Positions 1-33,220 of a stretch of DNA of 33,220 nucleotides are shown here, in pieces. The notes below the pieces were generated by a model that did no database searches, was not told the DNA's origin, and was given only the letters and a program-made list of their open reading frames with translations. Source of the DNA: Acidobacteriota bacterium. Its GTDB lineage: Bacteria; Acidobacteriota; Terriglobia; Terriglobales; Acidobacteriaceae. The translations under genes were made by a program, and so were the position numbers. The stretch spans positions 1-33,220 of the forward strand of contig JAKBHH010000034.1 in the NCBI GenBank assembly GCA_021836865.1, read 5' to 3'. Each line of letters opens with the position of its first letter. The stretch's first letter is position 1.

Positions 1-644
1 ACCAGAACCTGTTCCGCATGTTCGCCTATATATCTTCGAGCGCCTTCTTTAATGCCGTTTCTTTCAGCGGATATGTCATCCGGGAAGCCGGGCCCTTCAC
101 AGAGAGTAATCTCCATTCGCGGGCGCTGTCCGGTGCGCTCGATTTTCGTGTCGGCGCCCCTTGGGGAAAAACTGCGCTGGTAACTGGGTGGGGCACGAAT
201 GATCAGAAGTTTTCTCCGGTGAATTACGAGGATTACTACACATCTTCCTATCTTGGAGTCGATCACCGGTTCTCCGAACGTCTGGATGTCAGAGCCGTGA
301 TCGAGGATCTCCGCGCATGGCGGGTCGTCGGAACAGCCTCTGGCAATGCACAGAATGTACGACCGGCCGGCACGATCGACTTCAACCCAGGACCCAACTG
401 GGGCCTTCACCTCGCGACAGCGTACTCCAGCACCCGAAGTTTCCACGTCTATGATGCGACCCAGAACAGCTTCTCCATCTCATATGCGCACCCATTCCAC
501 CATAAGTTCAACGACGATTCCAACGAGGTCGTTCTGCAGTATCCGATTCGAATCTCGGCAGGCGCGCAAGAAGAGGACTTCTTCAACTTCAAGGGCGGGC
601 ACACTCATCAGCTCAGGCCATATGTACAAATCACTCTGTTTTGA
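1..644 (+). CDS. Outer-membrane beta-barrel protein, C-terminal part (5' end outside the window)
   Basis: The reading frame is open from the first base (codons begin at 3), so the start lies upstream of the window and about 214 residues are visible. The sequence is made of short alternating hydrophobic/polar stretches rich in Tyr, Phe, Gly and Asn, as in transmembrane beta strands. It ends in LRPYVQITLF, with a terminal Phe after alternating hydrophobics, the usual C-terminal signature recognised by the BAM machinery. I do not recognise the family. The stop lies 12 bp before the glycosyltransferase ATG, so the two are probably co-transcribed, which would fit an envelope or exopolysaccharide export role. 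That role is inference; the barrel call is fairly safe. Confidence 0.7.
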   Translation, partial: QNLFRMFAYISSSAFFNAVSFSGYVIREAGPFTESNLHSRALSGALDFRVGAPWGKTALVTGWGTNDQKFSPVNYEDYYTSSYLGVDHRFSERLDVRAVIEDLRAWRVVGTASGNAQNVRPAGTIDFNPGPNWGLHLATAYSSTRSFHVYDATQNSFSISYAHPFHHKFNDDSNEVVLQYPIRISAGAQEEDFFNFKGGHTHQLRPYVQITLF

Positions 645-656
645 AGGCGGAATCCG

Positions 657-2057
657 ATGAAAATTTGCCTCGTTGCTACATTTCCTCCCAGTGGGCGCCA
701 GTTGAACGAATATGCATTTCACATTGCGCGCGAACTGCAGCGACATCCAGATATCGAGTTGACGATCCTCGCTGACGAATTGGACGACTATGAATTCGCA
801 ACCGACGAGAAGGGCAATTCACTGAAGGTTGATCAACTCACAGAGTTGCCGGGATTCAACGTGATTCGGTGTTGGAAGTTCGGTAGGCTGACAACTCCGA
901 TCCGTTTGTTGAACACCATTCGGAAGCTGAAGCCCGACGTTGTGTGGTACAACCTGGTCTTCTCAAGCTTTGCTACGCCAGAAAATCCATTTGCTGCATT
1001 TTTCGGGCTCTCGGCGCCTGCTCTTACGCGTGCCGCGGGATTCTTTACGCATATCACCTTGCACCACATTCTGGAGCATGTCGATTTTGCAGCCGCCGGA
1101 GTTCGACAGGAAAGTCTATTTCGAATAGGCACTCACCTGGCCACAAAGGCTTTGCTCAAGGCGAACTCGGTTTCTGTTCTACTTCCCGCCTATCGCAATA
1201 CCCTGATTACAAAGTATTCCGCTCAAAACGTGCTCCTGGGAACACACGGAACTTTTGCATCCACCCCCTGTCCACCCGACTTTTCGAAACGCGGTAATCC
1301 GGAGTTACGCATCCTGGCAATTGGACACTGGGGAACTTATAAGAGGCTAGAGACGCTCATGGCCGCTTTCCCGGCCATCCTGGACAGGTTTCCAAACGCC
1401 AGGTTGATCGTTGCCGGCGCTAACCATCACACAAAAGCGGGCTATTGGGAGTCGATTCGCGACGCGCAGCCTCAAGGTCTGCCAATAGATTTCAGAGGAT
1501 ACGTTCCGGAAGGCTCTATCCCGGAGTTATTTCGGACAACGTCCGTCTTGGTTATGCCCTATGACTCGGCAACCGGGTCGAGTGGGCCTGCCCATCAAGC
1601 CTGTGAATATGGCGTTCCGATCGTGTGCGCAGACATCGACGACTTTCGAGGAATGGCGGCGGGCGAAGGCATGGCAATCCGCTTTTATACAAGATACGAT
1701 GCCGCCGACCTCGCCGAGCAGGTCTCTACCATTCTGGAGTCGCGAGAGTTGCAACATCAAATGGCCGAGCATAACTTTGCGGCCGGAATTGAAATGACTT
1801 TGACCAGCGTTGTCAAAAACTATCTTCGCTGGTTTGAACTCAACAGGTGCAAAAGAGCTCTAGGCAAGGTTGACGGAGGTGCTGGCCTGCAGAACCTCTG
1901 GTTGAGACCTCTTCAGGCCAGGCAGGTATCACCCGGCTGGCGTCTGCAAACAGCCTCGTTGGCCCACCAGAGGGACGAAGGGATTGGCCGCCAGGGCAAC
2001 GAATCGGTCGAAACGCATGTTCACCTCGACACCATCGCAGATACCTCCAATGGGTAA
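657..2057 (+). CDS. Glycosyltransferase, GT4-like (GT-B fold)
   Basis: This 466-residue protein opens with MKICLVATFPPSGR, the N-terminal Rossmann strand and loop of GT-B enzymes. The C-terminal half carries the GT4 pattern: ILAIGHWGTYKRLETLM (start of Glycos_transf_1), a strand with LIVAGA, FRGYVPEGSIPELF, and VLVMPYDSATGSSGPAHQACEYGVP. The last stretch is the nucleotide-sugar binding region, where family members usually show an E-x7-E pattern; only the second Glu (in ACEYGVP) is clear here. It would transfer a sugar from an NDP-sugar to a glycan or lipid acceptor in the cytoplasm. A purine-rich GAAGGCGG precedes the ATG by about six bases. The last ~65 residues after the kinked helix (from about residue 400) do not look like family sequence and may be an unstructured tail. 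Donor and acceptor are unknown. Confidence 0.8.
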   Translation: MKICLVATFPPSGRQLNEYAFHIARELQRHPDIELTILADELDDYEFATDEKGNSLKVDQLTELPGFNVIRCWKFGRLTTPIRLLNTIRKLKPDVVWYNLVFSSFATPENPFAAFFGLSAPALTRAAGFFTHITLHHILEHVDFAAAGVRQESLFRIGTHLATKALLKANSVSVLLPAYRNTLITKYSAQNVLLGTHGTFASTPCPPDFSKRGNPELRILAIGHWGTYKRLETLMAAFPAILDRFPNARLIVAGANHHTKAGYWESIRDAQPQGLPIDFRGYVPEGSIPELFRTTSVLVMPYDSATGSSGPAHQACEYGVPIVCADIDDFRGMAAGEGMAIRFYTRYDAADLAEQVSTILESRELQHQMAEHNFAAGIEMTLTSVVKNYLRWFELNRCKRALGKVDGGAGLQNLWLRPLQARQVSPGWRLQTASLAHQRDEGIGRQGNESVETHVHLDTIADTSNG

Positions 2058-2151
2058 AGTGGAGCGCCCCAGAGACTCATCCGAAGTTTGGTGGGGTCAT
2101 AGGAACCTGATGCTCTGCATCCGCATGGAAGTTGAGATCTCGATGTTAGGC

Positions 2152-2184
2152 AGCAGGAGAAGTTTTCTTGTGCCCGCTCCTGCT
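2152..2184 (+). promoter_or_regulatory. 8-bp inverted repeat in the leader before the phosphoesterase lipoprotein gene
   Basis: AGCAGGAG (2152-2159) is the exact reverse complement of CTCCTGCT (2177-2184), with a 17-nt T-rich loop. It lies about 95 bp after the glycosyltransferase stop and 77 bp before the GTG of the next gene. No T-run follows, so it could be a weak terminator or a leader hairpin. Nothing else is recognisable between 2058 and 2260. Confidence 0.35.
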
Positions 2185-2260
2185 TCGCCTCACTTTCGTT
2201 CATTTGGCACCAAGCGTACCGGACCTACCTGCCCCCTTAAGAGATAAGAAGGAGAACACT

Positions 2261-5194
2261 GTGACAAAGGCTCATGTTGGCCGATCTCTTCGCCAGACAA
2301 TTCGAGGGATACCTCTCGCTCTATTCCTGCCCTTGCTGATCGCCGGATGCGGCATCCACTTCAACTCGACCGCTCCAACAGTGGCCATTACTGCGCATCC
2401 TGCTTCAATTAACAGCGGCAGTTCTGCCACCCTGACGGTGACTGCGATCAATGCTACTCAGGTCACGGTGAGTGGATCTGATGGAAGCACCTACAGCCTG
2501 CTGCCAAGCGGAGGAACCCAAAGCGTCAGCCCAAAGGCAACGACCACCTACACCGCCACTGCAAAAGGAGCGGGTGGGAGTGCGTCAGCCACAGCATCCA
2601 TAACAGTTACGTCAGAGTCTGCGCCGGTTGTTACGATTTCTGTCAGCCCCGCCGCGATCACTCTCGGAAGTTCATCCAGTTTGACCGTGACCGCGACGGG
2701 CGCCACACAGGTAAACGTGACTGGGACAGATGGCAGTGCGTACACTCTCCAGCCCGGCGGCGGAAGCCAGAGCGTGAGTCCAGCCGCCACCACAACGTAC
2801 ACAGCAGTGGCTACCGGCCCTGGGGGAACAAACTCCGCGAGTGCAACGCTCACGGTGATACCGACTCCCCCGCCAACTGTGACCATCGCCGCTACCCCTA
2901 CTGCGATTACTGCGGGCAGTTCTTCCATTCTGACAATCACTGCATCAGGCGCCACATTGGTTAAGGTCGTCGGATCTGACGGCAGCACGTACACTCTGCA
3001 GCCAAGCGGCGGAACACAAGCAGTGAGTCCGGCCACAACGACAATGTACACGGCAGTTGCGTCCGGTATTGGAGGAAACGCTTCGGCTGCCACTACGGTG
3101 ACGGTAACTCCTAACCCTGCGCCGACCGTAATGATTCTCGCTAATCCTGTCTCGATCACCTCTGGAAACTCATCCACGCTAACCGTGACCGCCGTGAATG
3201 CAACTCAGGTGACGATAGCCGGCACCGACGGGAGCACGTATACCTTACAGTCCAGCGGTGGGACGCAGGCTGTGAGCCCGGCCGTGACGACAACTTACAC
3301 GGCGAGCGCCATTGGGAGCGGAGGGAAGACCTCTGCGAGCGCAACCGTGACGGTGACACCGAATCCTACGCCGACCGTGAGCATCACGGCTAACCCGGCC
3401 TCAATCATCTCGGGGAACTCATCGACTTTGACTGTGACAGCGACGAACGCCAACCAGGTGACGATCACCGGAACCGACAGCAGCTCGTATACCCTGGCCC
3501 CAAGCGGCGGAACGGAGTTGGTCACCCCGACCACGGCCACGACCTACACAGCCACTGCAACTGGGACTAGCATGAACAACTCCGCAAGTACGACTGTGGC
3601 GGTGATTCCGGCGGGTAGCCTTCAAGCTGTCGACCACGTTATTTTTATGCTTCAGGAAAACCATACTTTCGACAATTACTTCGGGATGCTGAATCCATAC
3701 CGGAAATCGCACGGCTGGAACATCGGAGATGATGGCACAGACTATGAAGTAGATGGCATCGACGACAAGCTCGCCACAATCAGCAATCTGGACGACGAAG
3801 GCACGTCTTACTCGCTGTTCAAATTAACGAGTACTTGTATCGATGACGAGACTTCGGATTGGCTGGCAAGCTATGGCGAGGTGAATCGCTACAACTTTCT
3901 CACATCACGCCCGATCCTGATGGATGGCTTTGTACACAACGCCGAAGGCTACGCGAAGAGCTGCGCGATTCCAGGTGCAGGTGGCACATGCTCGGGAACC
4001 TTCACCGATCTGACGGGCCGACGCTCTATGGGGTATTACGATCAAGGCTTCCTTAATTACTACTACTTTATGGCATCGCAGTTTGCGGTATCCGATCGCT
4101 GGTTTTCGCCGGTATCGACCAAGAGTATTGGCAATCGCATCGCCACCTTCACCGGAGGCACCACTCAAGGTCTGGTTAAGGATCCGGGCGGCGATGACCA
4201 CCTTTCTCAGCTCGACATTCCAAACATCTTCCAGGAACTTGATCAGGCAACGGTATCGTGGAAGATCTACTACACAGTCACCGATGGCTTCTGCCTGAGT
4301 GATGCTGCTTGCACCGGTGGATCGGATGCGGCTTATCCCGCGACGACCTTCTCTAATCTGACCTATTCGTATCAGTATTTGTATGAAAATCCAACCGGCG
4401 CAGCCTGCACCCCGCCCACGCAGGCGTCGAGTGTGGTTGGCGATTCGTCAAACTCTTTCTGCATCGATCCAGACCACATTGCTCCGCTGTCGACCTATTA
4501 CACCGATCTTACGGCCGGCACGCTTCCAAGCTTCGCCTTCATTGAAGCGGGTTACGCCAACAATGATGAGCATCCAGGATCAGGCCAATCCATTCTTCTG
4601 GGGCAGGCAGAAGTTGCGGACGTCGTGAACGCGTTCATGGCAAGTCCGGAGTGGAAGGATTCCATCTTTTTTCTCAGCTACGACGAGGGTGGCGGGCCAT
4701 ACGATCATGTTCCACCAGTTCCTGGACACTCAAACGACAATACCGATGCCTCCCTGGGGACGATCCCGGATATCGTGCAGATCGCGGTGAATCCTGATGC
4801 CTATGGTCCCTGCCTGCCCGCCGGCGGCACGGCAACCTTGCATTGCGATCTGGTGTCGACCGACCCTGGGGCAAATGCCGCGGACGCCGCGGCAGTCCAG
4901 GGATTTGCTGCACAACTTGGCTTCCGTCTGCCGAATATGATCATTTCGCCCTTCACGAGGCGTCACTATGTCTCGCACACGCCGATGGATCACACGGCGG
5001 TGATCAAATTTGTCGAGAATCGTTTTATAGGCAGCGCTGCGCACTTGACGGCTCGCGATGCCGTGCAGCCCAATCTGCTGGAGTTTTTCGACTTCAACAA
5101 CATTCCATGGATCGCACCTCCATCGCCTCCGAACCCGGTAACTGCTACGACGCTGGGGTACGATCCTTGCACGCCCGCGAGCATGGGGCCATGA
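2261..5194 (+). CDS. Lipoprotein with five Ig-like repeats and a phospholipase C/acid phosphatase (phosphoesterase) domain
   Basis: I choose the GTG start at 2261 because AAGGAG (2249-2254) sits at good spacing and the translation then begins with a signal peptide ending in lipobox LIAGC, so Cys30 would be lipidated. An open frame continues upstream to 2168, but that extension has no signal. The 977-aa product has five 83-residue Ig-like repeats (about residues 39-453), then a phosphoesterase family domain (PF04185 type; about 457-965). QENHTFDNYFG (Glu466, Asn467) and YDEGGGPYDHVPP (Asp808, Glu809) match the metal ligands known in Francisella AcpA. The STKSIGNR stretch near 619-626 matches the region of the AcpA nucleophile. 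It probably hydrolyses phosphate esters or phospholipids outside the cell, with the Ig stalk holding the enzyme away from the membrane. Substrate is not decidable from sequence. Confidence 0.88.
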   Translation: MTKAHVGRSLRQTIRGIPLALFLPLLIAGCGIHFNSTAPTVAITAHPASINSGSSATLTVTAINATQVTVSGSDGSTYSLLPSGGTQSVSPKATTTYTATAKGAGGSASATASITVTSESAPVVTISVSPAAITLGSSSSLTVTATGATQVNVTGTDGSAYTLQPGGGSQSVSPAATTTYTAVATGPGGTNSASATLTVIPTPPPTVTIAATPTAITAGSSSILTITASGATLVKVVGSDGSTYTLQPSGGTQAVSPATTTMYTAVASGIGGNASAATTVTVTPNPAPTVMILANPVSITSGNSSTLTVTAVNATQVTIAGTDGSTYTLQSSGGTQAVSPAVTTTYTASAIGSGGKTSASATVTVTPNPTPTVSITANPASIISGNSSTLTVTATNANQVTITGTDSSSYTLAPSGGTELVTPTTATTYTATATGTSMNNSASTTVAVIPAGSLQAVDHVIFMLQENHTFDNYFGMLNPYRKSHGWNIGDDGTDYEVDGIDDKLATISNLDDEGTSYSLFKLTSTCIDDETSDWLASYGEVNRYNFLTSRPILMDGFVHNAEGYAKSCAIPGAGGTCSGTFTDLTGRRSMGYYDQGFLNYYYFMASQFAVSDRWFSPVSTKSIGNRIATFTGGTTQGLVKDPGGDDHLSQLDIPNIFQELDQATVSWKIYYTVTDGFCLSDAACTGGSDAAYPATTFSNLTYSYQYLYENPTGAACTPPTQASSVVGDSSNSFCIDPDHIAPLSTYYTDLTAGTLPSFAFIEAGYANNDEHPGSGQSILLGQAEVADVVNAFMASPEWKDSIFFLSYDEGGGPYDHVPPVPGHSNDNTDASLGTIPDIVQIAVNPDAYGPCLPAGGTATLHCDLVSTDPGANAADAAAVQGFAAQLGFRLPNMIISPFTRRHYVSHTPMDHTAVIKFVENRFIGSAAHLTARDAVQPNLLEFFDFNNIPWIAPPSPPNPVTATTLGYDPCTPASMGP
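2375..3619 (+). repeat. Five tandem 249-bp coding repeats (83-aa Ig-like modules)
   Basis: The motif PTVxIxAxPxxI recurs with its first codon at 2375, 2624, 2873, 3122 and 3371, a constant period of 249 bp with no indels. Each unit holds a strand with S(S/T)LTVTA, a (V/I)xGxDGSxYxL turn, a SGGTxxVSP stretch and TTxYTA. Codons differ between units more than residues do, so the repeats are old and under protein-level constraint. Confidence 0.9.
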
Positions 5195-5335
5195 GCTCTC
5201 GATCAACAACCTCACGAATCCTACTCAGCCGAGCACGGGGCATCTTATCAGCATGACTTTACCTGGGAAATGAGCGACGGGCTTACGCGGTATATACGCA
5301 CTTTGGCTCGTGGCACCGATCTGGAGGAGAACAGC

Positions 5336-6367
5336 ATGGAATTGGGCATGATTGGACTTGGCAGGATGGGAACCAACATGGTGCGGCGCCTCTTGCGCGC
5401 CGGCCACCACTGCATCGTGTACGACCTGCACCCAGAAGCGGTGCGGACGCTGGTCAAAGAGGGAACAGTTGGCGCGACCTCGCTCGCAGATTTCGCAAAG
5501 AAGTTAAGCTCACCTCGCTGCATCTGGATGATGCTTCCAGCCGCAGTGGTTGATCCGACGCTCAAGGAGCTTATCCCGCTCCTTGAGCGGGATGACGTGA
5601 TCATCGACGGAGGCAACTCCTATTACCGCGATGACACACGCCGCTCGGCCGACCTGAAGCCAAAGGGCATCCACTATGTGGATGTTGGAACCAGCGGCGG
5701 AGTCTGGGGGGCGGAGCGAGGTTACTGCCTGATGATAGGCGGCGAGGATGCCGTCGTCCGGCGCTTAGATCCGATCTTCTCCGCCCTGGCACCAGGCATC
5801 GGGTCGGCACCACTCACGCCCGGTCGTGAGAAGGTAGGCGGCTCGGCGCCAGACGGCTATCTCCACTGTGGCCCCAGCGGCGCTGGTCACTTTGTGAAGA
5901 TGGTTCATAACGGCATTGAGTACGGCATGATGGCCTCGTATGCAGAAGGTTTGAACATTCTTCACCATGCCAGCGTCGGCAAGCGGCAGCGCGCGGTGGA
6001 TGCCGAAACCACACCGATACGCAATCCCGAAGACTATCTGTATGACCTGAACCTTGCCGATATCACCGAGGTTTGGCGCCGTGGCAGCGTCATCTCTTCG
6101 TGGCTTCTGGATCTTGCGGCCATATCTCTGCTTGATAGCCCGGACCTGGCGAAGTTTTCCGGCCGGGTGTCAGACTCGGGCGAGGGGCGCTGGACGATTG
6201 CAGCAGCCATCGACGAGTCGGTCCCTACCCCTGTATTGAGCGCTGCGCTCTTTGCTCGCTTTTCGTCGCGCGGTGAGGACGGCTTTGCCGACAAGATGCT
6301 GTCCGCTCTACGATTCCAGTTTGGCGGTCACGAGGAAAAGGCCGCCGCCCCGAAGGAAGGTGCATGA
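5336..6367 (+). CDS. gnd: 6-phosphogluconate dehydrogenase, decarboxylating, short NAD-type form
   Basis: Converts 6-phosphogluconate to ribulose 5-phosphate and CO2 with reduction of NAD(P)+. ATG 5336 is preceded by GGAGGA (5323-5328) at seven bases; an open frame from 5270 lacks such a site. The 343-residue protein has the dinucleotide-binding loop GLGRMG (residues 7-12), the substrate signature DVGTSGGVWGAERG, and the catalytic KMVHNGIEYGMM (Lys188, His191, Asn192). The length matches the short GndA/YqeC-type enzymes, not the ~470-aa E. coli form; these short enzymes are often NAD-dependent (known of the family, not seen here). The stop codon overlaps the start of zwf (ATGA at 6364-6367), so the two subunits of the oxidative pentose phosphate branch are translationally coupled. 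Confidence 0.92.
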   Translation: MELGMIGLGRMGTNMVRRLLRAGHHCIVYDLHPEAVRTLVKEGTVGATSLADFAKKLSSPRCIWMMLPAAVVDPTLKELIPLLERDDVIIDGGNSYYRDDTRRSADLKPKGIHYVDVGTSGGVWGAERGYCLMIGGEDAVVRRLDPIFSALAPGIGSAPLTPGREKVGGSAPDGYLHCGPSGAGHFVKMVHNGIEYGMMASYAEGLNILHHASVGKRQRAVDAETTPIRNPEDYLYDLNLADITEVWRRGSVISSWLLDLAAISLLDSPDLAKFSGRVSDSGEGRWTIAAAIDESVPTPVLSAALFARFSSRGEDGFADKMLSALRFQFGGHEEKAAAPKEGA

Positions 6368-7767
6368 TGTCCAACACACAGTCAGATGCACTGGTGCTTT
6401 ATGGCGTGACAGGCGATTTGGCCCACAAGATGATTTTCCCAGCACTCTATGCGATGGTAAAGCGTGACGTGCTCACAGTTCCGGTGATCGGTGTCGCTTT
6501 TCCACAGTGGAGTCTCGCACGCCTGCACAAGCGTGTAGCCGACAGCATTGAACGCTCGGGAGGCATCGATAACAAGCGGGCATTTCAGAAGCTTTTGTCC
6601 CTGCTCAAGTATGTAAGCGGAGACTATCAAGACAGCAATACCTTCAAGGAGATTAAGCGAGCGCTTGGGCATGCACGCCGCCCTGCGCACTACCTGGCCA
6701 TTCCGCCCTCCCTCTTCGAGACGGTGATCAAGGGGCTTGGCGCGGAAGGTCTAGCTGCAAACGCACGCGTGATTGTCGAAAAGCCGTTCGGGCGCGACCT
6801 GGCTTCGGCGCGGAAGCTGAATCGAGTAGCACATGCAGCGTTTCCCGAAGATGCAATATTTCGCATCGACCACTTCCTCGGCAAGGAAGCGATCATGAAT
6901 ATTCTCTACTTTCGCTTTGCAAACTCGTTTCTGGAGCCGATTTGGAACCGAAATTACATTGCAAGTGTGCAGATAACTCTCTCCGAGAATTTCGGAGTAG
7001 GCAAGCGCGGCGCGTTTTACGAAACTGCCGGCTGCCTTCGCGACGTGATACAAAACCACCTTTTCCAGGTCATCGCACTCCTTGCCATGGAGCCGCCCGC
7101 AGAGCGGGACTACGGAGCTGTGCAAAATGAGAAGGCAAAAGTTTTCAAAGCCATGCGCCCCCTGCGTCCCGACGACGTGGTACGCGGTCAGTACGCTGGC
7201 TATCGCAGAGAGCGTGATGTGGCGGCGCGCTCCGATGTGGAGACCTTTTGCGCACTAAGGCTATTGATTGACTCGTGGCGCTGGGACGGCGTGCCGTGGT
7301 ATGTGCGGTCCGGTAAATATCTGCCTAACACCGCGACCGAGATACTGGTAGAGTTGAAGCCGCCGCCGCAACGGCTGTTCGATGACGCAGTACAGGCGAT
7401 AGGGGGCTCTAACTATCTGCGCTTTCGGCTCTCTCCCAACTCGGCCGTTGCGCTCGCTGCTCGCGTCAAGCTCGCAGGGCAGGAGTTTATCGGAGAGCAG
7501 CGAGAACTTTACCTGTCAGATGAGCAGCCGGGCGAGGAGTTGCCTTACGAGCGCCTCCTGGGCGACGCCTTGAGGGGCGACGGCGCTCTTTTTGCCCGCG
7601 AGGATGCGGTTGAAGCAGCATGGCGTGTGGTGGATACGGTTCTGAAGAATCATCATCGGACACGCCCTTACAAGCGCGGCAGTTGGGGCCCTAAACAGGC
7701 AGACTCGATCATCGCTGCGGTAGGCGGATGGCATAATCCAAGTCCCGAGTCAGTCTCAAGGGAATAA
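6364..7767 (+). CDS. zwf: Glucose-6-phosphate 1-dehydrogenase
   Basis: Oxidises glucose 6-phosphate to 6-phosphogluconolactone, the first step of the oxidative pentose phosphate pathway. The N-terminus has YGVTGDLAHKMIFPAL (about residues 13-28), the GxxGDLA-K coenzyme-binding motif. RIDHFLGKE (167-175) is the substrate-binding signature, and RDVIQNHLFQ carries the expected catalytic His (about 232). At 467 residues it is slightly shorter than the usual 480-510. Two ATGs (6364 and 6367) are possible starts; the first overlaps the gnd stop. No 6-phosphogluconolactonase gene is visible in the window, so the middle step is encoded elsewhere or occurs spontaneously. Confidence 0.93.
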   Translation: MMSNTQSDALVLYGVTGDLAHKMIFPALYAMVKRDVLTVPVIGVAFPQWSLARLHKRVADSIERSGGIDNKRAFQKLLSLLKYVSGDYQDSNTFKEIKRALGHARRPAHYLAIPPSLFETVIKGLGAEGLAANARVIVEKPFGRDLASARKLNRVAHAAFPEDAIFRIDHFLGKEAIMNILYFRFANSFLEPIWNRNYIASVQITLSENFGVGKRGAFYETAGCLRDVIQNHLFQVIALLAMEPPAERDYGAVQNEKAKVFKAMRPLRPDDVVRGQYAGYRRERDVAARSDVETFCALRLLIDSWRWDGVPWYVRSGKYLPNTATEILVELKPPPQRLFDDAVQAIGGSNYLRFRLSPNSAVALAARVKLAGQEFIGEQRELYLSDEQPGEELPYERLLGDALRGDGALFAREDAVEAAWRVVDTVLKNHHRTRPYKRGSWGPKQADSIIAAVGGWHNPSPESVSRE

Positions 7768-7805
7768 GCCCACGGCTCCTTGCATCTGCCTGCTCTCCGT
7801 TCGGC

Positions 7806-7826
7806 AGCGCGCCACTCCAGCGCGCT
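7806..7826 (+). terminator. Terminator-like hairpin after gnd-zwf
   Basis: AGCGCGC (7806-7812) and GCGCGCT (7820-7826) form a perfect 7-bp GC-rich stem with a 7-nt loop, 38 bp after the zwf stop. No T-run follows, so this would be an imperfect intrinsic terminator. Confidence 0.4.
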
Positions 7827-8152
7827 CAGATGTGCATTGTTGCTCAGCTTTCCGCACATTGTTTTGGAAGAATGAGTGTGAAGTGGGGTCTAACCTTCGT
7901 CCGCTCCGCAGCGACTAAGGTGCCCAGCGAGCGCGCCTGAAATGCATCTCTCTTGGCTCTGTGCTCTTGTATGAGGAAGTCAACCTGGCTCGCTCTATCT
8001 ATGGGATCGGCGAGTTTCGCTCTTTTGTGCAGGAACAACTGGCCAGTTAGGACCAACTGTGCGGGACCCAACGAATTCAATGCAAATCCCTCATCCCACT
8101 GGATGATGCCCTGAGTCTCACATGGTTCCAGAGATTGATTGGAGGACGTGAA
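7827..8152. other. Intergenic stretch without a recognisable gene
   Basis: Apart from the hairpin at its left edge and the GGAGG ribosome site (8141-8145) at its right edge I see nothing here. A minus-strand open frame of 78 codons (7844-8080) has no clear ribosome site and no recognisable motif. Confidence 0.5.
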
Positions 8153-8341
8153 ATGTCGCTTGTCAGCGTTATCATCGCACTTTGCGTAGTCGGCGTGTTG
8201 CTATGGCTTGTAAATCGAATCCCGATGCAGAGTCAGATCAAGAGCATCCTGAATGCTGTGGTCGTAATTGCCGTTGTTCTTTGGCTTTTGAAGATATTCG
8301 GTCTGCTCAGTTATCTGACCCAGTTCCGCGTCGGACATTGA
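8153..8341 (+). CDS. Small two-helix membrane protein, Thivi_2564-like
   Basis: A 62-residue protein starting at ATG 8153, with GGAGG (8141-8145) seven bases upstream; an earlier TTG at 8135 has no ribosome site. It has two hydrophobic helices, about residues 3-21 and 35-53, separated by the short polar linker RIPMQSQIKS. The pattern LLWLVN-IPM-K-ILN-VVV-VVLWLL matches my memory of the Thivi_2564 family of small membrane proteins, whose function is unknown. It stands alone, with long non-coding flanks on both sides. Confidence 0.75.
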   Translation: MSLVSVIIALCVVGVLLWLVNRIPMQSQIKSILNAVVVIAVVLWLLKIFGLLSYLTQFRVGH

Positions 8342-8739
8342 TTCTGGACATCGCCAACTCGGAAGTGCTCTCAGCGTGAGGTCATTTGCGGAATCAGCCT
8401 AGTGGGGGATAAGTTATCCGACCCAACAGCCAGATCCTCATGTGCCGGGGCGACCTTGAGTGGCTGCCGGGATGCCACGGAAGTGGTCCTCTCCAGCAAA
8501 TGCAGCGCGGCCTTGAACCCGATGAAGTCGAAGTACGATCCTGCATTATTCGTGAAGGCATGTCGGACGGTGACTGTGGCGATATGAGAATCGCCCACGC
8601 GATGCCGGCGGTGTGAGCTTCATGGAACGGGACGCGGCCTGTACGGCAATGCGTCTCGGGGGAGGCACGGGTTGTGCGGCAGCCGGGAACGGAACGAGAA
8701 ATGGTCGCAAACCCTCCGGTCTCGGATGCCTGGAAGAAA
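8342..8739. other. Intergenic stretch, no gene supported
   Basis: Open frames exist on both strands but none has a ribosome site, a coherent protein pattern or a recognisable motif. Because the next 260 bp are the 3' end of a decayed hydrolase, part of this stretch may be its eroded 5' half; I could not find a hydrolase HGG or GxSxG motif in any frame. Confidence 0.4.
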
Positions 8740-9000
8740 CAGACTCCGACGGCCCACGTTTGAGTCCCCTGAATTCGGCTGAGGTCTTATCCAAATTCTC
8801 TGCGACACTTATCAACGCCGGAGGGCGCGACCTTGCTTTGGGTGGAGCGCTCTACGCGCACATGCAGCCTTCTAACGCCGAAGACGATGCAGAGCTTCAC
8901 GGTGGGAAGGCTGGTTCATGGGTTCTTCTACAACCCGGATGTGCCCGATGCGGCGGCATCGCGAGAGGTCTATAGCGCGATGACCAACCTCTTTGAGAAG
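8740..9000 (+). pseudogene. Frameshifted 3' remnant of an alpha/beta hydrolase (esterase/lipase, Abhydrolase_3 type)
   Basis: In one frame, about 8745-8898 reads DGPRLSPLNSAEVL, then FSATLINAGGRDLALGGALY and AEDDAELH. This is the typical block of the hormone-sensitive-lipase-type hydrolases that carries the catalytic Asp (here in GGRDLAL). Directly after ELH the match continues in another frame as LVHGFFYNPDVPDAAASREV and VYSAMTNLFEKQI, the block with the catalytic His (HGFF) and the last helix. The switch, near 8898-8912, needs a net change of one base forward (or two lost). The N-terminal half with the oxyanion hole and nucleophile is missing, so the gene is dead. It lies upstream of GH51 and two further esterases. 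Confidence 0.65.
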
Positions 9001-9250
9001 CAGATAGGGCAGCGCAGAGAAATCAACCAGAAGCAGGCGCCCAGCAAATCTCCGACGACACGCGCGCGCAGGAATGCAATCCGCTTTGTGCGTCTGTCCT
9101 TCAACTGTGGGCAAGTTCCAGGAATGAGCGGAAGGGCACGTTGATTTTGTTCTCGACCTCTTTCCTGTTGCGACCTTCAATCGCTTTCTCCGATGCGCGT
9201 TCACCTCCGACTCCAATCCAGTCTTAACCCATATAAACCGATTTATGTGC

Positions 9251-9280
9251 TTGTCACCAGCGTTGGATGCTCGGTAGTAT
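9251..9280 (+). promoter_or_regulatory. Sigma-70-like promoter upstream of the GH51 gene
   Basis: TTGTCA (9251-9256) and TAGTAT (9275-9280) are separated by 18 bp and match the -35 and -10 consensus at five and four of six positions. Transcription would begin near 9287, just before the structured leader at 9298. Prediction by eye only. Confidence 0.35.
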
Positions 9281-9297
9281 TGGGAGTCCCGCAGCAA

Positions 9298-9342
9298 GGC
9301 TGCAAAGCCAGGGACGAAAGTTCCGGGACGTCTAGGGTACGC
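9298..9342 (+). promoter_or_regulatory. Structured leader resembling the first half of a GEMM (cyclic dinucleotide) riboswitch
   Basis: GGCTGCAAAGCCA (9298-9310) is followed by a stem GGGAC/GTTCC (9311-9315 with 9320-9324) closed by a GAAA tetraloop, and then GGGACG (9325-9330). In GEMM-I aptamers (RF01051) a GCAAA-CC segment, a GNRA-capped stem and GGACGCAAAGCC occur in this order. Here the final CAAAGCC and the second helix are not obvious; the sequence continues TCTAGGGTACGC. It is therefore either a truncated/divergent aptamer or a look-alike. It lies about 90 nt before the chosen GH51 start. Confidence 0.35.
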
Positions 9343-9433
9343 ATTGCGGAGCAGCATGACCCTGCTCAAGAGGCATGTCTATGCCGCTGTGGATGCGGAA
9401 GAAGTTGTGGAACAACGGAGGCGAAGACCGTCA

Positions 9434-11578
9434 ATGAACCTACGCATTGCAGTTCTGGCTATTTCGGTTTGCGCGGGATGCGCGATTGCCGCCCAAGGCA
9501 ACGAATCCCCGGCACCGCAAAATAGCATTGCGAATATCGACGCGGGGCAGACAGCGGACCCGGTTTCCAAGTACATATTCGGGATGTTCATCGAGCACAT
9601 CGGGAAGACAATGTACGGTCCTCTCTGGGCTGAAATGCTGGATGACCGGAAGTTCTATTTTCCAATCACATCGACCGAAACGGCGCCAGCAAACCAGCGG
9701 CGTGGATTTCCAGGCATGGAGATGCGCAAGTGGCGTCCTGTCGGTTCGGATGAAGACGTTGTGATGGATAAGGAAAAGCCGTTTGTGGGTGAACAGAGTC
9801 CGCGCATCCAGCTCGACCCCACGACTCCGCATGGCATTCGGCAATCCGGTCTGGCGCTGGTAAAGGGCAAGCAATACCTGGGCCACATCTGGCTAAACGG
9901 CACCACTGGCAGCAAGGTTCATGTGGACTTGATCTGGGGCGCGGATCGAAAGAGTCGCCAGGTTGTCTCCATTCCGGCTCTCAGCTCGACGTATGCGAAG
10001 TACGGGCTTCACTTTACTGCTCCGGTGGATTCTGGCGATACAACCCTCGAGATCGTTGGCACGGGTGGCGGCAGCTTTCATATCGGCGCGGTCTCGCTGA
10101 TGCCCGCGGAGAATATCGACGGCTTTCGGCCTGACACGATCGCCTTGCTGCGGCAGGTCAAGTCGGGTTTCTGGAGATTCGGCGGCAACTACACCTCCAA
10201 CTACTCCTGGTACGACGCGGTAGGCGACCGCGACCGGCGCCCGCCGGACTGGGACTATGCCTGGAACCAGATGCAGAGCAATGATATTGGTCCGGACGAG
10301 TTCGCGGAGTTCTGCAAGCTCATCGGCGTGGAGCCTTACATCAGCGTCAACGCGGGCCTCGGCGATGCACACTCGGCCGCACAGGAAGTGGAATACATGA
10401 ACGGCGCCACGACCACTCCGATGGGAGCCTTGCGCGCGAAGAATGGCCATCCTGCGCCCTATGCTGTCAGGTTCTGGAACATTGGGAATGAGCCGTGGGG
10501 TTCGTGGCAGATTGGCCGCACCGATCTGAAGTACTTCATGCAAAAGCACAATGAATTCGCCAAGGCGATGCGCAAGGTAGATCCAGCCATCATTCTGATT
10601 GCTTCAGGAGAGATGCTTGAGGATGGGCAGGTGCCGGGCGCGCTTCGGTCAAAGTACGTTGGCAATCTTGCCGGTGCGTATGGCAGTGATTTCGACTGGA
10701 CGGGCGGATTCCTGAAGGACTGTTGGGGTAACTTCGACGGCATCGCCGAGCACTGGTACGCGCGGCCGGGCCAGCGCTACAACGTCGAGAAGGCGAAGAA
10801 TCTGCCGCCCGACAAGCCAAACGATGATGCCTTCGACAAGATTGACCAGACGACGCTGGAGTACGCGCGCTATCCCGCCAACATCGTGCGATCGAAGGCT
10901 GAAGAATGGCAGGGCTACCAGCAGCGCTTCCCGGCGATGCTGCAGAAGAAGATATTCTTGTCCATCGACGAGTACGCCTATTTTGGAGGCAACTTCGGCC
11001 GTGCCGCGGATCTCAAGCAGGCCCTGGCCTACGGCATGCTCTTCGATGAGATGCTTCGCCACACCGATTTTCTTACCATGGCGGCGCACACCATGGGGAC
11101 ATCGACTCTCGACTTCAATCGCACCGCATCTGCCTTGAACACGCTCGGGCTCGTTTTCAAGATGTACAGCAATATCTTTCCGGGATCGATCCCTGTGGCG
11201 GTCTCGGGAAACTCGCCTCAGCCCGCGCCGAAGTATCCGCCGGCGCCCGACCAGCCCAAGGTCAATTCCGGCAGCCCGACCTATCCGCTCGATGTATTTG
11301 CAGCGCTGTCTTCGGATCGCAAGGTCCTTAATGTCGCTGTTGTGAATGCCACAGAGATACCGCAGACGCTCGGCTTGAACGTTGCGGGTGTCCATCTCTC
11401 GGGACCTGTGACACTGTGGCAGTTGACCGGAGAAAGCCTCAATGCCGTAGACCGGATCGGTCAGACGCCCGAGGTAGACCTCAAACAGACCTCCCTCGAC
11501 AAAGATGTACGTTCGCTGTCGGTCGCGCCCATCAGCATCAATATCTACCGGTTTCCGGTAACCGCAACATTGCAGTAG
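9434..11578 (+). CDS. Alpha-L-arabinofuranosidase, glycoside hydrolase family 51, secreted
   Basis: Removes terminal alpha-L-arabinofuranose from arabinoxylan or arabinan. I place the start at ATG 9434, giving a signal peptide (MNLRIAVLAISVCAGCAIAA) with GGAGGC about 11 bases upstream. The frame is open back to 9344, but that part is polar and overlaps the leader. The 714-aa product has an N-terminal segment with the early FGMFIEHIGKTMYGPLWAEM motif, then a carbohydrate-binding-like beta insert (about residues 95-230). The TIM barrel follows, with the acid/base Glu353 in GNEPWG and the nucleophile Glu513 in SIDEYAYF, and a beta-sandwich completes the C-terminus. ALAYGMLFDEMLRHTDFLTM and NTLGLVFKMY are typical of the family. 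It heads a cluster with esterases and, further on, GH8 and FucP, which together point to arabinoxylan use. Confidence 0.88.
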   Translation: MNLRIAVLAISVCAGCAIAAQGNESPAPQNSIANIDAGQTADPVSKYIFGMFIEHIGKTMYGPLWAEMLDDRKFYFPITSTETAPANQRRGFPGMEMRKWRPVGSDEDVVMDKEKPFVGEQSPRIQLDPTTPHGIRQSGLALVKGKQYLGHIWLNGTTGSKVHVDLIWGADRKSRQVVSIPALSSTYAKYGLHFTAPVDSGDTTLEIVGTGGGSFHIGAVSLMPAENIDGFRPDTIALLRQVKSGFWRFGGNYTSNYSWYDAVGDRDRRPPDWDYAWNQMQSNDIGPDEFAEFCKLIGVEPYISVNAGLGDAHSAAQEVEYMNGATTTPMGALRAKNGHPAPYAVRFWNIGNEPWGSWQIGRTDLKYFMQKHNEFAKAMRKVDPAIILIASGEMLEDGQVPGALRSKYVGNLAGAYGSDFDWTGGFLKDCWGNFDGIAEHWYARPGQRYNVEKAKNLPPDKPNDDAFDKIDQTTLEYARYPANIVRSKAEEWQGYQQRFPAMLQKKIFLSIDEYAYFGGNFGRAADLKQALAYGMLFDEMLRHTDFLTMAAHTMGTSTLDFNRTASALNTLGLVFKMYSNIFPGSIPVAVSGNSPQPAPKYPPAPDQPKVNSGSPTYPLDVFAALSSDRKVLNVAVVNATEIPQTLGLNVAGVHLSGPVTLWQLTGESLNAVDRIGQTPEVDLKQTSLDKDVRSLSVAPISINIYRFPVTATLQ

Positions 11579-11658
11579 AAACGTTGCGGCGTGCCATTCA
11601 GCCGCCACCTGGTTCACGACCAGCTTGACGTCAACCTAGCATCCGAAAGGAATCCGCA

Positions 11659-13353
11659 ATGTCGAGTTCAAACATGGATGATCGTGCTCTTTTGAGCCGA
11701 CGCAACGCACTGAAACTTTCGGCAGGCGCCGGAGTTGCCGCTGCGATTGCGAGTCACGCTCACGCTTCCGACAGCATCAAGACCGGAGTGCACCAGCAGC
11801 AGCCGCCATTCTGCTCGACGCCCCGCTCAGCAGTGGCCAACACGAAATACGGCAAGGTGCGCGGCTTCGTCTCCGGCGATGTCTTCACCTTCAAGGGCGT
11901 TCCCTACGGCCAGGACACGGGTGGGGAAAATCGCTGGCTGCCCGCCAAGCCTCCCGTGCCCTGGGAGGGCGAATATCCTGCGCTCATCTACGGAGCCAAT
12001 TGCCCGCAGCGCCTGCACGATTGGCACAGCCAGGAGCAGGTATTTCTGCAGGACTGGGATGACGGCTGGCAGAGCGAGGACATGCTCAAGCTGAATATCT
12101 GGACGCCATCGCTCACCGGCAGCCGCCCGGTCATGTTCTACATCCACGGCGGCGGCTTTGAATTCGGATCTTCGTATGAGTTGCCGTCCCATGAAGGCGC
12201 GAACATGGCTCGCTACCACGATGTCGTTCAGGTCTCGGTCAACCATCGCCTGAACGCATTGGGATTCCTCGATGTCTCCGAGGTTGGAGGCGCAGGGTAC
12301 GAGGATTCCTCCAACGTCGGTATGACAGACCTCGTTGCCGCGTTGAAGTGGGTGCAGGAAAACATTGCGAACTTTGGCGGCGATCCCAATCGCGTGATGA
12401 TTTACGGTCAGTCCGGCGGCGGGGGCAAGGTAGCCACACTCATGGGTATGCCTTCCGCGCAGGGACTTTTCCACTGCGCGGCCATCCAGTCGGGCGGCAG
12501 TTTTTTCGGCTCAGCGGACGAAGCGAAAGAGCTGACGCGGCAAATGGTCAAGGGCCTGGGCATTGCTCCGAAAGACATTGGGGCACTGCAGAAGATGGAC
12601 TGGAAGGATTTGATGGCTGCCGCAGATGCGGCGCAGGGAAAGCTGCCGCCCAATCCCCACACGCCCTTCAGAATGCATGGACCGCCGCGGCGCTTCTGGA
12701 TGCCGCTTCAGGATGAACACGTGATTCCGACGAGGCCGTTTCAGGATGCCGCGCCCGAGATATCAAAGAATATTCCCTTGATGGTCGGCTCGGTGAGCGA
12801 AGAAGGGAACTCCATGGCGTCGCGCCCTACGGAAGAAGAGTGGCGCGCCAACCTCATCAAAGCGTACGGCGAGGAAAAGGGTCAATCGCTTGCCGACGCG
12901 ATGCGGAAAGCATATCCACAAAAGAGCGTGCGCACCCTTTCCTACATGTGTGGAGGGGGAGGTTTCCTGAACGGGCTCTCCATGCGTAATGGGGTGGTCC
13001 ACATGGCAAAGTTGAAATACGATCTGCACGCGGCGCCGGTCTACACCTACTACTTCACGTGGCAGACCAAGATGTTGGACGGAGTTCCGGGGGCGTGGCA
13101 CACTGCCGACCTGCAATTCTGTTTCGACAATACCCTGCGTTGCGAGCAAGGCACGGGAAACACACCGGAAGCGCAGGCATTGGCGAAAAAGATGGCCACT
13201 GCGTGGGCGAATTTTGCTCGTACAGGCAATCCGAGCCAACCGGGCCTCACCTGGGAACCGACCGACCCGGTCACCAACAAGACGATGGTCTGGGATAACG
13301 AATCCCGCATGGTTGATGACCCGGACGGCGCATTGCGAAAGATGCTTCTTTAA
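11659..13353 (+). CDS. Type-B carboxylesterase with a Tat signal
   Basis: A 564-residue esterase of the carboxylesterase/cholinesterase family. The N-terminus has a twin-arginine motif SRRNALKL (Arg14-Arg15), then a weakly hydrophobic segment ending in SHAHA, so export in folded form by Tat is likely. The oxyanion loop is HGGGF (163-167), the nucleophile is Ser252 in GQSGGGG (families usually show GESAG), and the catalytic His is probably His481 in PGAWHTADL. The acid is probably in SVSEEGN. AAAGGA lies before the ATG. It begins 80 bp after the GH51 gene on the same strand, so it may be co-transcribed and may remove acetyl, feruloyl or other esters from plant polymers; the substrate is inferred from context only. 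Confidence 0.88.
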   Translation: MSSSNMDDRALLSRRNALKLSAGAGVAAAIASHAHASDSIKTGVHQQQPPFCSTPRSAVANTKYGKVRGFVSGDVFTFKGVPYGQDTGGENRWLPAKPPVPWEGEYPALIYGANCPQRLHDWHSQEQVFLQDWDDGWQSEDMLKLNIWTPSLTGSRPVMFYIHGGGFEFGSSYELPSHEGANMARYHDVVQVSVNHRLNALGFLDVSEVGGAGYEDSSNVGMTDLVAALKWVQENIANFGGDPNRVMIYGQSGGGGKVATLMGMPSAQGLFHCAAIQSGGSFFGSADEAKELTRQMVKGLGIAPKDIGALQKMDWKDLMAAADAAQGKLPPNPHTPFRMHGPPRRFWMPLQDEHVIPTRPFQDAAPEISKNIPLMVGSVSEEGNSMASRPTEEEWRANLIKAYGEEKGQSLADAMRKAYPQKSVRTLSYMCGGGGFLNGLSMRNGVVHMAKLKYDLHAAPVYTYYFTWQTKMLDGVPGAWHTADLQFCFDNTLRCEQGTGNTPEAQALAKKMATAWANFARTGNPSQPGLTWEPTDPVTNKTMVWDNESRMVDDPDGALRKMLL

Positions 13354-13656
13354 CCTGCTGCGTCATCCAACTCGCGAAGCGAGAGAGGGATCGGCCCCGG
13401 CGCAAGTTTCAACCGCAGATTTGTCGAGGTCGCCGGCATGGCGCGATGGAAATTCCGCGGCTGATTCGGATTGCCACCGACAAGCCGAATCAGCCACCGA
13501 GGGATGCCTTAAGCAGTCCGCTCACCCCTTGCGCTGCGAATCCCCAGATTCGCATTCGAACTTCACGGGGTTCAGCGATCTGCGAGAGAACTGGCGTAGA
13601 CCTCGTGGCAAAACCGAACCGCAGGAATCTGGATTTGGCTTCGCCAGAGAGGACGT
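13354..13656. other. Space between convergent esterase genes
   Basis: A small hairpin CTCGC-GAA-GCGAG (13371-13383) stands 17 bp after the upstream stop and may help terminate transcription, but no T-run follows. Open frames running through this stretch into the minus-strand esterase are antisense shadows. Nothing else seen. Confidence 0.4.
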
Positions 13657-15279
13657 TCATCGGCCCTCTTGCTGATGTGAAGCGGGTTGGGGCTGTGCAG
13701 GCGGCGCAGAACTGGATACGTAAGCCGCCGTCACATCCAGACGCGCTTTCAAGGGATCGGCTTCGGCCACCGGTTGACCATCCGGAGCGAAGTTCATCAG
13801 CATATCGGTTTCCGGCGAGTAGCGCGGCCAAGCAGGGGAATTGCCTGTGCTGGGATCTCCGGTCTTCGCGAACGCGGCCCAATAGTTGAGCATCTCCTGC
13901 GCAATCTTCTCGTCCTGGGGTGCAAGATCTTTTCCATACTTTGCCTGCACGGTGTCGAAGACAAAGGGAATCTCAGTTGCGTGCGGTGCCCCCGGCCACG
14001 TGCTGCGCATCGATTGCGCCACATAAGAGAACCTGTATTCATAGGCGGGTACGCCCTCCGAAGCGAAGACGCTCGCCACAAAACGCGCAGGCTCGACCAT
14101 GAAGCGGTCCATGGAAACCATGTACTGCACCATTCTCAGGTCTCCGTTGCCCGTGGGATCGTACGTCGCCATGGCTTTATTGCGATTAGCTCCGAACGGT
14201 GCGAACAGCTCCTCCTTGCTGTGAGCGGACCCAAATCCGATGTCCATGCTATTGGTTCCGATCATGAGGGGCACTCGCCACCCGGCGCCTGCCAGGTACG
14301 CCGATTGCGGATCAGCTACGACCACATGGCCGTCGATCATTGGGCCGCAGTATCCGGGCTGGTTCATAGTGGCCATATTCAAATTGCCGAGGACCTTCTC
14401 CGCTGGAAGACGCCGTAATGCATCGAGAGCTTCCTTGCCCGTTCCTTGAATGCCCATGCTGCGTGCGAACTCTTCGCCGACCGAGTCGGCCGAAGCGGGT
14501 CCATTGGGCAACGCAGTGTCGATGTAACGGGGCCCGCCGAGATTCGTGCGGCCGCCTCCGGACTCGATGATGGCTTTCGAGAACAGGCCGTTTGATAGCG
14601 GCGAGGTTAGCAACATGCTGACGGAGAAGCCTCCGGCCGATTCACCGAAGACCGTTACGTTGGAGGGGTCGCCGCCGAAGGCGCCAATATTCCGTTGGAC
14701 CCACTTGAGTGCGGCAATCTGGTCCATGAACCCGTAGTTTCCAACCATGCCGTCCGCGTTTTCTTTGGTCAACTCAGGGAAGGCGAAGAAGCCAAACCGC
14801 CCGAGGCGGTAGTTGGCGCTGACGAAGACAATGCCCTTTTCCGCAAATTTGCTGCCGTCGTAGACGGCCGGAGAGCTGCCGCCATTCACAAACCCGCCGC
14901 CGTAAATCCAGAACATAACCGGAAGCTTGGCATCGGGCTTTGTCCCTGCAGGCCGCCAAACGTTCAGGTACAGGCAATCCTCGGCTGGCTTTGTGCCCAG
15001 TGGAGCGGCATCGCTTGGAAACGGGACCTGCATGCAATCTGCTGAGTAGGCGTCGGCCGGCCGCACGCCCACCCATGGCTTCACGGGTTGCGGCGCACGC
15101 CAGCGCAGCTCTCCCACGGGCGACGCAGCAAAGGGCACGCCTTTGAACGACTCGACGGCCCCCTGCGTCGCTCCCCGCAGTTTTCCTGAATCCGTGCCCA
15201 CCACGCCTGCCTGCGAAAAGAGCGACGGTCCGGCCAGAACAACGATCGCCGTGAGTGCCAGCTTTGCCAACCCATCCAT
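13657..15279 (-). CDS. Type-B carboxylesterase with a Sec signal peptide
   Basis: A 540-residue secreted esterase. The start ATG at 15279 is preceded by GGAGG. The first ~24 residues form a Sec signal peptide ending near LFSQA. EDCLYLNVW (100-108) is the conserved second family signature, YGGGF (126-130) is the oxyanion loop, Ser214 in GESAGG is the nucleophile and His433 in PGAPHATE the catalytic His. Cys82 and Cys102 can form the usual N-terminal disulfide. The third triad member, normally Glu, falls in GTNSMDIGF, so Asp346 may replace it. It is convergent with the Tat-exported esterase and only distantly similar, so the two are not a recent duplication. Likely acts on esters of plant or microbial glycans; specificity unknown. 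Confidence 0.88.
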   Translation of the reverse strand: MDGLAKLALTAIVVLAGPSLFSQAGVVGTDSGKLRGATQGAVESFKGVPFAASPVGELRWRAPQPVKPWVGVRPADAYSADCMQVPFPSDAAPLGTKPAEDCLYLNVWRPAGTKPDAKLPVMFWIYGGGFVNGGSSPAVYDGSKFAEKGIVFVSANYRLGRFGFFAFPELTKENADGMVGNYGFMDQIAALKWVQRNIGAFGGDPSNVTVFGESAGGFSVSMLLTSPLSNGLFSKAIIESGGGRTNLGGPRYIDTALPNGPASADSVGEEFARSMGIQGTGKEALDALRRLPAEKVLGNLNMATMNQPGYCGPMIDGHVVVADPQSAYLAGAGWRVPLMIGTNSMDIGFGSAHSKEELFAPFGANRNKAMATYDPTGNGDLRMVQYMVSMDRFMVEPARFVASVFASEGVPAYEYRFSYVAQSMRSTWPGAPHATEIPFVFDTVQAKYGKDLAPQDEKIAQEMLNYWAAFAKTGDPSTGNSPAWPRYSPETDMLMNFAPDGQPVAEADPLKARLDVTAAYVSSSAPPAQPQPASHQQEGR

Positions 15280-15832
15280 TTACAGCCTCCGGAATCCTTC
15301 ATCTGGTGCAACGTGGGCGACTATAGCAGCGCGTCCGGTTGTGTGTACAATTCCTTGATCCAAGCAAGTCGATCGTATTTTGCGAGGACCTTATTCAGCC
15401 GCTTGCTCGTGACCGCGGTGTGGAGGTTGCTGCTGCACTGCCGCTCTTGCAAATGGAGTGGCGGAGAAGATGCTGCGCAAAGCATTCGGCAGCAGGCGAC
15501 AGCGCGGAGGCTGTTCTCTCAAGAAGCTCAATAAGGACAGCGCGGTCCCGATGCGCAATTACATCGCCTGTGTCGCTCACACTGCTGTCCCGAGACGGGA
15601 GAATCAGATCAAAGGCAGATGGTTCGCGTAAGAAAGTCGCGCTATTTGACGCCGGAGGGTGGCCTCCGGGAACAAAGACGGCCAGCCGATCCTGGAAGAG
15701 GGACGTGGTCCGAAGGGCCGTATCGCGGCCCGACTCTGAAGTGTACCTGCCGCTTCAAGACGGACTCGGTGATGAGCCTCGCTCCCTCCCGGAGCCGCAC
15801 GCTGGCTTCCCGACTGAGCCCCATGCAAGCTG
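15280..15832. other. Intergenic stretch without a supported gene
   Basis: About 550 bp between the esterase start and the desaturase stop. It contains a perfect hairpin CCGGAGG-GTGG-CCTCCGG at 15652-15669, some 165 bp past the desaturase end. Long plus-strand frames (for example 15339-15926) are Arg/Ser-rich, without ribosome sites or motifs, and run antisense into the desaturase. I see no gene. Confidence 0.45.
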
Positions 15833-16743
15833 TCAGCCGCGGTCCAACTGCGCGTTGCGCAGGGTGCGTATCACTTTGATATTTCTTGCCAGTCCGAGCA
15901 GCCCCAGCAGCCGAATGAGCCAGTAGTTGAAATCCAGCTCCCACCACCTCATGCCATGGGTTGCAGAGACGGGATGTGCATGGTGATTGTTGTGCCAACC
16001 CTCGCCGCCGGTCAGCAGCGCAACCCACCAGTTATTGGTTGAATCGTCGTGGGTATTGAAGCGGCGCACTCCCCATAAATGGGTTGCGGAGTTGACGAGC
16101 CAGGTCACATGGAAGCCGATGGTAGTCCGCAGCAGTACGCCCCAGAGCAGCCATGACAGGCCCAGCCTCCATCCCCCAGTGCAGTACCGCAAGCCAGGAG
16201 CGCAATGCCGCTAAAGGTGATGGGAATCCAATGCCAGACGGCGAGCCACCGGTAGAAGCGATTTCGCTGCAGGTCAGGCGCGTAGTGAGAGAGCATGGTG
16301 GTTTCATTGTGCAGTGCGCCGTGCAATATCCATCCCATGTGCGACCACCATTTGCCATCGCGAGGCGAATGCGGATCGCCTGACCGATCCGTGTATTGGT
16401 GGTGCATGCGATGCACAGCGACCCAATAGATGGGACTGCCCTGCAGGGTCAAGGTGCCGCAGACCACCATCAGATACTCCAGCCATTTGGGAGTGGTGAA
16501 GCCGCGATGCGTGAGTTGGCGGTGATAGCAGACGGCAATGCCGACATTCTGACCCACGATCCACATCGCGAGAAACACGACCAGCGAAGACCAACGGAAG
16601 CAGAACAGAGCCGCGACAGCGCCGAGGTGAAACGCCGCAATTACGACGAAGAATACCCAGTTGAATTCATCTGATTTACCTTGCACCAGATGAACTGCTT
16701 CTGGCCCGCTTGTTCTCTGCGGCTCTGCAAGAAGTGTCGCCAT
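15833..16743 (-). pseudogene. Acyl-CoA/fatty-acid desaturase interrupted by a one-base frameshift
   Basis: Two adjacent frames give one desaturase. The first, from ATG 16743, holds two hydrophobic helices, His box 1 HRQLTHRGF (His74-His79) and box 2 HRMHHQYTD (111-119). It stays in family sequence to [14 protein letters not shown], then goes astray. The second frame picks up at about 16192 with [14 protein letters not shown] and carries [15 protein letters not shown] and box 3 [12 protein letters not shown]. Adding one base between 16192 and 16193 joins them into a full-length protein of about 300 residues. All three di-iron His clusters are intact, so the break is recent, programmed, or a sequencing error. 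The intact enzyme would introduce a double bond (delta-9 type) into membrane acyl chains. The next 270 bp towards the response regulator hold its leader. Confidence 0.85.
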
Positions 16744-16925
16744 AGAATCTCTGCCTTGGTTGTAAGGTAATCGGTCGCAACGCCGCACAGCATCTGCGCT
16801 GCCTGCTCAGGCACGCAGTATCCAGCTTAAGCAGCTTGTCTGCCGGATCTCTGAGCAAAACGGCTCACATTGCCTGCGCCGGCTGCAGGGAGCCAGGCTT
16901 CCGCTCCGCGCGATTGTCAGATGCA

Positions 16926-16943
16926 CTGTTCTCAATTGAACAG
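16926..16943. promoter_or_regulatory. Perfect inverted repeat, candidate operator
   Basis: CTGTTC-TCAATT-GAACAG is an 18-bp perfect inverted repeat between the divergent desaturase (start 16743) and response regulator (start 17016) genes, 73 bp before the latter. Such short symmetrical sites suit a dimeric repressor or activator. The spacing differs from the E. coli LexA box (CTGT-N8-ACAG; here N10). Confidence 0.4.
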
Positions 16944-17015
16944 GCGGGGGTCCTCAGTGGATGGCATTCTATGCGGTAGGTTCAGTCCCCTGCATCCCCA
17001 ACGGAGGTCATGGCG

Positions 17016-17663
17016 ATGAGCGACACGTTCAGAAAAAGGGTCCTCCTGGTAGACGACGATCCTGGCATTTGCGATGCCATGGGAATGCTTCTCGCTGAAG
17101 AAGGCTACGATATTGCCACTGCATCCGACGGCTTAGATGCGTTGATGCAGATCAAACTCGCTACTCCGGATATCATCGTCTCCGATCTCAACATGCCGCG
17201 CATGTCGGGCCACGAGTTTCTCTCCGTCGTACGCCTGCGCTTTTGCTCGATTCCGGTGATCGCGATGAGTGGCGACTACGATTCCGACCTACGCTTTCCC
17301 GGCGGAGTGTTCGCCGATGCCTTCTTTGCTAAGGGACGAAGCCATCCCCAAGACCTTGTGCGCACAATCGCAGATCTGATTCGAACGACGGTGACGCGGC
17401 CGATGGGCCATCAGCACCGGGATGACCTATTGCAGACGCCACGGTACGGGAAGGATTCCAACGGAACCACATTCATAATGCTGACCTGCACGGAATGCCT
17501 GCGGTCCTTTGCATCAAACGTCATGCAGACGGTCTTGCAGGAGAGCCAGCAGGCTTCGTGTCCATACTGCAGCGCCCGGGTCCGATACGTCTGCGACGAT
17601 TCGCTGTTCGGTGCTACGCCGCCTGCGGTCTCGCCGGGGCAGGCTGGCAGGGTGGCGGCCTGA
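17016..17663 (+). CDS. Response regulator receiver protein with a C-terminal CxxC/CxxC zinc-ribbon-like tail
   Basis: ATG 17016 is chosen over 17010 because GGAGG (17003-17007) is eight bases from it but only two from 17010. Residues 7-125 form a receiver domain: acidic pocket Asp13-Asp14-Asp15, phospho-acceptor Asp57 in IIVSDLNMPRMSG, Ser/Thr switch in VIAMSGD and Lys106 in FFAKGRS. Residues 150-195 hold two cysteine pairs, CTEC (158-161) and CPYC (182-185), with a spacing suited to one zinc ion. No DNA-binding or enzymatic output domain is visible, so it may act through protein contacts or redox-sensitive zinc binding. No kinase gene is adjacent; the nearest is the PAS kinase at 19446-20765. 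Confidence 0.82.
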   Translation: MSDTFRKRVLLVDDDPGICDAMGMLLAEEGYDIATASDGLDALMQIKLATPDIIVSDLNMPRMSGHEFLSVVRLRFCSIPVIAMSGDYDSDLRFPGGVFADAFFAKGRSHPQDLVRTIADLIRTTVTRPMGHQHRDDLLQTPRYGKDSNGTTFIMLTCTECLRSFASNVMQTVLQESQQASCPYCSARVRYVCDDSLFGATPPAVSPGQAGRVAA

Positions 17664-17696
17664 CGGCCGTGGAGCCACCAGAGTTACCATCAGCTC

Positions 17697-18401
17697 TTAC
17701 GAAACTCGTTCGATTGGCGGTGTCTCAGCATTGTGCTCCGGTAGCTGGTCGAGCAGGACCACATTCAGCAGGGACTTGTGCACCTGGATGCGCCCGTTGT
17801 AATCGATGAATCCCAGCGCGCGAAAGCGATTCATAAAGAAGCTGACGCGAGATCTAGTGGTGCCAATCATCTCGGCTAGAGTTTCCTGGGTAATGGGCGG
17901 AATGAAGGTATTGGGTTCGCCGGGCTGTCCAAACTCTGCCATCAAAAGCAGTATGCGCGCCAGACGCTTTTCACTCGAGTTGAAGAGCTGATCGACAAGA
18001 TCGGCTTGTATGCGCATGCTGCGGGCCAGAAGGAACCTCAGGAAGAGGTCAGAGAATTCATGCTCCTCGTGCATCACGCGGATCATCTCTGTTCGTCTGA
18101 TCTCCAGCGCGGTGCAGGCCGTGATGGATACAGCAGTGGATATGCGCAGGCCGGGCACTGTTGCGAGGCACTCTTCTCCGACAAAGTCGCCGGGGTAAAG
18201 AAGCGCGAGAGTGGCCTCTTTGCCGGCCTTTGACACGACGGTGAGCTTTGCCCTTCCCTTTTGGAGGTAAAACACAGAGCTTGCCGGATCACCTTGAGAA
18301 TAGAAAGGCTGCTTCTGCTTCACCGTGGTGATTCTTCGGCCAAGGCCCGCGTTCGCAAGAAAGACAGTAGGGTCAAATTTGGAATGGCCTGGATCACTCA
18401 T
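17697..18401 (-). CDS. Crp/Fnr-family transcriptional regulator
   Basis: A 234-residue protein with an N-terminal cyclic-nucleotide-binding beta-roll (about 20-140; the stretch YPGDFVGEECLA is the phosphate-cassette region). A long dimer helix follows, then a C-terminal winged helix (about 165-215) with recognition-helix pattern QETLAEMIGTTRSRVSFFMNRF. No N-terminal cysteine cluster is present, so it is not an oxygen-sensing Fnr. The cassette lacks the R-S/T pair of cAMP-binding Crp, so the ligand is unclear. It is convergent with the REC-zinc gene, with only 33 bp between the stops. Target genes cannot be deduced. Confidence 0.87.
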   Translation of the reverse strand: MSDPGHSKFDPTVFLANAGLGRRITTVKQKQPFYSQGDPASSVFYLQKGRAKLTVVSKAGKEATLALLYPGDFVGEECLATVPGLRISTAVSITACTALEIRRTEMIRVMHEEHEFSDLFLRFLLARSMRIQADLVDQLFNSSEKRLARILLLMAEFGQPGEPNTFIPPITQETLAEMIGTTRSRVSFFMNRFRALGFIDYNGRIQVHKSLLNVVLLDQLPEHNAETPPIERVS

Positions 18402-18419
18402 GAGGTTCCACCTTAGTTG

Positions 18420-18432
18420 TCAACGATGTTGA
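18420..18432. promoter_or_regulatory. Short inverted repeat before the Crp/Fnr gene
   Basis: TCAAC-GAT-GTTGA is a perfect 5-bp inverted repeat 19 bp upstream of the regulator start, where an autoregulatory operator would be expected. It is short enough to be chance. Confidence 0.25.
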
Positions 18433-18580
18433 TACGGATAATGGGCAGGGGTGCGACGATCAAAGAAAATGAAGGAACCACTTCCAATGCCCATGCTTAC
18501 ATGCAGCAATCGATTGGATTCCCATTGCGCCTTCCTCTGAAAGCCATGCCTGTCCCGTGACCTGCTGAACCTGCCGGGAA

Positions 18581-18596
18581 GCTACACTTTTGTAGC
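18581..18596. promoter_or_regulatory. Inverted repeat GCTACA-N4-TGTAGC
   Basis: A perfect 6-bp inverted repeat with a 4-bp spacer, about 180 bp upstream of the Crp/Fnr gene, in the 338-bp gap 18402-18739 that has no gene. It could be a dimer binding site or a small hairpin. Confidence 0.3.
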
Positions 18597-18661
18597 CTGC
18601 ACTGAGTGTGCGGGAGATCGAATAGTCTGGCTATCGGGGATGTTGCTAATTATCGGGTAGG

Positions 18662-18682
18662 TTGTCGGGTAAACCCCGACAA
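18662..18682 (-). terminator. Hairpin downstream of the Kai/two-component run
   Basis: TTGTCGGG (18662-18669) and CCCGACAA (18675-18682) form a perfect 8-bp stem with a 5-nt loop, 57 bp past the stop of the NarL-type regulator on its strand. No T-run follows. It is placed where the long minus-strand transcript should end. Confidence 0.45.
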
Positions 18683-18739
18683 GAGCGCCTTCGGTCGCGC
18701 ACGGTATCTGCAGGGCAGAGAATCTACCGGGAGAAATTC

Positions 18740-19444
18740 CTAATGCGCCGTGTCGCCGGGCTCATTTTCCAGCGCCTCTGGCGTGAGGAGTCCCATCTGC
18801 ACGGCAAAGCGAATCACATCGCTGCGCGTTCGCAGGCCGAGCTTCTGAGTAAAACGCGATCGATAGGTCTCGATTGTCTTCACGCCCACATAAATCTGCG
18901 TGGCAATTTCTGCGCTGGTGTAGCCGCGCGCCACGAGGCCAAGTACCTGCAATTCACGGCGGCTAAGGATATTGGCGGGGCGGGCGGAGCGAGTATTTGA
19001 ACCTGTCTTCGCGAGCACATTCTGGACCAGGGTGCCCGCCAGTCTGGGATCGATGAAGACTCCGCCGCGATGGACCGCACGGATGGCGGCAATCAGCTCC
19101 GCGTCCACCGCCCGCTTCAAAAGGTAGCCGGAGGCTCCGGCAGCCAATGCCGATCGTAAGTACGCGGAGTCGTCATGCATTGTGAGGATGAGCACCCGGA
19201 CTTCAGGGCAGTCTCGCATGATTGCATGCAGTGCCTTTATCCCTCCAACCCTGGGCATGGTCAGATCCAGCAACACTACGTCCGGTTTCGACTCGCGTGC
19301 GGTTTGAATCGCCGTCTCTCCATCGGAAGCTTCCGAGATCACCTCCATATCGGGCTGAGCACTGACCAGCATCCTGAGACCTGCGCGAAGAATCGCATGA
19401 TCATCCGCGATCATGACCCTGATCCTCTGTTTGCGCATTGCCAT
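18740..19444 (-). CDS. NarL/FixJ-family response regulator
   Basis: A 234-residue regulator. The receiver domain (about 7-125) has Asp14-Asp15, phospho-acceptor Asp60 in VVLLDLTMP, Thr in VLILTMHDD and Lys in GYLLKRA. The C-terminal LuxR-type helix-turn-helix (about 168-225) has SRRELQVLGLVARGYTSAEI and VKTIETYRSR. The start lies one base after the histidine kinase stop, so kinase and regulator are certainly co-transcribed and are almost surely a cognate pair. A second in-frame ATG two codons on (MRKQ) is possible. It is the last gene of the minus-strand run beginning with the radical SAM gene, and is likely the transcriptional output of the KaiBC module. Confidence 0.9.
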   Translation of the reverse strand: MAMRKQRIRVMIADDHAILRAGLRMLVSAQPDMEVISEASDGETAIQTARESKPDVVLLDLTMPRVGGIKALHAIMRDCPEVRVLILTMHDDSAYLRSALAAGASGYLLKRAVDAELIAAIRAVHRGGVFIDPRLAGTLVQNVLAKTGSNTRSARPANILSRRELQVLGLVARGYTSAEIATQIYVGVKTIETYRSRFTQKLGLRTRSDVIRFAVQMGLLTPEALENEPGDTAH

Positions 19445-19445
19445 G

Positions 19446-20765
19446 TCACGTGCTCCTTTGCTGCGCGAGGGGATTGAGCACCGAGTGAACGAGAGGTACT
19501 TGCACCAGCATCCTCGTTCCCTTGCGCTGAGCCGTGAATGTCATCGTTCCGCCCAGCAGAGCTGCCCTCTCCCGCATACTCTGAATCCCAAGCCGATGCG
19601 TGGAGACAGCCACAGCCTTTGCGTCAAAGCCACACCCGTCATCGATGACCTCTACCTCCAGGGCCGTCTCGGAACGAGTGAATTGAATTCTGACCTTCCT
19701 GGCTCCGGAATGCCTGGCAACGTTGGTCAGAGCTTCCTGGAGAATGCGATACAAGGCGATCTGGACCGCAGGCGGAAGGTTGCTGGAATCAAGATCATGG
19801 AGAACGAGATCCACCGCTATCTTGTGTGTGGTTTGGTATTCAGTAATGTATCTGCGCAACGCAACCCCCAGGCCATGGTCGTCGAGTACCGACGGATGAA
19901 GCCCGCGGGCGAGTCGGCCGACCTCGTCGATGGCCTGGGCGGCGATCTCTCTCAGCTGACGGCCGTGCGCTTTAACATCCGATAGCTTCCGGGTGTCCTC
20001 CAACGATCGCAGGCCGACGAGAAGGGCCGTCAGTAACTGCCCCGCTTCGTCGTGCAATTCGCGCGCAATCCTTCGCCGTTCCTCCTCCTGCGCTGCAAGT
20101 GTACGTTCCAGAAGGAGCCGATGTGTTGCTTCGGTTTGGGTGATCTCCTCAGCCTGCCTGCGTTTTTGCTCACTCAGGTCCGTGATCACCATGCCCAGGA
20201 CCTGCCCTTTGTATCCTTGAAGGCGGTTGAGCGACAAATAGACCGGAGTCAGAATTCCATCTGCGGGGCGCAGGTTGAATTCGCCCTTCGCGACCGTCCT
20301 TTGTGCTTTGTCCAGCAGAGCTTCAAATCTCTCGCGCTCTGCTTCGGCAACCAGGGACTGCACAACAGTTCCAGCGATCTTCCCTGGCGTCCTGCCCAGC
20401 AGTTCAGCAAACCTGCGATTGCAGTAAAGCACGGCGCCCGTGCGTGACAAAGTCGCTGCGCCCTCGCTCATCGCCTCCACCAACATTCGATAGTTGGGCT
20501 CGCCGCCCTTTAGAGCCACCAGCCGCACTCCCTGACGACCGGAAACCATCAAGGCATCCACTTCGCCCGACTGGATTGCGCGAAGCGTCTCTTCCGCACT
20601 CTTCAATCGCGCGTGGAGTTTTGCTTGCGAGTCCGGTGATGTGGAAGGCGACCGCTTGCTGGGAGAAGAGCTGTTGCCTTGCGGAGATTTTTCAGGCGCG
20701 ACAAATTTGCCGGGCAGAGCCTTTGGGAGGATTCGGCCATTGGAGTGTGCGCGCCTGTTGGCCAT
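19446..20765 (-). CDS. PAS-domain sensor histidine kinase, HisKA_3/NarX type
   Basis: A 439-residue soluble kinase without membrane segments. A basic, Ser-rich leader (1-47) is followed by the module SAEETLRAIQSGEVDALMV, which I associate with kinases encoded next to kaiBC. A PAS domain (about 93-200), a coiled coil (about 203-232), the HisKA_3 dimerisation domain with phospho-acceptor His238 in RRIARELHDEAGQ, and an HATPase domain follow. The ATPase has the N-box EALTNVARHS (344-353), the G1 box DDGCGF (375-380) and the G2 box GIQSMRERA. It starts 20 bp after kaiB and ends one base before the NarL-type regulator. Unlike cyanobacterial SasA it has no KaiB-like thioredoxin domain, so any Kai input would come by another contact, perhaps through the N-terminal module or PAS. 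Confidence 0.9.
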   Translation of the reverse strand: MANRRAHSNGRILPKALPGKFVAPEKSPQGNSSSPSKRSPSTSPDSQAKLHARLKSAEETLRAIQSGEVDALMVSGRQGVRLVALKGGEPNYRMLVEAMSEGAATLSRTGAVLYCNRRFAELLGRTPGKIAGTVVQSLVAEAERERFEALLDKAQRTVAKGEFNLRPADGILTPVYLSLNRLQGYKGQVLGMVITDLSEQKRRQAEEITQTEATHRLLLERTLAAQEEERRRIARELHDEAGQLLTALLVGLRSLEDTRKLSDVKAHGRQLREIAAQAIDEVGRLARGLHPSVLDDHGLGVALRRYITEYQTTHKIAVDLVLHDLDSSNLPPAVQIALYRILQEALTNVARHSGARKVRIQFTRSETALEVEVIDDGCGFDAKAVAVSTHRLGIQSMRERAALLGGTMTFTAQRKGTRMLVQVPLVHSVLNPLAQQRST

Positions 20766-20785
20766 ACGGGGTTTTCGCTTTCACG

Positions 20786-21160
20786 TCAGAGTACGGGTTG
20801 AAGATCCAACCCCACAATGACGCTCTCGGTCTTTGACAGGTTGCCAATGATCTTCTTGACGGGGGGCGGGAGCCTTCGCACCAGAGTTGGAATGGCGATG
20901 ATCTGATCGCCCTTGGCCAGTTGCGGCTTCTCGAGCAAGTCAACCACCTCGATGCGGTACTTGCCCTTCAGCTTATCCTCACACAGCTTTTTAAGGTTGG
21001 CGACTGCGGTGATCGAATTCGGTGTTTGGCCCGCGATGTAAAGCCGCAAGATGAAAAAGTCGCTCCGGCTGGTCCTGTCTGGGCGCTTCTTTGCTGGACG
21101 CTTCTTGGCTGCGCTCTTCTTCATGCCGGAGGACTTCTTCGTCTCTGTGTTTGCCTTCAT
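20786..21160 (-). CDS. kaiB: KaiB-family protein with a lysine-rich N-terminal extension
   Basis: The thioredoxin-like KaiB core spans about residues 35-122: [20 protein letters not shown], then [15 protein letters not shown], then [20 protein letters not shown]. All are hallmark segments, including the cis-Pro region (PTL) and the PPP turn. I take the start at 21160 (MKANTETKK); a GTG at 21196 would add 12 residues. The first ~34 residues are a Lys/Arg-rich, disordered tail absent from the ~100-aa cyanobacterial KaiB; it may bind nucleic acid or an acidic partner. The gene follows kaiC by 57 bp and precedes the kinase by 20 bp. By family knowledge KaiB binds the CI ring of KaiC in its fold-switched state. 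Confidence 0.9.
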
Positions 21161-21217
21161 GTCGTTGTACCAACTCCTGCTCAAGCGGAAAATCACGCGA
21201 CTTGGCCGCGCGAAATG

Positions 21218-22690
21218 TTATTGACCGGCAACGTGTGTGGCTACCGTATGATCTTTCAGGACGATGCCCAATTCGAGGCCGCTCTTACTCACAATCAGCT
21301 CACGAACCTCGCGGGAATGCTCCATGCCGCGAGATTTCAGGATGTAAAGCTCCCGCCGTGGCCGCCCATTGGGCTTGCTGTCCCGCAATACCACCCAGGT
21401 GTCCATCAGCGAAGAAACGGCCGCCGCAGTTTTCTCCTGGGGATCTCCGGCAAAGGTCAAATTTGTGAATATGGATGTGACCTGTTCCACCTTCAAAAAA
21501 TCGACCAGGCGGACGAGCATCGATTTAACGTCATAACTGCCCGTTGCCGAAACCAGGTTTGTAATCGGGTCGATGACCACGACGCTCGGGCGAAGCCGAG
21601 AGATTAATTTATGAATGACAGCCAGGTGCCCTTCAAGGCCGGTACTGGTTGGGCGCATCGCGTTGAAGTGCAATAGCCTCTTTTTGACCCACCGCTCCAA
21701 ATCAAGACCCACGGAGCGCATGTTGCGGAGAATCTGGCTGGGAGACTCTTCAAAAGTAAAATACAGGCAAAGTTCGCCGCGCGCGCAGGCGGCGCTGGCG
21801 AAATTTGCCGCCAGGCTGGATTTTCCGGTTCCCGCCGTGCCGGTTACCAGCACACTGCTGCCGCGGAAAAATCCCTTGCCTTCCATCATCTGATCCATTG
21901 CGGGAATCCCGGTTGAAACGCGATCCGTGCGAGCTTCATGAGTGAGTGCGAGAGAGGTAATGGGCACAACCGAGATGCCGTCCTCATCAATGAGGAAAGG
22001 ATATTCATCGGTACCGTGCGAAGTGCCCCGGTACTTAACGACGCGCAGCCGCCGGGTGGAAATCTGTTCCGTTACCCGGTGATCCAGTGCAATGACGCAG
22101 TCGGCGATGTATTCCTCGAGCCCGTGGCGGGTCAATGTGTTGATTCCAGCTTCCGCGGTCACAATCGCGGTTAGATGGTGGTCTTCCAGCCAACGGAACA
22201 GCCGCTGCAGCTCTGAACGCAGGATTGCTGTATCCGCGACGCCCGCAAAAAGCGCCTGAACGCTATCCAGAACAACGCGCTTTGCCTTGATCGTTTTTAC
22301 CGCATGGCCCAAACGGATAAAGAGGCCATCGAGGTTGTACTCTCCAGACTCGGTAATCTGGCTCCGCTCAATGAAAACGTAATCGATCAGCAGCTTCTTG
22401 CGCTTGGTAAGGTCATGCAGATCAAAACCCAGGGATGTGACGTTTGCGGCCAGCTTTTCCTCAGTTTCCTCGAAATTCATGCATACGCCGGGCTCGTTAT
22501 ATTGAACTGCACCGTTCACGAGAAATTGCATCGCGAGTAAACTCTTGCCGCAGCCCGCTTTGCCGCACACCAGCGACACCCGACCTTTGGGCAGGCCACC
22601 ATCTGTGACTTCATCCAGTCCCTGGATTCCTGTCGGGGCCTTGGCGAGTTGGTGGCGAGCAACTTTTTGAACTGACTTGGCGCGGGGCAT
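21218..22690 (-). CDS. kaiC: KaiC, double-domain RecA-like ATPase/autokinase
   Basis: The start at 22690 (MPRAKSVQ) is set by CAGGAG eight bases upstream; the frame is open to 22786 without such a site. The 490-aa protein has both KaiC domains. CI has Walker A GKAGCGKS (43-50), catalytic Glu pair 74-75 and Walker B VVLDS (139-143). CII has Walker A GTAGTGKS (284-291), Glu pair 314-315 and Walker B VVVID (370-374). In CII the stretch T421-AAAV-S426-S427-LMDT aligns with Synechococcus T426, S431 and T432, so both phosphosites are kept, with Ser in place of Thr432. No kaiA is present, as usual outside cyanobacteria. The C-terminal tail is short and lacks the cyanobacterial KaiA-binding segment, as far as I can judge. 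It is the first Kai gene of an apparent operon. Confidence 0.93.
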   Translation of the reverse strand: MPRAKSVQKVARHQLAKAPTGIQGLDEVTDGGLPKGRVSLVCGKAGCGKSLLAMQFLVNGAVQYNEPGVCMNFEETEEKLAANVTSLGFDLHDLTKRKKLLIDYVFIERSQITESGEYNLDGLFIRLGHAVKTIKAKRVVLDSVQALFAGVADTAILRSELQRLFRWLEDHHLTAIVTAEAGINTLTRHGLEEYIADCVIALDHRVTEQISTRRLRVVKYRGTSHGTDEYPFLIDEDGISVVPITSLALTHEARTDRVSTGIPAMDQMMEGKGFFRGSSVLVTGTAGTGKSSLAANFASAACARGELCLYFTFEESPSQILRNMRSVGLDLERWVKKRLLHFNAMRPTSTGLEGHLAVIHKLISRLRPSVVVIDPITNLVSATGSYDVKSMLVRLVDFLKVEQVTSIFTNLTFAGDPQEKTAAAVSSLMDTWVVLRDSKPNGRPRRELYILKSRGMEHSREVRELIVSKSGLELGIVLKDHTVATHVAGQ

Positions 22691-22746
22691 AGTGAGACTC
22701 CTGAGGTTCAGGCGGGCGGGTTCGGACGTGAGACTGTCAATGTGAC

Positions 22747-23097
22747 CTAGGACCTGTTCACAGTGCCAGGGCGGATAGCGTTGCAAGCGAACATGGGGTC
22801 AGACGAAGCCGAGCCCGAAGGCTGTGGCAGGTCCACCGTCAAGGGCGAGAATGAAGGATGTCCCCATGCTCGCTTCCAACCCGAAGGGCCGGGAACAATT
22901 TTCCCGATTTCTGCGTCGATCGTCGCCAGCAGACAACCGGTATGCGTCACTCCTCGCTCCTTGAACTCGAAAAACTTGGCTCCTGGCGCCACCGCCCTGA
23001 TGGTGTGAACTGGCCCTAGTATGAGGGCTCGCTCTTCCCCACTGCAAATGCGGCATTTGCCCACTGCCAGGCGAAGAATCTCTCCTTGCTCTGACAT
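22747..23097 (-). CDS. Small protein with a CxxC pair, function unknown
   Basis: A 116-residue frame between the radical SAM gene (48 bp away) and kaiC (56 bp away), on the same strand. Its first part reads as a plausible folded protein: KCRICSGEE (a CxxC pair), ILGPVHTIR, AKFFEFKERGVTHTGCLLAT and EIGKIVPGPSG. The C-terminal third is Pro/Ser-rich. No good ribosome site precedes the ATG at 23097; AAGGAG occurs just inside the frame, so a GTG some 11 codons on could be the real start. I do not recognise a family. A single cysteine pair and a third Cys could bind metal or be redox-active. Confidence 0.45.
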   Translation of the reverse strand: MSEQGEILRLAVGKCRICSGEERALILGPVHTIRAVAPGAKFFEFKERGVTHTGCLLATIDAEIGKIVPGPSGWKRAWGHPSFSPLTVDLPQPSGSASSDPMFACNAIRPGTVNRS

Positions 23098-23145
23098 GAA
23101 AAATATCGCTCACCCCGGCGGCTATCCGATTCGTTCAGTTTCGCT

Positions 23146-24687
23146 CTATGAATTTGTTGATAACTCGCCGCCATGGAGCGAATACTCGCAATGTTCCTTA
23201 GGCAGCTTCTGCGTCATTACCTGAAAGTGATAACCCATTACCGCCAGGGTCATGGCAGAACCGAAGCAACGGTGATAGCGGGTGACCGCGGCCAGCAGGA
23301 ATTTCCAATAACTCCAGCGCTGCGGGCCAAAGAGCCCCTGGCGAATGATGGAGGTGACAAATGCGCGCACGTTGGCGCGGGTCATCCATCGCTGCCTGGA
23401 CACGCGCTCGCCGGGTCGCGGCTGCGTGCGGCTCAGGTAAAGTTTGACGCGGTCATAATAGGCCTCGCACGAATAGATTCGCCTGAGCACCGAGCGATAG
23501 CCTTCCACCAGTCGCGTCGCGTCCATGCGGGGAAGAAAATTGAGCCTGTCACTCGTGTTGTCACCGTGGCCCGCATCCAGAATTCTGCCTTCTCGCCACA
23601 AGCGCCGAAAAAGTTGCGTTCCGGGCATGGCCTGAAGAAGCCCTACCATGGCAATGGGGATCCCGCTGTCCTGAATGAAATCGACCATGCGGTCGAAGAT
23701 ATCCTCGCGGTCTGTGTCGAAACCCAGAATGAAGCCGCCCATGACCTGCATGCCATATCGTTGGATGATGGCTACACTTTCGAGCAGGCTGCGGCGCGTG
23801 TTCTGGAGTTTGTTGCTGGCGACCAGGCCCGACTCGTCGGGAGTCTCGATGCCCAGAAAGACCGAGACGAAACCGGCGTCTTTCATCAGTTGCATCAACT
23901 CCGGATCGTCGGCCAGGTTCAGGGAAGCCTCTGTATTGAAGTCGAAGCTGGTTTTGTATTGGCTTCGCCATTGGGCCAACGCGGTGCATAGCTCCTTGGC
24001 GCGCGCTTTGTTGCCGATGAAGTTGTCATCGACGATAAACACGGCTTCGCGCCAGCCGGCGGCTCGCAACTGGTCTAGTTCAGCCAGCACCTGCGCCACG
24101 GCCTTGGTGCGCGGGCGCCGGCCGTAGATCTCGATGATGTCGCAGAATTCGCAGTTGAAGGGACATCCGCGCGAGTATTGCACGGCCATGGTCGAGTAGC
24201 GGCGCATTTTAATCAGGCTCAAGTCGGGCAACGGGCTGGTTTCCATCGCGGGCCGCTCGGACGCCTGATAGATTGGCTCGGCCACGCCCTGCTCCAGATC
24301 CCGCGCCAGGTCGGCAATCAGGCTTTCAGCCTCGCCAATCACGACGTGGTCCGCCCTCAGTTGCTCCGCCGGAATGCTGCTGGCAATAGGCCCGCCCACA
24401 ACGGTGCGCAGGCCGCGCGCCCGGCAACGGTCCACAAGGGCCACCAGGGACTCGCGCTGGATGTGCATGCCGCTCAGGAGTACCACGTCGGCCCAGTCCA
24501 GGTCACGGTCGCGCAGCCGCTCCACGTTGGTGTCCACCAGGCGCTTGCTCCACGACTTCGGCAACAATGCCGCTACCGTCATCAGCCCGAGCGGAGGCTG
24601 CGCAGCTCGCTTGCCCAGAAACTTGAGCGCATGCTTGAAGCTCCAGTAGGTCTCGGAAAACTCCGGATAGATCAACAGGGCATTCAT
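23146..24687 (-). CDS. B12-binding radical SAM protein with DUF4070 (HpnP-like family)
   Basis: A 513-residue enzyme with GGAGAGG before its ATG. Residues 1-140 resemble the cobalamin-binding Rossmann domain: YPEFSETYWSFKHALKF, PPLGLMTVAALLP, then SGM and VVGGPIASS. The radical SAM domain starts at about 165 with YSRGCPFNCEFCDIIEIYGR, giving the CxxxCxxC 4Fe-4S cluster. It continues with FIVDDNFIGNK, FNTEASLNLADDPELM, FLGIETPDE and GGFILGFDTD. The C-terminal part (about 365-500) matches the DUF4070 layout. The family includes the hopanoid C-2 methylase HpnP, but also many uncharacterised members, and this N-terminus looks closer to the latter. It probably methylates or otherwise modifies a lipid or similar substrate. 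It begins the minus-strand run that leads into the Kai genes. Confidence 0.85.
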   Translation of the reverse strand: MNALLIYPEFSETYWSFKHALKFLGKRAAQPPLGLMTVAALLPKSWSKRLVDTNVERLRDRDLDWADVVLLSGMHIQRESLVALVDRCRARGLRTVVGGPIASSIPAEQLRADHVVIGEAESLIADLARDLEQGVAEPIYQASERPAMETSPLPDLSLIKMRRYSTMAVQYSRGCPFNCEFCDIIEIYGRRPRTKAVAQVLAELDQLRAAGWREAVFIVDDNFIGNKARAKELCTALAQWRSQYKTSFDFNTEASLNLADDPELMQLMKDAGFVSVFLGIETPDESGLVASNKLQNTRRSLLESVAIIQRYGMQVMGGFILGFDTDREDIFDRMVDFIQDSGIPIAMVGLLQAMPGTQLFRRLWREGRILDAGHGDNTSDRLNFLPRMDATRLVEGYRSVLRRIYSCEAYYDRVKLYLSRTQPRPGERVSRQRWMTRANVRAFVTSIIRQGLFGPQRWSYWKFLLAAVTRYHRCFGSAMTLAVMGYHFQVMTQKLPKEHCEYSLHGGELSTNS

Positions 24688-25053
24688 GGGTTACCTCTCC
24701 GGCAAGAAGTTCGATTCGCGAGCATCACTCTTCACGCACCGGGTTTGACGGGCGCATGAAGCACGTAGAAAGCAGGGGCGGGCACACTCCTCTAACATAC
24801 GTTCCCGCATTTTTCGGGGGAAGAATGGTCAAAATGGATCACATTCAGGGAAATGCGCGCAGGCTTCCATCGATTCCTGCAGAAGCAGGACGGAGCCTCT
24901 TCTGCCCGCCATACTCCGGTTCCGATTGCAGTCTGGCAGCCGGCATGGATGATTCCATCAGCTCGCCCTTACCGGGACCCAATGCCAAGCGAGCCTGTGA
25001 GCGCTAGCGATGGATGTCTTCCATCTGCCAGACTGTCCCCGGGCCGTCCTACT
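24688..25053. other. Intergenic stretch upstream of the radical SAM gene
   Basis: About 366 bp that must hold the promoter of the radical SAM/Kai run. An 83-codon plus-strand frame (24756-25007) lacks a ribosome site and motifs. I found no convincing -35/-10 pair or large inverted repeat. Confidence 0.4.
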
Positions 25054-25203
25054 TTAGAGCGCTCTTCTGCGGCCACTCACCAGGTTGAAAATCAGGATGA
25101 TTACAGCGAGCACCAGGAGGAGATGAATGAGGCCTCCAGCCACGTGGAAGCTGAAGCCTAATAGCCACAAAACCAAAACGACCACAAAGAGTGTCCAGAG
25201 CAT
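25054..25203 (-). CDS. 49-aa membrane protein, lmo0937/DUF5670-like
   Basis: ATG at 25203 with GAAAGGGTG upstream, TAA at 25054-25056. The translation begins MLWTLFVVVLVLWLLGF, has a short linker with HVAGGLIH, a second helix LLLVLAVIILIFNLV and ends SGRRRAL. This two-helix layout with MLWT at the start, GG-IH in the middle and NL-SGRR at the end is the lmo0937 family pattern. These proteins are widespread, often near stress genes, and have no known function. It follows the SYLF gene on the same strand, 80 bp away. Confidence 0.87.
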   Translation of the reverse strand: MLWTLFVVVLVLWLLGFSFHVAGGLIHLLLVLAVIILIFNLVSGRRRAL

Positions 25204-25226
25204 ATGCACCCTTTCTCAACATTGTT

Positions 25227-25260
25227 GGCGCCCGAGATTTGAATCCTTATCAAGGGCGCC
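25227..25260 (-). promoter_or_regulatory. Hairpin between the SYLF gene and the small membrane protein gene
   Basis: GGCGCCC (25227-25233) and GGGCGCC (25254-25260) form a perfect 7-bp stem with a 20-nt loop in the 80-bp gap. There is no T-run, so it could attenuate read-through from the SYLF gene or shield an RNA end. On the minus strand the sequence looks a little like a tRNA 3' end but cannot form a tRNA. Confidence 0.4.
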
Positions 25261-25283
25261 GTCCATGCGGTTACAACCATCTG

Positions 25284-25973
25284 CTATTTCGAGGCAACTG
25301 CCTGTTCCTTCGCTCCCTTGACCGCATCGAGGAAGGATTGTGCCGAGGCCGGGACAGCTTCCTTGCCCTCAAGAATGAGTTGATTGGAGATATCATGGCC
25401 ATAGATGGCCTCTGTCGAATCGTCGTCACGCCGAATCGAAGCTCCAGTCAGCGTGAGTCCGGCAAAGACGCCCTTGGCGCGCGAATAAGTCAGGATTTCT
25501 GTATTCAGTTTCCAATCGGTATCGGCGGAAGCATGGCGTCCCACCGGTCCTGCTGCCGCAGAGGCGTCTGCTCCGAGCTGAAATTTGCTTGAGAGCAACC
25601 GCTGCATCCCTTTGTCGTTCTGGATAATCATCACCAGATCTACGCCTTCAATGCCGATCTGCAATCCCCAGCTCCCGCCGGTAATGGCAAAAAACGCCGG
25701 GGCGCTCCATCCAGTTGCGGTCCGGCAAGTGGCCACGCCTCGGCCATTCTCCGCGCCGAACACAAAGCCGCCCTTGAGCATATGGGGCACGACGGCGATG
25801 CACTTCGCGTGATCCAACACCTCCTGGGGAATACCCTGGTCGGGCGCCGCCATAATCTCGTGCAGCACTTGACCCGAATTGTCCAGTCGGTCCTGCGCGT
25901 TTTCGCGCGTAGTTGCCGCCCAGCCGATGGTCGTAAGGCTAAGTACTGTCACTAACGTCACAAGCTTCTTCAT
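25284..25973 (-). CDS. SYLF-domain (YSC84-type) lipid-binding protein, secreted
   Basis: The start at 25973 (MKKLVTLV) is supported by AGGTGGG just upstream and a clean Sec signal peptide ending in GWAA; the frame is open to 26036. The 229-aa product has the SYLF layout: a helical ENAQDRLDNSGQVLHEIM segment, then AKCIAVVPHMLKGGFVFGAE, GRGVATCRT and WSAPAFFAITGGSWGLQIG. The end of the domain has VDLVMIIQND and GADASAAAGPVGR. The eukaryotic SYLF domain binds phosphoinositides; bacterial members are exported and their role is unsettled, with envelope lipid binding most likely. It probably forms a small stress or envelope unit with the 49-aa membrane protein downstream. Confidence 0.9.
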   Translation of the reverse strand: MKKLVTLVTVLSLTTIGWAATTRENAQDRLDNSGQVLHEIMAAPDQGIPQEVLDHAKCIAVVPHMLKGGFVFGAENGRGVATCRTATGWSAPAFFAITGGSWGLQIGIEGVDLVMIIQNDKGMQRLLSSKFQLGADASAAAGPVGRHASADTDWKLNTEILTYSRAKGVFAGLTLTGASIRRDDDSTEAIYGHDISNQLILEGKEAVPASAQSFLDAVKGAKEQAVASK

Positions 25974-26342
25974 GCATCCCACCTTTTTTCTACCCATGTG
26001 CGGTGACAAATGCTTTTCGCGCACTGGGGCGCACAAGGTAATTCCTACTTTAGAGGGATCGCTTGTCCCGGTCTGAGCAGTAAGGCTCTACCTCTTTTCG
26101 GCGACTGCGCGCTCCAAAAGCGGCCCATCGGGCAGCCCGCAACTTCAATGCGCACCGCCGCATGAAGACTTCGACGACAATTTTGCGATGCGGGGCCAGT
26201 CAGCGTCTGAAGCAACCGCTGGGGATGATCTTCGTCTAACCTGAACAGGGCACTCTGGGTTCGCCCAGGGGGCTCCTGACCACGTTCGATCAAAGGATTC
26301 AAGGCAGCAGGCCGTTCAGGCCTGGGATAGGTTTCTCTGTCC
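25974..26342. other. Divergent intergenic region, no gene supported
   Basis: This stretch should hold the promoters of the SYLF gene (-) and the exported paralogue gene (+). A 99-codon minus-strand frame (26045-26344) is Arg/Pro-rich and lacks a ribosome site or known motif. Confidence 0.4.
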
Positions 26343-26380
26343 ATTCGCCCCTGAGCGCAAACCGGTCAGTCGGGGCGAAT
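26343..26380 (+). promoter_or_regulatory. 9-bp leader hairpin next to the ribosome site
   Basis: ATTCGCCCC (26343-26351) and GGGGCGAAT (26372-26380) are perfect reverse complements around a 20-nt loop. The stem ends five bases before AGAAAGGTGA, the ribosome site of the gene at 26400. A stem this close to the ribosome site may affect translation. Confidence 0.45.
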
Positions 26381-26399
26381 TTCCAAGAAAGGTGAATGG

Positions 26400-27389
26400 A
26401 TGCGATTACGTTCCAGCTTGACCCCTGCGACCGTCGTCACAGGCATGGTCCTGCTGCTGCAGTGCCCTGGACTCACGGCGCAAGCGCCTCCCACTACGAT
26501 CGCGACGGCGCTCCCTGAAAATCTTCCGGAAGCTCCGCAGGCGCCTTTTGCGCAAGCGATGGATGCGATCAGCTTCTTCGAAGCGGTAAATTCTGGCTCG
26601 GGTCAGAGCCAGGACGCACCACCCCCTGAGCCTGCCCCCACTCGCGCCCCGGCGAGTTCAAATTCCGCAGCGCAGACCAGCCCGGTCGACGCAGACAAGG
26701 CCAGGCAACAAAAGGCTGAAGAACAACTTAAGGAGGAAGAGAAGCAGCGCGTTCTGGGCATCGTCCCAATGTTCAATACCACCTACCGCAGCGACGCCGT
26801 CTCGCTGACCGCGCGGCAGAAGATAAGCCTCGCCTTTCGCTCTTCGGTTGACCCCGCCACCTTTGCTGCTGCTGTCCTTGTGGCCGGTTATGGCGAGGCA
26901 TTGGACTCCGACAGCGGATTCCCCTGGGGTGCGAAGGGCTTTGGCGAGCGCGCCGGCGCCAAATATCTGGACGCCTTTGACGGCACCATGATTGGCAACG
27001 GCATTCTGCCATCTCTTCTGCATCAGGATCCCCGTTATTTCCGGCTCGGCCATGGGTCCGTGCAGCACCGACTGTTCTACGCCGTGGCCACCAGCGTCAT
27101 CTGCAAACACGACAACACCGGCAAATGGGAGCCCAACTACTCCAATGTGCTGGGCAACATTGCTTCGGGCGCACTCTCTAACCTCTACTACCCCGCGAAC
27201 GACTCCGGAATCGGCCTGACGATCGGCAATGGTTTCGTTGTGACGGCGGAAGGCGCGATCGGCTCCGTCTTTCAGGAGTTCTGGCCGGATCTGTCGCGCA
27301 TGCTCTTCCACAAGGATCCGACACGCGGACTGGACACTCAGGCTCAGACTGCCGGGGCTTCAGGACAATCGCAGCCCACGCACCAATAG
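26400..27389 (+). CDS. Exported protein of unnamed acidobacterial-type family (paralogue A)
   Basis: A 329-residue protein with AGAAAGGTGA before the ATG, and a signal peptide (about 1-28, ending in LTAQA). A Pro/Ala-rich stretch follows, then a Lys/Glu coiled coil (about 100-118) before the folded region. The folded region starts with RVLGIVPMFN and contains LPSLLHQDPRYFRLGHGS, RLFYAVATSVI, SNVLGNIASGALSNLYYP and FQEFWPDLSRMLFHKDP. The same signposts recur in the next gene, so these two are homologous. Small-residue-rich helices and the export signal suggest an envelope location. I do not know a function and found no catalytic motif. Confidence 0.8.
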   Translation: MRLRSSLTPATVVTGMVLLLQCPGLTAQAPPTTIATALPENLPEAPQAPFAQAMDAISFFEAVNSGSGQSQDAPPPEPAPTRAPASSNSAAQTSPVDADKARQQKAEEQLKEEEKQRVLGIVPMFNTTYRSDAVSLTARQKISLAFRSSVDPATFAAAVLVAGYGEALDSDSGFPWGAKGFGERAGAKYLDAFDGTMIGNGILPSLLHQDPRYFRLGHGSVQHRLFYAVATSVICKHDNTGKWEPNYSNVLGNIASGALSNLYYPANDSGIGLTIGNGFVVTAEGAIGSVFQEFWPDLSRMLFHKDPTRGLDTQAQTAGASGQSQPTHQ

Positions 27390-27698
27390 AACCTGCATGG
27401 CTGGAGTCTTTCTGGATGGGATCTGAGCGTTGCAAATCACCTGTCCGAGCGAGTTTCGGGGCAGGATTCGCTTTTTCATTGCCTTTTCGGGATGATCGCT
27501 GCATCCGGCAACTGAACTTTACGTCTAAAGAGTGAGCTACGCAGTTTTAGGTTTGCCCCGCGGCCGCAAACTGGGGTCCGCCTGCACAAGTTGCCCGGAG
27601 ACAGGGTCTCTGCGAAATCCGGTATTCTGAGAGTTATGCCTCTGCTCGCTGCGGCTGTGCCTTTTGGGCCGCTGGGCAGAAAGTGTGGAGGATCGTTT
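27390..27698. other. Gap between the two paralogues
   Basis: About 300 bp with no gene. Nothing recognisable apart from the ribosome site of the next gene (GGAGG, 27687-27691). If the next gene starts at 27636, the gap shortens by 63 bp. Confidence 0.4.
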
Positions 27699-28529
27699 TT
27701 GCGCCTTTTTGCCTTCTTATTCTGGACTCTCGCAGTGACTGCGACCTATGCGCAACAGGACGCCCCGCGCGCGGCGCAGCCTGCCGCGCCCAGTGCGCAG
27801 GCGCCTCTTGCGCAGGCACCCAACACCGGAGCAGCGCAGCAGCCAGATCCCGCGTCCTCCGCAAAGGGCGCGCAACCGGCCAACCTGCCGGAGACTCCCG
27901 GAGAGCCCGCGTCGAAGCCCTCAGGGGCGCTCCCTGGGCAGGAACAGCCCAAGCGGATTCTTGGTTTCATGCCCAACTATCGCGCCGTGAGCGCAGGCGC
28001 GATTCCGCCGCCACCCACTTCGCGCGAGGCATTCGGGATCGCGACAGAGAACAGCTTCGACTACTCGTCCTATGCCTTCGTTGGCATTACCTCGTTGCTG
28101 GCCGAGGGGTCAAATACGCATCCGCAACTGGGCAAAGGTCCGGCGGGTTTCTGGGGATACACGTGGCGCGGGTTTGTTGATAAGACCGATGGCAACTACC
28201 TTGTAATCTGGGCGCTGCCCAGCGTCCTGCACGAGGACGAGCGCTACTTTGCCAAAGGGCAAGGGGGCGTCTGGAAGCGCGCCGTCTACGCCGGCTCGCG
28301 CGTACTGATTACGCCGAACTACCAGGGTCACAATACCTTTAATGCCGCCGAGATTGTTGGCCGCGGGATGGCTCAGGGCATCTCCCTGGCGTACTATCCA
28401 TCCGCGGACCAGAACCTCGGCGATCTTTCAGAAAAATTCGGATATGCCATCGGGCGCGATGCCCTCACCAATGCCTTTCGCGAGTTCTGGCCCGACATCG
28501 CAAAGCACGTGCTCCACCGGCATCCCTGA
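27699..28529 (+). CDS. Exported protein of unnamed acidobacterial-type family (paralogue B)
   Basis: I prefer the TTG start at 27699: GGAGG (27687-27691) is seven bases upstream and the product opens with a compact signal peptide, RLFAFLFWTLAVTATYA. The alternative ATG at 27636 has no clear ribosome site and would put a polar stretch before the signal. A low-complexity Ala/Pro/Gln segment leads to RILGFMPNYRAVSAG, then LPSVLHEDERYFAKGQGGVW, KRAVYAGSRVLITPN, NAAEIVGRGMAQGISLAYYP and FREFWPDIAKHVLHRHP. These match paralogue A in order and spacing, though identity is modest, so the duplication is old. Function unknown; presumably envelope-associated. Confidence 0.8.
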   Translation: MRLFAFLFWTLAVTATYAQQDAPRAAQPAAPSAQAPLAQAPNTGAAQQPDPASSAKGAQPANLPETPGEPASKPSGALPGQEQPKRILGFMPNYRAVSAGAIPPPPTSREAFGIATENSFDYSSYAFVGITSLLAEGSNTHPQLGKGPAGFWGYTWRGFVDKTDGNYLVIWALPSVLHEDERYFAKGQGGVWKRAVYAGSRVLITPNYQGHNTFNAAEIVGRGMAQGISLAYYPSADQNLGDLSEKFGYAIGRDALTNAFREFWPDIAKHVLHRHP

Positions 28530-28637
28530 TGCGCGAACCCTCCCCGAGCGGCCCCTGTTTGCAAAAGGCAGGGAGCGGGGGCGATACTGCTCAGCGTCGA
28601 GTAAATCGCTTCAGCCAATTGGCTCAGGGGTTCATGC

Positions 28638-29945
28638 ATGATGCGCAAGAGCCACTCAAACAGTCTGGCAATGATGATGGCAGCGGGGGTTTTTGCCGTC
28701 GCACCGTGGGCGCGCGCAGCCGCGCCGCAGGATGGACCGGGCGCGTACGCAACCGGGCACTATCGCAACCTCTTTGCCGAGGATGGGCACCCGCAACAGG
28801 AGATTCGCGCCAAGGTGGATGCCGCTTACCAGCAACTCTTCCATGGGGATCCGCAGACGCAGGCCATCGCCTTTGCCGCCGGCGCCAACGCCAGCGGGCC
28901 GCTGATGTATGTGACCGACTGGGCCAACCACGATGTGCGCACCGAGGGCATGTCGTACGGCATGATGATCACGGTCCAGCTGGGCAGAAAGCCGGAATTC
29001 GACGCGATCTGGAACTGGGCCAAAACCTACATGTACATCCGTGACCCGAAGGCGCCGAGCTACGAGTTCTTTGCCTGGTCCTGCAAGACGGATGGGACGC
29101 ACAACTCCGAGGGTGCCGCGCCGGATGGGGAGTCGTACTTTGCCATGGCGCTCCTGTTTGCGTCGAACCGCTGGGGAGACGGCAAGGGGATTTACAACTA
29201 CCACGCAGAGGCAGACAAGCTTCTGCGGGCCATGGTGCACCGTCCGGTGATCTCGGCGCCGGGCAAGTTTGGACCGCACGCGGTCGGGCCGATGATGCAT
29301 CCCGATCCGCCGATGATCCTCTTCGTGCCGGAGGTGATGCCGGAGCCCTTCACTGACCCCTCGTATCATCTGCCGGCCTTCTATGAGCTGTGGGCACGGT
29401 GGGGGCCGGTGGAAGATCGCGGCTTCTGGGCACGGGCCGCCGAAGTGAGCCGCGCATTCTTTGTGAAGACGACCAACCCCGTCACGGGTCTGGCTCCAAG
29501 CTATGCGAACTTTGACGGCACCCCGCACATCAATCAATTTCCGCAGTCGGGCGAGTTTGGCTACGACGCATGGCGCACGGCAAGCAACTGGAGCGTGGAC
29601 TGGGCGTGGTGGCACAAGGCTCCGGCAGAGCGGGAACTGAGCGACCGCATCCAGAGCTTTTTTGAGAAACAGGGCATCAACACTTATGGGCCGGTGTACA
29701 CGCTGGACGGCAAGGACCTGGGCGCGACGCCGGGCCTGACCCATGAGAACCATCCGGCTGGACTGGCGGGCACCAACGCCGTGGCCGGCCTGGCAGCGAC
29801 GGACCGAGCAAGAGCGAAGCAGTTTACTGAGGCGCTCTGGAGTATGCCGACTCCTTCCGGGCAAAATCGCTACTACGACGGCATGCTCTACCTGATGAGC
29901 CTGATGCACCTGAGCGGCGAGTTTCGCATCTGGACGCCGCAATAG
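28638..29945 (+). CDS. Glycoside hydrolase family 8, reducing-end xylose-releasing exo-oligoxylanase (Rex) type
   Basis: Family 8 enzyme, 435 residues with a signal peptide (ending near ARAAA). The segment YRNLFAEDGHPQQEIRAKVD, then QLFHGDP, DVRTEGMSYGMMITVQLGRK, WNWAKTYMY and FFAWSC-TDGT closely follows the Bacillus halodurans Rex enzyme as I recall it. Glu103 in TEGMSYGMM is the expected general acid and Asp310 in GYDAWRTASN the general base. Rex releases xylose from the reducing end of xylo-oligosaccharides (EC 3.2.1.156). Start could be 28638 or 28641. It is followed after 79 bp by the FucP-type symporter, a natural pairing for uptake of the freed sugar. Confidence 0.88.
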   Translation: MMRKSHSNSLAMMMAAGVFAVAPWARAAAPQDGPGAYATGHYRNLFAEDGHPQQEIRAKVDAAYQQLFHGDPQTQAIAFAAGANASGPLMYVTDWANHDVRTEGMSYGMMITVQLGRKPEFDAIWNWAKTYMYIRDPKAPSYEFFAWSCKTDGTHNSEGAAPDGESYFAMALLFASNRWGDGKGIYNYHAEADKLLRAMVHRPVISAPGKFGPHAVGPMMHPDPPMILFVPEVMPEPFTDPSYHLPAFYELWARWGPVEDRGFWARAAEVSRAFFVKTTNPVTGLAPSYANFDGTPHINQFPQSGEFGYDAWRTASNWSVDWAWWHKAPAERELSDRIQSFFEKQGINTYGPVYTLDGKDLGATPGLTHENHPAGLAGTNAVAGLAATDRARAKQFTEALWSMPTPSGQNRYYDGMLYLMSLMHLSGEFRIWTPQ

Positions 29946-30024
29946 GAGATTCCGCAAGCCAGGCTTGCATCGCCGCCGGTATGATGGCGGTGACCTGGCC
30001 ATCAGGCCAAATCAGGAGTCTTAA

Positions 30025-31335
30025 ATGGCTTTTGCCACGCTTCCCGCGGAGTCCACAGAAGACAAGAACGAGCCGCTGGTACCGCCCAATGGGGCAGCGG
30101 CATTCTTTCTCGTCACCGGGCTGTTTTTTCTGTGGGGAATTCCCAACAATCTCAACGACGTGCTGATTCGTCAGTTCATGAAGTCGTTTGAGATTACCCG
30201 GCTGCAGGCGGGGCTGGTGCAGTCGGCCTTCTACACGGGATACTTCCTTTTCTCAGTGCCGGCGGCGATGGTGATGCGGCGGTACGGCTACAAGGTTGGC
30301 CTGATGATTGGCCTGCTGCTCTATAGCGCGGGCACCTTCTGCTTTTACCCCGCGGCGCAGGCGCGGAGCTACAGCCTTTTTCTGGTAGCACTTTTTATCA
30401 TCGCCAGCGGCCTGGGATTTCTTGAGACCGGGGCCAATCCGCTGATCGCGCAACTGGGAAATCCGGAGAGCGCTGTGCGCCGGCTCAATTTCTCGCAGGC
30501 CTTCAATCCACTTGGCGCCATCACCGGCGTACTGATCGGAACGCTGTTCATTTTTTCCGGCGTGGAACTGCAGAGCGCGGACATCCTCCGCATGAAGCTC
30601 GCAGGCACCTACGATGCTTATCTTCAGCATGAGACGATGCGGGTCATCGCTCCGTATCTGGTGCTGGGCGCAGTGACGCTGGTGTGGGCGCTGCTGATCC
30701 TGCGCACGCCGTTCCCGGCCATTGCGGGCTCGCGCACGCCGGAGCCGACCGAACCCGCGGGGAGTTATCGCGAGCTGCTGCGCTATCCGCATTTTCTTTT
30801 TGCGGTGTTTGCCCAATTCTGCTATGTCGGCGCGCAGGTGGGCACGTGGAGCTACTTCATCCAGTACGCGCAGGACTACACTCACCTGCCGGAAAAAACG
30901 GCGGGCTACCTGCTGACCGGCACGCTGGCGGGCTTTGGCGTGGGCCGGTTCGGGTCAAGCCACTGGATGAAACGCGTGCGCGCCCATACGCTGATGGGCA
31001 TCTTTGCCGTGGCCAACATAGGGCTGGTCTCGGCGGGCATTCTTTTCCCCGGCTGGGTTGGCTTGTGGGCCATTTTCCTCACCAGCTTCTTCATGTCGCT
31101 GATGTTCCCGACCATTTTCGCGCTGGGCCTGCGGGATCTTGGTCCCAACACCAAGGCGGGCGCTTCGTTGCTGGTGATGGCGATCATCGGAGGCGCGGTA
31201 TTTACGCCGATTATCGGCCTTGTGTTCCAGGCCACGCGCAGCATGGCCACTGCCATGATTGTGCCGCTGGTGTGCTATGCGGTGGTGGCCGTGTTCGCCT
31301 TCAAGGGCAGCGGGCTTCGGCATTTTGGGGAATAG
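30025..31335 (+). CDS. FucP-family sugar/H+ symporter (MFS)
   Basis: A 436-residue transporter of the FHS/FucP branch of the major facilitator superfamily, with about 12 hydrophobic helices and AGGAG seven bases before the ATG. TGLFFLWGIPNNLNDVLIRQ holds Asp45, and GFLETGANPL holds Glu134; these match E. coli FucP Asp46 and Glu135, the proton and substrate residues. MFPTIFALGLRDLGPNTKAG is the typical C-terminal-half motif. The substrate cannot be read from sequence. Fucose is the textbook case, but family members also carry glucose, galactose, arabinose or N-acetylglucosamine, and the neighbouring GH8 and GH51 genes point to a pentose or hemicellulose-derived sugar. Confidence 0.88.
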   Translation: MAFATLPAESTEDKNEPLVPPNGAAAFFLVTGLFFLWGIPNNLNDVLIRQFMKSFEITRLQAGLVQSAFYTGYFLFSVPAAMVMRRYGYKVGLMIGLLLYSAGTFCFYPAAQARSYSLFLVALFIIASGLGFLETGANPLIAQLGNPESAVRRLNFSQAFNPLGAITGVLIGTLFIFSGVELQSADILRMKLAGTYDAYLQHETMRVIAPYLVLGAVTLVWALLILRTPFPAIAGSRTPEPTEPAGSYRELLRYPHFLFAVFAQFCYVGAQVGTWSYFIQYAQDYTHLPEKTAGYLLTGTLAGFGVGRFGSSHWMKRVRAHTLMGIFAVANIGLVSAGILFPGWVGLWAIFLTSFFMSLMFPTIFALGLRDLGPNTKAGASLLVMAIIGGAVFTPIIGLVFQATRSMATAMIVPLVCYAVVAVFAFKGSGLRHFGE

Positions 31336-31428
31336 TCCGGTCGTTTGAGATCGTCCAAGGTCACCGCTCCTTGATGGTCGCGTTGACTTGGCGGGTTCGT
31401 CTTCGGTCTTGAGCATACCAAAAGCGCA

Positions 31429-31472
31429 TGCGCGCCGCGCGGGGTCCTGGCGGGCCTGCCGCGCGGCGCGCA
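31429..31472. terminator. Long GC-rich hairpin between convergent genes
   Basis: TGCGCGCCGCGCGG (31429-31442) and CCGCGCGGCGCGCA (31459-31472) are exact reverse complements (14 bp), with a 16-nt loop that can itself fold as GGTCC/GGGCC. The hairpin lies 93 bp after the symporter stop and 35 bp after the glgC stop on the other strand. It should block both transcripts, though no T-run is present on either side. Confidence 0.6.
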
Positions 31473-31506
31473 CCACGCGCCCTGATGGGCGCTCCGACGT
31501 CTGCGA

Positions 31507-32766
31507 TCAGTAACGCTCCATAAATTCCGGATCGACAGGATTCTCAAACAGCGATGCATCCCGCGTAACGATGGTGAGGCCCGACGGCGTGACGAAGTAG
31601 CGCCGCTTGTCTTCCACGGGATCGTAACCGATGACTGTACCCTCGGGGATGTGCACATCGCGGTCAATGATGGCGCGGCGAATGCGGCAATGGCGGCCGA
31701 TATTGACATGCGAAAAGATGATGCTCGCGTCCACGTCCGAGTAGGAGTTGACGCGCACATCCTGCGACAGCACGGAGTTGGATATCGATGCGCCCGAAAT
31801 GATGACGCCGGCCGTGATGACCGAGTTGACGGCCATGCCGGTGCGTCCCGGCTCGCCGAAGACGAACTTTGCGGGAGGGTATTGGCGCACGCGGGTGCGG
31901 ATGGGCCAGCTCTTGTCATAGAGGTTGAAGGTCGGCGAGACCGAGCACAGGTCCATGTTCGCGTCGTAGTAGGAGTCCAGCGTGCCGACGTCGCGCCAGT
32001 AGAGCGCCTGCTGCTTGTTCTCGTCGACAAAGCTGTAGGCCACCATCTTTTTCTTGCCCAGCAGATTGGGAAGAATGTTGTGGCCGAAGTCGTGCTTCGA
32101 GTCGGGGTCTTCGGCGTCGGCGATGAGCGCCTTCAGCAGCACCTCAGTGTTGAAGATGTAGATGCCCATGGAAGCATCCACCGCATTGGGATTGAATGGC
32201 GACCGGAAATTTGTGGATGCGGGCTTTTCCTGGAAGCCCAGGATTTCCCCCGACTGGCCCACTTCCACCACGCCGAAGCGGGAGACTTCATCGGGGGGAA
32301 TGGGCAGCGTGGCCAGCGTAACCTCCGCCTTTGACGCCTTGTGGTGGTCCAGCATGCGGCTGTAGTTCATTTTGTAGATGTGGTCGCCGCTCAGGATGAT
32401 CATGTATGTGGGCTGTTCGCTGCCGATCGAGTAGATGTTCTGGTAGACAGCATCGGCCGTGCCCATGTACCAGTTGGCGCCGGTGCGCTGCATGGGCGGC
32501 AGCATTTCAAAGAACTCGCCCAGCTCCGTCGCCACCACGCCCGTCCACCCCTCGCGGATATGCCGGTTCAGCGAGAGCGCCTTGTACTGCGTCATGACAA
32601 AGACCTTGCGCAGGCCGGAGTTGATGCAGTTGGAAAGCGTGATGTCGATAATCCGGTAGTGCCCGCCAAAGGGCACAGCCGGCTTGGCGCGATCGCGGGT
32701 CAGCGGAAAGAGCCGTTCGCCGGCGCCTCCCGCAAGCAGGACTCCCAGTGTATCCCTCATCTCCAT
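31507..32766 (-). CDS. glgC: Glucose-1-phosphate adenylyltransferase
   Basis: Makes ADP-glucose from ATP and glucose 1-phosphate, the committed step of glycogen synthesis. The 419-residue protein has the nucleotide loop LAGGAGERLFPLT, then KPAVPFGGHYRIIDITLSNC, the substrate segment WYMGTADAVYQN, SGDHIYKMNY, the FQEKP loop (glucose phosphate contact) and YWRDVGTLDSYYDAN. A left-handed beta-helix C-terminus (about 290-400) has hexapeptide repeats. The length is typical of the family. The ATG at 32766 has AGGTAGGGG upstream; a second ATG two codons on is possible. Regulation by fructose bisphosphate or similar is known of the family but not decidable here. Confidence 0.93.
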   Translation of the reverse strand: MEMRDTLGVLLAGGAGERLFPLTRDRAKPAVPFGGHYRIIDITLSNCINSGLRKVFVMTQYKALSLNRHIREGWTGVVATELGEFFEMLPPMQRTGANWYMGTADAVYQNIYSIGSEQPTYMIILSGDHIYKMNYSRMLDHHKASKAEVTLATLPIPPDEVSRFGVVEVGQSGEILGFQEKPASTNFRSPFNPNAVDASMGIYIFNTEVLLKALIADAEDPDSKHDFGHNILPNLLGKKKMVAYSFVDENKQQALYWRDVGTLDSYYDANMDLCSVSPTFNLYDKSWPIRTRVRQYPPAKFVFGEPGRTGMAVNSVITAGVIISGASISNSVLSQDVRVNSYSDVDASIIFSHVNIGRHCRIRRAIIDRDVHIPEGTVIGYDPVEDKRRYFVTPSGLTIVTRDASLFENPVDPEFMERY

Positions 32767-32849
32767 TTGCCCCTACCTCTTGCAGGTTCTCTGTCCGGAC
32801 TCGCACTGCCTGGACAGGCCGGTGTCGCTATCCGGTACAGGATTCTTTC

Positions 32850-32877
32850 CAGTGACACTTCTCCACAGCCGTCACTG
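32850..32877. promoter_or_regulatory. Inverted repeat upstream of glgC
   Basis: CAGTGAC (32850-32856) and GTCACTG (32871-32877) are perfect reverse complements separated by 14 bp, about 84 bp upstream of the glgC start. It could be an operator or a leader hairpin. Confidence 0.3.
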
Positions 32878-32959
32878 AACGGTGGAGGATACCACAGGCG
32901 AGGAATCGCTCGCTCCCATGGATTGTTGCCGGGGAAGTTTGGCATACGAGGCAAGCAAA

Positions 32960-33003
32960 ACCGGAGCCTGTCGCCGCATTTTTCTGGCGTCAGAGACTCC
33001 GGT
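32960..33003 (-). terminator. Intrinsic terminator of the beta-barrel gene
   Basis: On the minus strand a stem ACCGGAG/CTCCGGT (32997-33003 with 32960-32966) encloses further pairing (GGCG/CGCC at 32986-32989 and 32972-32975, and CTG/CAG). It is followed by TTTTGC. It lies 32 bp beyond the stop of the partial gene at 33036, as expected for a rho-independent terminator. Confidence 0.6.
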
Positions 33004-33035
33004 CTTTGGCTGTCCGGCGGCGGGAAAAACTCTGC

Positions 33036-33220
33036 TTACCGCTTCTTTTTGAACTTGTACTCGATGCCCACCGAGATGGCAAAGTTCACGTCGTTGGAAG
33101 TGGCGTGGTTACCGTAGTTAATGCTGTAGCGCGTCAGCACGGCGTCTGGCGTGATGCGGAAGACCCAATGCTCGGAGCGGTTCAGATCCATGTGGCCGCC
33201 TATGATGGCGCCGAGGGCGA
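33036..33220 (-). CDS. Outer-membrane beta-barrel protein, C-terminal part (5' end outside the window)
   Basis: The minus strand reads open from the window edge to TAA at 33036-33038, giving the last 60 or so residues. It contains HWVFRITPDAVLTRYSINYG, then NDVNFAISVGIEYKFKKKR at the end. The alternating hydrophobic residues, Gly-rich turns and final VGIEYKF strand suit an OmpA/porin-like eight-strand barrel; the basic KKKR tail after the last strand is unusual for a BAM signal. The gene has its own terminator and is unrelated in sequence to the barrel at the left edge. Confidence 0.7.
   Translation of the reverse strand, partial: ALGAIIGGHMDLNRSEHWVFRITPDAVLTRYSINYGNHATSNDVNFAISVGIEYKFKKKR

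What the first reader, a model, noticed from the sequence alone, without database searches (positions are those of the whole stretch)
18740..24687. KaiA-less kaiC-kaiB operon wired to a PAS/HisKA_3 kinase and NarL regulator, headed by a B12 radical SAM gene
Six minus-strand genes follow each other with gaps of 48, 56, 57, 20 and 1 bp: radical SAM/B12, small CxxC protein, kaiC, kaiB, histidine kinase, NarL-type regulator. In cyanobacteria the output pair is SasA (KaiB-like sensor, HisKA) and RpaA (OmpR type). Here both output parts belong to different families, and no KaiB-like sensor domain is visible in the kinase. That implies a different way of passing KaiC state to transcription, and possibly a link to membrane lipid methylation through the first gene. 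KaiBC with PAS kinases occurs in other bacteria, so the pieces are known; the full six-gene unit and its output are what look new.
Basis: partly seen in the sequence, partly recalled or inferred. Interest (0 to 1): 0.8.

Follow-up and report, generated by a model that had tools for sequence, protein, structure and literature searches.

The report
KaiBC timer operon with output module
This bacterium carries a stripped-down relative of the cyanobacterial clock, whose signalling kinase has a short conserved piece that, in the searches made here, turned up almost only beside such clock genes in bacteria and archaea, and may be how these clocks pass on their signal.

Summary
Partly confirmed. kaiC, kaiB, a PAS/HisKA_3 kinase and a NarL-type regulator are real and tightly spaced (57, 20, 1 bp). 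The six-gene operon is not: the "small CxxC protein" is an ORF read through a dispersed MITE-like repeat (22747-23019) in a 455-bp gap, and the radical SAM gene beyond it was beside kaiC in none of 39 kaiC loci from 36 other genomes. The four-gene core is a known kind, the KaiA-less kaiC-kaiB-PAS/kinase operon of Rhodobacter sphaeroides. Two points stand out. (1) KaiC has that kind's Ser-Ser site but lacks the coiled-coil tail that joins R. sphaeroides hexamers; 13 of 92 KaiCs are short like this. (2) Before its PAS domain the kinase has a ~45-residue helix-hairpin module. Of 79 loci found by this module, 76 have kaiC/kaiB alongside (12 phyla, archaea included; the other 3 lie at contig ends), as do 12 of 12 plasmid hits; a minority of matches in the window's own class (6 of 32 genomes) are unlinked. 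It is fused to several kinase classes, c-di-GMP enzymes and sigma-54 activators. I read it as the KaiBC-to-output coupling module; binding is untested.

The parts
21218..22690 (-). kaiC, 490 aa, two ATPase domains, Ser-Ser site, tail-less
   Evidence: best solved relatives 8db3/8dba/8fwi, named as R. sphaeroides KaiC in PMC10076222; length and tail
21410..21415 (-). codons of KaiC Ser426-Ser427, aligned with R. sphaeroides Ser413/Ser414
   Evidence: alignments; RS sites from passages of PMC10076222
20786..21160 (-). kaiB, 124 aa, with a Lys-rich N-terminal extension of about 35 aa; an in-frame GTG start at 21196 is also possible
   Evidence: Pfam KaiB; PDB KaiB matches at about aa 35-120
19446..20765 (-). 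sensor kinase, 439 aa: linker - module - PAS - HisKA_3 - HATPase_c
   Evidence: module
20490..20627 (-). KaiBC-linked module (HK aa 47-92): predicted helix + beta hairpin
   Evidence: alignments; linkage; model
18740..19444 (-). NarL-type response regulator (REC + LuxR/GerE HTH)
17697..18401 (-). Crp/Fnr-type regulator 338 bp downstream, same strand; a 62% identical one also follows the RR in L038
   Evidence: membership in the unit is inference
22747..23019 (.). dispersed MITE-like repeat with 28-bp terminal inverted repeats, in the gap before kaiC; source of the false CxxC ORF 22747-23097
23146..24687 (-). B12/radical SAM/DUF4070 gene; upstream neighbour, not part of the conserved unit

Best explanation
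A KaiA-independent KaiBC timer with a two-component output. Shown: gene content and order, KaiC type, no KaiA and no KaiB-like sensor kinase found in the genome, no KaiC tail, conserved kinase module. Inferred: KaiC autophosphorylates on Ser426/Ser427 by itself as R. sphaeroides KaiC does, as a single hexamer because the coiled-coil tail is missing, and KaiB resets it when ATP/ADP falls; the kinase senses the KaiC/KaiB state through the helix-hairpin module that sits directly before the PAS domain; the PAS domain passes this to HisKA_3 autophosphorylation; phosphate goes to the adjacent NarL-type regulator, which sets transcription. The same module-PAS unit drives other effectors in other organisms. 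The radical SAM gene and the repeat are bystanders.
For: KaiC is closest to R. sphaeroides KaiC among solved structures (562-567 bits against 345 for the next group), with Ser-Ser at the phosphosite. Module linkage: genome-contig scan with the module, 79 loci, kaiC and/or kaiB in 76; in the 3 others the module starts 44, 445 and 250 bp from the contig end on the upstream side, so their neighbours cannot be judged. Plasmids: the window's own module alone (69 aa) against 72,556 records hits 12, and all 12 have kaiC 0.6-1.0 kb upstream on the same strand (9 of 12 are C. sphaeroides, 4 genera in all). Class of G299: 229 genomes, 5 hits besides the centre G299 itself, kaiC and kaiB sequence upstream in all 5. 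Output direction: of 70 module proteins scanned (the window's and those of 69 of the 79 loci) HATPase_c 53, HisKA 36, HisKA_3 14, REC 17, GGDEF 4, EAL 4, sigma-54 activator 4; an HD domain in L170; HWE kinase in R. sphaeroides by annotation. Sigma-54 activators and c-di-GMP enzymes act downstream of their sensors (family knowledge).
Against: No binding or phosphotransfer data. In the window's class 6 of 32 module genomes have no kaiC at 1e-60, and no KaiB/KaiC was found in the stretches fetched around those modules (G205 has only about 0.6 kb upstream before the contig end); five of the six are weak matches (1.2e-18 to 1.9e-7), one is strong (G267, 5e-26), so linkage is not absolute. 11 of 37 kaiC genomes lack a module match: 6 of these have only a ~35% KaiC, 2 have Crp in the kinase's place, G278 has neither, 2 end at a contig end. 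The model of the module is of low to middling confidence (blocks of 10 residues 51-82, and under 50 at HK 87-95). Papers propose the kinase as redox INPUT to KaiBC (PMC5520375; PMC10931921).
Confidence: 0.58

Rival explanations
1. The kinase is the input, not the output: its PAS domain senses redox or oxygen and resets KaiBC.
For: Proposed for R. sphaeroides and R. rubrum (passages of PMC5520375, and PMC10931921). PAS domains are typical sensors (family knowledge).
Against: The same module-PAS unit is fused to sigma-54 activators and GGDEF/EAL proteins beside kaiBC, and here and in several other loci the kinase has a DNA-binding regulator adjacent.
Confidence: 0.2
2. The module is only a dimerising or signalling helix of one protein lineage that travels with kaiBC by descent; no physical coupling.
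For: A helix plus hairpin before PAS could be a generic linker. Six genomes of the class hold module matches without kaiC.
Against: The module stays while the C-terminal effector changes class (HisKA, HisKA_3, HWE, GGDEF/EAL, HD, sigma-54) and the neighbour stays kaiBC in 12 named phyla.
Confidence: 0.17
3. The first reader's six-gene operon headed by a radical SAM enzyme that links the timer to membrane lipids.
For: Same strand and adjacent in this one genome. In one named kaiBC locus, L156, a partial rSAM homologue (52%) lies 5.8 kb downstream of the module protein.
Against: 455-bp gap holding a dispersed repeat; 0 of 39 other kaiC loci of the class; 29 of 29 other rSAM loci examined without KaiB/KaiC in up to 1.5 kb either side; G147, with the 81% identical KaiC, has no rSAM match at 1e-60.
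Confidence: 0.03

Closest known systems
Rhodobacter (Cereibacter) sphaeroides KaiBC hourglass, PDB 8DBA/8DB3/8FWI (PMC10076222, passages read)
   Same: KaiA-less kaiC-kaiB-PAS kinase order; Ser-Ser KaiC (55% identical); a recognisable copy of the same kinase module
   Different: R. sphaeroides KaiC has a tail of about 105 aa (dodecamer) and its kinase is annotated HWE with no response regulator gene beside it; here tail-less, HisKA_3 + NarL
Rhodopseudomonas palustris kaiC-kaiB-PAS/HK operon (PMC4794148, passages read)
   Same: gene order
   Different: its kinase sequence was not compared; module not checked
Cyanobacterial KaiABC-SasA-RpaA
   Same: KaiC and KaiB
   Different: no KaiA, no KaiB-like sensor kinase, regulator is NarL not OmpR type (RpaA type recalled)
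Ramlibacter kaiC-Nt_HK (RtaNt module; PMC3164672, section 17 read)
   Same: idea of a conserved N-terminal KaiC-partner module in the adjacent kinase
   Different: that group has no kaiB; RtaNt is described there as similar to KaiB, SasA and a receiver domain; its sequence was not compared here
NarX/DesK-type HisKA_3 kinase + NarL regulator pairs
   Same: transmitter and regulator families
   Different: input part is the KaiBC-linked module + PAS; membrane segments were not tested for

Membership tests
KaiC2 / R. sphaeroides-type KaiC | two KaiC ATPase domains, best match to the R. sphaeroides group | tested here: met
KaiC2 / R. sphaeroides-type KaiC | Ser-Ser phosphosite pair | tested here: met
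   aligned
KaiC2 / R. sphaeroides-type KaiC | extended coiled-coil C-terminal tail | tested here: not met
   16 aa beyond residue 474 against 105 in R. sphaeroides
KaiC2 / R. sphaeroides-type KaiC | autokinase and KaiB-dependent dephosphorylation | not testable with these tools
   needs purified protein
SasA | KaiB-like N-terminal sensor domain | tested here: not met
   only one KaiB-domain place in the genome, kaiB itself; no KaiB hit in the HK
SasA | HisKA dimerisation domain | tested here: not met
   HisKA_3
RpaA | OmpR-type winged-helix output | tested here: not met
   GerE/LuxR HTH
HisKA_3-NarL two-component pair | HisKA_3 + HATPase_c kinase next to a REC-GerE regulator | tested here: met
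   (1-bp gap)
kaiC-kaiB-PAS/HK operon | gene order with a PAS kinase directly downstream of kaiB | tested here: met
   same order in relatives
kaiC-kaiB-PAS/HK operon | one transcript | not testable with these tools
   needs RNA
KaiBC-linked module proteins (defined here) | A1 profile match before a PAS domain, beside kaiBC | tested here: met
   1.8e-28, the only match at E<=1e-6 in its genome; the window row is itself part of A1
MITE | short, terminal inverted repeats, multiple copies, too short for a transposase | tested here: met
   273 bp, 28-bp TIRs 79% complementary, two near-full and several partial copies
MITE | target-site duplication | tested here: inconclusive
   no clear duplication beside the copies printed
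lipid/hopanoid B12 radical SAM (HpnR, HpnJ, TIGR04072) | score above the curated cut-off | tested here: not met
   61-74 bits against cut-offs 360-650

The most novel reading that the evidence does not exclude
The helix-hairpin module before the PAS domain of this kinase is a general KaiBC-reading adaptor, a so far undescribed counterpart of SasA's KaiB-like domain, that plugs KaiA-less KaiBC timers in bacteria and archaea into interchangeable outputs (HisKA, HisKA_3 and HWE kinases, hybrid kinases, c-di-GMP enzymes, sigma-54 activators).
Probability: 0.5. Interest if true: 0.78.

Novelty: new variant of a known kind. Interest (0 to 1): 0.56.

Why it matters
How KaiBC systems without KaiA and SasA signal is an open question; even the direction (input or output kinase) is unsettled. 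A short, sequence-defined module that predicts kaiBC next door in bacteria and archaea, and is present in the R. sphaeroides kinase where KaiBC biochemistry already exists, makes the question directly testable. The tail-less KaiC is a natural counterpart of the engineered delta-coil KaiC and tests what the coiled coil is for.

Tried and rejected
Rejected: the six-gene unit and CxxC gene. Rejected: a KaiB-like sensor in the kinase. Considered: tail loss coupled to having one kaiB; the counts do not show it (96 loci with a determined tail and at least 1.5 kb downstream, of 108: short tails, 6 loci with two kaiB, 5 with one, 2 with none; middle, 2 with two; long, 60 with two, 18 with one, 3 with three). 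Considered: the second KaiB as a locked SasA-like partner; the Gly and Asp positions that I recall as governing fold switching are mostly kept in both copies (KaiB1 96 and 84 of 105; KaiB2 75 and 60 of 80). Rfam: 0 matches in the window at gathering thresholds. Promoter and terminator scans: 1 promoter-like site against 3.0 expected, 9 terminator-like against 7.1, so uninformative. A first KaiC tree (37 rows with distant ones) put window + L038 + L044 together at 98 (97, 29 rows); in the 92-row tree only window + L038 is starred, so I do not claim L044 as sister. Rows left out of that tree before the count: matches under 480 bits or spanning under 430 residues, with stops, or without a determined tail, and 5 taken as the same contigs as others. 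In one search a frame slip in my script left the named loci out; one search replaces it. Foldseek of the module-PAS model: 1248 matches, the 50 listed are PAS-containing proteins by their descriptions, so nothing on the module. The PDB search with the radical SAM protein gave two distant enzymes.

Literature on the module: the 8 searches made (0 papers) and the passages seen in 8 papers (PMC5520375, PMC4794148, PMC10076222, PMC11372060, PMC11832031, PMC10931921, PMC6627678, and PMC3164672 with its section 17) did not mention it. Subscription papers are mostly not held, and supplements were not read, so 'undescribed' is limited to this.
Full report
WHAT IS THERE. The window is one whole contig (G000:C2, 33,220 bases) of a 3.98-Mb assembly, 96% complete (for none; contig length). 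No KaiA match was found in the genome; among 14 control genomes the search rings only in Synechococcus elongatus. The only KaiB-domain place is kaiB itself, so no SasA-like kinase was found. A Crp/Fnr-type gene follows 338 bp downstream (17697-18401), as one does in the closest relative locus, L038.

WHAT IS NOT THERE. The 'small CxxC protein' (22747-23097) is not a gene. Its translation gives 8 matches in this genome, itself included, and 10, 14 and 11 in three genomes of the same family, in pieces and often across stops. At DNA level it is a 273-bp element, 22747-23019, with 28-bp terminal inverted repeats 79% complementary, folding better than all 200 shuffles as DNA (z -4.6), with two further copies at 89-90% over 266-280 bp and shorter pieces in the genome. 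That is a MITE-like repeat; a target-site duplication was not evident. The radical SAM gene therefore ends 455 bp before kaiC. It was beside kaiC in 0 of 39 kaiC loci from 36 other genomes of the class (3 of the 39 hold under 0.5 kb upstream of kaiC). 83 of 299 genomes, own included, have a homologue, but the 29 other rSAM loci examined (up to 1.5 kb either side) hold no KaiB or KaiC. Against this, one named kaiBC locus (L156) has a partial rSAM homologue 5.8 kb downstream of its module protein. In the closest relative, G147 (KaiC 81%), DNA similarity stops 14 bp upstream of the kaiC start.

THE CORE UNIT. KaiC-like genes (E<=1e-60) occur in 37 of 299 genomes of the class, own included. Of the 32 loci with 51-82% identical KaiC (L038-L069), 24 have a kinase with matches to the window HK downstream; of the 8 without, 3 stop at a contig end (L048, L066, L068), 2 have Crp after kaiB (L055, L059), 2 have no kaiB (L063, L064) and L044 has kaiC-kaiB only. 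A second kaiB often stands between kaiB and kinase: 70 of 75 named loci with kaiB from the later scan have two copies; this window has one. The kaiC-kaiB-PAS/HK layout is known from R. palustris and R. sphaeroides (PMC4794148, passages), and PMC3164672 (section 17 read) noted that kaiC-kaiB clusters outside cyanobacteria almost all have a histidine kinase or GGDEF/EAL gene immediately downstream.

KAIC. The best solved relatives are 8db3, 8dba and 8fwi (562-567 bits; next group 345), named as R. sphaeroides KaiC in PMC10076222 (passages). The Glu pairs after each Walker A motif (catalytic by recall) and the Ser-Ser pair (426/427 = RS 413/414) are kept. That paper's passages say that the C-terminal tail forms a coiled coil joining two hexamers, and that cutting it gives a hexamer with a similar phosphorylation rate. 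The window KaiC ends 16 residues after position 474, against 105 in R. sphaeroides. On 92 KaiCs, 13 are short (45 residues or fewer) and the trait changes at least 7 times (quick tree, direction not inferred). So this looks like a natural delta-coil KaiC, a minority state seen in several phyla.

THE KINASE MODULE. Aligning kinases beside kaiBC showed that the transmitter varies but HK residues ~47-92 plus the PAS domain are kept. No Pfam family matched this stretch at E<=0.001. Tests: (a) class survey: module (E<=1e-6) in 32 of 299 genomes, 26 of them among the 37 kaiC genomes; 6 without kaiC, 11 kaiC without module (Fisher p 3e-23, but the profile was built from 21 of these loci, so this is not independent). 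The 6 module-only places were fetched and show no KaiB/KaiC; G205 has only about 0.6 kb upstream, the others 4.7 kb or more. (b) genome-contig scan with module alignment A2 (8 rows, pattern AIRxGEVDA): 595 stretches (limit reached), 414 confirmed, 79 loci kept; KaiC in 73, KaiB in 76, either in 76. In the three others (L146, L162, L175) the module starts 44, 445 and 250 bp from a contig end. Named phyla of linked loci: Acidobacteriota, Thermodesulfobacteriota, Myxococcota, Methanobacteriota, Nitrospirota, Planctomycetota, Pseudomonadota, Verrucomicrobiota, Chloroflexota, Cyanobacteriota, Lentisphaerota, Bacillota. (c) 72,556 plasmid records searched with the window's own 69 residues: 12 hits, all in kaiC records, 0.6-1.0 kb downstream of kaiC on the same strand. 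Nine are C. sphaeroides, including strain 2.4.1 (kaiC-kaiB-HWE kinase). Of 16 kaiC records, 13 are over 50% identical; the 13th, Falsirhodobacter, matches the module profile; the three ~35% ones gave no module hit. (d) 229 genomes of the class of G299 (the genome of L188): 6 hits, one of them G299 itself; kaiC and kaiB sequence lies upstream in all 5 others, though in L238 kaiC looks internally deleted and in L240 it is in several frames.

WHAT IT IS FUSED TO. Of 70 module proteins scanned (the window's and those of 69 of the 79 loci; 10 loci left out, mostly cut short; two of the 69, L162 and L175, have no seen kai neighbour), 53 have HATPase_c, 36 HisKA, 14 HisKA_3, 17 REC, 4 GGDEF, 4 EAL, 4 sigma-54 activator domains; L170 has an HD domain. 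In A4 (77 rows) the mean majority frequency is 0.74 over 34 module columns outside the search pattern and 0.52 over 108 PAS columns (biased upward for the module because loci were ranked by module similarity). AlphaFold2 gives a helix (HK 44-66) and a beta hairpin (71-76, 79-84) before the PAS fold; mean pLDDT 80.6, pTM 0.61, but the module blocks are 51-82.

MECHANISM. I infer that KaiC phosphorylates itself without KaiA, KaiB promotes the return, and the module-PAS unit reads the KaiC/KaiB state and drives the kinase and the adjacent NarL regulator. Output rather than input is favoured because the same unit is fused to sigma-54 activators and GGDEF/EAL proteins; published proposals for R. 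sphaeroides and R. rubrum favour a redox input role for the kinase (PMC5520375, PMC10931921). Physical contact is not shown. A NarL-type regulator beside the kinase recurs in other kaiBC loci, so this output is one variant among several.

VERDICT. The finding as written is overstated; the core is a known kind with a variant KaiC. The module is the part worth following.

Noticed in passing
window 22747-23019; G087, G135, G155, G203 and others: A MITE-like 273-bp repeat with CTAGG...CCTAG ends is dispersed in this genome, and its translation matches many places in genomes of the same family; it creates spurious ORFs.
   Followed up: partly
L063:7060-8286, L064:11181-12407: kaiC without a kaiB match in the locus, followed by a CheB-methylesterase/Crp fusion protein (408 aa): a different KaiC partner.
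   Followed up: partly
L055, L059: kaiC-kaiB followed directly by a Crp/Fnr gene instead of a kinase (Pfam for L055).
   Followed up: no
L151, L193; L158, L180, L188, L212; L170: KaiBC-linked module-PAS fused to sigma-54 activators, to GGDEF proteins (EAL confirmed one by one in L158), and to an HD domain.
   Followed up: partly
L137 (G267), L138 (G241): Module-bearing kinases without kaiBC in the fetched flanks: former Kai partners or the exception to the rule.
   Followed up: no
L238: kaiC looks internally deleted (matches to residues 15-115 and 424-474 abut) with kaiB and the module intact.
   Followed up: no
L070: A ~37% KaiC with kaiB followed by a PAS-GGDEF-EAL protein without a module match.
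   Followed up: no
window 15833-16788, minus strand: A desaturase-like reading frame looks split over two frames around 16105-16192, a frameshift or an assembly error; label by eye, no Pfam hit for the first part.
   Followed up: no
window 17010-17663 and 17697-18401: A receiver-domain gene lies tail to tail with the Crp gene; a Crp gene with a similar receiver gene nearby also occurs in L058.
   Followed up: no
window 26400-27389 and 27591-28529: Two neighbouring ORFs look like paralogues by eye.
   Followed up: no
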